Source: Methylobacterium sp. Leaf108 (GTDB lineage Bacteria; Pseudomonadota; Alphaproteobacteria; Rhizobiales; Beijerinckiaceae). From it: DNA of 64,000 nt. Both the position numbers and the translations under genes were made by a program. Of the stretch, positions 1 to 64,000 are shown piece by piece. Every line of letters begins with the position of its first letter. The stretch's first letter is position 1. The stretch lies in assembly GCF_001423265.1 (NCBI RefSeq), contig NZ_LMND01000034.1, positions 1 to 64,000 on the forward strand, in the 5' to 3' direction. A model generated the notes under the pieces. That model saw only the letters and a program-made list of their open reading frames with translations, did not search any database and had not been told where the DNA came from.

Positions 1-296
1 CGTGGCTCATGTTGGCGAGGAGCAAATCCAGACCAAACCAGATCGCCAAAACCAACACACCCACCCAAAAGACAAAAACACAGCCACCGCCAAGCCATTA
101 CAGCTCAGCACCAGCCAGCCAATCCAAAAGGTGAAAACAACAACACCGCCAGGAAGCGAAACCGCACCCCGGCGCCGCCGCCGATGGACAGCCTTATGAG
201 CCAACAAGACCAAACCGTCAACACCGACGATGAAGGAAAAATCACGAAGCCGGCGCACAGAGGGCGGATCGGCTGCGACACCCGCTGCCGGGGCAC
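1..296. other. AC-rich stretch without a recognisable gene
   Basis: No convincing gene is seen here. Roughly the first 170 bases are rich in A and C on the plus strand (many ACC, CCA and AAAA words) and clearly lower in GC than the rest of the window. Short open frames on both strands give proline/arginine-rich or tryptophan/valine-rich translations of the kind expected from non-coding sequence. It may be the tail of an intergenic region belonging to a gene outside the window. Confidence 0.4.
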
Positions 297-809
297 TCAG
301 TTCCGTTGCGGACGGCGCTCGGCGATACGGATCCTGAACCAATCGCGCAGAAGCTCGCGTTCATGGGAAAAGCTCCCCTGCGACAGTCGGGACGAACGCA
401 TCAGGAAAGACTGGTCCGTCACGACCTCCTCGCCCGACAGGATGCGTCGTTTTCCATGGGACAGGACGTATCGCAGGCCGAACCGTGGCGGGGTGATGTC
501 CCGGACGACCCTCAGCCCGTAGGGGATATTCGCCCCCGGCTGTTCGAACCCGGCCAGATCGATGTCGAGCACGTCGACCGTCAGTGTCTCGCCGGGGCGC
601 AGGGCCTCTCGTCCGTATCGCTCCATGATCCGGCCGACCTCGGCCAGCGTCACGCGCAGCGACAGGCCTGACCCGAACCGGTTCTGCGCATCCGTGAATC
701 GGTCCGGCGCGATGAACCGAACCACGACCTCTGCCGTCGCGGCGGTCGGCAGCGTGACGGCTGCCACTGCGCCCATAGCGAGGACGATCCGCGCGGCGAC
801 GTGAGCCAT
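297..809 (-). CDS. DUF3016 domain exported protein
   Basis: This encodes about 170 residues with an N-terminal signal peptide (alanine-rich hydrophobic stretch ending near TAATA), so the product is probably periplasmic. The mature part starts VVVRFIAPDRFTDA and contains a glycine/arginine-rich middle, as in DUF3016 proteins, whose function is unknown. I chose the ATG at 809 because a GAGG ribosome site lies about 10 bases upstream; a GTG at 818 is possible but has almost no room for that site. It begins just after the DUF2244 gene on the same strand, so the two are probably co-transcribed. Confidence 0.75.
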   Translation of the reverse strand: MAHVAARIVLAMGAVAAVTLPTAATAEVVVRFIAPDRFTDAQNRFGSGLSLRVTLAEVGRIMERYGREALRPGETLTVDVLDIDLAGFEQPGANIPYGLRVVRDITPPRFGLRYVLSHGKRRILSGEEVVTDQSFLMRSSRLSQGSFSHERELLRDWFRIRIAERRPQRN

Positions 810-821
810 CCGGGCCACGCC

Positions 822-1343
822 TCAGTAGCCCTTCTTGGCGCGTTCCAACGCACGGGTGAGCCCGTCCGCGATGACCGCGCGCTCGGGCGGCGAGGCATCG
901 CGGGCCACCACCACCTGCTCACGCCGCGACACCAGGGTGAGCGTCTGAAGGCCGTATTCCTCGTCCTCGACCCGGGTGAGCTTGGTCCAGATCGGGTTGG
1001 ACCGCCATTCGTGGCGCTCGCCGCGATGCGTGACCCGGGTGAGAAGCACCGCGATAGGCGAGATCATCACCTCTTCGAAGGATCGGCCGCGCCGGAAGCT
1101 CACCTTGAGCGCGATGAAGAGCGCCAGCATGTCGAGACCGAAGAACCCCGCCACCGGCCAGAAACCGGCCTGCATCATCTTGACGGAGACGACCGCGGAG
1201 ACGAGGCAGCACGCCAACATCACCACGCGAAAGCCTTCGCGGCTCAAGGATTGATGCGGTCGGATCGTCGCCTGGAACAGCGGATGATCCATCGCCTCCG
1301 GGTCGAGGCCATCGGGGTGGGCGTGGTTGCTGCGCATCGTCAT
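822..1343 (-). CDS. DUF2244 domain membrane protein
   Basis: This 173-residue protein has two hydrophobic segments around residues 39-80 (VVMLACCLVSAVVSV and GFFGLDMLALFIAL), followed by a cytosolic domain with HEWRSNPIWTKL and a basic C-terminus. This is the layout of the DUF2244 family (integral membrane proteins of unknown role, common in alphaproteobacteria). Its start is only about 20 bases from the start of the divergent nth gene, so the two promoters must overlap or lie inside the opposite genes. A second in-frame ATG two codons downstream is an alternative start. Confidence 0.8.
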   Translation of the reverse strand: MTMRSNHAHPDGLDPEAMDHPLFQATIRPHQSLSREGFRVVMLACCLVSAVVSVKMMQAGFWPVAGFFGLDMLALFIALKVSFRRGRSFEEVMISPIAVLLTRVTHRGERHEWRSNPIWTKLTRVEDEEYGLQTLTLVSRREQVVVARDASPPERAVIADGLTRALERAKKGY

Positions 1344-1363
1344 GCGCGCAATATAACGCGACC

Positions 1364-2122
1364 ATGAAAACCCGACAGCCGCGCGCGCTCAAGAAGCCGT
1401 CGATCTCCGCCGCTTCGGCCGAACCGATCGTCGCAGGCGGGAAGAGCGGCCCCGCTCCGCTGCCACGCAAACTGGTCGCGGAAGTGTTCGCGAGGCTGGC
1501 CGCCGCCAACCCTGAACCGCGGCCGGAGCTCGATTACCACAACCCGTTCACGCTGCTCGTGGCCGTGGTCCTTTCCGCCCAGGCCACCGATCGCAGCGTC
1601 AACATCGCCACGGCGCCATTGTTCGCCGCAGCGGATTCGCCCGAGGCGATGCTGCGTCTCGGCGAGGAGCGGGTGCGCGGTTTCATCCGCACCATCGGTC
1701 TGTTCAACACCAAGGCCAGGAACGTCGTCGCCCTGTCGCGCATCCTGGTCGAACGCCACGGCGGCGAGGTCCCGCGGGAGCGGGAGGCCCTCGAAGTGCT
1801 GCCCGGGGTCGGACGCAAGACCGCGAGCGTCGTCCTCAACGTCGCCTTCGGCGTACCCACCATCGCCGTCGACACGCATATCTTCCGCGTCGCCAACCGG
1901 CTGCCCCTCGTGGTCGCCACCACGCCCGACAAGGTCCAGGCCGGACTGGAGGCGACCGTGCCCCAAGCCTACCTGCACGACGCCCACCACTGGCTGATCC
2001 TGTTCGGACGCTACGTCTGCAAGGCACGCCGGCCGGAGTGCCCGACCTGCCCGCTCGCGGATCTCTGCCGCTATCCGGCCAAGACCGTGGCCCTGCCCCC
2101 CTCCCCTGCCGCCGCGATCTAG
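1364..2122 (+). CDS. nth: Endonuclease III (DNA glycosylase/AP lyase)
   Basis: This base-excision-repair enzyme removes oxidised pyrimidines and cleaves the abasic strand. It has 252 residues. The helix-hairpin-helix reads LPGVGRKTA, with the catalytic lysine at 152 and the catalytic aspartate at 170 in VDTH. A [4Fe-4S] cluster site at the C-terminus has cysteines at 219, 226, 229 and 235 (C-x6-C-x2-C-x5-C), exactly the Nth pattern. The first 30 or so residues are a basic extension absent from the E. coli protein, so the true start may be slightly downstream. It is divergent from the DUF2244 gene. Confidence 0.96.
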   Translation: MKTRQPRALKKPSISAASAEPIVAGGKSGPAPLPRKLVAEVFARLAAANPEPRPELDYHNPFTLLVAVVLSAQATDRSVNIATAPLFAAADSPEAMLRLGEERVRGFIRTIGLFNTKARNVVALSRILVERHGGEVPREREALEVLPGVGRKTASVVLNVAFGVPTIAVDTHIFRVANRLPLVVATTPDKVQAGLEATVPQAYLHDAHHWLILFGRYVCKARRPECPTCPLADLCRYPAKTVALPPSPAAAI

Positions 2123-2313
2123 CGGGGGATCGTCGGCCGTGCGGCCGTGCGGTCCCCAGGGCGTGGCCCCGCCGTCCGGCTAACGCGTTGTGCTGCCAAC
2201 CCGCTTCGGGTAGTTTGCGACGCGGTCGTCGGGGCTTTCGACAAGCGACGTGTCTTCACGGCCCGACCGCACAGCGGTTGCCGCCGCGGATCCCACACCA
2301 TCGTTTGCGTCCG

Positions 2314-2319
2314 AAGGAG
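2314..2319 (+). promoter_or_regulatory. Ribosome binding site of purC
   Basis: AAGGAG lies 8 bases upstream of the ATG at 2328. It favours this start over the ATG at 2358, which begins the segment conserved in the family, and would add 10 residues ([10 protein letters not shown]) to the N-terminus. Confidence 0.7.
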
Positions 2320-2327
2320 CCACGGCC

Positions 2328-3122
2328 ATGGATTTCCTCAAACCACGGTATACGCCTATGAACCGCCGCCGTCGCATCTACGAGGGCAAGGCGAAGGTCC
2401 TCTACGAGGGGCCCGAGCCCGGAACGCTCATCCAGCACTTCAAGGATGATGCCACTGCCTTCAACGCGCAGAAGCACGAGGTCATCGACGGCAAGGGCGT
2501 GCTGAACAACCGGATCTCCGAGTTCGTGTTCCAGCACCTCAACGACATCGGCGTGCCGACCCATTTCATCCGTCGCCTCAACATGCGCGAACAGCTGATC
2601 CGCGAAGTCGAGATCATCCCGCTCGAGGTGGTGGTCCGCAACGTCGCCGCCGGCTCGCTCGCGACTCGCCTCGGCCTCGAGGAAGGCACGCAGCTGCCGC
2701 GCTCGATCATCGAGTTCTACTACAAGAACGACGCGCTCAACGATCCGATGGTGTCGGAAGAGCACATCACGGCCTTCGGCTGGGCGACGCCCCAGGAGAT
2801 CGACGACATCATGGCGCTGGCCATCCGGGTCAACGATTTCCTGTCGGGCCTCTTCCTCGGAGTCGGCATCCGCCTCGTCGACTTCAAGATCGAGACCGGC
2901 CGCCTGTGGGAAGGCGACATGATGCGCATCGTCGTGGCCGACGAGATCTCGCCGGACTCCTGCCGGCTGTGGGACATCAAGTCCTCGGACAAGCTCGACA
3001 AGGACCGCTTCCGCAAGGATCTCGGCGGCCTCATCGAAGCCTACACCGAAGTCGCCAAGCGGCTCGGCATCATGTCCGAGAACGAGAAGGTGCAGACCGG
3101 CGGCCCCCGGCTGGTGCAATAA
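2328..3122 (+). CDS. purC: Phosphoribosylaminoimidazole-succinocarboxamide synthase (SAICAR synthetase)
   Basis: This purine biosynthesis enzyme joins CAIR and aspartate using ATP. The protein has the family signatures: [15 protein letters not shown] at the N-terminus, [28 protein letters not shown], and the C-terminal VDFKIETGR and [12 protein letters not shown] motifs. An AAGGAG ribosome site at 2314-2319 sits 8 bases before the ATG at 2328, which decides that start and gives 264 residues. The usual family start corresponds to the ATG at 2358 (254 residues). The 200-base gap before it holds only a small ACCCG/CGGGT hairpin near 2199-2211. No other pur gene is adjacent. Confidence 0.95.
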
Positions 3123-3129
3123 GCCCGAC

Positions 3130-4860
3130 CTAACGCGGCGGCCCGCCCGACCAGGTCCGGGCCAGCCGCACATGGGTGCCGAGGTTCGGATCGAACCCCG
3201 GGTGATAATGGGGGTCCTGCGCCAGCAGCGGCCCCCATCGCTTTTTGAAGGCCTCGACCTCGCGCCGGTGGCGGTCTTGCGACTCCGGTGTCCGGCGCCG
3301 GCTCGCCGCCTCGCGGTGGTGGAGGACGGCGCCGCCGACGTAGAGCGTGCGCCAGCCCGTCCGGGCGAGGCGCAGGCACAGGTCGACGTCGTTGAAGTCC
3401 ACCGCGAAGGTCTCGGCGTCGAACCCCCCGACCCGCCGGAACTTGTCCGCTTCGACGACGAGGCAGGCCGCCGTCACCGCGCTGACGCTGCGCGTCACCC
3501 GCAGGGCGGAAAGATAGCCCAGGGCGTCGCCCGGACAGTGACGGTGTCCGTGCGTGACGAGACCGCCGGTGCCGAGCACGATACCGCCGTGCTGGATACG
3601 GCCCTCCCCGTCGAGGAGCCGGGCGCCGACCGCTCCGACCTCGAGGCGCAGGGCCTCGCGGCACATCCGTTCCAGCCAGTCGGGAGAGAACGCCTCGACG
3701 TCGTTGTTGACGAAGGCCAGGAGCCGCCCCCCTGCGGCCCGCGCCGCGGCGTTGTTCATGGCCGCGAAGTTGAAGGGGCCGGGACAGGCGATGACCCGGG
3801 CCTGGCCGCTTTCCGTCAGATCGCGGAAGTAGGCATGCGTCTGCGGCTCGCGACTGTCGTTGTCGCAGATCAGGATCTCGCAGGCCGGCCAGTCGGTCTG
3901 GTGGCGCAGGCTGTCGAGACAGGGCCGCAGCAGGTCGAGGCGGTCGCGGGTCGGCACGATGAGGCTCACCAGGGGGCGGTCCTCGGGCAGCGGCCTCGAC
4001 ACGGTGACGACCCCGTGCTCGTCGATGCGGCCGGTGAGGCCGCGGCGGCGCAGGAGATCGAGGCGGGCGCTGCGGTGGCCCGCCCCCCCCTCCCCTCTCG
4101 GGTCCGGCCGCCAATGCGAAAGAACCTGCGGCAGGTGGCGGATCGCGCCCGTGCCGAAGCGGTCGGCGATCATGAGAAGGCACGCGGCGGCGTAGGTGGG
4201 GGATGACGCGTCGGGCCGCTCGATGGCGGCCAGGGCGCTCGACCGCAAGGCGACGACCGGGCCGATGTAGTCCACCGCCAGAAGGTAGTCGGGATCGAAG
4301 GCCGGCCTCAGCACCGGCAGGGGCGACCCGCCGATCTCGGCCAAGGCATCGCCATACACCGCCTGGATTCCTGGCTCGGCAGCGAAAGCGGCTTCGATGC
4401 GAGCCTCGGCACCCGCCGCCGGGGTATGACCCGGGGCGAGATGAAGACGAAACGCGGGTCGATCGAGATCCCGCGACTCTCCGTCCCGGTGAGGAAGGAT
4501 GCCGGTAATGGGGCCGGCAGGCCCGCCCGCCATCACGACCGGGACGGCCGTTCCTCCCTGCGTTCTCTCCCCCCAAAAAGAAGGGGCGGGCGTCTCGTCC
4601 TCGGACGTGGCGTTCGCAAGCCAGAGACGGCGATGATCGAGGCCGATCAGGGAAGCGAGGGCCTGGCGAGCCCGCAACCGTTTCCCGCGCAGCCGCGCCC
4701 ACAGGATCGCGCCGAGCCGGTTCGGGTGTCGAGCCAGGATGGCAAGGGCCGTCATCCATCGCGCCCAGGCGCTCGGTGCCGGCAGCAGCGCGAAGCGCAG
4801 CGGGTCGAGGCTCTCGTCGGAGAGGTCGATGCGGGGCGGGAGCCTCGGCCTGCGCACCAC
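3130..4860 (-). CDS. Family 2 glycosyltransferase (duplicated GT-A fold)
   Basis: This is a 576-residue probable polysaccharide glycosyltransferase. The C-terminal half is a clear GT2 domain: PLVSLIVPTRDRLDLL at its start, the nucleotide-sugar loop ICDNDS, and the metal-binding FVNNDVE, then DFNDVDLCLR. The N-terminal half keeps only the later part of such a domain (VYGDALAEIGG, RPAFDPDYLLAVDYIG), so it looks like a degenerate first copy. It starts with GTG one base after the stop of the upstream glycosyltransferase gene, implying translational coupling. It converges on purC with 7 bases between the stops. The acceptor and sugar cannot be told from sequence. Confidence 0.85.
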   Translation of the reverse strand: MVRRPRLPPRIDLSDESLDPLRFALLPAPSAWARWMTALAILARHPNRLGAILWARLRGKRLRARQALASLIGLDHRRLWLANATSEDETPAPSFWGERTQGGTAVPVVMAGGPAGPITGILPHRDGESRDLDRPAFRLHLAPGHTPAAGAEARIEAAFAAEPGIQAVYGDALAEIGGSPLPVLRPAFDPDYLLAVDYIGPVVALRSSALAAIERPDASSPTYAAACLLMIADRFGTGAIRHLPQVLSHWRPDPRGEGGAGHRSARLDLLRRRGLTGRIDEHGVVTVSRPLPEDRPLVSLIVPTRDRLDLLRPCLDSLRHQTDWPACEILICDNDSREPQTHAYFRDLTESGQARVIACPGPFNFAAMNNAAARAAGGRLLAFVNNDVEAFSPDWLERMCREALRLEVGAVGARLLDGEGRIQHGGIVLGTGGLVTHGHRHCPGDALGYLSALRVTRSVSAVTAACLVVEADKFRRVGGFDAETFAVDFNDVDLCLRLARTGWRTLYVGGAVLHHREAASRRRTPESQDRHRREVEAFKKRWGPLLAQDPHYHPGFDPNLGTHVRLARTWSGGPPR

Positions 4861-4861
4861 C

Positions 4862-6856
4862 CTACTCGAGCTCCTCGCCGAAGGTCGTGAGGCTCAGCGA
4901 CGGATGGTAGAACGGGTCGTGCCGGACCCGGTCGCGCCAGCGCGCGGCGAAACGGTCTCCCTCCGCTTCGAAGCGGCGGCGCTCCTCGCCCACCGGCGGA
5001 CCGCGGCTCACCGATTCGAGATGCGACAGCGTCGCGTGCGGGGTCCAGATGCAGGCGTGGCCGGTCGCCGCCACCCGCAGGCAGAAATCGACGTCGTTGA
5101 AGTCGATGGGGAACGCCAGCGCGTCGAAGCCGTCGACGGCATCGTAAAGCTCCTTGCGGACGGCCAGACAGGCTGCGGTCACCGCCGAGACCTCGTGCGC
5201 CACCCGGAGCCGGCCGAGATGTCCGGGCGTGTCGCCCGCCCTGCAACGCAGGATGTGCCCGGCCCGGCCGCCGAGGCCAACCACGACGCCGGCATGCTGT
5301 AGCCGCCCGTCGCCATAGAGGAGCTTGGCGCCCACGGCGCCGACCCCCGGCCGACAGGCCTGGCGGACCATGGCGTCGAGCCAACCGGGCTCCAGCACCG
5401 CCACATCGTTGTTGAACAGGACCACGATCCCGTCCTCGGCCGCCGCCACCCCGGCATTGACCATGGCGGAGAAGTTGAAGGCCTGCGGGAAGGAGACGAT
5501 CCGTACCCGCGGGTCGTCGCGCAGGGTGTCGTAATGCGCGAGCACGCCAGGATCGGTGGAGCCGTTGTCGACGATGACGAGGCGGATGGCCGGATAGGCG
5601 GTCTCGTGCAGGACGCCCCGCGTCGCCCGCGCGATCAGATCGAGCCGGTCGCGGGACGGGATCACGACGGTGGCGAGCGGGGGCGGGTCCGGCAGCGGCC
5701 ACAGCAGATCGACGACGCCGTCGCGGCGCATCACCGTCGCGCGCGAACCGGTTTCGCGCAGATGGCGTTCGAGGGCCGCGGCCTCGCCCACCGTACTTCG
5801 CTCGACGCTGCGGCAGAGGACGCGGGGAACGTGGATGACGTCGCGCGCGCTCAGAGCGGCTGCCAAGGCGAGGTCGCGTGCGAGATCCGAAGAAACATCC
5901 ACCGCCCGTCCTGCGAGGCGTGCCAGCAGGTCGCCCCGGTATAGCGCCGGCGCTCCGGGATGATCCGCCACCAGGGCAAGGTCGGGGCTCCAATCCGGCT
6001 TCAGCCGGACGTGGGACGCTCCCGGACCAGACCGGATCTCGTCGGCGTAGACCATGTCGGCGCAAGGGCGCGAACCAAGCGCCGCGACGAGGACCGCCAG
6101 GGCGTCGGGGCCAAGACGGTCGCCCGGCATCAGGATGCCGGCGATCCCGGCCTCGCCGACGAGGTCGCGCACCGTGGCCGCGCCCGGCACGACCCGGATG
6201 CGTTCGTCGGCCGGCAGGGCGATGGCGCGCGCCGAGAGAATCGTCAACCGCCAGTCGGAATGGCTCTGGGAGATCAGCGCATCCACCGTCGCGCGGATGC
6301 GATCGGGCGCCTCCTCCGCGGCCGGCAGGACCAGGGCGACGGTCGGTCCCGGCCCGGCGGCTGCCTCCGGCACGCTGCGAAGCGCCTGCCACCCCGCGAA
6401 GTCCGCGAGCGGCGTCACCGCGCAGCTGCCGCGCAGGATGTCGCGAAACCGGCGCTCGTCGCCCCGGGCATAGTGATAGAGGGCCGGCCCGGCGCGCGAG
6501 GGGCGCCGGATCAGGCATTCGGCGAACAGTCCGGCGTTCGTGCGCAAGCCGACGTGTTCCAGGACGAACCCGCTGTCGGGCTCGATCGCCAGCCGGATCT
6601 CGCTCACATCGGGAGCGACGTAGCCGAGCCAGACGCCACGGCCCTCGGCCCCGCCCGGCAGGACGAAATCCTGGACGACGCCGCCGGTCCGGAGCATCCG
6701 CACCATGGGGCGCAGCGGCCGGACGCGGGCGCGGCTGCGATACTGCAGCACGATCCAGCCGTTGCGCGGGCGCGGCGTCACCACCAGCCGCCGGTCGAAC
6801 GGGGGATCGTCCACCGGCTCGAGGGCGAAAGCCGCCGGCCGGCCGCGCCGTAGCAC
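4862..6856 (-). CDS. Family 2 glycosyltransferase (large, two GT-A copies)
   Basis: About 660 residues. The C-terminal GT2 domain has TVVIPSRDRLDLI, VIVDNGSTD, VLFNNDVAVLE and DFNDVDFCLRVA. An upstream, weaker GT-A-like copy is seen at TVALVLPAAEEAPD and VYADEIRSG, preceded by a beta-rich segment. The domain order matches the following gene, so the pair looks like a tandem duplication. The start is uncertain: the frame is open back to 7018, but the extension overlaps the 3' end of the upstream gene and is extremely arginine-rich, as out-of-frame DNA would be. I used the first in-frame GTG inside conserved-looking sequence (6856); an unusual start closer to 6890 is possible. Confidence 0.8.
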   Translation of the reverse strand: MLRRGRPAAFALEPVDDPPFDRRLVVTPRPRNGWIVLQYRSRARVRPLRPMVRMLRTGGVVQDFVLPGGAEGRGVWLGYVAPDVSEIRLAIEPDSGFVLEHVGLRTNAGLFAECLIRRPSRAGPALYHYARGDERRFRDILRGSCAVTPLADFAGWQALRSVPEAAAGPGPTVALVLPAAEEAPDRIRATVDALISQSHSDWRLTILSARAIALPADERIRVVPGAATVRDLVGEAGIAGILMPGDRLGPDALAVLVAALGSRPCADMVYADEIRSGPGASHVRLKPDWSPDLALVADHPGAPALYRGDLLARLAGRAVDVSSDLARDLALAAALSARDVIHVPRVLCRSVERSTVGEAAALERHLRETGSRATVMRRDGVVDLLWPLPDPPPLATVVIPSRDRLDLIARATRGVLHETAYPAIRLVIVDNGSTDPGVLAHYDTLRDDPRVRIVSFPQAFNFSAMVNAGVAAAEDGIVVLFNNDVAVLEPGWLDAMVRQACRPGVGAVGAKLLYGDGRLQHAGVVVGLGGRAGHILRCRAGDTPGHLGRLRVAHEVSAVTAACLAVRKELYDAVDGFDALAFPIDFNDVDFCLRVAATGHACIWTPHATLSHLESVSRGPPVGEERRRFEAEGDRFAARWRDRVRHDPFYHPSLSLTTFGEELE

Positions 6857-6938
6857 GCGCGGACCTGTCCAGGACGCGTCGGTCAGGGGATCGATCTTTC
6901 GTGCCCCGTCGCCGCGGCGCCGATATCCTGGCGCGTCC

Positions 6939-7568
6939 TCACTGGGCGGCGCCCGCTGCCTCGGCGGGCGGTGCCGCCGGCTTCCTCTTGCGCGGTGCCG
7001 GCTTGGCCGGCGATCCACCCAGGGTCACGACGATCTCGTAATCCTCCGCCATGGCCGGGGGCACGATCAGGCCATCCTCCACGACCGTGAACAGGCCCTG
7101 GGCCTCGCCCGGCGCCACCGACACCGCGACCCGGCGCGCCCGCGTGGCCACCACCTTGTCGCCGTACTTGATCGAGATCTGCAACGGGGCCTCGAACCGA
7201 CCCGGCGCCCCGGCGGGCCCGAGCAGCACCTGCCCGGCCACACCGACCTTCACGCTCAGGCCGCCTTCGGCGAGGCGGTTGCATTCGCGGGCGATCCGCC
7301 CGAGCGTGACCTGGTTGCGCAGGGAGGCATTGTCGCCGCCCTTGCCGCCGAAGCTGCGGATCGCGGCACCTCCCTCGGGCACGTCGACCTGGGGGCAATA
7401 CGGCTCGCCGAGATCCTTGGGCTGGGACGGCGGCACCGTCGGGCCGCCGTACTTGAACATGTTCGTCAGGAAGTTGCCTTCCTCCGCCACCGCCCCGCCG
7501 GCGGTGGTGAGGCCGATGGCGAGGGCCGCCATCACGCACCGGGCCCGAACTCGTCTGCTGTGGTCCAT
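6939..7568 (-). CDS. Exported protein of unknown function
   Basis: This 209-residue product has a signal peptide (basic MDHSRRVRARC, hydrophobic core, AVAEE cleavage region). The mature part contains a conserved-looking segment with two cysteines (PYCPQVDVPEGGAAIRSFGG and ARECNRL) and a beta-rich domain. The C-terminus is lysine/alanine/proline-rich (KPAPRKRKPAAPP). I do not recognise a characterised family. Proteins of this outline are periplasmic and common in Rhizobiales. It follows the IalB-family gene on the same strand with a 27-base gap, so the two are probably co-expressed. Confidence 0.7.
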   Translation of the reverse strand: MDHSRRVRARCVMAALAIGLTTAGGAVAEEGNFLTNMFKYGGPTVPPSQPKDLGEPYCPQVDVPEGGAAIRSFGGKGGDNASLRNQVTLGRIARECNRLAEGGLSVKVGVAGQVLLGPAGAPGRFEAPLQISIKYGDKVVATRARRVAVSVAPGEAQGLFTVVEDGLIVPPAMAEDYEIVVTLGGSPAKPAPRKRKPAAPPAEAAGAAQ

Positions 7569-7595
7569 CTCACCTCGTGCCCCTGTCGGGCCCGT

Positions 7596-8228
7596 TCACT
7601 TCAGGCTCTGGAAGCCCTGGCCGAACCCCTTCATCGAGAGCGGGATGCCGACGCCCTCCTCCGGGGTCTGGAAGACGATGAAAGTGGCCTGCGCGCCGTT
7701 GCTGAACTGCTTGACGAGGCCGTCGTCCATTACGACCTCGGCGACGCATCCCGTGGTCAGGCAGCGCACGAAACCCGCGCGCCCGACATCGGTCTGGTCG
7801 ATCTTGAGGCCCAGGCCCGACGGCAGCAGGATGCCGAGCGGCGCCACCACCCGCAGGAGATAGCCGCGGTTGTCGGCGGTCTTCAGCACGATCACCACGA
7901 GCGTGAGGTTCGGCCGGTCCTCGGCAGCGAGATATTGCACCAGGGCGCATTGCTCGGCCTTGGCGCCGGCCGGCGTCTCGCAGCGCAATTGCCAGTCGCC
8001 GTAGGTGTTGCGCACGAGGCCCTGCGCCCTCGGCTCACCCGCCGCCGCCAGCAGGAGAGCCACGGACGCCACGGCCACGCCAAGGGCCGACGACGATCGC
8101 AAGGCACGTCGGAAGGCGCCCGATGCGCGATGCCGCAATTCACGCAACTCCACGCGGCGTTCCTCATCCTCGCCCCGCCGGCGGCGGGGCCTCGTCGAAA
8201 GCGAGGTGTTCCGACCATGCCGGGACAT
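7596..8228 (-). CDS. Invasion-associated locus B (IalB) family protein
   Basis: The product is an exported protein of 210 residues or fewer. After a hydrophobic export segment (VASVALLLAAAG, followed by EPRAQG) comes the IalB-like domain: NTYGDWQLRCET, then QCALVQ, GYLLRVVAPLGILLPSGL, a cysteine pair in VRCLTTGCVAEV, and GIPLSMKGFGQGFQSL near the end. IalB was named in Bartonella, but most alphaproteobacterial homologues have no proven role and are considered periplasmic. The roughly 45 residues before the hydrophobic core are arginine-rich and unusually long for a signal peptide, so the true start may lie downstream. Confidence 0.85.
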   Translation of the reverse strand: MSRHGRNTSLSTRPRRRRGEDEERRVELRELRHRASGAFRRALRSSSALGVAVASVALLLAAAGEPRAQGLVRNTYGDWQLRCETPAGAKAEQCALVQYLAAEDRPNLTLVVIVLKTADNRGYLLRVVAPLGILLPSGLGLKIDQTDVGRAGFVRCLTTGCVAEVVMDDGLVKQFSNGAQATFIVFQTPEEGVGIPLSMKGFGQGFQSLK

Positions 8229-8351
8229 GCCCTGTCAAGCGAACATGCCCTGTCGAGCGAAGCGGAGGTACACGGCCCTGCGGACTATCGCGCCGCGCCC
8301 GCAGGCTTTAGTCGTGGAGCAAGACGGCTTCCTCGATATGCGGACTTTTCC

Positions 8352-8729
8352 ATGCGGCACAGCGCGATCCTCATCCCCCTGATCCTCGCGGCGGCCGCCC
8401 CCGCCCGGGCGGAGCCGCTGCCGGTGGGAGAGACCACCTACATCGAGCGCTCCCTCAACCGGGACGGTCCCCTCGTCATCGAGCATCGTCCGGTCGCGCG
8501 CACGCCGGGCGGGCGCCGTGCCGGCAGTTCGGCCGAGATCGCCGGTTTCTGCCGCGACGGAGGCCACGTCCGGCGCCGCGACGAGTTCGGCCGGCCGGTG
8601 ATCATCCGCCAGCGCGAGGTCTGCGACAGCGTCGCGCCGCGCACCCTCGCTCCGGGCGAGGTCGACCCGCGACCGACCTGGCCGGAACAGGCCGTCCCCG
8701 TCCAGCGCGTGCTGCGCTCGCGCGGCTGA
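8352..8729 (+). CDS. Small exported protein of unknown function
   Basis: This encodes 125 residues. The first 21 form a signal peptide (MRHSAILIPLILAAAAPARA), and the mature part carries two cysteines (FCRDGG and REVCDS) that could form a disulfide. I recognise no family. The ATG at 8352 was chosen because it starts the signal peptide; the same frame is open far upstream but there it is antisense to other genes. It faces the exonuclease gene with a 16-base gap. Confidence 0.6.
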   Translation: MRHSAILIPLILAAAAPARAEPLPVGETTYIERSLNRDGPLVIEHRPVARTPGGRRAGSSAEIAGFCRDGGHVRRRDEFGRPVIIRQREVCDSVAPRTLAPGEVDPRPTWPEQAVPVQRVLRSRG

Positions 8730-8745
8730 ATCCGGCAAGGCCCAC

Positions 8746-12227
<3,482 letters not shown>

Positions 12228-12238
12228 TCAGGACACGC

Positions 12239-13135
12239 ATGCCCGCCACCACCGCCCTCGCCGCGCCCTGGCGCGATCGCGCCGGCCGCCTCTCCGGCCT
12301 GAAGCTCGCGACCTTCCTGTTCGCGCTGGCGCCCGGCCTCTGGCTCGCCGGATCGTACGGCCTCGACGCCCTCGGGCCGAAACCGATCACCGCGCTGATC
12401 CACGGCACCGGCGACTGGGCGGTGCGTTTCCTGCTGCTCTCGCTCGCGGTGACGCCGCTGCGACGGATCGCGAACTATCCCAGGTTCATCCTGGTGCGGC
12501 GGATGCTCGGCCTGACGGTCCTCGCCTATGCCCTCCTGCACCTCGGCCTCTACGTGGTCGACCAGAACTTCATCCTGTCCAAGGTCGCCTCCGAGATCGT
12601 GCAGAGATTCTATCTCACCATCGGGTTCGTCGCGCTGCTCGGTCTGACCGTGCTCGGCGTAACCTCCACCGACGGCATGATCCGGCGCCTGGGGAAAGCG
12701 TGGCCGCGGCTGCACAAGGTCGTCTACGCGATCGCGGCGCTCGGCCTGTTCCACTACTTCCTGCAGACCAAGATCGACGTCTCGAACCCGGTGTTCTGGA
12801 CAGGCCTGTTCATCGTGCTGATGGGCTGGCGCGCCATGCAGCGCTTCAGGATCGCGTCCAATCCGGCGACCCTCGTCGGTCTGGCGGTCGCATCGGCGCT
12901 GCTCACCGCGCTGGTCGAGGCGGCCTGGTACGGCCTCAAGAGCGGCGTTCCGGCGAGCGCGGTGCTCGGTGCCAACCTCGACTTCTCCTACAGCATCCGG
13001 CCGGCCTGGTGGGTGCTCGGCTACGGCCTGCTCCTGCCGCTCGTGAACCTCGTGCGGACGCTGACGGACACGGCCAAGCCCAGGCCGACGACGCTCGACC
13101 GGTCGGTCGGCGGACGGCCGGTGGCCGCGGAGTAG
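12239..13135 (+). CDS. msrQ: MsrQ, haem-binding membrane subunit of the periplasmic methionine sulfoxide reductase
   Basis: MsrQ passes electrons from the respiratory chain to the molybdoprotein MsrP, which repairs oxidised methionines in periplasmic proteins. The product has 298 residues with about six membrane segments. Family signatures are HGTGDWAVRFLLLSLAVTPLRR, RRMLGLTVLAYALLHLGLY (haem-ligand histidine) and WPRLHKVVYAIAALGLFHYF (further histidines). The start at 12239 is where a normal basic N-terminus begins; the open frame further upstream is arginine-rich and antisense to the ligA start. No msrP is visible in this window, though the genes are often adjacent, so the partner must be encoded elsewhere. 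Confidence 0.9.
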   Translation: MPATTALAAPWRDRAGRLSGLKLATFLFALAPGLWLAGSYGLDALGPKPITALIHGTGDWAVRFLLLSLAVTPLRRIANYPRFILVRRMLGLTVLAYALLHLGLYVVDQNFILSKVASEIVQRFYLTIGFVALLGLTVLGVTSTDGMIRRLGKAWPRLHKVVYAIAALGLFHYFLQTKIDVSNPVFWTGLFIVLMGWRAMQRFRIASNPATLVGLAVASALLTALVEAAWYGLKSGVPASAVLGANLDFSYSIRPAWWVLGYGLLLPLVNLVRTLTDTAKPRPTTLDRSVGGRPVAAE

Positions 13136-13211
13136 TCCGGCCACCTTGCCCTCGCCGGAGCGGACGCCCACAACCGGCCCGGACGATTCGGGTCGCGTAG
13201 GGAGCAACGTC

Positions 13212-13529
13212 ATGGTCCGCTGGTCTGTTCTGGGCTGCCTTTCCGCCCTGACCCTTGCCACCGCCGCGTCGGCGGCCTGTACGGCACCGGTGCCGCCTCC
13301 CGTCGAGCAGAGGCCGGCCAAGCCCGCCGTACCGGCAAAGCCCGCCTGCCTCGATGCCAAGGGCGGCTGCCCCGGCTGGGAGGCCTACAGCTTCAACGAT
13401 GCGGTGAAGGCCTACAACCTCCAGCTCGAAGCCTATCGCCCCCTGGCGGAGGGCTACGTGAAGGCGCTCAACGGCTATGTGAAGGCCAGCGCCGATTACG
13501 CGCAATGCGAGGTGAAGGCGCTGCAATAG
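13212..13529 (+). CDS. Small exported cysteine-containing protein
   Basis: The product has 105 residues with a signal peptide (MVRWSVLGCLSALTLATAASA). The mature protein is short, proline-rich at first (PVPPPVEQRP), contains cysteines in ACTAP, PACLD, GGCPG and AQCE, and ends in a tyrosine-rich helical stretch (AYNLQLEAYRPLAEGYVKALNGYVKA). I know no function. A GGGAG-type ribosome site precedes the ATG at 13212. Confidence 0.6.
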   Translation: MVRWSVLGCLSALTLATAASAACTAPVPPPVEQRPAKPAVPAKPACLDAKGGCPGWEAYSFNDAVKAYNLQLEAYRPLAEGYVKALNGYVKASADYAQCEVKALQ

Positions 13530-13571
13530 TGCAGCGATCCGCTTCGTGCGTCGTCGTGGTGGTAACATGAT

Positions 13572-14132
13572 GTGGTGAGCGAGCCGCCCAAACCGCGCCT
13601 GACGGTGGACGAGTTCCTGGCCTGGTCCGAGGACCGGCCGGGCCGTTACGAACTCCTGGGCGGCGAGGTTTTTGGGATGTCGCCCCAGCGGGTGCGGCAC
13701 GCGGAAGTGACGTTGGCCGTCCAGCTCGCGCTCCGCGCCGCCTTGCACGCAGCCGGCTCGCCCTGCCGGATGTTGCCGGATGGATTGACCGTAAGGATCG
13801 ACGACGCGACGGCCTTCGAGCCAGACGCCCTTGTCTACTGCGGAGATCGCCTGGACGCTGACGCTGTCGAGGTGCCGGCCCCCGTCATCGTGGTCGAGGT
13901 GTTGTCGCCCAGTACCCACGGCCTCGATACCGGACATAAGCTCAACGGCTACTTCCGCGCGCCGAGCGTGATGCACTCCCTCATCGTCGACCCGAAGCGC
14001 CGCCTGATCGTCCACCATCGGCGCGCCACCGACGAGCTGATGGAAACCCGGATCGCCGCCATGGGGACGACCCTCGACCTCACGCCTCCCGGCCTCGCAT
14101 TGGCGGTCGCCGAGGTGTTCGAGGCGGGCTGA
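13572..14132 (+). CDS. Uma2 family (restriction endonuclease-fold) protein
   Basis: This 186-residue protein has the Uma2/DUF820 outline: an N-terminal LTVDEFLAWSEDRPGRYELLGGEV, then EPDALVYC and VVEVLSPSTHGLDTGHKLNGYF. These correspond to the PD-(D/E)xK-like nuclease core (D in EPDALV, E in VVEVLS, K in GHKLNGY). Uma2 proteins are widespread and expanded in some bacteria, and their role is unsettled. The start is GTG at 13572, with a second GTG at 13575. No partner gene suggesting a toxin or restriction function is adjacent. Confidence 0.85.
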   Translation: MVSEPPKPRLTVDEFLAWSEDRPGRYELLGGEVFGMSPQRVRHAEVTLAVQLALRAALHAAGSPCRMLPDGLTVRIDDATAFEPDALVYCGDRLDADAVEVPAPVIVVEVLSPSTHGLDTGHKLNGYFRAPSVMHSLIVDPKRRLIVHHRRATDELMETRIAAMGTTLDLTPPGLALAVAEVFEAG

Positions 14133-14229
14133 GCGCGGCCGTCCCGCTGCGGGTGCCGCGGCTTGACCCGTGCCGGAGGTGGTGCGACAGCCGCCCACAG
14201 TGATCAATCGCGCTCGCGAGGCCTCCCGC

Positions 14230-15243
14230 ATGTCCGCACCCCTCGATCTCCTCGTCCTCGGCAACGCCATCGTCGACGTCATCGCCCGGACCGACGACGC
14301 ATTCCTCGCCGCAAAGGGGGTGACCAAGGGGGCGATGCAGCTGATCGACGAGGAGCGGGCCGAAACCCTGTTCGCATCGATGGGACCGGCCACGATCGTG
14401 TCCGGCGGCTCGGGCGCCAACACCGCCGTCGGCGCCGCCCTCCTGGGCACCAGGACCGGATTCGTCGGCAAGGTCCGCAACGACGAGCTCGGCGGCCTGT
14501 TCGCCCACGACCTCAAGGCGACCGGCGTCACGTTCGCGGTGCCGCCCGCCGGCGACGGGCCGGCCACCGCGCGCTGCTTCGTCCTCGTGACGCCGGACGG
14601 CGAGCGCACCATGAACACCTACCTCGGTGCCTGCCAGGGCCTGAGCCCGGCCGACGTCGACGAGGCCCTCGTGGCGAGTGCCCGCGTCGTCTACCTCGAG
14701 GGCTACCTGTGGGATCCGCCCGCCGCCAAGGATGCGTTCCGCAAGGCGGCCAAGGTCGCCCACACCGCCGGCAACGCCGTCGCGCTGACCCTGTCGGACG
14801 CCTTCTGCGTCGGCCGCTACCGCGAGGAATTCCTCGGGCTGCTCCGCGACGGCAGCGTCGACATTCTGTTCGCCAACATCGGTGAGCTGCAGAGCCTCTA
14901 CCAGACCGACGACCCGGACGTGGCCCTCAAGGCCCTGCGCGACGAGCGCGACATCCGCGGGATGCACCTGCTCGGCGTCGTCACGCGCTCGGCCGAGGGC
15001 GCGATGGTGGTCAAGGGCGGCGAGATCCGCCAGGTGCCGGCCTCGCCGATCCGCGAACTCGTCGACAGCACCGGAGCGGGCGACCTGTTCGCGGCGGGCT
15101 TCCTCGCCGGCCACGCCCGCGGTCTCGACCATGTCGCCAGCGCCAAGCTCGGCGCCCTGGCGGCGGCCGAAGTGATCCAGCACATCGGCGCCCGCCCGCA
15201 GAGCGACCTCGTCGCCCTGGCCAAGGCCCAGGGTATCTTCTGA
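14230..15243 (+). CDS. PfkB-family sugar/nucleoside kinase (adenosine kinase-like)
   Basis: This 337-residue cytosolic kinase has the ribokinase-fold signatures: LLVLGNAIVDVIA at the N-terminus, GGSGANTAVGAALLG (first PfkB signature) and the ATP-site DSTGAGDLFAAGFLAG (second signature, catalytic Asp in GAGD). Sequence style (VSGGSGANTAVGAALLGTRTGFVGKV and NIGELQSLYQ) matches the group annotated as adenosine kinase in alphaproteobacteria, but the substrate cannot be fixed from motifs alone. The ATG at 14230 starts the first beta strand of the fold. It converges with the quinone oxidoreductase across a hairpin. Confidence 0.85.
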   Translation: MSAPLDLLVLGNAIVDVIARTDDAFLAAKGVTKGAMQLIDEERAETLFASMGPATIVSGGSGANTAVGAALLGTRTGFVGKVRNDELGGLFAHDLKATGVTFAVPPAGDGPATARCFVLVTPDGERTMNTYLGACQGLSPADVDEALVASARVVYLEGYLWDPPAAKDAFRKAAKVAHTAGNAVALTLSDAFCVGRYREEFLGLLRDGSVDILFANIGELQSLYQTDDPDVALKALRDERDIRGMHLLGVVTRSAEGAMVVKGGEIRQVPASPIRELVDSTGAGDLFAAGFLAGHARGLDHVASAKLGALAAAEVIQHIGARPQSDLVALAKAQGIF

Positions 15244-15250
15244 TCGCAAC

Positions 15251-15281
15251 TGCGGCGGGTGATCCCGGATCGCCCGCCGCA
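15251..15281. terminator. Hairpin between convergent genes (possible bidirectional terminator)
   Basis: TGCGGCGGG at 15251-15259 pairs perfectly with CCCGCCGCA at 15273-15281, and an inner GATC/GATC can extend the stem. It lies between the stops of the kinase and quinone oxidoreductase genes. There is no T-run, so intrinsic termination is an inference from position and stem strength. Confidence 0.45.
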
Positions 15282-15319
15282 TATGCTCGCTGCATCGCGG
15301 CGGCGTTCGGGTCGATACG

Positions 15320-16294
15320 CTACAGTTTCAGCAGCACCTTCCCCATCGCCTCGCGGCGCTGGAGGATGCCCAGCGCGTCCACATAGGCCTCCAGCGGATG
15401 CACGCTGTCGACCTTGGCGGTCAGGCGGCCTTGGGCCACCCAGTCGAGCAGCTGGACTTGGTTGGCCCGGTGCGCCTCCGGCTCGCGCTCCACGAACACG
15501 CCCCAATGCACGCCTTGGATGTCGATGCCCTTGATCAGCGCCAGGTTGAGGGGGATGCGCGGGATCTCGCCGGCGGCAAAGCCGATCACGAGGTAGCGCC
15601 CCTTCCAGGCGAGGGAGCGCAGGGCCGGCTCGGCATAATCGCCGCCGATCGGATCGTAGACGACATCGATTCCCCGTCCGCCGGACAGCCTGCGCAGGGC
15701 TTCGCGCAGGTTGTCCCGGCCGTAATCGACGAGGTCGTGGGCGCCGTGCGACTTGGCGAGGGCGAGTTTTTCGGCCGAGGAGGCGCAGGCGATCACCCGT
15801 GCGCCCATCAGCGCCCCGAGTTCCACCGCGGCAAGGCCGACGCCGCCCGAGGCGCCGAGCACCGCCAGGGTCTCGCCGGGCCGGAGTCTCGCCCGGTCCC
15901 GCAGGGCGTGCAGGGTGGTGCCGTAGGTGATCGTCAGCCCGGCCGCCTGTTCGTCGGTGACCGTATCCGGCACCCTGGCGAGGCCGGCCGCCGGCACCGC
16001 GATGCGTTCGGCGCAGGTGCCGAACTTGGCGTGCACGATCACCCGGTCGCCCACCGCCACGCCCGTCGCCCCCTCGCCCAGCGCCTCCACCACGCCGCAG
16101 GCCTCGCCGCCGGGCGAGAACGGCAATTCCGGCTTCACCTGGTAGCGCCCGGCGATGATCAGCGTGTCGAAGAAGTTGAGCGCCGCCAGCCTCACCCGCA
16201 CCACCGCCTCGCCCGGGCCGGGGACGGGATCCGGCAGCGTTGCGATGGCGAGATCGTCCGGTCCGCCGAGGCGGGAGCACAGCAGGGCCTTCAT
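15320..16294 (-). CDS. NADPH:quinone oxidoreductase (zinc-free MDR family)
   Basis: The product is a 324-residue medium-chain dehydrogenase/reductase. The nucleotide-binding loop reads LGASGGVGLAAVELG, preceded by GLTITYGTTLHAL, and the N-terminal GroES-like domain has LAALNFFDTLIIAGRY and SPGGEACGVVEALG. The cysteines of the structural zinc site of alcohol dehydrogenases are absent, which places it in the quinone oxidoreductase/enoyl reductase-like branch. It begins 28 bases after the end of ubiG on the same strand, which suggests co-transcription, but a functional link to ubiquinone is not shown. Confidence 0.87.
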   Translation of the reverse strand: MKALLCSRLGGPDDLAIATLPDPVPGPGEAVVRVRLAALNFFDTLIIAGRYQVKPELPFSPGGEACGVVEALGEGATGVAVGDRVIVHAKFGTCAERIAVPAAGLARVPDTVTDEQAAGLTITYGTTLHALRDRARLRPGETLAVLGASGGVGLAAVELGALMGARVIACASSAEKLALAKSHGAHDLVDYGRDNLREALRRLSGGRGIDVVYDPIGGDYAEPALRSLAWKGRYLVIGFAAGEIPRIPLNLALIKGIDIQGVHWGVFVEREPEAHRANQVQLLDWVAQGRLTAKVDSVHPLEAYVDALGILQRREAMGKVLLKL

Positions 16295-16322
16295 GGGTCG
16301 GTCCTCGGATCAGCCGGATCCG

Positions 16323-17069
16323 TCAGGCCGGCCGCGTGGCGGTGAGCATGTAGTTGACGGCCGTGTCGCGGGCCTGGGACCAGCGATCGCCGATCGGGTT
16401 GTAGACCACGCCGGCGACGTCCGTCACCGTCAGGCCGGCGCGGGCGATGTCGGCGGTCAACTCGTCGGGGCGCACGAACTTGTCCCAGTCGTGCGTGCCC
16501 TTCGGCAGCCAGCCGAGCACGTATTCCGCCCCGACGATGGCCAGCGCATAGGAGCGCAGGGTGCGGTTGATGGTGGCGGCGAACAGGAGGCCGCCGGGCT
16601 TGACCGCCCGGCAGGCGGTGGCGACGAAGGCGCTGCGGTCGGCCACGTGTTCCACCACCTCCATCGCCAGCACGATGTCGAAGCGCGCGCCCGCCGCGAC
16701 CACGGCTTCGATGGTCTCCTCACGATAGTCGACCGGCACGCCCTGCGCCTGCGCATGGGCGCGGGCCACGGCGACGTTGGTGGGGGCCGGGTCGAGGCCG
16801 GTGACCGTGGCTCCGAGCCGCGCCAGCGGCTCCGACAGCACGCCGCCGCCGCAGCCGATGTCGACGAGGGTCAGGCCTTCGAGCGGAAACGGCGCGCGCG
16901 GATCGCGGCCCGCGTGGCGGCAGACGGCGTCGCGGACGTAGGCGAGGCGGACCGGGTTGAAGCGGTGGAGCACCCGCATCGGCCCGGCTTCGTCCCACCA
17001 GGTCGCGGCGATGGCCTCGAACCGGGCGACCTCGTCGCGGTCGATGGAGGAGGCGCTGCGGTCGTTCAT
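16323..17069 (-). CDS. ubiG: Ubiquinone biosynthesis O-methyltransferase
   Basis: UbiG carries out both O-methylations of ubiquinone synthesis using S-adenosylmethionine. The 248-residue protein starts DRDEVARFEAIAATWWDEAGPMRVLH, the hallmark N-terminus of UbiG, followed by the SAM loop VDIGCGGGVLSEPLA, then LAMEVVEHV and GGLLFAATINRT, and ends with a YNPIGDRW segment. The start was placed at the ATG 17069, since the open frame upstream shows no family similarity. It is divergent from lysC across 232 bases. Confidence 0.95.
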   Translation of the reverse strand: MNDRSASSIDRDEVARFEAIAATWWDEAGPMRVLHRFNPVRLAYVRDAVCRHAGRDPRAPFPLEGLTLVDIGCGGGVLSEPLARLGATVTGLDPAPTNVAVARAHAQAQGVPVDYREETIEAVVAAGARFDIVLAMEVVEHVADRSAFVATACRAVKPGGLLFAATINRTLRSYALAIVGAEYVLGWLPKGTHDWDKFVRPDELTADIARAGLTVTDVAGVVYNPIGDRWSQARDTAVNYMLTATRPA

Positions 17070-17129
17070 GAAACCTGCCGGATCGGGATGCCGCCGCCGG
17101 GCGGCACTTCGTCCGACCGTGCCGGATTG

Positions 17130-17156
17130 TTGACACGCTCGGGCCGCCCTTGTACC
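17130..17156 (+). promoter_or_regulatory. Possible lysC promoter
   Basis: A perfect TTGACA at 17130-17135 is followed after 15 bases by TGTACC. The spacing is short and the -10 match poor, so this is only a candidate within the ubiG-lysC divergent region. Confidence 0.25.
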
Positions 17157-17301
17157 CGCCGGACGCCCACCCGGTGAAGCCCTGCCTGATGCGATGTCGG
17201 CCGCGACGGCCGCGGCAGGCTGGCGCGTCGATCGCTTCGGATCGGCCGAGGCAAACGTCGATACCGGCCGGATTGCCAGAGAAAGACGACACGGACGCGA
17301 C

Positions 17302-18537
17302 ATGCCCCGTTTGGTGATGAAATTCGGCGGCACCTCCGTCGCGACCCTCGACCGGATCCGAAACGTCGCCCGCCACGTCGCCCGCGAGGTCGCCGCCGGC
17401 TACGAGGTCGCCGTCGTGGTCTCGGCGATGTCGGGCAAGACCAACGAGCTCGTGGGCTGGGTCAAGGACGCCGATCCCCTCTACGACGAGGCCGAGTACG
17501 ACGCGGTCGTGGCCTCGGGCGAGCAGGTGACCTCCGGGCTCCTGGCCATCGCCCTGCGCAAGGACGGGATCAGGGCCCGGTCGTGGCAGGGCTGGCAGGT
17601 CCCGATCCTGACCTCCGACGCGCACGGCTCGGCCCGCATCGAGGACATCGACGGCGCGCGCCTCGACGAGGGCTTCAAGCGCGGCGAGGTGGCGGTGATC
17701 GCCGGCTTCCAGGGCATGCATGCGGCCACCGGCCGGCTCACCACCCTCGGCCGGGGCGGCTCGGACACCAGCGCGGTCGCTATCGCCGCGGCGATCGGGG
17801 CGGAGCGCTGCGACATCTACACGGACGTCGACGGCGTCTACACGACCGATCCGCGGGTCGTCCCCAAGGCCCGGCGCATGGAGCGCGTGACCTTCGAGGA
17901 GATGCTGGAGATGGCCTCCCTCGGGGCCAAGGTGCTCCAGGTCCGCTCCGTCGAGCTCGCGATGGTGCATCGGGTCCCGACCACCGTCCGCTCCAGCTTC
18001 GACCCGCCCGACAACGCCCGCCCCGGCACCCTCATCTGCGACGAGGACGACAGCGTGGAACAGCAGATCATCACCGGCATCGCCTTCTCGAAGGACGAGG
18101 CGCAGATCACCCTGCGCAACCTCAAGGACAGTCCCGGCATCGCCGCGGCGATCTTCGGGCCGCTGGCGGACGCCAACATCAACGTCGACATGATCATCCA
18201 GACCGTGTCGGGCGACCAGGCCACCACCGACATGACCTTCACCGTGCCGGCCGCCGACTACGACCGCGCCCGCACCATCCTGGCCGGCCAGAGCGGCACC
18301 ATCGCCTTCGGGCAGATCGAGGGTGCCACCGACGTCGTGAAGGTCTCCGCCATCGGGGTCGGCATGCGCAGCCATGCGGGCGTGGCCGCCAAGGCGTTCC
18401 GGGCGCTGGCCGAGAAGGGAATCAACATCCGCGCGATCACCACGTCCGAGATCAAGTTCTCGGTCCTGATCGATGCGGCCTATACGGAGCTTGCCGTTCG
18501 CACGCTCCACTCGCTATACGGCCTCGATCAGGCCTGA
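17302..18537 (+). CDS. lysC: Aspartate kinase
   Basis: This enzyme phosphorylates aspartate, the first step towards lysine, threonine, methionine and diaminopimelate. The 411-residue protein has the kinase signature LVMKFGGTSVA at the N-terminus, VVVSAMSGKTNEL, and the substrate and ATP region TLGRGGSDTSAVAIAAAI with YTDVDGVYTTDPR. Two C-terminal ACT domains (around SPGIAAAIFGPLADANINVDMI and GVGMRSHAGVAAKAFRALAEKGINIRAI) are where lysine/threonine feedback inhibition normally acts. The ptsP gene follows 108 bases downstream, a pairing often seen in alphaproteobacteria. Confidence 0.97.
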   Translation: MPRLVMKFGGTSVATLDRIRNVARHVAREVAAGYEVAVVVSAMSGKTNELVGWVKDADPLYDEAEYDAVVASGEQVTSGLLAIALRKDGIRARSWQGWQVPILTSDAHGSARIEDIDGARLDEGFKRGEVAVIAGFQGMHAATGRLTTLGRGGSDTSAVAIAAAIGAERCDIYTDVDGVYTTDPRVVPKARRMERVTFEEMLEMASLGAKVLQVRSVELAMVHRVPTTVRSSFDPPDNARPGTLICDEDDSVEQQIITGIAFSKDEAQITLRNLKDSPGIAAAIFGPLADANINVDMIIQTVSGDQATTDMTFTVPAADYDRARTILAGQSGTIAFGQIEGATDVVKVSAIGVGMRSHAGVAAKAFRALAEKGINIRAITTSEIKFSVLIDAAYTELAVRTLHSLYGLDQA

Positions 18538-18645
18538 GCCCCGCAGGCGCGTCGCGCAGGACTTGCCTTCGGGGATTCGCCCGCGGGGCTTGCGTGCTGC
18601 CTTTGCAGGAATGGCGTCAGGCGCCGAAGCTGGATTGACGACACC

Positions 18646-20910
18646 ATGCCCGCTGCGCCCGGAGGCCCGCGCCTGCTGCTGCGCCGCCTCCGCGAAGCGA
18701 TGGCGGAGCCGGTCAGCCCCCAGGCTCGCCTGGACCGCATCGTCACCCTGATCGCCGCCAACGTCATCGCCGAGGTCTGCTCGGTCTACGTACTGAGCGA
18801 CGACAGCACGCTCGAACTCTTCGCCACCGAAGGGCTGAACCGCGAGGCGGTCCACCTCACCCGGATGCGGTCCGACGAGGGCCTCGTCGGCCTCATCGCC
18901 AAGACCGCCGAACCGCTGTCACTCTCCGACGCCCAATCCCACCCCTCGTTCTCCTATCGTCCCGAGACGGGCGAGGAAGCCTACCACGCCTTCCTCGGCG
19001 TCCCGCTGCTGCGCGCGGGCAATACCCTCGGCGTCCTGGTGGTGCAGAACCGCACCTACCGCGTGTATTCCGAGGAGGAGATCGAGGCGCTCCAGACCAC
19101 CGCCATGGTGCTCTCGGAGATGATCGCCTCGGGCGAGCTGCAATCCCTGGCGCCGGGAGCCGGATCGTCGGCCCGGCGCGCCGTGAGCCAGCGCGGCGTG
19201 GCGCTCGCCGAAGGCATCGGCCTCGGCCACGTGGTGCTGCACGAGCCGCGCATCGTCGTGAAGACCCTCATCGCCGAGAACGTCGAGCGCGAGGTCGAGC
19301 GGCTGGAGGAGGCCATCGGCGAGGTCCGCTCGGCCATCGACGACCTCGTGGAGCGCGGCGACGGTATCGGCACCGCCGAATCGCGCGAGGTCCTCGAGAC
19401 CGTGCGCATGTTCGCCCACGACAAGGGCTGGCTGCGCCGGATGCGCGAGGCCGTGCATTCCGGCCTCACCGCGGAGGCGGCGGTGGAGCGCGTCCAATCC
19501 GACAACCGCGCCCGGATGATGCGCCAGAGCGACCCCTACCTGAGGGATCGCCTGCACGACCTCGACGATCTCGCCAACCGGCTGCTGCGCACCCTGATCG
19601 GCGACGACGCCTCGGGCGCCCTGCGGGTCCTGCCCGAGAACGCCATCCTGGTGGCGCGCTCGATGGGGCCGGCCGCCCTCCTCGAATACGCGCGCTCCTC
19701 CCTGCGCGGCGTGGTGCTGGAGGAAGGCGGGCCGACCAGCCATATCGCCATCGTCGCGCGCGCGCTCGGCATCCCGGCGGTGGGCGAGATCGCCAACGCC
19801 ACGGCGCTGTGCGACTCGGGCGATGCCATCATCGTCGACGGCGTCCTGGGCGAGATCCAGGTCCGGCCCGGGCCCGAGATCGAGGCGGCCTATGCCGAGA
19901 TGGTGCGGCTGCGCGCCCGCCGGCAGGAGCAGTACCGGGCGCTGCGCGACGTCCCCGCGGTCACCCGAGACGGGGTCGCCATCGGGTTGCAGCTCAACGC
20001 GGGCCTCCTCATCGACCTCTCGCACCTGCAGGAGACGGGGGCCGACGGCATCGGCCTGTTCCGCACCGAACTGCAGTTCATGGTCGCCCAGCGCATGCCC
20101 TCGGCGGCCGAGCAGCAGGCCCTCTACGAGGCGGTCTTCGCGGCCACCGGCGACCTACCGGTGACGGTGCGGACCCTCGACATCGGCGGCGACAAGATCC
20201 TGCCCTACATGCCCGCCCTCGAGGAGGAGAACCCGGCGCTGGGCTGGCGCGCCATCCGCATCGGCCTCGATCGGCCGGCCCTGCTGCGGGTGCAGCTGCG
20301 CGCCCTCCTCAAGGCTGCGGCCGGGCGCCCGTTGAAGATCATGTTCCCGATGGTGGCGACGGTCGACGAGTTCGTCCGCGCCAAGGCCATCGTCGACCGC
20401 GAGAAGGCGCACCTGCGCCGGCACGGCCACGCCCTGCCGAGCGAGTGCCGACTCGGCGTCATGGTCGAGGTGCCCTCGCTGCTGTTCCAGATCGACGAGA
20501 TCGCACAGGTCGCCGACTTCCTGTCGGTGGGCTCGAACGACCTGATGCAGTTCCTGTTCGCCGTGGATCGCGAGAACCGCCGCGTCGCGGATCGCTTCGA
20601 CACCCTGAGCGTACCGGCCCTGCGCGCCTTCCGCCTCATCGCCGAGCGCGCGGCGGCAGCCGGCTGCCCGGCCACCGTCTGCGGGGAGATCGGCGGGCGG
20701 CCGCTGGAGGCCATGGCCCTGATCGGCCTCGGCTTCCGGCACCTCTCGATGTCGCCGGCGGCGATCGGGCCGGTCAAGGCGATGGTTCTGGCCATCGACG
20801 CGGCCGCGGTGGCGGCACTGATCGAAGCGGAGATGACCCGCGCCCCCGGCGGGCACACCCTCCGCCCGGCGCTCGCCGCCTTCGCCAAGGCACAGGGCGT
20901 GCCTATCTAG
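18646..20910 (+). CDS. ptsP: PTS-Ntr enzyme I: phosphoenolpyruvate-protein phosphotransferase with GAF domain
   Basis: EI-Ntr takes phosphate from phosphoenolpyruvate and passes it to NPr and EIIA-Ntr, a regulatory relay linked to nitrogen and potassium status. The 754-residue protein has an N-terminal GAF domain (residues about 25-165, [11 protein letters not shown] to [19 protein letters not shown]), the HPr-binding/phosphohistidine domain with the active histidine 366 in [11 protein letters not shown], and a PEP-binding TIM barrel with [10 protein letters not shown] and the catalytic cysteine 679 in TVCGEIGG. The GAF domain distinguishes it from sugar-PTS enzyme I. No HPr or EIIA gene is nearby. 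Confidence 0.95.
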
Positions 20911-20999
20911 ACACCGTCGACGGGCCGCCAGCGCGGACCTTGCGGCACCGTCCGCCGGGCCCGTTCCCTTTCCCCCGGATCAAGAGCAACCAGAGGGCG

Positions 21000-22085
21000 A
21001 TGACGCCGATTCCTCCCGACCGACTCGATGCCATCCTGACGCGGTACGACATCGTCACCGCGACGCTGAGCGCGGGCTCGGCCGATTCCGAGACCTTCGT
21101 GCAGCTCTCGCGCGAACTCTCGGAGCTGGAAGGCGTGGTCGCCGCCATCCGCGCCTACCGCGCCGCCGCCGACAACCTCGCCGGGATCGAGGGGCTGATC
21201 GACGAATCGGGCGGCGATGCCGAGATGCGGTCGCTGGCGGCGGCCGAGAAGCCGGAAGCCGAAGAGGCCGTGGAGGCGGCCCATCGGGCGCTGCAGCTCA
21301 TGCTGCTGCCCAAGGACGCCGCCGACGAGAAGAGCGCGATCCTCGAGATCAGGGCCGGCACCGGCGGCGACGAGGCCGCCCTGTTCGCCGGGGACCTCTT
21401 CCGGATGTACGCCAAGTACGCCGACATCAAGGGCTGGAAGGTCGAGGTCATCTCCGAGAACGAGGGCACCGTCGGCGGCTACCGCGAGGTCATCGCCGAG
21501 GTGAAGGGCAAGGGCGTGTTCGCCAAGCTCAAGTTCGAGAGCGGCGCCCACCGCGTCCAGCGCGTGCCCGACACCGAGACCCAGGGGCGCATCCACACCT
21601 CAGCGGCCACCGTGGCGGTGCTGCCGGAGGCGGAGGAGGTCGACATCGTCGTCAACGACGCCGACCTGAAGATCGACACCATGCGGTCGCAGGGCGCGGG
21701 TGGCCAGCACGTGAACAAGACCGAATCGGCGATCCGCATCACCCACCTGCCGAGCGGGATCGTGATCTTCGTCCAGGAGGAGCGCTCGCAGCACAAGAAC
21801 CGCGCCCGGGCGATGTCGCTGCTGCGGGCCAGGCTCTACGACGCCGAGCGTACCGCCAAGGATGCCGTGCGCGCCGCCGACCGCAAGTCGCAGGTGGGAT
21901 CGGGCGACCGCTCCGAGCGCATCCGTACCTACAACTTCCCCCAGGCGCGGGTGACCGACCACCGGATCAACCTCACGCTCTACAAGCTCGAAGAGGTTCT
22001 GGCCGGCGAAGCCCTCGACGAACTCGTCGATGCCCTGCTCACCGAGCACCAGGCCGAACTCCTGGCCGCAGACGGCATGGCGTGA
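21000..22085 (+). CDS. prfA: Peptide chain release factor 1
   Basis: RF1 reads UAA and UAG stop codons and triggers hydrolysis of peptidyl-tRNA. The 361-residue protein contains the GGQ catalytic tripeptide at 234-236 ([17 protein letters not shown]), the [21 protein letters not shown] region and the C-terminal [16 protein letters not shown] signature. GAGGG-type ribosome bases precede the ATG at 21000. The stop codon overlaps the GTG start of prmC, whose product methylates the GGQ glutamine, so enzyme and substrate are translationally coupled. Confidence 0.97.
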
Positions 22086-22966
22086 GCGGCATCCCTCCGC
22101 ATCTCACGCGCCAGGCCGCCCTGTCGGTCGCGCGGTCCCTGCTCGACCGGGACGGGATCGATGCGGGACCGGAAGACGCCCGCTTTCTCGTGCTCGACGC
22201 CCTCGGGCTGACGCAGACCGAGCTTCGCCTCGCACCGGACGCCGCCATCGGCGAGGCGGGCGCAGCGCGCCTCGCGCGCGCGATGGAACGGCGCCTGTCC
22301 GGCGAGCCGGTGGCGCGCATCCTGGGCGCCTGGGAGTTCTGGGGACTGCCGTTCCTGCTGTCGCCCGAGACGCTGGTGCCGCGGCCCGATACCGAGACTC
22401 TCGTCGAGACCGCCCTGAGGGGGCTCGCCGATCGCGGGCACGCCTTACGCATCCTCGACCTCGGCACCGGCTCGGGCTGCGTCCTGATCGCGCTGCTGAG
22501 CGAGTGCCGACACGCCTTCGGCATCGGCGTCGACCGCTCCGCGCACGCCCTCGTCACCGCCTCGGCGAACGCGCGGGCCAACGGTGTCGGCGACCGCTGC
22601 GCCTTCGTCGCCGCCTCCTGGTCCGATCCGCTGACCGGCCCCTTCGACGTCATCGTGTCAAACCCGCCGTATATCGCCAGCGCCGTGATTCCGGCCCTGT
22701 CCGCATCGGTCCGGGATCACGATCCGGTGCTCGCTCTCGACGGCGGTGTCGACGGGTTGGACGCCTATCGCAGCATCCTCGACGGCATCGCGGCGGGCGA
22801 TGCGTCCCTGCTCGCGGGCGACGGCGCGCTCCATGTCGAGATCGGTTTCGACCAGGCCCAGGCCGTCGCCGATCTCGGGCGCCGGGCCGGGTTCGAACAT
22901 GTCCACGTCGTTCGCGATCTGGCGGGGCACGAGCGGGTCGTCAGCCTGTCCGGGTTGCGGACGTGA
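22082..22966 (+). CDS. prmC: Release factor glutamine methyltransferase
   Basis: PrmC (HemK) N5-methylates the glutamine of the GGQ motif in release factors. The 294-residue protein has a helical N-terminal substrate-binding domain, the RPDTETLVE motif near residue 101, the SAM site [15 protein letters not shown] and the active-site NPPY at 194-197. The GTG start overlaps the prfA stop by 4 bases, the standard arrangement for this pair. Confidence 0.95.
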
Positions 22967-23051
22967 AGGGGACGAAGGGAGCACCCGTCACGGCGGAATC
23001 GCCGTCGCCGGGCCGTTTTGGACGACGGGACGGTCGGCGGGGAAAAAATGC

Positions 23052-23080
23052 TTGTTGCCCGAACGGCAAACGGCTAGGGT
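23052..23080 (+). promoter_or_regulatory. Candidate promoter for the DUF4167 leader
   Basis: TTGTTG at 23052-23057 and TAGGGT at 23075-23080 are 17 bases apart, a plausible housekeeping-sigma promoter. The spacer contains a TTGCC/GGCAA inverted repeat (23055-23069) that could bind a regulator. Transcription from here would give a leader of about 310 bases before the DUF4167 start. Confidence 0.4.
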
Positions 23081-23094
23081 CTCGGGGTAGATCG

Positions 23095-23280
23095 TTGGGC
23101 GGGCTGTTAAGCCGGCACGATGTAGAGACTTCTGCGGTGTGGTCCGTAGCAGCCTTGGGCGATCTCCCCGTGATCAGGCAGACGCGCATCATGGATGCGA
23201 CAGGGGCTTGATCCCTTACAACCCGACACGCGAAGGGATCCTGCGAAGGAAACCCGTACGCGAGCCAAGCCCCGGTTGAC
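23095..23280 (+). ncRNA. Candidate structured leader RNA or small RNA upstream of the DUF4167 gene
   Basis: The 437-base prmC-DUF4167 gap has no credible protein gene but several strong hairpins: GGCT/AGCC (23102-23113), CGCATC/GATGCG (23185-23199), and a nested element in which GGGGCTTG (23203-23210) pairs with CAAGCCCC (23266-23273) around ATCCCTT/AAGGGAT (23211-23217 with 23233-23239). The outer and inner stems are perfect, suggesting a three-way junction. I cannot assign it to a known RNA family. It could be a cis-acting leader or an independent small RNA. Confidence 0.4.
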
Positions 23281-23403
23281 GGACAGACCGCAAGCACGGC
23301 GACACATCGGTCGCGGATGGCCTCGGCCATGCGACGGCGGCGACGGGCCTGGGATCGGGATGTCGCTGCGGACCGGAACCGCCCCATCATCAGACGCTTC
23401 GAT

Positions 23404-24684
23404 ATGAGCGAGGGTCAATCGAGACCGATGAGACCAAACCAGAACAGACGGATGCGCGGCCGCAACCGCCCGAAGGGTCCCAACCCGCTCACCCGGTCCT
23501 ATGAATCCAATGGGCCCGACGTCAAAATCCGGGGCACCGCCCAGCACATCGCCGACAAATACGCCCAGCTCGCGCGCGATGCGCAGGCGAGCGGCGACCC
23601 GGTCGCCGCAGAAAACTATTTCCAGCACGGCGAGCATTATTTCCGCATCATCTCCGGCGCCCAGGAGCAGAACCGGCAACAGGCCGGCGGCTATGCCCGT
23701 GGCGCCTACGACGACGACGGCGACGACGGTGACGACGAGGGCCAGAACGGCAGCCCGCAGGGCTATGCCGCCGCCAGCTACGCCGCCAACGGCTATGGCG
23801 ACGATTACGGCGACCAGCCCCAGCCCTACGAGGGCCGGCAGGAGAACCGTCAAGAGAACCGGCAGGAGGCGCGGCCCGACACGCGTCCTGAGAACCGTCA
23901 GGACGCGCCGTCCGACAATCGGCAGAACCGCAACGACCGGCCCGAGCGTCGCGACCGCTTCCAGAACCGCAACGACCGGCCGCAGCGCTTCGACACCCCG
24001 CGCTTCGACAACGGACCGCGGGACGGACAGCGCACCGACGCCCCCCGCCAGGACTACGGCCGGCAGGATCAGCCGCGAGCCGACTACGTCCGTCAGGACC
24101 GGCCGCGCAACGATCAGCCCCGCGACGGCGCCCGCCAGGACCAGCGGTCGGACTACGTCCGCAACGATCGCCCGCGCCACGATCAGCCCCGCCAGGATTA
24201 CGCCCGGCAAGACGGCGGCCGGCAAGATGGCCCCCGGCAGGATGCTCCGAGGCAGGACGTGCCGCGCTTCGATCCCGCACAGCAGGAGCAGCCGCGGCAG
24301 GAGGCCGTTCGCCAGGAACCGGTTCGTCAGGAGCCCGTCCGTCACGAGCCGGTCCGGCAGGAGGTTCCGCGCAGCGACGAGCCTCGGAACGATGCCGTTC
24401 GTCCGGAGACCTCGACACGGAGCCGCCGCCGCCGGGAGGAGCCTGCCAGCCGGCTTCCTCTGGAGGATCAGGCCGCCGCTCTGCCTGCCTTCCTCATGAC
24501 GCCGCCGCGTCCGCCGGCACCGGTGGAAGCCGCTCCCGAGCCGCAGCCGGTGCCCGGACCGGACGGGGACGACGAGGCACCGCGCGCCGCCGCCAAGCCC
24601 CGCCGCCGGCGTCGCCCCCGCTTCGAGGGCGTCGACGGCGCCGAGGCCGGGTCCGGCCCGACCGAGGGCGGCGACACCGAATAA
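23404..24684 (+). CDS. DUF4167 domain protein with long low-complexity arginine/glutamine-rich region
   Basis: The product has 426 residues. The first 100 form the conserved DUF4167 domain found in alphaproteobacteria (RMRGRNRPKGPNPLTRSYES, GTAQHIADKYAQLARDAQASGD, AENYFQHGEHYFRII). The rest is disordered: an acidic DDDGDDGDDEGQ stretch, then dozens of short RQD/RQE-PR repeats, and a basic RRRRRPRFEG near the end. The basic, repetitive composition suggests RNA or DNA binding, but no function is established that I know of. It follows prfA-prmC, a context that hints at a translation-related role. Confidence 0.85.
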   Translation: MSEGQSRPMRPNQNRRMRGRNRPKGPNPLTRSYESNGPDVKIRGTAQHIADKYAQLARDAQASGDPVAAENYFQHGEHYFRIISGAQEQNRQQAGGYARGAYDDDGDDGDDEGQNGSPQGYAAASYAANGYGDDYGDQPQPYEGRQENRQENRQEARPDTRPENRQDAPSDNRQNRNDRPERRDRFQNRNDRPQRFDTPRFDNGPRDGQRTDAPRQDYGRQDQPRADYVRQDRPRNDQPRDGARQDQRSDYVRNDRPRHDQPRQDYARQDGGRQDGPRQDAPRQDVPRFDPAQQEQPRQEAVRQEPVRQEPVRHEPVRQEVPRSDEPRNDAVRPETSTRSRRRREEPASRLPLEDQAAALPAFLMTPPRPPAPVEAAPEPQPVPGPDGDDEAPRAAAKPRRRRRPRFEGVDGAEAGSGPTEGGDTE

Positions 24685-24706
24685 ACGGGCTTTACCCGAT
24701 CACGCA

Positions 24707-24733
24707 CGGCCGCCCCGATCGGGCGGCCGTTTT
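24707..24733 (+). terminator. Rho-independent terminator of the DUF4167 gene
   Basis: A perfect 9-bp stem (CGGCCGCCC at 24707-24715 with GGGCGGCCG at 24721-24729) with a 5-base loop is followed by TTTT. It lies 22 bases after the stop codon. Confidence 0.85.
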
Positions 24734-24791
24734 CGTCTCTCCGTCCTCGCAGATCCAGTTGTCCACCGCATCTTGGCGGTGGCCGAAGGCA

Positions 24792-25559
24792 TTATCCCGT
24801 CCAGTCGCGATAGGCGCGGACGCGGTGGACGAGCCGGGTCTTGCGCGACGCCTCGCCGAACGGCGCCAGCGTCCAGTCCCATCGCCGGTCCGGTTCGGGC
24901 ATGGTGATCCCGAACAACAGGTCCTCGCACGCGACCGCCTGCCCGCCGCGATCCTCCGCGACCTGCTCGACGTCGGTGAGGAGGCATACCCGCGCGGCAA
25001 GGCCTGCGAGTCCGTCGAGATGGGCCCTGACGATGCGGGCACCGAGATCTGGTGGAACCCGGCCCCGTGCCTCGAAGGTGTCGAGGGGCAGGATCGCCAG
25101 TTGCGACAGCACGTTGGCCGAGATCACGAGATCGACGTCGGGGGAGCGACAGAGATCCGGCAGCGCCGGCGCCAGGTCGCTGCGGCGTCCGAGCAGCCAG
25201 TCGATGCTTCCGCTCAGGTCGGCGTCCACCAATCGAACGTGCCGATACCGCCGCGCCCGCCGCCGCGCCGGCCAGGGATGGACGAGATCGACCAGAACGA
25301 CGGACCGGAAGGCCTCGGCCAGGGCCTCGAGGGGAACGTCGTCGAGGAGGCCCGACCCGAGGACCACCGCCGTGTGACGCCGAGGCAGGCCACCGATGCT
25401 CTCGACGACGAAGGCCCGCGACAGGTCGAGGTGGGGCCGCCAGGCGGCGCGGCAGCGACGCGAGCGCGACAGGAGCCAGATGCTGTCGCGCACGTAGCCG
25501 AGGCGGCGGACGTCTCTCGCCGCAGGCGTGATCAGGGAGCCGAGCCAGTCCAGCAGCAT
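24792..25559 (-). CDS. Methyltransferase-like Rossmann protein of unknown function
   Basis: This encodes 255 residues. A methyltransferase-like core can be read: AVVLGSGLLDDVPLEAL in the position of the SAM-binding loop, SVVLVDLVHP (strand 2 with acidic residue), HVRLVDADLSG, and DLVISANVLSQL in the position of motif IV. No catalytic motif is diagnostic, so the activity is an inference from fold-like features. The ATG at 25559 lies 20 bases after the stop of the DUF2336 gene, so the two are probably one operon. I do not recognise a named family. Confidence 0.65.
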   Translation of the reverse strand: MLLDWLGSLITPAARDVRRLGYVRDSIWLLSRSRRCRAAWRPHLDLSRAFVVESIGGLPRRHTAVVLGSGLLDDVPLEALAEAFRSVVLVDLVHPWPARRRARRYRHVRLVDADLSGSIDWLLGRRSDLAPALPDLCRSPDVDLVISANVLSQLAILPLDTFEARGRVPPDLGARIVRAHLDGLAGLAARVCLLTDVEQVAEDRGGQAVACEDLLFGITMPEPDRRWDWTLAPFGEASRKTRLVHRVRAYRDWTG

Positions 25560-25579
25560 GTCGGGCGCGCCGCGGCGCC

Positions 25580-26533
25580 TCAGCGCGGCGTTCGGGGGGC
25601 CGCGCCGTGGGCGCCGACGGTCACCACCCGCATGGCGGTCGCCACCGGCATCGCCTGGAAGGCCGCGAAGGCGCCGCGCAGGTCCTCCGGCGACGGAGGC
25701 GGCCCGGGTTTCGACAGGAGGAACAGCTTGAAGATCCCCCAGCCGAAGCCGACCGAGCGGACGAGGTAGAGCAGCGGCTCGTAGGCCGTGGCCTCGTAGG
25801 CTTGCCTCACCCGATCGACCGACGTTCCCGAAAATCCGGCCAGGGCGTCGAGGCACTCGGTGATGCGGTCTTCCGCGAACCAGGCGGCGATCCGCTTTTC
25901 GTCTTCGTCGCAAACGGCAGCGGGGTTCGATCGAACGGGAGCGGGTGGCTTGCGCAGGGCCGGCCAGCACGCTTTCGGGACATCGCTGCGCCGACCGATC
26001 GTATCGCGCAGGATGTCGTCCGTCCGCGATCGCGCGACGAGCGTCTCGAACCCCTTGCCGGATAGGCGGGCCCCCTGGTTGGCCGCCACCGCGTGGACGA
26101 CGGAGCGGTCGCCGCGGGTGACGAGGACGTCACTGACGCGTTCGCTCAGGCTCTTGCGCTTGGCCAGGGCATGCAGGTGATCCTGGCCGCGTTCGGCGGC
26201 CAGGATCACGAGATCGTCCTCGTCGAGTCGGGTCGAACGCGACAGGATCGGCGCGGCGACGCTGACCTCGGCATCGTAGGCGAGGTCGCGTACCACGGAC
26301 CGCGGCGCGTTCGGAATGTCGGCCAGCCGATCCGACAGCGAAGCGCGAGCCTGCGGCCCCACCGTTCCGATCAGGCGGTGGAGAACCACGTCGAAGGCCT
26401 CGACCTGGTCGTCGTCGATGCGGTCGGCGACGCCCACGAAGAGATCGGTCACGCGATCGAGCATGCTCTGGCGCGCCGCCCCGTCACCGCCGGCGACGGC
26501 CTGTTCGACATCCACGAGGAGCGGATGATTCAT
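25580..26533 (-). CDS. DUF2336 domain protein
   Basis: The 317-residue, mostly helical protein begins MNHPLLVDVEQAVAGG and carries repeated helical units around SRSTRLDEDDLVILAAERGQDHLHALAKRKSLSERVSDVLVTRGD and VVHAVAANQGARLSGKGFETLV. This is the DUF2336 signature known from alphaproteobacteria (HEAT-like repeats, function unproven). The C-terminal 100 residues (FGWGIFKLFLLSKPG) are less typical. It is the first gene of a two-gene unit with the methyltransferase-like protein. Confidence 0.8.
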   Translation of the reverse strand: MNHPLLVDVEQAVAGGDGAARQSMLDRVTDLFVGVADRIDDDQVEAFDVVLHRLIGTVGPQARASLSDRLADIPNAPRSVVRDLAYDAEVSVAAPILSRSTRLDEDDLVILAAERGQDHLHALAKRKSLSERVSDVLVTRGDRSVVHAVAANQGARLSGKGFETLVARSRTDDILRDTIGRRSDVPKACWPALRKPPAPVRSNPAAVCDEDEKRIAAWFAEDRITECLDALAGFSGTSVDRVRQAYEATAYEPLLYLVRSVGFGWGIFKLFLLSKPGPPPSPEDLRGAFAAFQAMPVATAMRVVTVGAHGAAPRTPR

Positions 26534-26753
26534 GTCCCCTCAGCACCCACCATCGGACCAGCCGCGATCTTGCGGGAAGGAGGTTTAAAAGACCGTCACG
26601 CACATCGATGCGCCAGGGCACGTATTGTCGCCGGCTCTCCATTCGCTCCGGGCCAATCCCGTCGTGGGCAGTGCAACATGGTATTGGGAACCAAAGCCGG
26701 CCCGCACGACTTGCGCCACCGAGCGATCGGTCGCTCGAAAGTCCGGAGTTCCC

Positions 26754-26918
26754 GTGTCCACCATCATCCGCATCCTCCTCGCCATTTTCCTGCCGCCCGT
26801 CGCCGTGCTGATCACCACCGGCATCGGCCTGCAGTTCTTCCTCAACATCGTGCTGACGATCCTCGGCATCGTCCCGGGGATGGTCCACGCCCTGTGGATC
26901 ATCATGCGCAAGGATTGA
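26754..26918 (+). CDS. Pmp3/YqaE family small membrane protein
   Basis: This 54-residue protein is almost entirely two membrane helices: STIIRILLAIFLPPVAVLI and QFFLNIVLTILGIVPGMVHALWII. The FLPPVAV motif and C-terminal HALWIIMRKD match the Pmp3 family, small plasma membrane proteins often induced by salt or cold stress. The GTG start at 26754 follows a GGAG ribosome site and gives the usual family length; the open frame extends upstream but without similarity. Confidence 0.9.
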   Translation: MSTIIRILLAIFLPPVAVLITTGIGLQFFLNIVLTILGIVPGMVHALWIIMRKD

Positions 26919-26925
26919 TGGCCAG

Positions 26926-26971
26926 GGGCTCCTGTAGCAGTCGGGAGCCCACTCGCGGCTCGGCCGAGCCG
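26926..26971. terminator. Two hairpins between convergent genes
   Basis: GGGCTCC (26926-26932) pairs with GGAGCCC (26944-26950), and CGGCTCGGCCGAGCCG (26956-26971) is a perfect 16-base palindrome. They separate the Pmp3 gene from the converging aldo/keto reductase and may stop transcription from either side, though no T-run follows. Confidence 0.4.
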
Positions 26972-27000
26972 GCGGTGAAAACGGCGGATCGTCGAGCCGG

Positions 27001-28113
27001 TCAGGACGGCCGAGCCCGCACGGAGTCGCCGCCGAAGACGACCTGACGGCGCATGGCCGGCATGAACAGGGTGTCGAGCATGCGCGGTCGCCCCGCGCTC
27101 ACCGATTCCAGCGCCTCGCAGTGTTCCGGAGCGAGGACGAGGTCCAGGGCGGCGATGTTGTCGGCCATCTGCTCGACGCGGCCGATGCCCATGAGGGTCG
27201 AGGTCACACCCGGCCGCCCCATCACCCAGGCGAGGGCGACACGGGCGGCCGACGTGCCGATTTCGTCGGCGATGCGGCGCACGACCTCGACGATGGCCCA
27301 GTTGCGATCGGTGAACAGGCTGTCGCCGAACGGGTTCGCGCCGTCGAGACGCTTGTCGCCGTCATCGCGACCTTGGCCGGACGTCGCCGCGTCCCGCGGC
27401 AGTCCGGCCGCCCTCGGAGGCGATGCCTCGACGACGGCGCGGTCGTACTTGCCGGCGAGCAGGCCGTAGGCGAGCGGGCTCCAGGGCATGATCCCCATTC
27501 CGAACTCCGAGGCCATCGGCACATGCTCGGCTTCGATATCGCGGTTCACCAGGGCGTAGAAACCCTGCAGCGCGATCGGACCGGGCACGCCCCGCACGGC
27601 CGCCAGGGTCGCGAGTTTGGCCGCGAACCACGCCGGGGTGTTCGAGAGGCCCCAGTGGCGGATCCGTCCGGACCGGACGAAGCCGGTCATGGTCTCCAGC
27701 ACGTCTTCGGCCGGCGTGACCGAATCCCACACATGCAGCCAGAACAGATCGATATGGTCGGTCTTCAGGCGGGATAGGGACCCGTCGAGCGCCGCGTGGA
27801 GGTGCTTGGCGCCGCTGCCGCCCGCGAGTCGGCCCTTGCCGGTGGCGAAGCCCGCCTTCGTCGACAGGACGATGCGGTCGCGCAATCCCCGTTCGGCGAC
27901 GAAGCGCCCGATCATCTCCTCGCTGCGACCGTCCGCATAGACGTCCGCCGTATCGACGACGTTGCCGCCCGCCTCGACGTAGGCGTCGAAGATCGCTCGC
28001 GATTCGATCTCGCCCGACCCCCAGCGGGCGGTTCCGAACGTCATGGTCCCGAGGGCCATCGGGCTCACGACGAGGCCCGACCGGCCGAGGGTGCGATAAT
28101 CGTCCAACGGCAT
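27001..28113 (-). CDS. Aldo/keto reductase
   Basis: This 370-residue NADPH-dependent oxidoreductase has the (beta/alpha)8 fold. Visible family features are YRTLGRSGLVVSPMALGTMTFG at the N-terminus, the catalytic Asp and Tyr in VVDTADVYADGRSEEMIG, the lysine in VLSTKAGF, HIDLFWLHVWD, and the cofactor region VMGRPGVTSTLMGIGRVEQMADN. A 25-residue polar insertion (SPPRAAGLPRDAATSGQG) lies after GLLAGKYDRA. It belongs to the YajO/Tas-like branch; the natural substrate is unknown. It is divergent from a TetR-family gene across 77 bases that contain palindromes, so it is a likely target of that repressor. Confidence 0.9.
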   Translation of the reverse strand: MPLDDYRTLGRSGLVVSPMALGTMTFGTARWGSGEIESRAIFDAYVEAGGNVVDTADVYADGRSEEMIGRFVAERGLRDRIVLSTKAGFATGKGRLAGGSGAKHLHAALDGSLSRLKTDHIDLFWLHVWDSVTPAEDVLETMTGFVRSGRIRHWGLSNTPAWFAAKLATLAAVRGVPGPIALQGFYALVNRDIEAEHVPMASEFGMGIMPWSPLAYGLLAGKYDRAVVEASPPRAAGLPRDAATSGQGRDDGDKRLDGANPFGDSLFTDRNWAIVEVVRRIADEIGTSAARVALAWVMGRPGVTSTLMGIGRVEQMADNIAALDLVLAPEHCEALESVSAGRPRMLDTLFMPAMRRQVVFGGDSVRARPS

Positions 28114-28125
28114 TGAGGTGTTTCC

Positions 28126-28137
28126 TATCGATCGATA
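28126..28137. promoter_or_regulatory. Perfect palindrome, probable TetR operator
   Basis: TATCGATCGATA is a 12-base perfect palindrome lying 13 bases from the aldo/keto reductase start codon and about 53 bases from the TetR start. A second pair of inverted 8-mers, GAAACCCT (28139-28146) and AGGGTTTC (28171-28178), brackets the TetR promoter area. One or both are probably the repressor binding sites. Confidence 0.5.
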
Positions 28138-28190
28138 CGAAACCCTAGCACTCCTTGCCTCGCCGCGTCCAGGGTTTCATATTGAACGCT

Positions 28191-28811
28191 ATGGAATTTG
28201 ATGAAGACACTCCGCGTCGGAAGGCCGGTCGGCCGTTGTCGTTTAATCGCGATGCGGCCCTGCACCAGGCGATGCTGCTGTTCTGGCGGCATGGCTACGA
28301 GGCGACGTCCCTCAGCGAGCTGACCGCCGCCATGGGCGTGAGGCCACCCAGCATCTACGCCGCCTTCGGCGACAAGAAGGGTTTGTTCCTCGCCGCGGTC
28401 GATCGCTACCTGTCGGGCCCCGTCACGCCCGAGACGATCATCGCAGGCGCTTGCTCCGCGCATGCAGCCGCACTCGCCTTGCTCGACGCCTCGGTGATCG
28501 GCTTCACGGGAACGCAGACGCCGCCCGGCTGCCTGCTCGCCAGCGCCACGATCAGTTGCTCGGCAGAGGCTGCCGACGTTCAGCGAGCGCTCACGGCGAT
28601 CCGCCAGCGCATCGAGGCCCAACTGAGGGAGCGCATCCTGCACGGGATGGACGCGGGCGAGATGCCGCCGGAAACGGACGCGGACGCCCTGGCGGGGCAT
28701 GTGATGGCCGTCATCCAGGGGTTGTCGACCCTCGCGCGCGACGGCGCGGCGCGCGACAAGCTCCAGCGTATCGCCGCTTCCGCGATGCGGGCGTGGCCCG
28801 AGCCGGCCTGA
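28191..28811 (+). CDS. TetR/AcrR family transcriptional regulator
   Basis: The product has 206 residues. The N-terminal helix-turn-helix domain reads AALHQAMLLFWRHGYEATSLSELTAAMGVRPPSIYAAFGDKKGLFLAAVDRYL, close to the consensus of the family, and the C-terminal half (TPPGCLLASATISCSAEAADVQ) resembles the ligand domain of the YafC/AefR-like branch, in which a PGC(L/F)L motif is typical. Start at ATG 28191. It probably represses itself and the divergent aldo/keto reductase; the inducer may be an aldehyde or electrophile, which is only inference. Confidence 0.9.
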   Translation: MEFDEDTPRRKAGRPLSFNRDAALHQAMLLFWRHGYEATSLSELTAAMGVRPPSIYAAFGDKKGLFLAAVDRYLSGPVTPETIIAGACSAHAAALALLDASVIGFTGTQTPPGCLLASATISCSAEAADVQRALTAIRQRIEAQLRERILHGMDAGEMPPETDADALAGHVMAVIQGLSTLARDGAARDKLQRIAASAMRAWPEPA

Positions 28812-28822
28812 GCGGCCATCCT

Positions 28823-29596
28823 TCAGGTGGTGGTAGCCAGCGCGGCCAGTGCGGCAGGCAAGGCGCCCATGAGGCGGAACGCCTCGCGTGCATTTTCCTC
28901 GGCCAATCTCTTCACGAGGCCGGCGCGTCCTCCGAACTGAAACCCGAGCTGGCTGACATAGGCGGAACAGGCGCTCTCCTTGGCCGCCTCGGCCTCGGGC
29001 GCAAAGCCGATCGTCACCGATTCCAGCCGTGAGACGCTCTCGGCGAACGGCTCCTTCGGCGTCTCATGACGCACGGTATAGGGAAAGTCGCGCCACCACA
29101 GGATCGGTGTGCCGGCTCCGCGCTGCGAGACGTTCGCCTGCAGGGCAAGGATCACCTGGAGATGGTCGACATGCCCGCCGATGCCCTGTGGCGCCAGGAT
29201 GAGGTCGGCAGCCGTCTCGGCGATCAGGTCCCCCAAGGCCGGGCGCAGGTCGTCGACGATGGCATCGTCGGCCCGCAGGCCGGCGAAGAGCTGCGGCGCA
29301 CTGCCGTAACCGCGGTGCGGCGCCTCGCGAAAGCCGAGGTGGAGCGGGCGCGCGACACCGAGGGCCGTGGCTGCCGCTGCGTCCTCGGCTCGCCTGAGCG
29401 CCATGTAGTCGACGTCGGGTCCGAGGCCCTTGTCGGTCTGGCAGGCCAGGGCGAACCCCTTCGGATCGGCCACCGAGCCGGTGAAGACCGTCGCCATCAC
29501 GACCGTCCAGCCCGACGCCGCGAGGGTCGCGAGCGTGCCGCCGCAGGAGAAGGCGGCATCGTCGAGATGCGGGGACAGGGCGAGCGCGGTCGGCAT
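28823..29596 (-). CDS. PIG-L family (MshB/LmbE-like) deacetylase
   Basis: This 257-residue enzyme belongs to the zinc-dependent N-acetylglucosaminyl deacetylase family. The first metal motif is SPHLDDAAFSCGG (His 10, Asp 13) and the second is GHVDHLQV (His 145), as in MshB and BshB, which remove acetate from GlcNAc-inositol or GlcNAc-malate. It is the last gene of an eight-gene operon and follows a GT4 glycosyltransferase by 2 bases, repeating the MshA-MshB pairing of mycothiol synthesis. The likely substrate is therefore the glycoside made by its neighbour; this is an inference. Confidence 0.88.
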   Translation of the reverse strand: MPTALALSPHLDDAAFSCGGTLATLAASGWTVVMATVFTGSVADPKGFALACQTDKGLGPDVDYMALRRAEDAAAATALGVARPLHLGFREAPHRGYGSAPQLFAGLRADDAIVDDLRPALGDLIAETAADLILAPQGIGGHVDHLQVILALQANVSQRGAGTPILWWRDFPYTVRHETPKEPFAESVSRLESVTIGFAPEAEAAKESACSAYVSQLGFQFGGRAGLVKRLAEENAREAFRLMGALPAALAALATTT

Positions 29597-29598
29597 CG

Positions 29599-30822
29599 CT
29601 ACAGCAGGTGCGGTTCGGCGCGGAAACGGCAGGACGGATCGTGCGGCAATGTCTCCTGGAAGGCAGGATCGGGAAGCTCGCCGGCGATCTCGTCGTAGAC
29701 CGCCATGATCCGGCGGCCGACGCTGTGCCACGAGTAGACCCGACGGCATTCGGAGAGGCCGTCCCTGGCGAGACGCCGCCGCAGGTCGTCGTCGACCACC
29801 ACCCGCGTCAGGGCCACGGCGAGGGCCGGTACGTCGCCCGGCTGCACCAGGAGACCGTTCTCCTCGTCCCGCAGGCAGTCGGACACCCCGACCGAATGGG
29901 TCGAGACCACGGCGAGCCCGGCTGCCATCGCCTCGAGGATGGTGTTGGAGAAACCCTCCGCATAGGTCGGCGACACGAAGACATCGGCCTGCGCGTAGAG
30001 GGCAGGCACGGTGTCGTAATCCGCGTAGCCGGTGAAGCGGGTCTCGGCCTCTCCCAGGCCGCGCTCGGCGGCCAGGTCCTTCGAGGCCTCAACGTCCGGC
30101 CCGATGCCCGAGACGATCGCCTCGAACGGCGTACCGGCGTCGCGCATCCTCGCCAACGCCTCGATGAAGTCGAGCACACCTTTCCGACGGTCGACCCGTC
30201 CATGGTAAAACAGGCGGATCGGACCGGGCGCGCGCGTCTCGACGGGGGTGAAGCGGGCCGTATCGACCGCGCCGGGCACGATCGTGAAGCGATCCGGATC
30301 GGCACCGAGCCGGTCGCAGACCTCCCCGACGAAGGAGGCGCCGCCGATGAGCAGGGCGTTGGCGTGCGCGAGCACCGCGCACATCGCGACCCGATGGGTC
30401 TCGCAGCAGGAGCCGACCCAATGGCCGTCTCCGCCCTGGATCGAGACGACGGTGGGGAGGCCGATTGTCTTGGCCGCGATCAGGGTCGCCCAGCCGGTGG
30501 GGTAGCCGTATTGCGCATGCAGGACGTCGAAGGGCGAGCGCGCATGCTCGGCCACGATGGTCTCGACCATCGTCGCGATGTCGCGCTCGAAGTCGCCGTT
30601 CGTCTGCTCGCCGATCTGTTCGAGCCCGATGACGCGCACGCCGGGCACCGCCGGCGGCGGGCCGCCGCCATAGACGCGGGTGCCGAAGGCGTCGCCACGG
30701 TACTGGCTGATCATCGTCACGTCGTGACCGGCGCCCACGAGTTCGCGCAGCAGGTTCTGCGCATAGACGCTCATGCCCGAGATCGCGGGAAAATAGCGCC
30801 GGCTGACGAAGCAGATCCTCAT
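29599..30822 (-). CDS. GT4 family glycosyltransferase (MshA-like)
   Basis: The product has 407 residues and a GT-B fold. Its N-terminal domain has RYFPAISGMSVYAQNLLREL (acceptor-side glycine loop), and the C-terminal domain has RLFYHGRVDRRKGVLDFIEAL and the nucleotide-sugar motif SPTYAEGFSNTILEAMAAGLAVV with the E-x7-E pair. GT4 enzymes use UDP- or GDP-sugars with retention. Together with the inositol-phosphate synthase and PIG-L deacetylase of this operon it resembles MshA, but the acceptor is unproven. The ATG at 30822 (MRICFVSRRYFPA) is the natural start; the frame stays open upstream only through a repeat hairpin. Confidence 0.9.
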   Translation of the reverse strand: MRICFVSRRYFPAISGMSVYAQNLLRELVGAGHDVTMISQYRGDAFGTRVYGGGPPPAVPGVRVIGLEQIGEQTNGDFERDIATMVETIVAEHARSPFDVLHAQYGYPTGWATLIAAKTIGLPTVVSIQGGDGHWVGSCCETHRVAMCAVLAHANALLIGGASFVGEVCDRLGADPDRFTIVPGAVDTARFTPVETRAPGPIRLFYHGRVDRRKGVLDFIEALARMRDAGTPFEAIVSGIGPDVEASKDLAAERGLGEAETRFTGYADYDTVPALYAQADVFVSPTYAEGFSNTILEAMAAGLAVVSTHSVGVSDCLRDEENGLLVQPGDVPALAVALTRVVVDDDLRRRLARDGLSECRRVYSWHSVGRRIMAVYDEIAGELPDPAFQETLPHDPSCRFRAEPHLL

Positions 30823-30845
30823 GCGCGACCGCTCCGCGATGCGCA

Positions 30846-30924
30846 CGAATGGCGAATGGCGAATGGCGAATGGATCGCCCACCTGCTCGTCCGTTTCCTA
30901 GCCATTCGCCATTCGCCATTCGCC
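30846..30924. repeat. Inverted tandem heptamer repeat hairpin
   Basis: Four copies of CGAATGG (30846-30873) are followed, after 28 bases, by three copies of CCATTCG plus a partial copy (30902-30924), the reverse complement. The RNA would fold into a stem of about 21-23 bp. It lies inside the operon between the TIM-barrel isomerase and GT4 genes, where it could attenuate or protect the mRNA, or mark a dispersed repeat. Confidence 0.85.
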
Positions 30925-30928
30925 GATG

Positions 30929-31759
30929 TCATGCATGCCTCCGGGCTTCGCGCAGATAGGCCAAAGCCTGGGGGATCATCACGTCGGCGCGGTGGCTCTC
31001 GCGGGAGAGTTCGACGCAGATCAGCTTGCCGAAGGAGATCGATTCCAGGGCGGTGAGGACGCCGCCGACGTCCATATCGCCCTCCCCGAACGGCAGGTGG
31101 ACGTGGACGCCCCGCGCCATGTCCTCGATCGCCACCGTGCCGATGCGCTCGGCGAACTCGGCGATCGCCGCAGCCGGCTCGCGCTCCTGCGTCACCAGGC
31201 AGTGACCAGTATCGAGGGCGAGACGCAGGCCCTCGATGTCGAGCCGCGCGAAATCGTCCAGGGTCTCGATCAGCATGCCCGGTTCCGGTTCGAGGCAGGG
31301 CACGACGCCCTGCGCATCGGCGTAGGCGACGACATCCGCCACGCCGTCCCGCAGCCAGCCCATCGCGTCCGCGGAATCGACGCCGGCCTTCGGCACGCCG
31401 GCCCAGAACGAGACCGCCTCGGACCGGAGGATGGCGGCGATGTCGATCGCCCGCTTGAGAAACCCGATCCGCCGCAGCCGCGCGGAAGCGTCGGCCGTCA
31501 CCAGGGTCGGCTCGTGCTTGGCCTTCGGATCGAGGAGGAAGCGCGCGCCGGTCTCGATCACCGATGCGAGCCCGAGCCGCTGGAGCCGGCTCGAGACCCG
31601 CTCGGTCTCCTGCACCCAGCCCTCCGCGAAGGGATCGAGGTGATGGATGTCCAGGGTGATGGCGACACCGTCGTAGCCGGCGTCCGCGATCAGGTCGATG
31701 GCATCGTCGAGGCGGTGGTTGGCCGCGCCGTTGGTGTTGTAGGCGAAACGAAGCGTCAT
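30929..31759 (-). CDS. Sugar phosphate isomerase/epimerase (AP endonuclease 2/TIM-barrel family)
   Basis: This 276-residue protein is related to xylose isomerase-like epimerases such as IolE/IolI and Hyi. It starts MTLRFAYNTNGAANHRLDDAIDLIADAGYDGVAIT and shows the expected metal ligands of the barrel: Glu in CLEPEPGM, Asp and His in LALDTGHC, His in GVHVHLPFG and a late Glu in ICVELSRES. Such enzymes act on ketoses or inososes. Next to a Gfo/Idh dehydrogenase and inositol-phosphate synthase, an inosose or keto-sugar substrate is a reasonable guess. Confidence 0.85.
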   Translation of the reverse strand: MTLRFAYNTNGAANHRLDDAIDLIADAGYDGVAITLDIHHLDPFAEGWVQETERVSSRLQRLGLASVIETGARFLLDPKAKHEPTLVTADASARLRRIGFLKRAIDIAAILRSEAVSFWAGVPKAGVDSADAMGWLRDGVADVVAYADAQGVVPCLEPEPGMLIETLDDFARLDIEGLRLALDTGHCLVTQEREPAAAIAEFAERIGTVAIEDMARGVHVHLPFGEGDMDVGGVLTALESISFGKLICVELSRESHRADVMIPQALAYLREARRHA

Positions 31760-31838
31760 GCGACGATCCTCTCACGGCACCGCCACGTCCGGCCTTCTCC
31801 TGTCTGTGAGAGAGGCAAGACCGTCCGTCCGAGCCCCT

Positions 31839-33428
31839 TCACGCCGCCCGGCCCTGCTGCTGCAGGCGGAACGGCGCGTGGTGCGATTCCGGCTCGCGGT
31901 AGAGCGGGTAGTGCCGTCCGACGATGGTGTCGGCCAGTGCCGTATCGAACAGCGGCTGGCCGCCGAACCGCTCGATCGCCTCCGGCGTCAGGCGCACCGG
32001 CCGCAGGGTCTCGCTCGCCTCTCCGAAGCGGATCAGCGGATGGTCGCGCTCGATCAGCTTGCGCGTGTTGCGCTCGCCGATGCGGTGATAGCTCATGGTC
32101 TCGACCTCAAGGCCCGGCACGATCGCCTTGACGATGCCGACCCCGGCGCCGGGGGGCGAGCAATCGACATAGAGGACGTCGAACCCCGCCTCGTCGAGCC
32201 GCTCGCGGGCGATGCGGCCCCTGGCATGGCCATCGGGGGCGGGGGTCGTCGGCAGCTCCGTGAAGGGCTTCGTGCTACGTTCGGAATAGACCGTGTCGGC
32301 GAGGACGTCGCGCAGGGCCTCGGGCGGCAACACGATCCAGTCGAGCATCGCGCGCAGCGCCCTGCCCTCTTCCAGGTCGAGGCTCGGCAGAGCCTTGCGG
32401 ATGAAAGCGTCGACATAGCCCGGCGGGGTCACGCGCTCGGCAAAGCTCAAGGGGCCGTGGCCGAAGGCCTTGCGGACACGGGCGGCCTGGAATTCGAGCA
32501 AGGCCTTGCGCAGGGCCCGTTCGCGGTCGGGATCGCAGGCCTCGCCGCAGGCCGAGAGCGCGATCGGCACGGGCGTGTCGGCGAGATCGCGGTCGTAGCC
32601 GACCACGTAGACGTTGGTGAGCCCGAACTGGTCGGTGGCGAACTTCGGCAAGGCGCGGATGCCGAGGGCATCGAGGCGGTCGAGCATCGCCTGCGTCTCG
32701 GGGCCGAGCCCTTGTGAGACGTCGAGCATCACACCCTGGTCGAGGGCGCGGAACAGAAGGCCGTTGCCGTCGCGCTGCAGCAGTTCGAGGAGCCCGTGGC
32801 CGAGGGCGAACGCCACGTCCGGGCCGGCGCCGAGGCCGTTGGTGATGAGGTTGGTGAAGGGCGTGTAGCCCTCCGACAGTTCGAAGTAGTCCGTGGCCGC
32901 GATGTCGAGGGGCATCAGGACGGTCTCGGACGTCCGGGCCCGGACCGCCGGGGTCCATTCGAGCACCGTATCGCGCCCGACGGGGCTGCCGGCGGGAAGG
33001 CAAAGGGTGAGCGGATCGGCCACCGCGCCGGCGCCGAAGACGCGCACGAGGTCGTGGTAGGAGCCGCGCTCCTTCTTGCGCGGCATCACCGCCAGCGACG
33101 GCATCAGGTTCTCGGCAATCTCGGCCACCGCGCCGATCAGCGCCTCGTCGTCGGTGGCGCCGTAGCCGATCCCGCTCGGCATGGCGCCGACGAAGAACGG
33201 ATCGTCGAGGAAGAGCGAGACGAACCACACCGGAATGCCGGTCCGGTCGAGGGGCGCGAGGGAGAAGCCGACGATCCGGCCCGGCGGCAGGATGTCGAGA
33301 TAGGCCCGGACCGGCTCGGGCAGAGCGGAGGGCAGGCCCTCGATCCGTCTGGCGGTGCCGTAGCGGTAGGGGCGCGGAGCCTTCACGCGGGCGTTGCGGG
33401 CCCGTCCGTCCTGGTCGTTCTCGCTCAC
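31839..33428 (-). CDS. YcaO domain protein
   Basis: YcaO enzymes use ATP to activate a backbone amide oxygen; known products are azolines, thioamides and amidines in peptides or proteins. This 529-residue member shows SGIGYGATDDEALIGAVAEIAENL (residues 85-108; the two ATP/Mg glutamates fit E103 and E106), TNGLGAG at 196-202 and ELLQRD at 215-220, where the usual ERD is QRD. The lysine common in the SxGKG loop is a tyrosine here. There is no C-terminal PxPxP, no fused partner domain, no TfuA and no precursor-peptide gene nearby. The GTG start at 33428 lies 19 bases after the dehydrogenase gene. Its substrate is unknown. Confidence 0.82.
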   Translation of the reverse strand: MSENDQDGRARNARVKAPRPYRYGTARRIEGLPSALPEPVRAYLDILPPGRIVGFSLAPLDRTGIPVWFVSLFLDDPFFVGAMPSGIGYGATDDEALIGAVAEIAENLMPSLAVMPRKKERGSYHDLVRVFGAGAVADPLTLCLPAGSPVGRDTVLEWTPAVRARTSETVLMPLDIAATDYFELSEGYTPFTNLITNGLGAGPDVAFALGHGLLELLQRDGNGLLFRALDQGVMLDVSQGLGPETQAMLDRLDALGIRALPKFATDQFGLTNVYVVGYDRDLADTPVPIALSACGEACDPDRERALRKALLEFQAARVRKAFGHGPLSFAERVTPPGYVDAFIRKALPSLDLEEGRALRAMLDWIVLPPEALRDVLADTVYSERSTKPFTELPTTPAPDGHARGRIARERLDEAGFDVLYVDCSPPGAGVGIVKAIVPGLEVETMSYHRIGERNTRKLIERDHPLIRFGEASETLRPVRLTPEAIERFGGQPLFDTALADTIVGRHYPLYREPESHHAPFRLQQQGRAA

Positions 33429-33447
33429 GTCGGGTCCGTCCTGTCTC

Positions 33448-34476
33448 TCACGTCGTCGCCGCGGCGCCTGCGGCGGGTGGCATGCCGTAGGCGCGGGCCA
33501 GAAGCCGCATCGTGTGGAGGTCGCGTTCGGCGCTATAGGCCGTCCGTTCCCCGGGGCGCCGCAGGGCGGAGCCGAAGGCGCGGACCTGTTCCAAGAACGG
33601 CGAGGCGGCCGCATCGAAGGGGACAGCCTCGGCCAGCCCACTTGTACCGTCGGTGAACGTCAGCGACCCACCGGCGACCTGGCCCATCGTGTCGATCGCC
33701 GTGAACTGGCCCCGTGTTCCCACCACCTCGAGGCGCCGGCGCGGCAGGGCATCGGGGCAGTTGTAGGCGACATGGAGGTTGGCGAGGACGCCGCCCGCGC
33801 TTCGCCCGATCAGCAGCGCACCGTCGTCGACGGTGTAATCCTGTGCCCGGCTCTGCGTCAGGGCGGCGATGTCGACGATGGGCTCGTCGAGGAGGAAATC
33901 CACGAGGTCGAGCCCGTGGGGCGCGAGATCCATGAGGGCGCCGCCACCCGCCCTGGCCGGGTCGATCCGCCAGTTGTCGAGGTCGGCCCGTGAGGTCCAC
34001 TCCCGGCCGAGCCAGCAGGCGTAGAGGATCCGGATGGTCGTGACCGTACCGATCCGGCCGGCGCGGATGTCCTCGCGCATCGTGCGATGGGCGGGGTGAT
34101 GACGCTGGTCGAAGGCGGTGCCGTAGAACGCGCCGGTCGTGGCGATCGCGGCGGCCATGGCCTCGGCGTCCGCAAGACCGGCCGCCATAGGCTTCTCGCA
34201 CAGGATTGCCTTGCCCGACGCCGCCAGGACCTCGACGGCGCCGCGATGGAGATGGTTGGGCGTGGCGACATAGACCGCCTCCACGTCCGGCTCGGACAGG
34301 AGGCCGTCGACGGTCGCGTGGGCGCGCGCGCCATCGGCTTCAGCGGCGGCGCGGGAAGCCTCACCCGGATCGCAAACCGCCACCAGCCGGTGCCCGGCTT
34401 CGTGGATGCCGGGGGCCATGTAGTCGCGGGCGACCCAGCCGTAGCCGACGATGCCCCAGCCGACGTCGTCCGCCAT
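33448..34476 (-). CDS. Gfo/Idh/MocA family oxidoreductase
   Basis: The 342-residue NAD(P)-dependent dehydrogenase has a Rossmann domain (WGIVGYGWVARDYMAPGI), the EKP motif in CEKPMAAGLADAEAM and the C-terminal substrate domain with GGGALMDLAPHGLDLVDFLL, where the Asp and His match the catalytic pair of inositol/glucose-fructose dehydrogenases. The family oxidises or reduces sugars and cyclitols. Its ATG shares a base with the stop of the preceding methyltransferase (TGATG), so they are translationally coupled within the inositol operon. Confidence 0.9.
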   Translation of the reverse strand: MADDVGWGIVGYGWVARDYMAPGIHEAGHRLVAVCDPGEASRAAAEADGARAHATVDGLLSEPDVEAVYVATPNHLHRGAVEVLAASGKAILCEKPMAAGLADAEAMAAAIATTGAFYGTAFDQRHHPAHRTMREDIRAGRIGTVTTIRILYACWLGREWTSRADLDNWRIDPARAGGGALMDLAPHGLDLVDFLLDEPIVDIAALTQSRAQDYTVDDGALLIGRSAGGVLANLHVAYNCPDALPRRRLEVVGTRGQFTAIDTMGQVAGGSLTFTDGTSGLAEAVPFDAAASPFLEQVRAFGSALRRPGERTAYSAERDLHTMRLLARAYGMPPAAGAAATT

Positions 34477-35660
34477 CACCACCGCTCCGGCAGGTCGACG
34501 AACTCGCGCCGCCGCACCCGTTCGGCCGCCGGGGTCGTCTCTCCGCCGACCCAGTCGAGCACTTCGGGTCCGGCGGAGGTCGGCGGGTAGGTGGCGCGGG
34601 CAGCGTATTCCGCCTCGTAACGTTCGGAGGGCCAGGCGATCCCATACCGGCCTGAACCGTCCGGCCGATAGAGTGGATTGAGGCGCAACTGCGTTCCCTC
34701 GCGCGGCAGGGTGATGCCGTCGACCACGGTGCGGGGGGCGGGCCGCATCCCCGGCCCGGCCACCACCGAGAAGGCCTCCACGCCCATCATCTCGGACGGC
34801 GCTCTGGGCGCGGGAGCGCGACCGGCGAGGAGGGCACGGGTGAGTTCGTCGTCGTCGTAGACGAGACCGTCGGGGAACAGCTCGTCGATCTCGGCCGCAG
34901 ACACCGCCTTGCCGGCCGAGAAGCCGGGACGGGCCGCGTTGTGGATGTGGCTCAGGGCGAGCCATCCATCGTCGCCGGCGTTGCGGCGCAGATTGTCGAG
35001 GACAGCCGCCTTGTCGTCGAGGAAGTAGAACGCATCGTTGCAGACCACGAGATCGACCGGAGAGCCGGCGATAGGCCAATGCGGCGACCCGGCATCGAAA
35101 CAGAGAAGCTGCGCCTTGGCGTCGAGGAGCCAGTGGCGGGCGACCCAGAGCTTGGCGAAGACGACATCGCCGCCGGCGACCTTGGCGCCGCGGGACTGGA
35201 ATTCGCGCAGGTAGTGGCCGATGCCGCAGGCGAATTCGAAGATGCAGGAGGGGTCGTTCCAATGCGCTTCGAGGAGCGTCAAGCCGGCGAGATAGGTCGG
35301 ATCGGTCCAACGGTGCAGGAAGTAATCGCCGACCCGCCCCCAACCGAGGTGCCGGACCGCATCGCGCAGGCTCATCGTCTCGCGGTCGCGCACCAGGGCA
35401 TGCAGGTCGATCGGATCGGCCGCCGGTCCGGTCCACCAGTCGTCCTGATCGGCGAGTAACCCTTCGAGGGCGAGGCCGATCTCGCCGGCATCGAGCAGCT
35501 TCAACGTCAGTGCGACGAGATCGTCGCGCCCGGTGCGCAGGTACGGGATGCCATCGACCGAGGGCCACCGGTCCCCGGTCACGGCGTCGCGCAAGGAATG
35601 CGGCGTGTCGGACCGCAAGGGATGGCCGGTTTCCGGGGAGAGAAGCTCGAAGGGAATCAT
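34476..35660 (-). CDS. SAM-dependent methyltransferase with Trm112-like N-terminus
   Basis: This encodes 394 residues. The N-terminus (FELLSPETGHPLRSD to DRWPSVDGIPYLR) resembles the short Trm112/YbaR-like domain often fused to methyltransferases, but the zinc cysteines are missing. The class I methyltransferase core follows: CIFEFACGIGHYLREF (SAM loop), VAGGDVVFAKLWVARH, LLCFDAGSP and VDLVVCNDAFYFL. The C-terminal third has no recognisable domain. The methyl acceptor is unknown; context suggests an intermediate of the inositol/sugar pathway encoded by this operon. Confidence 0.82.
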   Translation of the reverse strand: MIPFELLSPETGHPLRSDTPHSLRDAVTGDRWPSVDGIPYLRTGRDDLVALTLKLLDAGEIGLALEGLLADQDDWWTGPAADPIDLHALVRDRETMSLRDAVRHLGWGRVGDYFLHRWTDPTYLAGLTLLEAHWNDPSCIFEFACGIGHYLREFQSRGAKVAGGDVVFAKLWVARHWLLDAKAQLLCFDAGSPHWPIAGSPVDLVVCNDAFYFLDDKAAVLDNLRRNAGDDGWLALSHIHNAARPGFSAGKAVSAAEIDELFPDGLVYDDDELTRALLAGRAPAPRAPSEMMGVEAFSVVAGPGMRPAPRTVVDGITLPREGTQLRLNPLYRPDGSGRYGIAWPSERYEAEYAARATYPPTSAGPEVLDWVGGETTPAAERVRRREFVDLPERW

Positions 35661-35691
35661 CGCAACCGCCCCGCGCCGTCGAATGGGACGC

Positions 35692-36612
35692 TCACGGGAT
35701 GCGCATATCCCTGAGGACGCGGTCGTGGAAGTCCTTCACGGGACCGGCGTGCACGAGTTCCATCTCGGTGAGCACGGTGTCCATGGTCAGCGACGCCGAC
35801 CGCAGGTGCTGCGCGATCTGGAGAACCCGGTCCATGGCATCGGCGGCATGGAACGCCCGACCCTCAGGCGTGGAATCGTCCGGAAGAACGGTTCTCGCCG
35901 CCTCGATCTGCGCGCGCAGCGGAGCCGCGATCTCCTTCAAGGCCAATTCGGTCGTCCGTGCCATGATCGTGGCGAGATGCGGCCCGAGCAGCATTTCGCC
36001 CGTGAACCCGGCGTCAGGCATCATCGCGTTATGGAAGTGATGGCTCATCCCGGCGAGAAACACGGTGGTGGGGTCTGCGCCATAGAACGGACTCAGCACG
36101 ACGCCGTAGACAGCGACGACGAGGCAATGTTCGGCATGGTTCTCGGGCGGTTCGAGCAGGATCCGCGCCTTGCCGGGACAGGTCACCCCCGCACGCGGCT
36201 GATCGGCGAGCGCCTCTACGAAACCGGGAATCGGACCTGCCCGCATCGCCTCGCGACGGCGCAGGCGTAGCCGCAAACCCTCCAACAGCCCGGGGTCGAC
36301 ATTCGCCGCCACGGCGTCGAGGCCAGCGACGAGGACATCCCCCACTTCGCCGCGGGAGAGACCCGCGGATGACAGGAACGCATCGTCGAGATCGCAGAGG
36401 CGAGCGGCCGCCAGGGCCTTGGCGGTGATGTCGAGCGCCACCGTCGCAGCATCGGCCCCGGCCGTGAGCGCCGACCAGCCCTGAAAGAACAGGCGCTCGG
36501 CGATGGAGCCGAGACGCCCGCTGGAATGGACGCGCTTGAGGTCGTTGAGCTCGACCAGGAGGTCGCGCAGTGCGAGGGGGGCGAAAGCCCCCCCCACGTC
36601 GGATGTCGCCAT
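35692..36612 (-). CDS. HD-like putative metal-dependent protein
   Basis: This encodes 306 residues. The central part has a cluster of possible metal ligands: NHAEHC (His 159, His 162), then MSHHFHNAMMPDAG (His 191, 192, 194, Asp 200), Glu 206 and His 212, set in helices much like an HD-domain enzyme (phosphohydrolases; also the diiron oxygenases MIOX and PhnZ). The classic His-Asp pair is not clearly kept, so assignment is tentative. Its ATG overlaps the stop of the inositol-phosphate synthase gene by one base, implying joint function, perhaps dephosphorylating or oxidising its product. Confidence 0.6.
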   Translation of the reverse strand: MATSDVGGAFAPLALRDLLVELNDLKRVHSSGRLGSIAERLFFQGWSALTAGADAATVALDITAKALAAARLCDLDDAFLSSAGLSRGEVGDVLVAGLDAVAANVDPGLLEGLRLRLRRREAMRAGPIPGFVEALADQPRAGVTCPGKARILLEPPENHAEHCLVVAVYGVVLSPFYGADPTTVFLAGMSHHFHNAMMPDAGFTGEMLLGPHLATIMARTTELALKEIAAPLRAQIEAARTVLPDDSTPEGRAFHAADAMDRVLQIAQHLRSASLTMDTVLTEMELVHAGPVKDFHDRVLRDMRIP

Positions 36613-37802
36613 CAATGCGCGCCGAGCCAGTTCAGCAGCATCGTCTGCTGCTTCCCGAAGTCGTGCTCCGGACCGTGGCCGTTCTTCACCATCGGCGCCT
36701 TGAAGAAGCTCGACAGCTGCTCCTGCACGCCGCCGTCGCCACGCTTCTTGGCGAGGTCGAGAACACGGGCGATCTCGATCACCAGCGGGGCGGCAAGGAT
36801 GGAGTCCTTGCAGAGGAAGTTGACCTTGATCTGCATGCGCTGACCGAGGAACCCGGTCACGTCGATATTGTCCCAGGCTTCCTTGTCGTCGCCGCGGGGC
36901 CGATAGTAGTGAATGTGGACCAAGTGATCCTCGACCGGGTAGCCGAGGATCGAATCCAGCACCGTGCCCTTGGTGTTGAGCTTGGACTGGAGCGAATCCG
37001 GATCGTTGAGGGCGAGGCCGTCGCGGTTGCCGAGGATGTTGGTCGAGAACCAGCCGTCGACATGCAGCGCACGCGCCTTCAGCGCGGGGGCGAGCACGGT
37101 CTTCATCATGGTCTGGCCGGTCTTGCCGTCCTTGCCGGCGACCGGGACGTTCATCTCCCGGGCGAGGTCGAGAAGAGCGGGTACGTCGGCGGCGACGCTC
37201 GGCGTGAAGTTGGCGTAGGGCACGCCGCTCTTGATGGCCGCGTAGGCGTAGAGCATCGCCGGGCTGATCGCCTCGTCGCTGGCGTCGAGCCCCTTCTCGA
37301 AGGCGGCGGTCGAGTTCAGGACTGGGTCGGAGAGGTCGGGCCAACGCTCGGTGGAGGCCAAGTTGATCACGACGACCTCGTCGAGATTGCTCTCGAGCCG
37401 AAACCGACGGAGGTCGTTGGCGATCACCGATACCGCCTCGCGGTGATCGGCGGCGACGATGCGATTGGCGCCGTCGATATTCTTGCAGAACTTCGCGCTA
37501 CCGACGGCCGGCCAAGGCTTGATGCCCTTGAGCACCTGGGCACCGTTCTCGATGTCCTGCTTGGTGAGCACGCCGTGGCCGGTGGCCGCGGAGGCGAGGT
37601 CGTCGTCGTTCAGGTCCCAGCCGCCGAAGACGAGGTCCTTGTAGTCGGCCAGACCGGCCACCGAGATCCCCGCAAGAGGCAACCCGTCCAGGTGGTTCGA
37701 GCCGGTCTTGATCATTTCGATACCGGCGATGGCTGTGGTGGCGACGGCGCCGCCCATGCCAACGAAGGCAACGCCGACACGGCGCGCGGTCTGCATGCTC
37801 AT
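36612..37802 (-). CDS. myo-Inositol-1(3)-phosphate synthase
   Basis: This NAD-dependent enzyme converts glucose 6-phosphate to inositol phosphate. The 396-residue protein has the NAD-binding VAFVGMGGAVATTAIAG at the N-terminus, VVINLASTERW, the substrate region PVAGKDGKTGQTMMKTVLAP, NILGNRDGLALNDP, and the highly conserved QIKVNFLCKDSILAAPLVIE near the C-terminus. It is the first gene of the eight-gene operon (AAGGAAG ribosome site upstream). Inositol-phosphate synthases are uncommon in this bacterial class, which makes its placement beside GT4, PIG-L and YcaO genes noteworthy. Confidence 0.93.
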   Translation of the reverse strand: MSMQTARRVGVAFVGMGGAVATTAIAGIEMIKTGSNHLDGLPLAGISVAGLADYKDLVFGGWDLNDDDLASAATGHGVLTKQDIENGAQVLKGIKPWPAVGSAKFCKNIDGANRIVAADHREAVSVIANDLRRFRLESNLDEVVVINLASTERWPDLSDPVLNSTAAFEKGLDASDEAISPAMLYAYAAIKSGVPYANFTPSVAADVPALLDLAREMNVPVAGKDGKTGQTMMKTVLAPALKARALHVDGWFSTNILGNRDGLALNDPDSLQSKLNTKGTVLDSILGYPVEDHLVHIHYYRPRGDDKEAWDNIDVTGFLGQRMQIKVNFLCKDSILAAPLVIEIARVLDLAKKRGDGGVQEQLSSFFKAPMVKNGHGPEHDFGKQQTMLLNWLGAH

Positions 37803-37983
37803 GGGGAAGAGACTTCCTTACTCTGATCGACGAGGCAGCGGCTCGGAGCCGCATGCTCGTCCGTTCGGTCTGGCTAAACTGGGACAGTCCCCGTTCGTTC
37901 CAAGTCCGGCGATGGGGCCTTATTGCCGCGCCCAGGGTGAATGCGGACCGAACGGATCGTTAAGGGCGGGTCCGCGAACAGGC

Positions 37984-37998
37984 TTAACCGTTCGTTAA
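37984..37998. promoter_or_regulatory. CtrA-type binding site
   Basis: TTAACCGTTCGTTAA has the TTAA-N7-TTAA form, with the extended TTAACC half, recognised by the alphaproteobacterial cell-cycle regulator CtrA. It is also the centre of a perfect GCTTAAC/GTTAAGC inverted repeat (37982-38000). It lies about 115 bases before the lytic transglycosylase and about 180 from the inositol-phosphate synthase start. The remaining 310 bases of this gap show no gene. Confidence 0.6.
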
Positions 37999-38112
37999 GC
38001 GTGCCACGGTTGGATCATGTCGCTGTCCCATTCTGGTCACAGCCTCCCGCGAGACGTCCGCTCGCTGAACTGACCGAAGCCGGGCCCAAGAACGCCACGG
38101 CACGAGCAAGGA

Positions 38113-39231
38113 ATGACAATGGGGGTTATCCCGGAGCCGGCGCTCTGCGCCGACGACGTGAGCCGTCTCGTGCCCAACGAGACCATCCTTTTCCGCCGGC
38201 CCGGACCGAGGCCGACACTGAAGACCAAAGGCCTGCGTCACCGCACGGCCAAGATCCTCGCCGCCGGTTTCCTGCTGGCCACCGGGCTACCGCAGAGCGC
38301 CCTCGCTCCTGCCGCCCTGGCTCACGACCGGATCGACTTCGACGTCCGTCGCGCAACGGCGGCGGTGAACACCGAATCGTTCACAGAACGCGGTGCCTGG
38401 TCCGGAGTTCCCGTCATCGAACAGGAACCGCCTACCCTGGCACTGATCGAGACAGACCTCGCCTCGCTGCCGCAACCGGCCGAGCCCGGCGATGGCGACA
38501 GCTTGCGTTTCGGCGACATGACCGTGCCGCGCCCCCTGGTCGAAGCGATCCTGCGGGCCTCCGAGGAGACCGGGGTCGATCCCGTCTACATGATGGCGCT
38601 GGCCGACAAGGAGTCGAGCTTCTCCACCACGGTGAAGGCGTCGACCTCATCGGCGGAGGGGTTGTTCCAATTCCTGTCGGGCACGTGGCTCGAAGTGGTG
38701 CGCCAGTTCGGGCGGCGCCACGGGCTCGACGCCGAGGCCGCTGCCGTGACCGGCCGAGGCCGGGGCATCACCGTCTCGGACGATGCCATGCGCACCCGCG
38801 TCCTCGCCCTGCGCCAGGACCCCTACGTCGCCGCGCTGATGGCCGGCGAGCTGATCAAGCGCGACCGCGACCGGATCGCCCAGCGGATCGGCCGAGACCT
38901 CAAGACGTCGGAGCTGTATCTCGCCCACTTCCTGGGGACGGCGAGCGCCGGGCGCTTCCTGACCCTCACCGAGGAGAAGCCGGCGCAGGTCGCCAAGGCG
39001 GTGTTCAAGTCGGCGGCGAAGGCCAACCGCAGCCTGTTCACCCAGAAGGAGGGGAAGGGCCGGCGCGGGCTCACCGTCACCGAACTGCGCCACCGCATCG
39101 ACGGCATGATCGACCGCCGCCTCAACCAGTACGAAGGCGTCGCGGCCCTGGGAGCGGCCGCCCCCCGCGAGACCGCCGGTCGTACGGCCCCCGTCCCGGG
39201 GGTCATCCGGGTCTCCGAGGCGCTGCCGTAG
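38113..39231 (+). CDS. Lytic transglycosylase domain protein
   Basis: This 372-residue protein has a late hydrophobic export segment (KILAAGFLLATGLPQSALAPAALA, residues about 47-70), so it is probably periplasmic or membrane-anchored. The SLT-like domain is seen at PVYMMALADKESSFSTTVKASTSSAEGLFQFLSGTWLEVV, where the first Glu of KESS is the expected catalytic acid and GLFQF matches the conserved G-(L/I)-(M/F)-Q. Such enzymes cut peptidoglycan for growth, division or assembly of envelope machines. An alternative ATG lies two codons in. The upstream CtrA box suggests cell-cycle control. Confidence 0.85.
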   Translation: MTMGVIPEPALCADDVSRLVPNETILFRRPGPRPTLKTKGLRHRTAKILAAGFLLATGLPQSALAPAALAHDRIDFDVRRATAAVNTESFTERGAWSGVPVIEQEPPTLALIETDLASLPQPAEPGDGDSLRFGDMTVPRPLVEAILRASEETGVDPVYMMALADKESSFSTTVKASTSSAEGLFQFLSGTWLEVVRQFGRRHGLDAEAAAVTGRGRGITVSDDAMRTRVLALRQDPYVAALMAGELIKRDRDRIAQRIGRDLKTSELYLAHFLGTASAGRFLTLTEEKPAQVAKAVFKSAAKANRSLFTQKEGKGRRGLTVTELRHRIDGMIDRRLNQYEGVAALGAAAPRETAGRTAPVPGVIRVSEALP

Positions 39232-39250
39232 CGCCTCGGGTGCCGTCGCC

Positions 39251-40942
39251 TCAGGCGGCGCGGACGGTGGCGAGGAACCGCTTCACCTCGTCACCGAGAT
39301 GGTCGGACTGCTGCGACAGGCCGGATGCCGAGGTCAGGACCCTGCCGGCCGCCGTACCCGTGCTCGCCGCCGCGTCGGCGACGCCGCTGATGTTGACGGT
39401 CACCTCGTTGGTGCCGGCGGCGGCCTGCGAGACGTTGCGTACGATCTCCTGCGTCGCCGCCTCCTGCTGCTCCACCGCGGCGGCGATGGTGGTGGCGACG
39501 AGACTCATCTCCCGAACCCGCGCCGTGATGCCGTCGATGGCCGACACGGCCTGACCGGTCGCACCCTGGATGTCGCCGATCTGACGGGCGATCTCGTCGG
39601 TGGCCCGCGCGGTCTGGTTGGCGAGTTCCTTGACCTCGGCGGCGACCACGGCGAACCCACGCCCGGCCTCTCCGGCCCGCGCCGCCTCGATGGTGGCGTT
39701 GAGGGCGAGCAGGTTGGTCTGGCCGGCGATGCTGGAGATGAGGCCGACGACCTCGCCGATCCTGGCGGCGCTGTGGCTGAGGGCCTGGACCAGGGCGGCG
39801 GTGTCGGCGGCCTGGGTCACGGCGGCATTGGCGAGGGTGGCGGACCCGTCGACCTGACGGCCGATCTCCGACACCGACGAGCCCAGTTCCTCCGCCGCCG
39901 AGGCGACCATGGTGACGTTGGTGGCGGCTTCCTCCGCGGCCGCGGCCACGGCGGTCGACTGGCCGGCGGTCTCGGCGGCGGTGTGGGTCATCGTGGTGGC
40001 GGTGGACTGAAGGTCCGTCGCGGCGGCCGAGACGGCCGCGACGATGCCGCCGACCGCGCCCTCGAAGGAATCGGCCATGTCCCGCATCGCCGCCTTGCGC
40101 TGCGTCTCGGCGTCGGCACGGGCGAGTTCCGTGTCCCGCTCCAGGGCGCGGTTGCGGATCATGCCCTGCTTGAAGACCTCGACGGACGCGGCCATGGCGC
40201 CGACCTCGTCGCGGCGACCGATTCCCGGCACCGTCACCGTCAGGTCGTTCGAGGCCAGGCGCGACATGGCCGCGGTCATCGCCCGAAGCGGCTTGACGAT
40301 CCCGACGTGCAGCGCGAGGAGGCTGAGCACGCCGGCCAACGTCATCACGGCGAGGCCGACCATCGCCGTCGTGCGGGAGGTCTCGGCCGCGGCCTTCGCC
40401 GTCCGTTCGCGGTCGACGAGAAGGCCGCGCTCGGCATCGGCGATCTCCTTGGCCTTGGCGCGGAAGGCATCCATCCTGGCCTTGCCGATCCCGGAGGCAA
40501 CGAGGTTCCGCGCCTCCCCCTGCGTCGCCGGATCGCGCATCAGAGCCAACTGCGGTGCCGCGACGTTCGTGCGCCATGCACGGGCGAGGCCGTCGAGCGC
40601 GGTCAGACGCTCCTGCTGCACCGGGTTGTCCGCGGTGAGCCGGCGCGCCGACGAGAGGCCGGTCTCGTAGGCCGCTTCACCGGCCTTCGTGGGCGCCAGG
40701 AACTGTTCCCCGCCAGTGATCAGGTAGCCACGCAGGCCGGTTTCCTGGTCCGCCATCGCCGATGTCACCGTATTCACGGCCGACAACACCTGATGCGTAT
40801 GATCGGTCCACTTGGCGGCGTCTTCGCTGGTGGCGACATTCCGAAGGTTGATGACGGACATCGCGACGGCGACGAGTGCGACCACAGCGAGCGACAGCCC
40901 GATCTTCACGGCAATCTTGAGGTCGACGACTTTTGATACCAT
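39251..40942 (-). CDS. Methyl-accepting chemotaxis protein with CHASE3-like sensor
   Basis: This 563-residue chemoreceptor has a first membrane helix (residues about 10-30), a periplasmic four-helix segment with [30 protein letters not shown] typical of CHASE3, a second helix ([21 protein letters not shown]), a HAMP domain ([37 protein letters not shown]) and the signalling hairpin tip [37 protein letters not shown]. It lacks a C-terminal CheR-binding pentapeptide. It stands alone with no che genes nearby. The 219-base upstream gap shows no gene. Confidence 0.95.
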
Positions 40943-41161
40943 GGAACGGAGAAGCCTTTTATTCCGATTTGTCGCGACTACGGATCGAGGATCATGTAAC
41001 GCGCTGCGGAATTAGGCTGGCGGGTTGGGACTAATATTCGATTAAAGCTCGCCTATCCCGCATGTCGGCCGCCGACCTGCGGTTTCGACCCGCTCGCGAC
41101 GCTCTCGCCGCGATCGGGGTGGTCGCGTTGCCATCTTCCGCGTGCGACGGCGGCCGGAGCC

Positions 41162-42655
41162 TCACCGGAACGGTGGCTCGTCGAAGGCGCGCAGCTTGCG
41201 CGAATGCAGGCCGTGGCGGTCGGCGCGCAGGTTGTCGAGGGCCGCGAGCCCGATCAGGAGATGCTCGGCCACCGCCCGGTCGTAGAAGGTGTTGGCCGCG
41301 CCCGGCAGCTTGATCTCGCCGTGGAGCGGCTTGTCGGACACGCACAGCAGGGTGCCGTAGGGAACGCGCAGGCGGTAACCCTGGGCGGCGATGGTGCCGC
41401 TCTCCATGTCCACCGCGATGGCACGCGACAGGTTGATGCGCCGGCGCTCCTGGCTGAAGCGCAGTTCCCAGTTACGGTCGTCGTAGGTCACCACGGTGCC
41501 GGTGCGCAGCCGCCGCTTGAGCGCGTCGCTGTGCTCGCCCGTCACGCCTGCGGCAGCGGCCTGGAGCGCGAGCTGGACTTCGGCGAGCGCCGGGACCGGC
41601 ACGTCCGGCGGCACCAGTTCGTCGAGGATGCGGTCGCGGCGCAGGTAGCCGTGCGCGAGCACGTAGTCGCCGATGGTCTGGGACTGGCGCAGGCCGCCGC
41701 AGTGCCCGACCATCAGCCAGCAGTGCGGGCGCAGCACCGCGAGATGGTCGGTGATCGTCTTGGCGTTCGAGGGACCGACGCCGATGTTCACCAGCGTCGT
41801 GCCCTGCGGGCTGCCGTCCGGCCCGTGCCCGACGAGGTGGTAGGCCGGCATCTGGAACTTGTGCCAGGGCGAAGCCGCGATCAGGGCGGCGGGATCGACG
41901 GAGGCCGCCTCGGCCCGGTCGACGCCGATGCCGCCGGGCAGGATCATGCGGGTGATGCCGCTTCCCTCGGCCTGAAGGCGTTCGAGGCCGTGGCGGACGA
42001 AGCCGTCGACGTAGCGGTGGTAGTTGGTCAGGAGGATCCAGGGCTGGACGTCGCGCCAGTCGCAGCCGGTGTAATGGACGAGGCGGCGCAGGGAATAATC
42101 GACCCGCACCGCGTCGAACAGGGCGAGCGGGCGCGGTTCGCCGGGGATCTCGCGCCACAGGCCGTCGGCGATCTCGTCGCCCACGACGGACAGCAGCGGC
42201 ACCGGGAAATAGGTGGCGAGGTCGAGGGAGGAGACGGTGGCGCGCGACGGGCTCGCCCCCGGCTCGACCACATAGGGATAGGGAATCTCCTGTGCGCTCA
42301 GGCCCACTTCCAGGGTGGCGCCGTAATCGGCCACCAGGGGTTTGAGCTGTTCGAGCAGGTAGGCGCGGAAATGCCGGGCCTGCGTCACGGTGGTCGAATA
42401 GGTGCCGGCCGCCTGGAACTTGGCGGTGGCGCGGTTGAGGCGCGGGATCGGGCCGGTCGGGTGGTAGGTGACCCGCAGTTCGGGGTAGCGGAACTGGAGC
42501 CGCTCGGTCGCGTCGGGGGGCGGCCCGCCGTCGAGGTAGCGCGCCAGGGCGGTCTTGAGGGCGTGGATCGCCGCCTCGTTCAGAACGGCGAGGCGCTCGA
42601 CCGCCACCTCCGGGTCGGTCACGGATTCCATCGGCCGCAATTCGCTGGCGATCAT
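41162..42655 (-). CDS. amn: AMP nucleosidase
   Basis: This enzyme hydrolyses AMP to adenine and ribose 5-phosphate, controlling adenylate pools. The 497-residue length matches the family. The N-terminal AMNp domain contains RFQYPELRVTYHP-like sequence and VVEPGASPSRATVS; the C-terminal phosphorylase-like domain has NIGVGPSNAKTITDHLAVLRPHCWLMVGHCGGLRQSQTIGDYVLAHGYLR and later DMESGTIAAQGYRLRVPYGTLLCVSDKP. Cytosolic. It is divergent from trmO, with 151 bases between the start codons. Confidence 0.95.
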   Translation of the reverse strand: MIASELRPMESVTDPEVAVERLAVLNEAAIHALKTALARYLDGGPPPDATERLQFRYPELRVTYHPTGPIPRLNRATAKFQAAGTYSTTVTQARHFRAYLLEQLKPLVADYGATLEVGLSAQEIPYPYVVEPGASPSRATVSSLDLATYFPVPLLSVVGDEIADGLWREIPGEPRPLALFDAVRVDYSLRRLVHYTGCDWRDVQPWILLTNYHRYVDGFVRHGLERLQAEGSGITRMILPGGIGVDRAEAASVDPAALIAASPWHKFQMPAYHLVGHGPDGSPQGTTLVNIGVGPSNAKTITDHLAVLRPHCWLMVGHCGGLRQSQTIGDYVLAHGYLRRDRILDELVPPDVPVPALAEVQLALQAAAAGVTGEHSDALKRRLRTGTVVTYDDRNWELRFSQERRRINLSRAIAVDMESGTIAAQGYRLRVPYGTLLCVSDKPLHGEIKLPGAANTFYDRAVAEHLLIGLAALDNLRADRHGLHSRKLRAFDEPPFR

Positions 42656-42806
42656 CCCGAACCTCTCGCACTCGTCCGACGCGCCCCTCTCCTACACATC
42701 GCGGGCCTCGGGTGCGACCGCCGCTCCGCCGGACGCGGCTTGCGCCCGCGTCGCACGTCACCGAAAGCGGACGCTGTCGGAATGCACGGTCACGCAGGAG
42801 AAGTTC

Positions 42807-43325
42807 ATGGACGACGGGGCGGATCACCGGCCGGGCGAGACCCGGATCACCCTGCCCGATGGGTTCGATGCCGGCCTCCACTTCATCGGCCGCATCCGCA
42901 CGCCCTGGCCGCACCGGCGGGACTGCCCGCGCAACGGCCTGCAGACGCAGGAGCTTTGCACCATCGAGGTCGATCCGCTCTTCGCCCCCGCCCTCCAGAA
43001 CGTCGAGGGGGCGAGCCACCTCATCGTCCTCTATTGGATGGACGCGGCGGCCCGCGATCTGGTGCTGCAGCAGCCGCGCCATGCAGACGGCAGCCGCGGC
43101 ACGTTCTCCCTGCGCTCGCCGGCCCGCCCCAATCCGGTGGCGCTCTCCGTGGTCGAACTGAAGCGCCGGGACGGCGACCGCCTCGTCGTCCACGGCCTCG
43201 ATTGCCGCGACGGGACGCCGCTCATCGACATCAAGCCGTATTTCGCCTCCACCGATGCCCGGCCCGAGGCGACGGTCGACCGCGCCGGGACGCGCACCGG
43301 CTCGGTCGCGGCGCCCGGGCGATAG
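42807..43325 (+). CDS. tRNA (N6-threonylcarbamoyladenosine37-N6)-methyltransferase TrmO-like
   Basis: The 172-residue protein belongs to the TsaA/YaeB (TrmO) family of SAM-dependent methyltransferases with a beta-barrel fold. Signatures are FIGRIRTPWPHRRDCPRNG at the N-terminus, EGASHLIVLYWMD, RSPARPNPVALSVVEL and the C-terminal LDCRDGTPLIDIKPYF. TrmO methylates t6A37 of threonine tRNA. An AGGAG ribosome site lies 8 bases before the ATG at 42807, which fixes the start. It is somewhat shorter than the E. coli enzyme, lacking the C-terminal extension. Confidence 0.9.
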   Translation: MDDGADHRPGETRITLPDGFDAGLHFIGRIRTPWPHRRDCPRNGLQTQELCTIEVDPLFAPALQNVEGASHLIVLYWMDAAARDLVLQQPRHADGSRGTFSLRSPARPNPVALSVVELKRRDGDRLVVHGLDCRDGTPLIDIKPYFASTDARPEATVDRAGTRTGSVAAPGR

Positions 43326-43344
43326 CCCGCGCTTCGCGGCGACC

Positions 43345-46300
43345 TCAGGCGGCGGCGGGCGCCTGTGCCTCCGAGCGCCGCGGTCGCTTGATCCGGTACC
43401 AGCCGACGTAGAGCGCCGGCAGGAAGAACAGGGTGAGGAAGGTCGCCGCGATGATGCCGCCGATCATCGCGTAGGCCATCGGCCCCCAGAAGACCTCGCG
43501 GGCGATCGGGATCAGCCCCAGGCTCGCCGCCGCCGCCGTGAGCAGGATCGGGCGCATGCGGTGGCAGGTCGCCTCCACCACGGCGTCCCAGGGCTTCATG
43601 CCGTCGCGCTCGTATTCGTCGATCTGGGTCACCAGGATCACCGAGTTGCGGATGATGATGCCGATCAGCGCCAGGACGCCGAGGATGGCGACGAAGCCGA
43701 GCGGCTTGCCGAAGGGAAGCAGCGCCGCCACCACGCCGATCAGACCCAGCGGCGCGACGCTCGCCACCAGGAACAGCTTCTGGAAGCTCTGGAGCTGCAC
43801 CATCAGCAGGAAGGCCATGGTGAGCAGCATCACCGGCGCCACCGCCGCGATGGGGCCCTGGCCCTTGCCGGCTTCCTCGACCGCACCGCCGGTATCGAGG
43901 GTGTAGCCGTCGGGCAGCTTGGCCTTGAAGGCGGCGATCGCCGGTTCGAGCTGCGCCACCACCGTCGGCGGCTGGGTGGCGTCGCCGATCGCCGCGCGGA
44001 TGGTGATGGTCGGGATGCGGTCGCGCCGCCAGACGATGGGCTGTTCGAGCTCGTAGGAGATGGTGGCGAAGGCCAGGATCGGCACGACGCTGCCGTTGGC
44101 GAGGGCGACCTGGAGCGATTGCAGCGTCTCGATGGACCGGCGCTCGGAGGCCTGGGCGCGCCCGATCACATCCACGAGGTAGATGGAATCGCGCACCTGC
44201 GTGATCGTGCGACCGCCGACGACGCCGTTGAGGACGCCCGCGATGTCCTCCGAGGTCACGCCGAGCTGGCGCGCCTTGTCCTGGATGATCTCGACCTTGA
44301 GCACCTTGCCGGGCTCGTTCCAGTCGAGGGTGGGCACGTCGAGGTGCGGGTTGGCCCCGACGATGTTGCTCAGGTCGAGGGCGAGCGCGCGCAGCTTCTG
44401 GAGGTCGGGACCGCCCAGGCGATATTGCACCGGCCGCCCCACCGGCGGGCCGAGGTCGAGGGTGTGGACGAAGACGTCGGTGCCGACGAACTGCTCGCGG
44501 GCGAAGGCGTCGAGCTTCACCTTCAGTGCGTCGCGGGCCTCGAGCGAGACGGTCTCGATCACGATCTGGCCGAAGAAAGCGTTGCCGAGCTGCTGGTCGA
44601 GGGGCAGGTAGAAGCGCACCGCGCCCTGGCCGACGTAGGAAGTCCAGAGCTTGATGTCGGGATCGCCCTTCAGCTTCGCCTCGAACCGGTCCATCTGCGC
44701 CTTGGTCTCGCCGATGCTGGCGTTCTGGGGCAGGGTCATGTCGACCAGGAGCTCGGGACGGTCGGAGGCCGGGAAGAACTGCTGCTGCACGAACTGCATG
44801 CAGAAGATCGAGAACCCGAGCAAGCCCACCGTGACGATCACCGTGAGCCAGCGCCCGCGCATGGCACCGAGCAGCATGGCCCGAAACACCCGGTTGAGCC
44901 GGCTCGGGCGGTCGTGGTGCTTGTGCTTGATCACCGCCGGCAGCAGCTTCACCCCGATGAGGGGCGCAAACAGCACCGCCACCACCCAGGAGACGATGAG
45001 CGAGGCGGCGATGACCACGAACAGCGAGTAGGTGTATTCGCCCGCCGAGGAGCCGTTGAAGCCGATGGGCAGGAAGCCGGCGACCGTCACCAGGGTGCCC
45101 GTCAGCATCGGGAAGGCGGTGGAGGTGTAGGCGAAGGTCGCTGCCTTCTTGAGGCTGTCGCCGACCTCGAGCCGGGCGACCATCATCTCGACGGTGATCA
45201 TCGCGTCGTCGACGAGGAGGCCGAGCGCGATGATGAGGGCACCCAGCGAAATGCGCTGGAGCGTGACGCCCATCACCTGCATCACCACGAAGACGATGGC
45301 GAGCACCAGGGGGATCGAGAGCGAGACCACGAGCCCGGCCCGCCAGCCGAGGCTGATGAAGCTGACGGCGAGCACGATCACCACCGCCTCGATGAGCGCC
45401 TTGGTGAAGCCGCCGACCGCCTCCTCGACGATCTTGGGCTGGTCCGACACGAGGTGGATGCCCACCCCCACCGGCAGCTCGCCCTCGAGCTTGCGCATGC
45501 GCTCCTTCAGATTCTCGCCGAAGGTGAGGAGGTTGCCGCTCGCCTGCATGGCGATGGCGAGGCCGATCGCCGGCTGGCCGTTGTAGCGGAACAGCGCGGT
45601 GGGCGGATCGGTGAAGCCGCGCGAGATCTCGGCCACGTCCGACAGGCGGAAGAAGCGGTCGTTCACCCTGAGGTTGATCGCCCGCAGGCTCTCCTCCGAC
45701 AGGAACTGGCCGCCCACCCGCACCGAGACCCGTTCCGGGCCGGCCTGGATCACGCCCGAGGGCGTGATGGCGTTCTGGGACTGCAAGGTGCCGACGACGG
45801 CGTTCACGTTCAGGCCGAGGCCGGCGAGCTTGCGGGTGGAGAAATCGAGGTAGATGACTTCGTCCTGGGCGCCGAGGAGCTGCATCTTGCCGGCGTTCGG
45901 GACCTTCTTCAGTTCCGCGCGGATCCGCTCGACGTAGTCGCGCAGCTGGCGTTGGGTGACCCCATCGGCGGTGAAGGCGTAGACGTTGCCGAAGACGTCG
46001 CCGAACTCGTCGTTGAAGAACGGTCCCTGAACCCCCTGCGGAAACGTGTTCTGGATGTCGCCGATGCGCTTGCGGACCTGGTAGAAGGTCGCCGCGATGG
46101 TCTTGGGCGGCGTGGTCTCGCGCAACTGCACGAACACCGTGGTCTGGCCCGGCGTGGTGTAGCTGCGGCTGAAATCGACCGCGTCGATCTGCTGGAGCTC
46201 CTTCTCGATCCGCTCGGTGACCTGGTCGAGGGTGTCGCCGATGGTGGCGCCGGGCCAGCGGGCCTGGACGATCATGGTCTTGATCGCGAAGGGCGGATCC

Positions 46301-46416
46301 TCCTCGCGGCCGAGCTTCTCGTAGGCGAGGAACCCCGCCACCACCGAGACCAGCATCAGGAACCAGACGAAGGAGCGGTGCTCCAGGGCCCATTCCGACA
46401 GGTTGAAGTTCTTCAC
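43345..46416 (-). CDS. RND efflux transporter permease (AcrB/TriC-like)
   Basis: This 1023-residue inner-membrane proton/drug antiporter opens with NLSEWALEHRSFVWFLMLVSVVAGFLAYEKLGREEDPPFA, then large periplasmic loops. A transmembrane core has ALGLLVDDAMITVEMMVARLE, carrying the expected acidic proton-relay pair, and the second repeat has GIIIRNSVILVTQIDEYERDGM. There are about 12 membrane helices. It is the last gene of an operon with two periplasmic adaptors. One permease with two adaptors resembles TriABC of Pseudomonas aeruginosa. No outer-membrane channel gene is present, so TolC must come from elsewhere. Confidence 0.95.
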   Translation of the reverse strand: MKNFNLSEWALEHRSFVWFLMLVSVVAGFLAYEKLGREEDPPFAIKTMIVQARWPGATIGDTLDQVTERIEKELQQIDAVDFSRSYTTPGQTTVFVQLRETTPPKTIAATFYQVRKRIGDIQNTFPQGVQGPFFNDEFGDVFGNVYAFTADGVTQRQLRDYVERIRAELKKVPNAGKMQLLGAQDEVIYLDFSTRKLAGLGLNVNAVVGTLQSQNAITPSGVIQAGPERVSVRVGGQFLSEESLRAINLRVNDRFFRLSDVAEISRGFTDPPTALFRYNGQPAIGLAIAMQASGNLLTFGENLKERMRKLEGELPVGVGIHLVSDQPKIVEEAVGGFTKALIEAVVIVLAVSFISLGWRAGLVVSLSIPLVLAIVFVVMQVMGVTLQRISLGALIIALGLLVDDAMITVEMMVARLEVGDSLKKAATFAYTSTAFPMLTGTLVTVAGFLPIGFNGSSAGEYTYSLFVVIAASLIVSWVVAVLFAPLIGVKLLPAVIKHKHHDRPSRLNRVFRAMLLGAMRGRWLTVIVTVGLLGFSIFCMQFVQQQFFPASDRPELLVDMTLPQNASIGETKAQMDRFEAKLKGDPDIKLWTSYVGQGAVRFYLPLDQQLGNAFFGQIVIETVSLEARDALKVKLDAFAREQFVGTDVFVHTLDLGPPVGRPVQYRLGGPDLQKLRALALDLSNIVGANPHLDVPTLDWNEPGKVLKVEIIQDKARQLGVTSEDIAGVLNGVVGGRTITQVRDSIYLVDVIGRAQASERRSIETLQSLQVALANGSVVPILAFATISYELEQPIVWRRDRIPTITIRAAIGDATQPPTVVAQLEPAIAAFKAKLPDGYTLDTGGAVEEAGKGQGPIAAVAPVMLLTMAFLLMVQLQSFQKLFLVASVAPLGLIGVVAALLPFGKPLGFVAILGVLALIGIIIRNSVILVTQIDEYERDGMKPWDAVVEATCHRMRPILLTAAAASLGLIPIAREVFWGPMAYAMIGGIIAATFLTLFFLPALYVGWYRIKRPRRSEAQAPAAA

Positions 46417-46484
46417 GGGTCTCTGGTCTCGCCTATCCGGGGAGTGGGCAGCGCGTCGGCAAGGTCTACTGCGGGGTGCAAGGT

Positions 46485-47564
46485 CTATTGCGGGGTATCG
46501 GAGATCCGCACGGCCTGGCCCTCCTCGAGGCTGGCGGCGCCGGCCACGACCACCCGGTCGCCGGCCGCGAGCCCCTCCGTCACCGTCACGCGGTCGCCCT
46601 GGCGCTGGCCGACCGTCACGGCGCGGCGGGCGACGGAATCGCCGGTGCCCGAAACCAGCCAGACGGAGGCGCGCCCATCGGCCTCGACCACCGCCGTGGC
46701 GGGCAGCGGAACGTAGGGCACGGTCGGCCGCGACAGCGCGACGGTGATGGTGGTGCCCAGGCGGAACGCCTCCGAGGGGTCGATCAGCCTCATGCGGATG
46801 CGCCGCGTCCGCGTCACCTGATCCGCGAAGGGGGCGATCTCGCGGATCCTACCGGTGGCCATGATCTCCGGCGCGCTCTGGAGGGCGACCTTGAACAGCT
46901 CGTCCCTCGGCATCGCGCCCACCAGATCCTCGGGGATGTCGACCACGGCCTCGCGTTCCTCCGGGCGGGCCAGGGTCACGACGGCCTGGCCGGCGCTGAG
47001 GACCTGGCCGATCTCGGCGCTGCGCACCGTGACGACGCCGTCGAAATCGGCGTGCAGCTCGGTGTAGCCCATCTGGTCGCGCGCCTTCTGCAAGCTCGCC
47101 TCGGCCTGGAGCAGGCGGGCCTGGGCGGTGTCGCGGCCCGCCACCGCGCTGTCGAACTGGGCCTGGGTGACGTTGCCGCCCGACAGCAGGCGCCGGCGCC
47201 TGATCTCGGTGGCGCTGGCATTCTCGGCCTGGGCCCTGGCGTCGGCCAATTCCGCTTCGGCACGGCTCAGCGCGAAGCGGGTGACCACGGGGTCGAGGGC
47301 GGCGATGAGCTGACCCTTCTTGACCACGTCGCCCACCGTGACCTCGCGGGCGATCACGCGCCCCGGGATCTGGAAGCCGATCTCGGATTGGTAGCGCGGC
47401 TCGACGAAGCCTGCGAACGGGCCGAAGACGACAGTCCGCACCGGCTTGGCGACGGTGTAGAGGACCGGGCGGACCGGCGGCTTTTCGGCCTCGGTCGGCT
47501 TGCAGCCGCTCACGGCGAGGCCGGCCAGGAATAGGCCGGCGGGGCGGATCCACCGGCGCCTCAC
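46485..47564 (-). CDS. RND efflux periplasmic adaptor (second membrane-fusion protein)
   Basis: The 359-residue lipoprotein has a lipobox (AGLAVSGCKP) near residue 20. It shows the membrane-fusion layout: a beta-barrel/lipoyl half (GRVIAREVTVGDVVKKGQLIAALDP), a coiled-coil hairpin (RAEAELADARAQAENASATE to LLQAEASLQKARDQM), the second lipoyl half (ADFDGVVTVRSAEIGQVLSAGQAVVTLA) and a C-terminal barrel. The GTG start overlaps the stop of the first adaptor gene by 4 bases. It probably pairs with the first adaptor to link the permease to an outer-membrane channel. Confidence 0.93.
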   Translation of the reverse strand: MRRRWIRPAGLFLAGLAVSGCKPTEAEKPPVRPVLYTVAKPVRTVVFGPFAGFVEPRYQSEIGFQIPGRVIAREVTVGDVVKKGQLIAALDPVVTRFALSRAEAELADARAQAENASATEIRRRRLLSGGNVTQAQFDSAVAGRDTAQARLLQAEASLQKARDQMGYTELHADFDGVVTVRSAEIGQVLSAGQAVVTLARPEEREAVVDIPEDLVGAMPRDELFKVALQSAPEIMATGRIREIAPFADQVTRTRRIRMRLIDPSEAFRLGTTITVALSRPTVPYVPLPATAVVEADGRASVWLVSGTGDSVARRAVTVGQRQGDRVTVTEGLAAGDRVVVAGAASLEEGQAVRISDTPQ

Positions 47565-48721
47565 CGGAGCGGCTCCACCACCGCGGCGACGGCCACGGAC
47601 TGGCCGGGCCGCAGGAGCTGGATGCCGGCGACCACCACCTCTTCGCCCGGTTCCACGCCCCCGGACAGCACGATGGTCTGGGTGCCGAAATGATCGATCG
47701 TGACCGCGCGGGGCGCCACCGTTCCGGTGGCCGGATCGCGCACCCAGACGGCAGGTCCGCCCTCCCAGCGGTAGAGCGCCGACCACGGCAGGATCACAGC
47801 CTGGCGGGCGCGGAAGGTGCCGGTGCCGACGACGATGGCGCCAAGCGTCATGGCCGGGGGCGTCTCCTTCAGGCCGACCTTGACGCGGACGGTGCCGGAG
47901 GCGGTATCGACGCTGGGGGAGATCTCGCGGACGGTCCCCACCGTCCTGACGGTGGGGTCGGCCTGGAGCGCCACGTCGACCCTCGGGCTCTCGGGCGGGG
48001 CGGCGAGCACCGCCTCGAACACGTTGAACACGGCGTCGCGCGGGCCGTCCTGGGCGAGGGCGAGCACCGTCTGGCCGGTCTGGACGACCTGCCCGACCTC
48101 GAAGGTGCGGCTGAGGACGATGCCGTCCACCCCCGCCCGCAACTCCGTGTAGGACAGCTGTTCCTGGGCCGTCCCGACGGCCGCCTTCGCCGAATCGACC
48201 GAGGCCTGGGACACCCTCAGCTGCTGTTCGGCATCGTCGTAGCTCGGGCGGGTCGTGAAGCCCCCGGCCAGCAGGGATTCCTGCCGCTTGAAGCTGACCT
48301 TGGCCTGGGTGAGCAGCGCCTCGGCGGAGGTCAGGGCCGCCTGCGCGTTGTTGAGGTCGGCCTTGAGCTGCTGGGGGTCGAGGCGGGCGAGCACCCGGTC
48401 CGCCGTGACATGGTCTCCCACCTCGACGAGGCGCTGGACGATCTTGCCGTTGGTCCGGAAGGAGACGCTGACCTGGGACTGGGTCTGGATGTCGCCCGTG
48501 AAGATCAGGGCGGCCGAGATGGTGGTGCGCTCGGCCTTGACCGTGCGCACGAGGACCAGGGGAGCCGTCCGGCGACCGCCGTCGTCGGCCGCCGCCGGGC
48601 CGGCGATGCAACAGGCCGCGAAGGCCATCAGAAAACGGCGCCTGATACGGTTTCCGCTGGGATCAAGCGGGAACGGTATCACCGAGCCCGCGCGGCGTCT
48701 GAGCGAAGCCCATGTCCGCAT
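47561..48721 (-). CDS. RND efflux periplasmic adaptor (first membrane-fusion protein)
   Basis: This is a membrane-fusion protein with lipoyl halves (FRTNGKIVQRLVEVGDHVTADRVLARLDP and LRAGVDGIVLSRTFEVGQVVQTGQTVLALA), a helical hairpin (ADLNNAQAALTSAEALLTQAKVSF) and C-terminal barrel strands. The start is uncertain. The frame is open to an ATG at 48805, but the export segment FLMAFAACCIAGPAAADD lies about 60 residues in, and the DNA before it is an inverted repeat that may be non-coding. I used the ATG at 48721; 48628 is the shortest option. It is first in the operon, divergent from its TetR regulator. Confidence 0.85.
   Translation of the reverse strand: MRTWASLRRRAGSVIPFPLDPSGNRIRRRFLMAFAACCIAGPAAADDGGRRTAPLVLVRTVKAERTTISAALIFTGDIQTQSQVSVSFRTNGKIVQRLVEVGDHVTADRVLARLDPQQLKADLNNAQAALTSAEALLTQAKVSFKRQESLLAGGFTTRPSYDDAEQQLRVSQASVDSAKAAVGTAQEQLSYTELRAGVDGIVLSRTFEVGQVVQTGQTVLALAQDGPRDAVFNVFEAVLAAPPESPRVDVALQADPTVRTVGTVREISPSVDTASGTVRVKVGLKETPPAMTLGAIVVGTGTFRARQAVILPWSALYRWEGGPAVWVRDPATGTVAPRAVTIDHFGTQTIVLSGGVEPGEEVVVAGIQLLRPGQSVAVAAVVEPLR
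48643..48681. repeat. Inverted repeat at the 5' end of the efflux operon
   Basis: TGATACGGTTTCCGCT (48643-48658) and AGCGGGAACGGTATCA (48666-48681) are reverse complements with 2 mismatches in 16, around a 7-base loop. A related TTTCCGG-like element on the minus strand lies nearby at about 48735-48745. It may be a REP-like dispersed intergenic element or an mRNA hairpin before the adaptor coding region. Confidence 0.55.
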
Positions 48722-48842
48722 CACGAAGCGATCAACCGGAAATGGCATGAGCCTGCGCATCGGGCTCCAGATCGGACCAGCCACAGCGTTCGCGCCTCGT
48801 CGCATCGTCTATCGCCGGGGATTCCTATCGTCTACGCTACAA

Positions 48843-48856
48843 ACCGTCCAGACGGT
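48843..48856. promoter_or_regulatory. Probable TetR operator for the efflux operon
   Basis: ACCGTCCAGACGGT consists of two perfect 6-base inverted arms separated by 2 bases. It lies 17 bases before the TetR gene start, in the divergent region shared with the RND operon, the usual position for an AcrR-type operator. Confidence 0.55.
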
Positions 48857-48873
48857 CTTTAGCGGGAAACACG

Positions 48874-49503
48874 ATGACGAAGGCGCGCACCCGTCGGGAG
48901 GATCGACCGGCGATCATCCTCGACGCCGCCGAGCGGCTGATCCGTCGGTCCGGCACGCGCACCCTCACCATCGACGCGGTGGCGCTGGAGGCGGAGCTGA
49001 GCAAGGGCGGGGTCCTGCACCACTTCTCCTCGAAGGACGCCCTCATCACCGCCCTGGCGGAACGCAAGCTCGCCGAGATCAAGGAGGACGTCGCCCGCCA
49101 CGAGGCGGCGCAGGAGCCGGGGCCGAGTGCGATCCCCCTGGGCCTCATCGCCCATGCCCGCCAGGTCTATTGCCGGGAGGACGGGTTCCCCCGGGCCCTG
49201 CTGCTCGCCTCCGCCGACGACCCGGATGCCTTCGCCGGCTTCAACGCGTTCCTGAAGCAGCAGCTGGTGCGGATGGAGACGACCTCCGCCAGTCCGGGCG
49301 ACGGGGCGATGCTGACCTTTGCCGCCCTCGGACTGATGCTGTCCCGGACGCTGGGATTTCACTGCCTCGCCGGCCCCGAGCTGGCGCGCCTGTTCGACGC
49401 GCTCGAGGCCTCCGCCAGGGCATTGCCGAAGGCCGATCCCGCGGACCTCGGAGAAGCCGGGGCCCACGCGGCGATCGTGGAGGAAACAGGGAGCGGTGCG
49501 TAG
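48874..49503 (+). CDS. TetR/AcrR family regulator of the adjacent RND operon
   Basis: The product has 209 residues. The DNA-binding domain reads RPAIILDAAERLIRRSGTRTLTIDAVALEAELSKGGVLHHFSSKDALITALAERKL, matching the family, with the recognition helix at SKGGVLHHF. The C-terminal ligand domain is of the TetR_C type (PRALLLASADDPD, LTFAALGLMLSRTLGFHCL). Position and the operator-like palindrome in the shared promoter argue that it represses the two-adaptor RND pump and itself. The ligand is unknown. Confidence 0.92.
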   Translation: MTKARTRREDRPAIILDAAERLIRRSGTRTLTIDAVALEAELSKGGVLHHFSSKDALITALAERKLAEIKEDVARHEAAQEPGPSAIPLGLIAHARQVYCREDGFPRALLLASADDPDAFAGFNAFLKQQLVRMETTSASPGDGAMLTFAALGLMLSRTLGFHCLAGPELARLFDALEASARALPKADPADLGEAGAHAAIVEETGSGA

Positions 49504-49600
49504 TCCGACCGCCCGCGGAGGTGGGCCGCCGCGAACAGTAAAAGCGGTGTTGCGGCTTTCTCTGCACACGGCGATCGTGCATCCCTGTCGAGAGGACGAT

Positions 49601-49625
49601 CGAACGAAAATCCTCCGCCGGCGTT
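49601..49625 (+). promoter_or_regulatory. Possible general-stress (EcfG-type) promoter
   Basis: CGAAC (49601-49605) and CGTT (49622-49625) are 16 bases apart, close to the GGAAC-N16/17-CGTT consensus of alphaproteobacterial EcfG sigma factors, with one mismatch in the -35. It would start transcription about 125 bases before the small exported protein gene at 49757. Confidence 0.3.
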
Positions 49626-49756
49626 CCTACGCGTGACCTCGCGGCATAGCCTGCGGAAGACTGCTGAGACGCCCGGTGGGGGTATCGATTTTTCCCAGCG
49701 GTCCGCGATCCACTTCGCGGCACGACGAAGAAATCTGGAAGGGGAGAATACACGAC

Positions 49757-50074
49757 ATGAAGGCGTTCTGTGTCATGACCATCGTCGGTCTGAGCCTCAT
49801 GGGCTCGGCCGTTTCCGTATCGGCGCAGCCCTACGGCGGCCGGGACTACGGCGAGCGCAGCTACGGCGAGCGCGACCGTGGGTATGGCGACCGCGACCGC
49901 GGCTACGGAGACCGTGACCGCGGCTACGACCGCCGCCGCTCCGGCTTCGACGAGGGCGAGTACCTGCGCTGCAACCCCGACGTCCGTCGCGCGGTCAATC
50001 GCGGCCAGATGGAATCCGGAGCCACGCACTATCGGACCTTCGGTCGCCGGGAAGGCCGCCGCCTGAGCTGCTGA
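49757..50074 (+). CDS. Small exported protein with YGERD/YGDRD repeats
   Basis: This encodes 105 residues. A signal peptide (MKAFCVMTIVGLSLMGSAVSVSA) is followed by a tandem array of short tyrosine/glycine/aspartate/arginine units (RDYGERSYGERDRGYGDRDRG), then a C-terminal domain with two cysteines (EYLRCNPDVRRAVNRGQM and GRRLSC). The ending resembles small exported proteins of Rhizobiales of unknown role. AGGGGAG lies upstream of the ATG at 49757, which gives the signal peptide directly. A possible stress promoter and a clear terminator flank it. Confidence 0.75.
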   Translation: MKAFCVMTIVGLSLMGSAVSVSAQPYGGRDYGERSYGERDRGYGDRDRGYGDRDRGYDRRRSGFDEGEYLRCNPDVRRAVNRGQMESGATHYRTFGRREGRRLSC

Positions 50075-50126
50075 CGAGCGGCAAGCCGCGCTCGACCTGC
50101 GGCGGGCTTCACACCTGAACGACCGG

Positions 50127-50156
50127 TTCCGGGGGGGCAGCCCCCGGAATTTCTTT
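50127..50156 (+). terminator. Rho-independent terminator
   Basis: TTCCGGGGG (50127-50135) pairs perfectly with CCCCCGGAA (50141-50149) around a 5-base loop and is followed by TTTCTTT. It ends the small exported protein transcript. Confidence 0.85.
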
Positions 50157-50264
50157 GACCGGAATGCCTCCATCGCAGGCAATACCGCGTCGGACACCCG
50201 CAGCGCACAGGGGATGAGGGGCGAATGGGCTCGACGCGCCCCGGCAGGGCGCGTCGGTGTCGCC

Positions 50265-50651
50265 TCAGGAATCCAGACCCTCGTCCTCGTCGATGTCCAC
50301 GAGGAACACGATGTCGGCGTCGTCCTCGTCCTCGTCGTCTTCCTCGTCGTCGTTCGAGGCCTGGGCGTGCGACGAATCCGGGTGGGGCGCCTTGGCGTGG
50401 CGCGCATCCGGCTCGAAGGGCTCGTCCTCCTCGGAGTCGTCTTCCGCCAGCGCGTCCTCGAAGATCTCGATCTCTTCCTCGTTGGCGGCGCGGATCTTGA
50501 GTTCCGACTTGCCGTTCCAGAGCACGCGGCCGTCGCTCTTCATGGTCTGGATGTCGTCCTTGAAGCCGTCGCAGGTGAAGAGGTCGCGGGCGACCTCCTC
50601 GCTGCCGTTGATGACCGCAATGGCGACGCCGTCGATTTCGAGTGTGAACAT
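50265..50651 (-). CDS. Acidic protein of unknown function
   Basis: The product has 128 residues. The first 65 form a small folded part (MFTLEIDGVAIAVINGSEEVARDLFTCDGFKDDIQTM and LWNGKSELKIRAANEEE); the rest is a very acidic low-complexity tail (NDDEEDDEDEDDADIVFLVDIDEDEGLDS). I recognise no family. The ATG at 50651 begins the folded part; the frame extends upstream without any sign of coding. Confidence 0.6.
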   Translation of the reverse strand: MFTLEIDGVAIAVINGSEEVARDLFTCDGFKDDIQTMKSDGRVLWNGKSELKIRAANEEEIEIFEDALAEDDSEEDEPFEPDARHAKAPHPDSSHAQASNDDEEDDEDEDDADIVFLVDIDEDEGLDS

Positions 50652-50808
50652 CGCGATTCCTTCATCTGAGGCTATGAGCCGCCGCTCGTTTAGGGGCGAA
50701 CCCTGCCGGCGCCAACCGGAATCAGGGTCGCTCCCGCAATAACTCCCGCGATCGGCCCGGGTGTCCCGCGAGCCACGCATGCCGCGGGGGCGAACGATTT
50801 CGCCGGCG

Positions 50809-51867
50809 TCAAGCGCCGCCACCGCCGCCGCGGCCGATGGCGCGCTTCACGACCCCCTGGACCTCCGGGTTCGACAGGAACAGGTCGTGGTTGATGAGAC
50901 CGCCGCCGTAGTCGGAGGCGTCCGCCACCCGCACCCCGAGGGCCTCGAGGCGGGCCCGGTCGGCGGCACCGGCCCGGACGACGCCGCCGGCGATGGCGCC
51001 CGAGAGCTCCAGCGCCCGGTCGTTGGTGGCCGAGATCACGGTGATCTTGTTGACGTCCGAGCCGAGGCGCTCGGCGCTGGCAGTGAACAGGTCGATGTCG
51101 ATGTCGGGCGCCGCGAGGATCACCGCGCCGATGCGCGCCATCGCCGCCTCGCCGGCCTCGGCGCGCAGCATGCGCAGGGTCTCCAGGGTCAGGAGAGTGC
51201 CCATGGAGTGGGCGACGATGTTGATGCGCCCGCCGCTGGGCGAGGCGACCAGCGCCTTGAGAAGGTCACCGAATCCGTCGCGCGACCACAGGGCGCTCTC
51301 GCGGTCGTAGCCGTAGTCGAAGGTGGCCGCGGCCGAGGGCCAGGTGAACAGGGCCGAGGCGCCGCGGAACCGGATGCCGTCGGAGAGCCGCGCCGCGCTG
51401 ACGGCGGCCGATTCGAAGCTCTCGCGATAGCCGTGGACGTAGATCAGGAGATCGCGCCCCAACGCCGCCTCCGCGAAGGCGGCCGCCGCCCCGGGCCCGG
51501 TCTGGACCTGCGGCACGGCGCTGACGGCCCAGTCGCCGGTGACCACCGCCGAGACCTTGCCGATCAGCGAGCGGTCGGGCGAGGCGAGCCGGACTTCGGC
51601 GAAACTCAGGCCGCGCCCCCGGTCGGAACTGAAGTACGGCGCCTTGGGCGGATTGCCGACGGGCTTGCGGGTGGTCGCCACCAGCAACACGGGGCTCACG
51701 TCCAGGGCCGAGGACTTCTCCGGCCCCCCCGCCGTGCCGGTGGCGAGCCCATCGGCGACGCAGGCGGCGAGGCCCGGCGCCAAGGTCGCGATCGCGGCCA
51801 GCCGGATCAGGGACCGTCGGGTCGGCCGGAGGTCGGGTTGCATGGCAGGCTGCATGTCGGGTTGCAT
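50809..51867 (-). CDS. Alpha/beta hydrolase of the DUF900 family, probable lipoprotein
   Basis: This encodes 352 residues. The N-terminus has RRSLIRLAAIATLAPGLAACVADG: a twin-arginine-like start and a lipobox ending in Cys, so it is probably exported. The DUF900 hydrolase core shows LLIYVHGYRESFESAA (oxyanion region), ALFTWPSAAATFDYGYDRESA and the nucleophile elbow VAHSMGTLLTLETL (A-H-S-M-G), then APDIDIDLF. A repeated MQPD-MQPA-MQPD sequence precedes the signal, so any of three ATGs (51867, 51855, 51843) could be the start. Substrate unknown. Confidence 0.85.
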   Translation of the reverse strand: MQPDMQPAMQPDLRPTRRSLIRLAAIATLAPGLAACVADGLATGTAGGPEKSSALDVSPVLLVATTRKPVGNPPKAPYFSSDRGRGLSFAEVRLASPDRSLIGKVSAVVTGDWAVSAVPQVQTGPGAAAAFAEAALGRDLLIYVHGYRESFESAAVSAARLSDGIRFRGASALFTWPSAAATFDYGYDRESALWSRDGFGDLLKALVASPSGGRINIVAHSMGTLLTLETLRMLRAEAGEAAMARIGAVILAAPDIDIDLFTASAERLGSDVNKITVISATNDRALELSGAIAGGVVRAGAADRARLEALGVRVADASDYGGGLINHDLFLSNPEVQGVVKRAIGRGGGGGA

Positions 51868-52069
51868 GGGATGACGTCAGCCCTGGGGATCGCATGCCGG
51901 GAACGGCTTCGGTCGGCTCACGCCGTGTCGGACAAGATCGTGACCGTGGCAGGGCACGGCCCCGCTTAACCGCCGTGACGGACCGGTCGCCCGCTCGGCT
52001 GTGGCCGATGCGGCACAGATCGGTCCCGCCCCCTCGACGAACGCCCGTCGTCCCGGCATGAAGGACGCC

Positions 52070-53059
52070 ATGGCGCCTCCTCCCCTCGACATCGATGCCC
52101 TTCGCGAGCGGCTTCTGGCCGGTGACCGCGCGGCCCTGGCCAGGGCGATCACCCTCGCGGAATCGCGTCGGGCGGACCATCGCGCCACGGCCCGCAACCT
52201 CATCGACGCCGTCCTGCCCCAGACCGGGTCCGCGATCCGCGTCGGCATCACCGGGGTTCCCGGCGTCGGCAAGTCGACCACCATCGATGCGCTGGGCGCC
52301 AATCTGACCGCCGCCGGCCACAAGGTCGCGGTGCTGGCGGTGGACCCGAGTTCCAGCCGCACCGGCGGATCGATCCTCGGCGACAAGACCCGGATGGCGC
52401 GCCTGGCGCTCGACCCCAACGCCTTCATCCGGCCCTCGCCGTCCTCGGGGACGCTGGGCGGGGTCGCCGCCAAGACCCGCGAGACCATGCTCCTGTGCGA
52501 GGCGGCGGGCTTCGACGTGATCCTGGTGGAGACCGTCGGCGTCGGCCAGTCCGAGACGGCGGTGGCGGACCTCACCGACTTCTTCCTCGTGCTGATGCTG
52601 CCGGGGGCCGGCGACGAACTGCAGGGCATCAAGAAGGGCATCCTCGAGCTCGCCGACATGATCGCGGTCAACAAGGCCGACGACGGCGAGGGCGAGCGCC
52701 GGGCGAGCGCCGCGGCCTCCGAGTACCGGGCCGCGCTCCACATCCTGAGCGCACCGAGTTCGACCTGGTCGCCGCCGGTGGTGACGATCTCCGGGCTGAC
52801 CAACAAGGGCCTCGACGGGATGTGGGCGAAGGTGGTCGACCACCGCGCGAAACTCACCGCCACCGGCGAGATCGAGAAGAAGCGCCGGGCCCAGGACGTG
52901 AAGTGGATGTGGGCGCTCGTCCACGAACGGCTGCACCAGCGTCTGGTCGGCTCCGCGGAGGTGCGCGTGAAGACCGCCGAGGCCGAGGCGTCGGTGTCCT
53001 CGGGAACGCGCTCCCCGGCTGCCGGAGCGGAGGCGATCGCGACCCTGATCGGCCTGTGA
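52070..53059 (+). CDS. meaB: MeaB, G-protein chaperone of methylmalonyl-CoA mutase
   Basis: MeaB protects and loads adenosylcobalamin-dependent methylmalonyl-CoA mutase, needed in Methylobacterium for the ethylmalonyl-CoA pathway of C2 assimilation. The 329-residue protein has the Walker A GVPGVGKST at 62-70, VLAVDPSSSRTGGSILGDKTRM (switch region), VILVETVGVGQSE (Walker B) and the base-recognition VNKAD. Length and sequence are very close to the M. extorquens protein. Earlier starts exist in frame (GTG 52001, ATG 52058), but 52070 gives the family length. The mutase genes are not in this window. Confidence 0.94.
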   Translation: MAPPPLDIDALRERLLAGDRAALARAITLAESRRADHRATARNLIDAVLPQTGSAIRVGITGVPGVGKSTTIDALGANLTAAGHKVAVLAVDPSSSRTGGSILGDKTRMARLALDPNAFIRPSPSSGTLGGVAAKTRETMLLCEAAGFDVILVETVGVGQSETAVADLTDFFLVLMLPGAGDELQGIKKGILELADMIAVNKADDGEGERRASAAASEYRAALHILSAPSSTWSPPVVTISGLTNKGLDGMWAKVVDHRAKLTATGEIEKKRRAQDVKWMWALVHERLHQRLVGSAEVRVKTAEAEASVSSGTRSPAAGAEAIATLIGL

Positions 53060-53652
53060 CCGGCCATCTGCTGGTGACGGGCTTCGGGCCGTTCCCCGGC
53101 ATGCCGGTCAATCCCAGCGCGATCCTCGCGCGGCGGCTGGCGGCGCATCCGCGCCTGCGCCGGCTCGCTGTTTCGCCCTACGTGCTCATCCTGCCCACCG
53201 CCTACGCGGCGATCGCGACGCATCTCGAACCGGCCCTGGCCGCTCGCCCCTGCGCGATCCTGATGATCGGCGTCGCCGCCCGCGCACGCCGGGTGAGGGT
53301 CGAGAGCCGCGCCGTCAACCGGGCGAGCCGGCTGTTTCCCGATGCCTCGGGCCGGGTCTCGGCGCGGCTCTGCCTCGAGCCCATGGGGCCGGCGGCGCGC
53401 ACGAGCCCGGTAGCCGCCTTCGTCCTGCGCCGCCTGCGGGAGCGGGGCGTCGCCGCGATCGCCTCGCGCAACGCCGGCCGCTACCTGTGCAACGCCACCT
53501 ACTTTCGCGCGCTGCACGCGGGGTGCCCGGTGGTGTTCCTGCACGTTCCGCCGCAGCGGCGCGACCGGTCCGCCGACCGGCTCGTCGACGCGCTGGCGGA
53601 TGTCGCGTTGGCCCTGGTCGGGCGCGCGCGTGTCGCGTCCGCCCTTCCGTGA
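53056..53652 (+). CDS. Pyroglutamyl-peptidase I-like cysteine peptidase (C15)
   Basis: The 198-residue cytosolic peptidase would remove N-terminal pyroglutamate. It starts LLVTGFGPFPGMPVNPS, the C15 signature, and keeps the catalytic triad: Glu 83 in RVESRAVN, Cys 145 in NAGRYLCNATYF and His 163 in VVFLHVP. The GTG start overlaps the meaB stop by 4 bases, so the two are translationally coupled, though I know of no functional link. It is a little shorter than characterised enzymes. Confidence 0.88.
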   Translation: MTGHLLVTGFGPFPGMPVNPSAILARRLAAHPRLRRLAVSPYVLILPTAYAAIATHLEPALAARPCAILMIGVAARARRVRVESRAVNRASRLFPDASGRVSARLCLEPMGPAARTSPVAAFVLRRLRERGVAAIASRNAGRYLCNATYFRALHAGCPVVFLHVPPQRRDRSADRLVDALADVALALVGRARVASALP

Positions 53653-53671
53653 CCGGTGCCGAGAGGGCACC

Positions 53672-54448
53672 CTACCGAAGGGGGTCCACCGGGTCCGGCG
53701 CCTCGACCTCGCCCTTGCGCTGGAGCAGGAGGGCGAGGAACCAGCACAGGGCGGCCCAGGCGGCGCCCATGCACCAGCCCGCGACCACGTCGCTCGGCCA
53801 GTGGACCCCGAGATAGACCCGGCTGAAGCCCACCAGGAGCGTCATAGTCACGCCGAGCGTCAGGATCAGGACCTTGATCGAGCGCTGCGTCTCGACCCGT
53901 GCGAGCAGGCCCGCCAGGGTGAGATAGGCGATGGCCGACATCATCGCGTGGCCACTGGGGAAGCTCGCCGTGAACACCTCCATCCCATGCGGCACGAGGT
54001 CCGGCCGGGGCCGCTGGTAGAACAGCTTGAGGACCGTCGAGGCGATCTCGCCGCCGCCGATCGCCGCCACCAGGAAGGCCGCGATCCGGCGGCGTCCGGT
54101 CAGCGCGAGATAGACGACGATCGAGACCGTCACGAAGACGATCGTGAAGATGCTGCCGAGCCCCGTGATGTCGCGCATGGTCTCCTCGAGCCAGCGCGGC
54201 CCGAGAGGATCGGACGGATCGAGCGGGTTGCGCAGGGCGAGCAGGACCTTGCGGTCGAGGGCGGCGGTCGAGCCCTCGCCGACCTCGTCGGCGAGGAAGA
54301 AGAACCCGTAGCCGAGCAGGCTCACCGCCATCAGCGAAACGAGGGGGCCGATCTCGTTGAGGCGCAGCCGGCGCCACAAGGCGGTGGCGCGGCCGACCAC
54401 GACGGTGTCGCGTCCGTCGACGGCCAGGAACTTTGGAACGTGCTTCAT
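53672..54448 (-). CDS. PAP2 family phosphatase, membrane-bound
   Basis: This encodes 258 residues with about six membrane helices. All three catalytic motifs of the type 2 phosphatidic acid phosphatases are present: KLFYQRPRP (K-x6-RP), FPSGHAMMS (PSGH) and SRVYLGVHWPSDVVAG (SR-x5-H-x3-D). The family dephosphorylates undecaprenyl pyrophosphate or lipid phosphates at the periplasmic face. Its ATG overlaps the stop of the preceding 2H-phosphoesterase gene by 4 bases, so both are translated from one mRNA. Confidence 0.92.
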   Translation of the reverse strand: MKHVPKFLAVDGRDTVVVGRATALWRRLRLNEIGPLVSLMAVSLLGYGFFFLADEVGEGSTAALDRKVLLALRNPLDPSDPLGPRWLEETMRDITGLGSIFTIVFVTVSIVVYLALTGRRRIAAFLVAAIGGGEIASTVLKLFYQRPRPDLVPHGMEVFTASFPSGHAMMSAIAYLTLAGLLARVETQRSIKVLILTLGVTMTLLVGFSRVYLGVHWPSDVVAGWCMGAAWAALCWFLALLLQRKGEVEAPDPVDPLR

Positions 54449-54999
54449 GGTGCGGATCGGGTCTTGTGTGGCGAATGCTGTCCGAACGGAAACGAGGCAC
54501 GGTGCGACCAGGGTCCGCCGAGGTAGCGCCAGAGGATGAGGCCGGGCGCTATGAAGCGTAACGGCGCGAAGTCCCCGTTCAACCGCTCGTGTAGCGCTCG
54601 CGCGACCTGCGGCGCCACCTTGTTCTGGACGGTGACGTGCGGGCGCCAGCCCTGGCGGTCCTGGTTGGTCAGCATGGCATCGAACCGCGCCGCCAGCCTT
54701 GCGCGGACGGCCGAGAGAGCCGGGGATTCGAGCACGTAGGCGACGCCTCGCCCAGTGAAGCGTAGGCCCGTCACCGCGACCTCCGGCATCGGTTCGTCGC
54801 GGGTCGCCTCGCGGATCGCCTGCGCGACCTCGGCCTCCTCCAACCCGTCGAGGTGATGGAACAGGGTGGCATGCGCCGGAATCCGGTTGAGCGCCTCCGG
54901 AAAGTGACGACGGCGCAACCCGTCGAAACGCTCTCCCGTTCCGGGATCGAACGCCAGCGTCAGGATCAGCGGGTCCGCGGTGGAAGGAGACGGGTTCAT
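54445..54999 (-). CDS. 2'-5' RNA ligase/2H phosphoesterase family protein
   Basis: The 184-residue protein has the two H-x-T motifs of the 2H phosphoesterase fold: IPAHATLFHHL and WRPHVTVQNKV. Family members open 2',3'-cyclic phosphates or ligate 2'-5' bonds in RNA; the physiological role is usually unclear. The ATG at 54999 (MNPSPSTADPLILTLAFD) was chosen as it begins just before the first strand. The stop overlaps the start of the PAP2 gene. Confidence 0.85.
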   Translation of the reverse strand: MNPSPSTADPLILTLAFDPGTGERFDGLRRRHFPEALNRIPAHATLFHHLDGLEEAEVAQAIREATRDEPMPEVAVTGLRFTGRGVAYVLESPALSAVRARLAARFDAMLTNQDRQGWRPHVTVQNKVAPQVARALHERLNGDFAPLRFIAPGLILWRYLGGPWSHRASFPFGQHSPHKTRSAP

Positions 55000-55135
55000 G
55001 CCGGGATTGCGTTCATGCCGGGACCAAGGTGGGGAACGCACCGTGCCGGGCCAAGGGATCAAAGAGGGATCGCCGAGGGAATCCCGTCGACGGGATGACC
55101 TGTTCAGCCGCCCGCCGGCCGGTTAAGGAGCCGGC

Positions 55136-56089
55136 ATGCAGCGTCACAAGCGGGAGATCGTCCATGTCGGCCGGGAGGGGTGGCTCTTCCTGATCGGGGG
55201 GACCAACGGGGTCCTCGACCAGTATCGGTCGACGTGGCGGTGGTGGCAGTTGCTGCGCGGCTGGGCGAAGCTGATCCGGCAAAGGTCGGCCAGGGCCAGG
55301 TCGCTCGGCATCCGTTATGCCCACATCGTCGTCCCAGAGAAACTGTCCGTCTACGACGACCGCACGGATGGCCTCGTGTTCGATCCGGGCAAGTCGCCGG
55401 CCCGCCGCCTCGCCCGGCGCCTGGCGGGCGAGGCGGCCTTGGTCGACCTGCTCGGGCCGATGCGAGCCGCCCGCGACGGACCGGTCCCGCTGTACTATCG
55501 CACCGACAGCCACTGGAGCCACGACGGCTGCCTTCTCGCCTACCGCCACCTGATGCGGGCCTGCGGCGCCGTGGTGCCGCCCGATATCGCCGATCGGCCG
55601 CGCTTCGACACCGAGCGGGTGCGCGACCTCGGCGAGAAGCTGCCGGACCGGCCGGTGGAACGGGCCAGCCTGTGCTGCATCGCGCGGGATGCGGCGCGCA
55701 GCTACGCCAGCCCGCTGGTGGAATCCTACGAGGCGGCCGACCGGGCGCCCTACCTGCACGGTGGCGCCCATGTGGTGTACCGCAACGAGAACCCGGCCGC
55801 CGATCCGCGCACCCTGATGCTGTTCGGCGATTCCTATGCGCATTTCGCCCCGATCATGCTCACCGGGCTGCTCGCGGAGAGCTTTCGCGAAGTGCATTTC
55901 ATCTGGTCGTCGAGCCTGGACTGGCGCCACATCGAGCAGGTGCGGCCCGACCTCCTCGTCACCGAGATGGCGGAACGCTTCATGGTCCGCCTGCCCGACG
56001 ACGCCTACGACCTCCTCGACCGCAGCGGCCCGGAAGATCCGGCCCATCTCGACAGCCTGCCGCCCTTCCCGGCCTCCGAGATCGTGTGA
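55136..56089 (+). CDS. AlgJ/AlgX-like SGNH family protein (sugar O-acetylation type)
   Basis: This 317-residue protein resembles the catalytic domain of AlgJ/AlgX, which O-acetylate alginate in the periplasm. It begins HVGREGWLFLIGGTNGVLDQY, as in AlgX (GRDGWLFL-type). The SGNH features are YYRTDSHWSHDG (Asp and His at about 124-126) and LFGDSYAHF (GDSY at 231-234). It has no signal peptide or membrane anchor, unlike AlgJ, so its location is unclear. AAGGAG precedes the ATG. No other polysaccharide genes are adjacent, but the two GT2 genes at 3-7 kb are in the same window. Confidence 0.8.
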   Translation: MQRHKREIVHVGREGWLFLIGGTNGVLDQYRSTWRWWQLLRGWAKLIRQRSARARSLGIRYAHIVVPEKLSVYDDRTDGLVFDPGKSPARRLARRLAGEAALVDLLGPMRAARDGPVPLYYRTDSHWSHDGCLLAYRHLMRACGAVVPPDIADRPRFDTERVRDLGEKLPDRPVERASLCCIARDAARSYASPLVESYEAADRAPYLHGGAHVVYRNENPAADPRTLMLFGDSYAHFAPIMLTGLLAESFREVHFIWSSSLDWRHIEQVRPDLLVTEMAERFMVRLPDDAYDLLDRSGPEDPAHLDSLPPFPASEIV

Positions 56090-56218
56090 CCGGCGCGGCG
56101 CCATCGCGCCGGCGCCCCCTTCCCGCTCGGCACACGGCGCCCATGTCTGTCGGCATGGCTCTGCTACGATGGCGCCCGCCGACGGCGGCGCGCACGGGCG
56201 AACGAGGTCGACTGAGCG

Positions 56219-57196
56219 ATGGGACTTCTCGTGGACGGCGTCTGGCGGGACGCATGGTACGACACCGCCTCCACGGGCGGTCGCTTCAAGCGCACGGACG
56301 CCAAGTTCCGCAACTGGGTGACCGCCGACGGCTCGCCGGGACCCTCGGGCGAGGGCGGGTTTCCCGGCGAGCACGGGCGCTACCACCTCTACGTTTCCCT
56401 GGCTTGCCCCTGGGCGCATCGCACCCTGATCGTGCGGGCGCTGAAAGGCCTGGACGAGGCGATCTCGGTGTCGGTGGTCGATCCGCACATGGGCTCGGAG
56501 GGCTGGGTGTTCGGTACCTCGCCCGGCGCCACCCCCGACACGGTCAACGGTGCGAGCCGGCTCTACGAGGTCTACCTGAAGGCCGATCCGGCATTCACCG
56601 GGCGGGTGACCGTGCCGGTAATGTGGGACAGGACCCGCGCCACCATCGTCTCGAACGAATCGGCCGAGATCGTCCGCATGCTCGATGCCGCATTCGATGC
56701 CGAGGGACCGTCGCTGTACCCGGAGGCGCTGCGACCGGAGATCGACGCGATCAACGCCCGCGTCTACGACGCGGTGAACAACGGGGTCTACAAGGCCGGT
56801 TTCGCGACGAAGCAGGACGCTTACGAAGAGGCCTTCGAGGCGCTGTTCTCCGAACTCGACGCCCTCGAGGCACGGCTCGACCGGGGGCGATACCTGTGCG
56901 GATCAGCCCTGACCGAGGCCGACGTCAGGCTGTTCACCACCCTGGTGCGGTTCGATGCCGTCTACGTCGGGCATTTCAAGTGCAACCGCCGGCGGATCGC
57001 CGATTACCCCAACCTTTCCAATTACCTGCGCGATCTCTACGCCCTGCCGGGTGTCGCCGAGACGGTGAACCTGACCCATATCAAGCGGCACTATTACGAG
57101 AGCCATCCGACCATCAACCCGACCGGAATCGTGCCGCTCGGTCCCGACCTCGGCCTCGATGCGCCCAACGACCGGGCATTGCGGTTTCCGATTTGA
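56219..57196 (+). CDS. Glutathionyl-hydroquinone reductase (Xi-class GST, YqjG/PcpF-like)
   Basis: This cytosolic enzyme reduces glutathionyl-hydroquinones. The 325-residue protein has the active-site CPWA at 63-66 (SLACPWAHRTLIVRAL), the preceding FRNWVTADG region, VPVMWDRTRATIVSNESAEIVRML in the thioredoxin domain and the C-terminal helical domain with YEEAFEALFSELDALEARL and LTEADVRLFTTLVRFDAVYVGHFKCN. These are diagnostic for the Xi class. Stands alone, with its start 129 bases after the AlgJ-like gene. Confidence 0.94.
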   Translation: MGLLVDGVWRDAWYDTASTGGRFKRTDAKFRNWVTADGSPGPSGEGGFPGEHGRYHLYVSLACPWAHRTLIVRALKGLDEAISVSVVDPHMGSEGWVFGTSPGATPDTVNGASRLYEVYLKADPAFTGRVTVPVMWDRTRATIVSNESAEIVRMLDAAFDAEGPSLYPEALRPEIDAINARVYDAVNNGVYKAGFATKQDAYEEAFEALFSELDALEARLDRGRYLCGSALTEADVRLFTTLVRFDAVYVGHFKCNRRRIADYPNLSNYLRDLYALPGVAETVNLTHIKRHYYESHPTINPTGIVPLGPDLGLDAPNDRALRFPI

Positions 57197-57257
57197 CGCG
57201 GGGGCAACCGTCCCTCCCGCCCTCGACGAAACGTGGTTCGGCCATATCTCAACGCCC

Positions 57258-57740
57258 ATGACGATACGCACAGCTCTCCTCGCCCTCGGCGCCGTTCTCG
57301 CGATGTCCGGCCACGTCCATGCGCAGGCCACCATCAAGCTCGACGGTCGCTGCGAGAGATTGGTCATCGCCGACAAGGATCTGAGCGAGTCCTGCCAGGA
57401 CACGCTGACGAACGGGGTCGCGCGCAATCGGGCGAGCTTCGAGTTCACCACCAAGGACGGTCGCTCGCTGAGCTTCTCGGGCAACGGCGCCCAACAGGAG
57501 CGTACCGAGGAGACCGATCCCCTGCAGCCGATCAACATGATCATCCCGGGCGAGAAGGGGACCGATGGGATCGTCCGCAATCCCACCGTGGCGGTCGGCG
57601 CCTGCAGCTTCAAGACGCCGGAGGCGGGCAAGACCGCCATCGTCTGCGAGGCCACGAGCGCGGCCGGACGGTTCGAGGGCACGTTCGTGACCGACGCCAA
57701 GGACGCGTCGAAGGACGCGGCGGCGCCGGCCAAGAAGTAA
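57258..57740 (+). CDS. Exported protein of unknown function
   Basis: This encodes 160 residues. A signal peptide (MTIRTALLALGAVLAMSGHVHA) precedes a beta-rich domain with cysteines at GRCERLV, ESCQDTL, GACSFKT and IVCEATS, probably two disulfides. The C-terminus is lysine/alanine-rich. I recognise no family. It was started at the ATG at 57258, where the signal peptide begins. The 263 bases after it hold a GGACCGGCCGGTCC palindrome (57773-57786) and no gene. Confidence 0.65.
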   Translation: MTIRTALLALGAVLAMSGHVHAQATIKLDGRCERLVIADKDLSESCQDTLTNGVARNRASFEFTTKDGRSLSFSGNGAQQERTEETDPLQPINMIIPGEKGTDGIVRNPTVAVGACSFKTPEAGKTAIVCEATSAAGRFEGTFVTDAKDASKDAAAPAKK

Positions 57741-58003
57741 GGCCCTAAGAAGCGGCAAAGAACCGGGGTCGCGGACCGGCCGGTCCATCGGTGTTCCAGG
57801 CGTCCCGAGGGGCGGTGACCACTCGCTGCGTCTCCGAACGCCAGGAGTCGCAGAAAGCAAACCGTGGGCCGCAGCCATTGCACCGGCCTGCGTCATGGTT
57901 GTAGGGCGCGCTCTGGTCACCGAGCCGCCAAGGCCCATCTATCCGTTGATCGGGTGTCCGCCGGTCGGTTCGGACGTCGACACGCGACGACTTCGAGGGT
58001 TCC

Positions 58004-58921
58004 ATGCTTAACGACGCTATCGCGCCCGGCGCGCAACCGGCCGGCGCCACGGGCGCTCCGACCAAGGACGTCACCACCGCGAGCTTCCGCCAGGATGTCA
58101 TCGCCGAGTCGATGAATCGACCGGTGCTGGTGGATTTCTGGGCGCCCTGGTGCGGTCCCTGCAAGCAGCTCGCGCCGGTGCTCGAGAAGGCCGTGGCGGC
58201 CGCCGGCGGCAAGGTCGCCCTGGTCAAGATGAACATCGACGAGCATCCCTCCGTGGCCGGACAGCTCGGGATCCAGTCGATCCCGGCCGTCATCGCCTTC
58301 CAGCGCGGCCAGCCGGTGGACGGCTTCATGGGAGCCGTGCCGGAAGCGCAGATCAAGACCTTCATCGAGACGCTGGTGGGCCCGGTCGGGCCGACCCCGG
58401 TCGAGGACGTCCTCGGCGAGGCGGCCCTTGCCTTGGAAGAGGGCGACGTCGCCGGTGCGTCCGAGCTCTACGCGGCGGTCCTGGCCGAGGAGCCCGAGAA
58501 CGTCGTCGCGCTCACGGGGCTCGCCAAGATCCAGCTCGATCTCGGTGAGCTCGACCAGGCGCGCGGCATCCTGGCGATGGTACCCGAGGCCAAGGCGACC
58601 GATCCGGCGGTGGCGAGCCTGACCGCCGCCATCGCGCTCGCCGAACAGGCCGCTTCGCTCGGCGATCTGTCCGCCTTCCAGCGGCGGATCGACGCCGATC
58701 CGGCCGACCACCAGGCGCGCTTCGACCTCGCGCTGGGGCTCAACGGCCTCAACAAGCGAGACGAGGCGGTCGACCACCTCATCGAGATCGTGCGTCGGGA
58801 CGGAACCTGGAACGAGGGTGCGGCGCGCAAGCAGCTCCTCACGTTCTTCGAGGCCTGGGGCCTGATGGACAAGGCTTCGATCCGCGGGCGGCGGCGATTG
58901 TCGACACTGGTCTTTGCGTAA
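58004..58921 (+). CDS. Thioredoxin-TPR protein (CnoX/YbbN-like co-chaperone)
   Basis: This 305-residue cytosolic protein has an N-terminal thioredoxin domain with the active site WAPWCGPCKQLAP (CGPC at 50-53) and the cis-proline region GIQSIPAVIAF, followed by C-terminal TPR-like helices (ALALEEGDVAGASELYAAVLAEEPENVVALTGLAKIQLDLGELDQARGIL). In CnoX this layout guards substrates against oxidation and hands them to GroEL or DnaK. Unlike E. coli YbbN (SxxC), both active cysteines are present, as is usual in alphaproteobacteria. Confidence 0.92.
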   Translation: MLNDAIAPGAQPAGATGAPTKDVTTASFRQDVIAESMNRPVLVDFWAPWCGPCKQLAPVLEKAVAAAGGKVALVKMNIDEHPSVAGQLGIQSIPAVIAFQRGQPVDGFMGAVPEAQIKTFIETLVGPVGPTPVEDVLGEAALALEEGDVAGASELYAAVLAEEPENVVALTGLAKIQLDLGELDQARGILAMVPEAKATDPAVASLTAAIALAEQAASLGDLSAFQRRIDADPADHQARFDLALGLNGLNKRDEAVDHLIEIVRRDGTWNEGAARKQLLTFFEAWGLMDKASIRGRRRLSTLVFA

Positions 58922-59019
58922 TCGCGCCCATCTGATGGGTGGCGAGACGGTCTGCCGACGAAGGCCGAACCTGATGCCGGCGCCGTTCCCGTGACGGCAC
59001 GGGTTCCCGAGGAGAAACG

Positions 59020-59688
59020 ATGAGCACGCATTCGGTCTATAAGGGGCCGGACGATTGTCCGGGGGTCATCCCGGTGTTTCCGCTTCCCGGCGCGCTCCTG
59101 CTGCCGCGTGGGCAGGTGCCGCTCAACATCTTCGAGCCGCGCTACCTGGCCATGGTGGACGACGCCCTGCGCGGCGACCGCATCATCGGCATGATCCAGC
59201 CCGACGTCGACGCCGGCGCCTCGCCGATGACGCCGCGGCTGTACCGGGTCGGCTGCGCCGGGCGCATCACCCAGTTCGCCGAGACCGGCGATGGCCGCTA
59301 CCTGATCTCGCTCACCGGCATCGCCCGGTTCCGCGTGGAGAGCGAGATGGCCACCACCTCGCGCTACCGGCGCTGCCAGGTGTCCTACACGGATTTCGCG
59401 AGCGACTTCGAGCCGCGGGCCGGAGAAGACGCGGTCGACCGCGAAGGCGTCCTCAAGGCGCTCAAGGACTTTGTCGAAAGCAACGACCTCAAGGTCGATT
59501 GGGCCGGCATCGACGAGGCGCCGAACGAGGCGCTGGTGAACGCCCTGTGCATGATGAGCCCGTTCGGGGCCCGCGAGAAGCAGGCGATGCTCGAAGCCCC
59601 CGATCTGAAATCGCGGGCCGAGGTCTTGATCGCGGTGACCGAGATGGAGTTGGTACGCGGCGCCGGGGCCGACTCGACCCTGCAGTGA
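59020..59688 (+). CDS. Lon N-terminal substrate-binding domain protein
   Basis: The 222-residue protein consists of the Lon N-terminal (LAN/PUA-like) domain without the ATPase or protease. Signatures are [43 protein letters not shown] and [36 protein letters not shown] ribosome site lies upstream of the ATG at 59020. It is followed after 26 bases by the Trm112-like gene and preceded by the thioredoxin-TPR gene, so the three are probably one unit. Confidence 0.92.
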
Positions 59689-59714
59689 TCCCACGCGTTC
59701 AAAGGACTTCGCCG

Positions 59715-59921
59715 ATGGCCACCGATCCGATTCCCGCGGTCGAAGCGACCCGTGTCGACCCCAAGCTGCTCGAACTCCTGGTCTGCCCGCTCACCAAGCA
59801 GTCCCTCGACTACGACGCCGATCGCCAGGAACTGATCAGCCGCTCGGCCAAGCTCGCCTATCCGATCCGCGACGGCATCCCGATCATGCTGCCCGAGGAA
59901 GCGCGGACGCTCACCGACTGA
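59715..59921 (+). CDS. Trm112 family protein
   Basis: This 68-residue protein of the YcaR/Trm112 family has [17 protein letters not shown] at the start and [17 protein letters not shown] at the end. Homologues act as zinc-binding activators of methyltransferases or stand alone. Only one of the usual cysteines remains (VCPLT), so zinc binding is doubtful. AAAGGA lies 9 bases upstream of the ATG at 59715. Confidence 0.92.
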
Positions 59922-60108
59922 CGGTCCAAGACGCCGTGCCACCGAGGGACGACCGGGCGAAAAGATCCGGCCGGTCCCGGTCGAGATCGTCCGTTTCTTC
60001 GTCTGGTGATGGGTCATCGCGAAATTCGCGGGTGGCAGCTCCCCCGGTAGACGAACGTGCGTCGAAAACCAGCTCCGGCGTGACATCCCGTCCGCGAAGC
60101 TCAGCCAT
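59911..60108 (-). CDS. Possible small protein of unknown function
   Basis: A 65-residue frame with an ATG start, preceded by an AGGA ribosome-site-like sequence, lies antisense to the end of the Trm112-like gene by 11 bases. The translation ([20 protein letters not shown] and an acidic [18 protein letters not shown] stretch) matches no family I know. The first 20 residues vaguely recall the N-terminus of MsrP, but nothing follows. It is the only plausible gene in the 377-base gap before the next gene. Confidence 0.25.
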
Positions 60109-60167
60109 AGGCTAATCCTGCACGATAGACCCAATCCGGCTGACCGATGGAGCCTCCGCATCGGGCG

Positions 60168-60197
60168 GTGTCATCATCCTGCCGTTTGTGCTATGAT
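60168..60197 (+). promoter_or_regulatory. Candidate promoter of the exported protein gene
   Basis: TATGAT (60192-60197) with GTGTCA 18 bases upstream (60168-60173) looks like a housekeeping promoter. TGATCA at 60194-60199 and again at 60202-60207 overlap the -10 and may bind a regulator. Confidence 0.35.
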
Positions 60198-60298
60198 CAT
60201 CTGATCAATCCCCACCGCGCGATCGTGAGATATCGCTCGAAACGCTGCCTCACGGCAGATCGTGCGCGGGATCTATTGGCCAACTGTGAAGGATGGAT

Positions 60299-60688
60299 AT
60301 GTCGAAGTTCTGTGCCGTCGTGATGATGGGTGCCGTCATGGCCGGGCCGAGCCTGGCCGCGCCGACCAAGACCGGGAGTCACTTCAACGGAACTTGGTCC
60401 GTCGAACTCGTGACCGAAAGCGGCCTGTGCGACAGCCGCGCCCGTTACGCCGTCTCGGTGAACGAGGGATCGGTGCGGCTCGTCTCCGCCTCCGACAAGG
60501 CGCGCCTGTCGGGCCGCGTCGACACCGACGGCACGGTCGGGCTCAGCGTTTCGAACGGGTCCGCGAGCGGTGCCGTCACCGGCCGCCTGCAGGCCCGCTC
60601 CGGCGGCGGCACCTGGAAGGTCTCCGCCCTATGCTCGGGTCGCTGGACCGCCACGCGCAGCGATACGCGCACCGCCCAGGCCGAATGA
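60299..60688 (+). CDS. Small exported protein of unknown function
   Basis: This encodes 129 residues. A signal peptide (MSKFCAVVMMGAVMAGPSLA) is followed by a beta-rich domain with FNGTWSVELVTESGLCDSRARYAVSV and a late WKVSALCSGRW, where two cysteines could pair. Proteins with this pattern are common in Methylobacterium and Bradyrhizobium and have no known role. The ATG at 60299 is preferred over the one at 60293 because an AAGGA sits at a workable distance only for the former. Confidence 0.7.
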   Translation: MSKFCAVVMMGAVMAGPSLAAPTKTGSHFNGTWSVELVTESGLCDSRARYAVSVNEGSVRLVSASDKARLSGRVDTDGTVGLSVSNGSASGAVTGRLQARSGGGTWKVSALCSGRWTATRSDTRTAQAE

Positions 60689-60715
60689 TCCGGCCCGGGG
60701 TCGAGGTCTCGGGGA

Positions 60716-61078
60716 TCAGGTCGCGGTGGAGAGCCAGGTGCGGGCGTCCTCGAGCTGCGAGCGCTCGAACACCTTGATCTGGGCCGGCGACAGCCGTCCG
60801 GCGGTCTCGGCCATGATGCGCATCCACTGCGCGTCGGAGACGACCGCCACGTGGCTGACCCCCTTCAGGAGGGCGAGGCCGAAGCGGACGTCCTTGAAGA
60901 AGGCGGCCGGCTCCATGCCCTCGAAGGCGCGGATGTCCTGCAACAGGCGCAGCTTCGTCCCGGACTCGAAATCGGCCTTCATGGCGGCGACGACGGCATC
61001 CATCTCGGCGTCGGTGATCTTGCCGTCCACGATGATCTCGGCGACGTTGGATTCCGGCTTCTTCTGATAGCTCAGCAC
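60716..61078 (-). CDS. SpoIIAA-like (STAS/SEC14 fold) protein
   Basis: The 120-residue protein starts MLSYQKKPESNVAEIIVDGKITDAEMD and contains KLRLLQDIRAFEGMEPAAFFKDVRFGLALLKGVSHVAVVSDAQWMRIM, the pattern of the SpoIIAA-like family. Such stand-alone domains are common in alphaproteobacteria; the role is not established. It lies downstream of priA on the same strand (60 bases separate its start from the priA coding end). Confidence 0.85.
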   Translation of the reverse strand: MLSYQKKPESNVAEIIVDGKITDAEMDAVVAAMKADFESGTKLRLLQDIRAFEGMEPAAFFKDVRFGLALLKGVSHVAVVSDAQWMRIMAETAGRLSPAQIKVFERSQLEDARTWLSTAT

Positions 61079-61138
61079 GCTGGCGCACTCCCTTGCGTTC
61101 CGCCCGTCGCGCGCCGGATGGCGCTGGGGGACGCGTCC

Positions 61139-63310
61139 TTATAGGAAACTCTGCGGGTCGACGTCGACCGTGACCCGGACGTTGCCACGGGCCTTGGGCG
61201 CACGAGCGAGCCAGTCACGGAGATAGGTCTGCAGGTCGATGGCGCGGGCCGTCTTCACGAGCAGGCGGAACCGGTAGCGGCCGCGGATCAGCGCGAGGGG
61301 CGCTTCGGCCGGACCGAGGACCATCACGCCGGCGGGCGGCTCGGCGGCACGGGCGAGCGCCTGGCCGTGGGCCTCGGCCGCCTCCCGCTCGTTGGCCGAG
61401 ACGACGAGGGCGGCGAGCCGCCCGAACGGCGGCAGGCCCGCCTCCTCGCGGGCGGCGATCTCCTCGGCGTAGAAGCGCTCGCCGTCGCCGGAGAGCAGGG
61501 CGGCGATCACGGGGTGCTCGGGCTGGAAGGTCTGGACCAGGGCTCGGCCCGGCCGCTCGCCACGCCCGGCCCGGCCCGTCACCTGCTGCAGGAGTTGGAA
61601 GGTGCGCTCGGCCGCCCGCGGATCGCCGGAGGTGAGGCCGATGTCGGCGTCGAGCACGCCCACCAGCGTCAGGTGCGGGAAGTTGTGGCCCTTGGCCACG
61701 AGCTGCGTGCCCACGACGATGTCGCAGCCGCCCTCCGCCACCGTCTGGAGTTCGGCCCGCAGGCGCTCGGCTCCGCCCGGGAAGTCGCTCGACAGCACGA
61801 TGGTGCGCGCCTCCGGGAACAGCGCCGCCACCTCCTCGGCGATGCGCTCGACGCCCGGGCCACAGGGGGTGAGGTTGTCGAAGGTGCCGCAGGCGCTGCA
61901 CGAGTCCGGCCGGCGCTCGGTGTAGCCGCATTGATGGCAGACGAGGGCCCGGCGGAAGCGGTGCTCCACCAGCCAGGTCGAGCATTGCCGGCACTGGTAG
62001 CGGTGGCCGCAGGCCCGGCACAGGGTCAGCGGCGCGTAGCCCCGGCGGTTGAGGAACAGCAGCGCCTGCTCGCCCGCCGTCACCGTCTCGCGCACCGCGC
62101 TCACCAGGGCCGGCGCCAGGAAGCTGCCGCGCTCGGGCTTGTCGAGGCGCATGTCGATGGCCGCGATCTGCGGCAGGCGCCGTCCGCCGAAGCGCTCCGG
62201 CAGCACGACGCGGCGGTAGCGCCCGCGCATCGCGTTGACCCGCGTCTCGATGGAGGGCGTGGCCGAGGCGAGGACCACGCCGCAATCCTCGAGCCGGCCC
62301 CGGACCACGGCCATGTCGCGGGCGTGGTAGTGGACGCCGTCCTCCTGCTTATAGGCGGTCTCGTGCTCCTCATCGACCACGATGAGGCCGAGTTCGGCGA
62401 AGGGCAGGAACAGCGCCGAGCGCGCCCCCACCACCACCGCGACCTCGCCGGCCGCCACCCCCGCGCGCAGGCGCTCGCGGCGCTTGCCGCCGATGCCGGA
62501 ATGCCACGTCGCCGGACGGACACCGAACCGCTCGGCGAAGCGGTCGAGGAACTGCGCCGTCAGCGCGATCTCCGGCATCAGGATCAGGGCCTGGCGCCCG
62601 CGCCGCACGCAATCGGCGACGGCCTCGAAATAGACCTCCGTCTTACCCGAGCCGGTGACGCCTTCGAGGAGCACCGTCGGCGGGGTCCCGTCGGCGGGAT
62701 TCAGGAGCCCGATCAAATCCTCGGCGGCCTGACCTTGCGCCTGCGACAGGGGCACCCGGGCATGGTCGGGATCGGGCGGCAGCGCCACCGGCTCGGGCGC
62801 CAGCGCCACCGCCTCCAGGACACCGTCGTCAACGAGGCCGTCGACGACGCTGAGCGACACCTGCGCCTCCTTGGCCAGGGCCCCCTTGCCCCGCATGACG
62901 CCGTCGGCGGCGACCGCGAGAACCCTGGCGCGCGCGGTCGTGTGCCGGGACGGCGGCTTACCGGTGGTGCGCACGCCGACGCGCACCGTCTCGGTACGGG
63001 CCGCCTCGTCGGGCAGCCGCAGGGCCATGGCCAGTGCCGAGCCCTTCGGCGCCAGGGTGTAGCGGGCGAGCCAGTCGACCAGTTCGCGCAAGGGGCCGGA
63101 CAGTGCGGGCGCCTCGATCCGCCCCGTCACCGGCCGCAGATTCGAGCCGGCGCGGGTCTTGTCGACGGCCCAGACCACGCCCACGGTCTCGCGCGGCCCC
63201 AGCGGAATCTGCACCACGTCGCCGGGCGCCAGCGCCAGCCCCTCTGGGACGGCGTAGCTGTAGGCGGTGTCCAGCGCCAGCGGGATCAGGATCTCGGCGA
63301 CGCTGGGCAT
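61139..63310 (-). CDS. priA: Primosomal protein N' (replication restart helicase)
   Basis: PriA reloads the replisome at stalled forks. The 723-residue protein has the N-terminal 3'-DNA-binding domain (MPSVAEILIPLALDTAYSYAVPEG), a helicase core with Walker A GVTGSGKTEVYF, DEEH box in IVVDEEHETAYKQ, the zinc-binding insertion with paired cysteines (CRACGHRYQCRQCS, CHQCGYTERRPDSCSACG), and helicase motifs V-VI (GTQLVAKGHNFP, QVTGRAGRGERPG). The ATG at 63310 starts the conserved domain. An arginine-rich open extension upstream was not used. Confidence 0.97.
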   Translation of the reverse strand: MPSVAEILIPLALDTAYSYAVPEGLALAPGDVVQIPLGPRETVGVVWAVDKTRAGSNLRPVTGRIEAPALSGPLRELVDWLARYTLAPKGSALAMALRLPDEAARTETVRVGVRTTGKPPSRHTTARARVLAVAADGVMRGKGALAKEAQVSLSVVDGLVDDGVLEAVALAPEPVALPPDPDHARVPLSQAQGQAAEDLIGLLNPADGTPPTVLLEGVTGSGKTEVYFEAVADCVRRGRQALILMPEIALTAQFLDRFAERFGVRPATWHSGIGGKRRERLRAGVAAGEVAVVVGARSALFLPFAELGLIVVDEEHETAYKQEDGVHYHARDMAVVRGRLEDCGVVLASATPSIETRVNAMRGRYRRVVLPERFGGRRLPQIAAIDMRLDKPERGSFLAPALVSAVRETVTAGEQALLFLNRRGYAPLTLCRACGHRYQCRQCSTWLVEHRFRRALVCHQCGYTERRPDSCSACGTFDNLTPCGPGVERIAEEVAALFPEARTIVLSSDFPGGAERLRAELQTVAEGGCDIVVGTQLVAKGHNFPHLTLVGVLDADIGLTSGDPRAAERTFQLLQQVTGRAGRGERPGRALVQTFQPEHPVIAALLSGDGERFYAEEIAAREEAGLPPFGRLAALVVSANEREAAEAHGQALARAAEPPAGVMVLGPAEAPLALIRGRYRFRLLVKTARAIDLQTYLRDWLARAPKARGNVRVTVDVDPQSFL

Positions 63311-63440
63311 GGAGGCGGTTCTGGTGACATGCTGGGGATATAGGCGTGGTGAAGGCTGACTGCGACCGCCAACCCCAGCGCGATCATCGTGCCGAGGCGT
63401 CACGAACGGCGAGCGTCCGGCTCGCGGGACCGGGAGCCCG

Positions 63441-64000
63441 ATGACGTCCACAGACCCAGCGCGGGAAGGCGTGCTCCTCCTTCACGGCATCGCCCGCCGC
63501 GCCGCATCCCTCGCCGGGCTGGAGCGCGCCTTCCGCGCCGCGGGATACGCGACGCTCAACCTCGACTACCCGGCGCGCAAGGCGTCCCTCGAAGATCTCG
63601 TCGAGCGGATCGCACCGGAGGTGGCGGCCTTCGCCGGCTCGGTCGCCGCCCTGCACATGGCGACGCATTCCATGGGCGGCCTGCTCGCGCGCGCGCTCGT
63701 CACCCGGCACCGGCCGGCCAATCTCGGCCGGGTCGTCATGCTCGGTCCGCCCAACGGCGGCAGCGAGATCGCCGACCGGCTCTGGCGGCTCGCCCCCTAC
63801 CGGCTGTTCTTCGGACCGGCCGGGGCGCAGCTGACGACGACGCCCGATGCGGCCCTGCGCGCATTGCTGGGGCGGGTCGAGTATCCCCTCGGAATCATCG
63901 CCGGGGACAGGAGCCTGTCGCCCCTCGAATCCTGGCTGATGCTGCCCGGACCCGACGACGGGCGGGTCACCGTGGCGCGCACGAAAGTCGCCGGAATGAC
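63441..64000 (+). CDS. Alpha/beta hydrolase, lipase-like (runs off the window)
   Basis: At least 186 residues are encoded and the frame is open at the window edge. It starts EGVLLLHGIARRAASLAGLERAFRAAGYATLNLDYP, then has the nucleophile elbow MATHSMGGLLARALV (T-H-S-M-G instead of G-H-S-M-G), VVMLGPPNGGSEIAD and, near the edge, DDGRVTVARTKVAGM, which in homologues leads to the catalytic histidine. It looks like a cytosolic esterase/lipase of the PGAP1-like type. The ATG at 63441 was chosen because the family motif follows at residue 10. Confidence 0.85.
   Translation, partial: MTSTDPAREGVLLLHGIARRAASLAGLERAFRAAGYATLNLDYPARKASLEDLVERIAPEVAAFAGSVAALHMATHSMGGLLARALVTRHRPANLGRVVMLGPPNGGSEIADRLWRLAPYRLFFGPAGAQLTTTPDAALRALLGRVEYPLGIIAGDRSLSPLESWLMLPGPDDGRVTVARTKVAGM

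Follow-up and report, generated by a model that had tools for sequence, protein, structure and literature searches.

The early steps of mycothiol and bacillithiol biosynthesis (Ino1, MshA/BshA, and MshB/BshB) employ a GT4 glycosyltransferase and a PIG-L-fold deacetylase, with inositol phosphate serving in the mycothiol pathway only. In mycosporine synthesis, MysC and MysD use ATP to activate a vinylogous carbonyl, and the aristeromycin pathway includes a cyclitol synthase resembling inositol-3-phosphate synthase (MIPS) together with the isomerase Art22. Genes for cyclitol formation, glycosyl transfer, deacetylation, dehydrogenation, and methylation make up the toolset for aminocyclitol antibiotics. 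Here we describe an eight- or nine-gene biosynthetic unit with elements in common with each of these systems, whose order is held across several families and two phyla. Our literature search returned no paper joining YcaO to inositol and Methylobacterium, to “inositol-3-phosphate synthase,” or to PIG-L and a glycosyltransferase.

The window analyzed is a stretch of 64,000 nt from Methylobacterium sp. Leaf108 (contig NZ_LMND01000034.1), and all coordinates count from its start. Eight co-directional enzyme genes occupy positions 28823-37802 of the minus strand, and are listed here in order from the MIPS end, preceded by a promoter-like element.

37877..37901, minus strand: sigma-EcfG-like promoter, GGAAC-N17-GTT, beginning 99 nt upstream of the MIPS start
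36612..37802, minus strand: MIPS (Pfam NAD_binding_5, 220.7 bits, and Inos-1-P_synth, 118.6 bits)
35692..36612, minus strand: HD-fold protein, 306 aa (Pfam HD_3, 18.3 bits, below the cut-off of 22.5)
34476..35660, minus strand: SAM-dependent methyltransferase, 394 aa (Pfam Methyltransf_23/11/25, above cut-off)
33448..34476, minus strand: Gfo/Idh/MocA dehydrogenase, 342 aa (Pfam GFO_IDH_MocA and C-terminal domains, above cut-off)
31839..33428, minus strand: YcaO ATP-dependent enzyme, 529 aa, GTG start (Pfam YcaO, 154.4 bits)
30929..31759, minus strand: TIM barrel of the sugar isomerase/epimerase type, 276 aa (Pfam AP_endonuc_2)
29599..30822, minus strand: GT4 glycosyltransferase, 407 aa (Pfam Glycos_transf_1, 111.2 bits)
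28823..29596, minus strand: PIG-L deacetylase, 257 aa, the final gene (Pfam PIG-L, 63.7 bits, cut-off 28.2)

All of these ORFs are present, as the initial annotation had claimed for eight consecutive minus-strand genes of these families, and seven of the eight proteins pass the curated Pfam cut-offs, the HD-fold protein being the exception. The same annotation had described neighboring genes as overlapping by one base or lying 2 to 31 bases apart. The overlaps are real, but two gaps are longer, the successive values being -1, 31, -1, 19, 79, 106, and 2 nt.

We compared 95 loci, representing 94 distinct records (L112 and L153 are one record). Gene order and orientation agree in 94 of the 95 loci called, with all eight genes called in 83, so the arrangement is not a product of chance. 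At locus L150, whose GC content is 46%, a codon model suited to GC-rich DNA called no genes, and BLAST gives the same gene order there. By tblastn, all eight genes are present in 84 of the 95 loci, and eight of the other 11 are cut by a record end. A gene is truly absent by the same search in three loci, with Hymenobacter lacking the methyltransferase, L145 lacking MIPS, and L146 lacking PIG-L. The order is common to several genera and conserved outside Methylobacterium, in keeping with the initial proposal that the eight genes form one biosynthetic unit; the scattering of genes among related genomes that would have spoken against it is not what we find.

Within the genus, YcaO was found in 36 of 37 genomes, the exception being G012. 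Outside it, the cluster occurs in eight lineages, comprising six further genera, a Roseomonas plasmid, and a plasmid of Hymenobacter (Bacteroidota), where the evidence for Bacteroidota and for Acetobacteraceae is one plasmid record each. These loci rule out a restriction to Methylobacterium. In five of the eight outside lineages, a ninth gene, encoding a zinc ribbon and a metallo-beta-lactamase fold, lies between the Gfo/Idh and YcaO genes; metallo-beta-lactamase homologs of the window genome itself are located on other contigs. The distribution outside the genus is patchy. Another alphaproteobacterial family, f103, carries the cluster in 6 of 82 genomes, and in a sample of the class, 1 genome outside the genus among 385 was recovered at E <= 1e-30, and another four had E values between 1e-20 and 1e-26. 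At E <= 1e-30, none of 398 genomes in the phylum sample gave a match. The bearers are leaf, air, and dust bacteria of two phyla.

Residues typical of each predicted family are invariant across lineages, as judged over 19 representatives. MIPS has 148 invariant positions and matches the inositol-3-phosphate synthase 7nwr (E = 1.1e-91) far better than 6k96 (1e-11), a synthase of five-membered cyclitols. Its family membership and residue conservation mark it as a true inositol-phosphate synthase. The remaining assignments are similarly marked by invariant K95, D183, and H187 in the Gfo/Idh protein, whose best PDB matches are the 1,5-anhydro-D-fructose reductases 4koa and 2glx; by R209, K214, E289, and E297 in GT4; and by H10, D12, D13, H142, and H145 in PIG-L. 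In YcaO, residues E103, E106, N197, E215, R219, E312, and R317 are invariant and the ATP-site residues are conserved. Its best PDB profile match is MJ1094 (6pe3, 5.8e-23), which we take to be a YcaO of the McrA-thioamidation type.

Two proteins were assigned with the help of structural models. In the AlphaFold model of the HD-fold protein (pLDDT 86.5), residues 123-285 align with HDDC2, YfbR, and proteins like them at VIA-align Z scores of 10.5-11.6. Its ten best VIA-align matches, among them HDDC2, YfbR, and one predicted phosphohydrolase, have Z scores of 9.6-11.6 over 130-156 aligned residues, although values below about 13 can arise by chance for helical folds. Foldseek gives HDDC2 a probability of 1.00, yet no match at E <= 0.001. 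On model comparison, the protein has the HD fold and resembles HD-domain phosphohydrolases. Residues H159, H162, H191, H192, H194, D258, and D261 are invariant, and the H191-H192 pair occupies the likely place of the usual His-Asp metal doublet. The protein is probably a phosphomonoesterase in which His-His would replace His-Asp. Because of its extra histidines, we also considered a diiron oxygenase of the myo-inositol-oxygenase or PhnZ type, which is less likely given Z scores of 4.0 to PhnZ and 3.1 to TmpB versus those of the top ten. The TIM-barrel model (pLDDT 90) has Art22 as its top Foldseek match (3e-14), with YcjR also among the matches, and VIA-align Z scores of 30.3 to 3wqo and 29.4 to Art22; residues E157, D183, H186, and E250 are invariant. 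An assignment as an IolE dehydratase was set aside, since the sequence match to IolE (9zmu) is weak (3.5e-4) and the structural neighbors listed are mostly epimerases or isomerases. Genus g63 (L027-L029) has pairs of HD and TIM genes.

Our best reading is that the product is a stress-induced, intracellular, amino-sugar-linked modified cyclitol. MIPS would convert glucose-6-phosphate to inositol-3-phosphate, from which the HD-fold protein would remove the phosphate. The Gfo/Idh protein and the TIM barrel may then oxidize the ring and epimerize or dehydrate it, and the methyltransferase would methylate it. GT4 would attach GlcNAc or a related sugar, on which PIG-L would free an amine. Finally, YcaO might use ATP to activate a carbonyl on a presumed substrate, permitting a nitrogen or sulfur nucleophile to take the place of oxygen. 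No transporter or known resistance family was found among the eight operon proteins, so the product is probably intracellular, where it would serve cells exposed to sunlight and drying. We find it plausible, if just short of probable, that the cluster encodes the whole of a pathway that moves by horizontal transfer, and that its small-molecule product is assembled from myo-inositol and an amino sugar and protects against stress.

The promoter bears on the stress-induced character of this product. An EcfG-like site lies within 450 nt of 59 of 91 clusters, versus 86 of 4550 random windows. When the distance is limited to 200 nt, 56 of the 73 MIPS genes of Methylobacterium have one, compared with 24 of 458 other genes that have a 100-nt gap. 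At the 450-nt limit, the site is missing from 18 of 75 Methylobacterium copies and from 14 of the 16 other copies. The M. extorquens sigma-EcfG promoter is given as GAAC-N16,17-C/GGTT (PMC4814048). The -10 element of the window reads AGTT, with A instead of the published C/G, as do those of all 57 Methylobacterium sites that were aligned; in L146 and L147 it is CGTT. In Methylobacterium, the cluster may be under the control of the general stress response.

Genes for UV repair are commoner in genomes that bear the cluster. Spore photoproduct lyase (SPL) is present in 16 of 23 cluster-bearing genomes versus 3 of 57 non-bearing relatives, and the UV endonuclease UvdE in 19 of 23 versus 8 of 57, whereas the control gene for acetate kinase is not enriched in bearers (10 of 23 versus 34 of 57). 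Counted by genus, SPL occurs in 5 of 8 bearing and 2 of 31 non-bearing genera (P 0.0017), and UvdE in 7 of 8 and 5 of 31 (P 0.0004). G012, without the cluster YcaO, carries both genes, and UvdE was not found in the window genome. SPL was not found in tested genomes of the bearing genera g596, g600, and g602, nor in one of four g577 genomes.

Uracil-glycosylase-like or SPL genes also adjoin the cluster in four lineages and are absent beside it in the rest. A UDG-superfamily gene follows PIG-L in 68 of 76 Methylobacterium loci and sits just upstream of MIPS in five of six f103 loci; no such neighbor of the cluster was found in the window genome. Roseomonas has two SPL genes one gene beyond PIG-L, and Microvirga has two near a lone YcaO. 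SPL was not found in the flanking sequence searched around the 76 Methylobacterium loci, nor either gene type in that around the Hymenobacter, L112, and L144-L152 loci. The EcfG-like promoter, the co-occurrence with UV repair, and some of these neighbors favor protection from sunlight or desiccation over a thiol buffer or a signal. The co-occurrence itself may reflect a common sunny habitat.

A more specific possibility is that the product is a UV screen derived from inositol. The ring would be oxidized and dehydrated to a mycosporine-like cyclohexenone without the CH2OH carbon and O-methylated, YcaO and ATP would activate the vinylogous carbonyl, and the amine freed by PIG-L would give an enaminone or imine chromophore, which might be the compound with which Methylobacterium absorbs UVA. 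We consider this unlikely. The UV-repair co-occurrence, the UDG and SPL neighbors, the conserved ATP site of YcaO, and the TIM barrel's weak match to IolE are consistent with such a product. The genus-wide cluster also fits the UVA-absorbing compound that two papers cite from several Methylobacterium strains (PMC12573535, PMC7821382). However, the latter terms the compound avobenzone-like, and its cyclitol nature is not obvious. Moreover, the dehydration step is left unsupported because the IolE match is weak and epimerases or isomerases predominate among the structural neighbors listed for the TIM barrel, canonical mycosporine families are matched by none of the eight operon proteins, and the Hymenobacter copy has no methyltransferase. 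The fuller version, in which a GlcN-linked, inositol-derived mycosporine analog made with YcaO in place of ATP-grasp ligases is the origin of the Methylobacterium UVA compound, and the cluster is a sunscreen cassette moving between phyla and found in Roseomonas beside SPL genes, seems to us rather unlikely. For the compound with which leaf bacteria absorb UVA, the cluster supplies a candidate gene set.

Other neighbors suggest osmotic or envelope roles instead. An OpgH-like glucosyltransferase gene lies beside the cluster in three lineages, namely Roseomonas, all six f103 loci (with OpgG), and L148. The pathway might accordingly serve periplasmic glucans or other glycans of the envelope under osmotic or desiccation stress, by decorating them or by supplying a precursor, and GT4 and PIG-L are families common in glycan synthesis. 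In contrast, no OpgG or OpgH match was found in the flanking sequence searched at the 76 Methylobacterium loci, the OpgH homologs of the window genome are on other contigs, and YcaO is not known to act in glycan synthesis. We regard this explanation as improbable.

Quite improbable, in our estimation, is a mycothiol-like thiol or thioamide redox buffer, in which MIPS, GT4, and PIG-L would make GlcN-inositol and YcaO would add sulfur. The distant likeness to MshA/MshB and BshA/BshB and the position of MJ1094 as nearest solved relative of YcaO argue for it. Nevertheless, GT4 and PIG-L reach 76.7 bits against the MshA model (cut-off 462.5) and 25.2 bits against MshB (cut-off 224.35), and because these matches are so far below cut-off, the likeness to mycothiol steps that had been proposed stays an analogy. 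Neither the MshC cysteine ligase nor the MshD acetyltransferase is among the eight operon proteins, in agreement with the earlier statement that the product is not simply mycothiol. A thiol buffer also gives no part to the Gfo/Idh protein, TIM barrel, or methyltransferase, and bshB1, which directly adjoins the cluster PIG-L gene on the Hymenobacter plasmid, suggests that this host makes another thiol. Last, a secreted aminocyclitol antibiotic, such as a kasugamycin- or minosaminomycin-like pseudodisaccharide, would match the gene toolset but is highly improbable given the lack of exporter or resistance families among the eight proteins, a core and syntenic status in the genus that is unusual for an antibiotic, and the UV-repair and stress links.

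Family and score tests on the predicted proteins place the cluster outside the mycothiol, RiPP, and mycosporine types. Relative to the mycothiol and bacillithiol pathways, it has five extra enzymes, including YcaO, and no ligase or acetyltransferase in the operon, and all three proteins of shared type fall far under the equivalog cut-offs. Its YcaO has the domain and conserved ATP-site residues of MJ1094 and TOMM enzymes, but scores below the cut-offs for McrA thioamidation (TIGR03266, 55.3 of 365 bits) and for the SagD-type TOMM/RiPP family (TIGR03604, 83.2 of 219.25 bits), and TfuA, E1/ThiF, or peptide partner families are found in none of the eight operon proteins. It looks like an enzyme acting on a non-peptide substrate. 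A Roseomonas mucosa YcaO cluster is reported as a RiPP cluster (PMC8776678). The IolG/IolE and YcjS/YcjR pairs likewise combine a Gfo/Idh protein with a xylose-isomerase-like TIM barrel, but here MIPS is part of the operon, and scores against the IolG (99.2 of 355 bits) and IolE (16 of 290 bits) models fall short. Aristeromycin biosynthesis shares a MIPS homolog and an Art22-like TIM barrel, but the MIPS of this cluster is near 7nwr and far from 6k96. With the MysA-MysD pathway, the cluster would share only a proposed logic, in which a cyclitol core is O-methylated, a ring carbonyl is activated with ATP, and an amine is added. Sedoheptulose-7-phosphate cyclase and ATP-grasp families are represented by none of the eight operon proteins, and in their places the cluster would use MIPS and YcaO, respectively.

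The eight genes proposed in the initial annotation are borne out at 28823-37802 on the minus strand, in the order inositol-3-phosphate synthase (MIPS), HD protein, methyltransferase, Gfo/Idh protein, YcaO, TIM barrel, GT4 and PIG-L, with intergenic gaps of -1, 31, -1, 19, 79, 106 and 2 nt along the operon. Pfam matches exceed the cut-off for seven of the eight assignments, and the HD match falls below it. The GC content of the operon is 0.689, versus 0.700 for the window. The flanking genes are as follows.

38113-39231, plus strand: divergent neighbour gene, matched by eye to relatives at other loci
28155-28811, plus strand: TetR-like regulator, named by eye, beyond PIG-L
27001-28113, minus strand: aldo-keto-reductase-like gene, named by eye, beyond PIG-L

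At 72 of the 76 Methylobacterium loci a relative of the divergent neighbour stands in the same position, and one such relative has a transglycosylase-SLT Pfam match just above the cut-off. Separately, (GGCGAAT)n units form a perfect inverted repeat of 23 nt at 30851-30924, in the gap from the TIM-barrel gene to GT4. Two tandem GGCGAAT units also occur elsewhere in this genome (contigs C1, C6 and C31), but no tandem units turned up when the 76 related Methylobacterium loci were checked.

This unit is real and conserved. We compared 95 loci, including the 76 designated L036-L111 and counting one record twice (L112 = L153, giving 94 distinct loci). The genes are collinear and co-oriented in 94 of the 95, and all eight were called in 83. 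Conservation of the order outside Methylobacterium, a point raised by the initial annotation, holds for copies in Roseomonas, Hymenobacter and another alphaproteobacterial family (f103), among others. At locus L150 the same order was found by BLAST where gene calling failed, and at L148 MIPS is split. By tblastn, 11 of 95 loci are short of a gene. Eight of these are cut by the record end (L058, L075, L081, L112, L149, L151, L152 and L153), and three losses are internal: the methyltransferase in Hymenobacter, and MIPS and PIG-L in two copies from genus g577 (L145 and L146, respectively), whose clusters sit inside long stretches rather than at record ends. In the Hymenobacter plasmid copy (L034, 10102-15327), Gfo/Idh and GT4 each extend over two frames; decay and sequencing error are both compatible with these split frames and the absent methyltransferase.

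The YcaO gene is present in 36 of 37 same-genus genomes, this one included (G012 is the sole miss), as one copy per bearing genome except in G019, which has two matches near opposite ends of one contig. The other three matching genomes among the 61 scanned give weak YcaO matches. A named collection yielded 134 stretches encoding a relative; among the best 80 of 134, 76 are 79-90% identical (L036-L111) and four are 64-66% identical (L112-L115). At E <= 1e-30, matches occur in 38 of 298 genomes, spread over 6 of 43 genera, of the Beijerinckiaceae; a class sample of 385 genomes gave a single match beyond the genus, and a phylum sample of 398 gave none. Family f103 has matches in 6 of 82 genomes, comprising all 5 of genus g379 and 1 of 11 of g277. 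Outside Methylobacterium, the cluster is present on plasmid records of Roseomonas haemaphysalidis and Hymenobacter volaticus. In a six-protein concatenated tree, the Hymenobacter copy lies on a long branch with the f103 and Roseomonas copies, a grouping that would agree with cluster transfer between phyla. Microvirga aerophila (L114) has YcaO without any other cluster gene within about 10 kb on each side, and the contig bearing a second lone YcaO (L155) begins 0.6 kb from that gene. In genus g63 (L027 to L029), HD-like and TIM-barrel genes stand side by side in the same order with no other cluster genes. They are 30-33% and 47-50% identical, respectively, to those of the window, and possibly represent a shorter related pathway.

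A candidate promoter precedes MIPS.

37877-37901: GGAAC-N17-GTT site, starting 99 nt upstream of MIPS

Published consensus sequences are GGAAC-N17-20-GTT for Sphingomonas (PMC6599016) and GAAC-N16,17-C/GGTT for M. extorquens (PMC4814048). The site occurs within 450 nt in 59 of 91 clusters (57/75 Methylobacterium, 2/16 others; one record counted twice) versus 86 of 4550 random windows. Within 200 nt, it precedes 56 of 73 Methylobacterium MIPS genes versus 24 of 458 other wide-gap genes; among those 24, the 12 inspected by eye resemble copies of a single conserved gene. The sites in Methylobacterium are homologous to one another, which makes their count look like more evidence than it is. Alignment of 57 of them shows A throughout at the position preceding GTT, which the pattern leaves free, while most spacer positions vary. 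Two g577 clusters have CGTT, the published -10. The departure of the Methylobacterium sites from the published -10 counts against the reading of a stress-induced protective metabolite given below, as do the three copies each lacking one enzyme.

Some neighbours of the cluster point toward UV repair. At 68 of the 76 Methylobacterium loci the gene after PIG-L belongs to the uracil-glycosylase (UDG) superfamily (one confirmed by Pfam), the window being an exception with the TetR-like gene in that place. In 5 of 6 f103 loci, UDG relatives are found immediately upstream of MIPS (one confirmed by Pfam). Roseomonas has two spore photoproduct lyase (SPL) genes one gene beyond PIG-L, and in M. aerophila one SPL gene adjoins the lone YcaO, with the other roughly 6 kb distant. 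This M. aerophila stretch (L114, 3182-11497) also holds a UV-endonuclease-like frame, recognized by eye, with an in-frame stop. In the examined flanks of Hymenobacter, L112 and L144-L152 neither UDG nor SPL matched, and the flanks examined at the 76 Methylobacterium loci yielded no SPL match. An osmotic or envelope role for the cluster fits as well: OpgH-like periplasmic-glucan genes adjoin it in three lineages, with OpgG too in one.

The stress and sunlight connection is also supported by co-occurrence across 80 genomes chosen from those already scanned. The 23 bearers comprised 11 of 13 non-Methylobacterium bearers of the Beijerinckiaceae, all six of f103 and six Methylobacterium, with one (G1382) having the lone YcaO only; the 57 non-bearers comprised 37 of 76 in f103 and 20 from the Beijerinckiaceae. 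SPL is present in 16/23 bearers versus 3/57 non-bearers and UV endonuclease (UvdE) in 19/23 versus 8/57, whereas acetate kinase, the only control family, is present in 10/23 versus 34/57 (P 0.22). Counted by bearing versus non-bearing genus, with g277 on both sides, G012 left out and genera treated as independent although they are not, SPL is found in 5/8 versus 2/31 and UvdE in 7/8 versus 5/31. Of the 11 g277 genomes, SPL and UvdE each occur in the single bearer and in no other, but acetate kinase is likewise confined to that bearer and one further genome, which makes the bearer an unusual member. G012 has both SPL and UvdE without this YcaO, and the window's genome has SPL and lacks UvdE. 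Shared habitat could produce such co-occurrence. Methylobacterium, Hymenobacter, Roseomonas and Skermanella are among the genera tabulated as most abundant on solar panels (PMC7533311); we guess that g379 is Skermanella.

In five of eight outside lineages, a ninth gene between Gfo/Idh and YcaO encodes a metallo-beta-lactamase-domain protein bearing four N-terminal cysteines (Roseomonas, on whose protein Pfam was run, Hymenobacter, six f103 loci and L150). The position of this gene is terminal or nearly so in L145, L148 and L156. No copy was found in the examined flanks of the 76 Methylobacterium loci; a single homologue with 41% identity occurs in the window's genome, on a different contig.

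Residue comparisons used 10 to 24 representatives per family, with one record twice. Invariant positions are K95/D183/H187 in Gfo/Idh, E103/E106/N197/E215/R219/E312/R317 in YcaO, E157/D183/H186/E250 in the TIM barrel, R209/K214/E289/E297 in GT4 and H10/D13/H142/H145 in PIG-L, which we take from known relatives to be catalytic; 148 residues are invariant in MIPS. Closest in structure to the TIM model (pLDDT 90) are ketose 3-epimerases and Art22. The HD model (pLDDT 86.5) most resembles HD phosphohydrolases, with Z of 9.6-11.6 in the top ten rows; for helical folds, Z under roughly 13 can arise by chance, and no Foldseek match to this model reached E <= 0.001. YcaO enzymes use ATP to activate amide oxygens, and the nearest solved relative here is MJ1094.

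On the best-supported reading, the cluster would make a stress-induced protective metabolite out of inositol plus an amino sugar. Within this pathway the step by MIPS is the most secure, and family membership makes a deacetylated sugar likely; we infer what the product is, what YcaO does and in which order the steps run. We found no account of this unit in the literature searched for YcaO with inositol, MIPS or PIG-L/glycosyltransferase. UVA-absorbing compounds are cited for Methylobacterium (PMC12573535, PMC7821382), in passages that do not name the biosynthetic genes. On chemical grounds alone, YcaO could stand in for the ATP-dependent ligases of mycosporine synthesis, whose job it could match because a cyclohexenone amine is a vinylogous amide.
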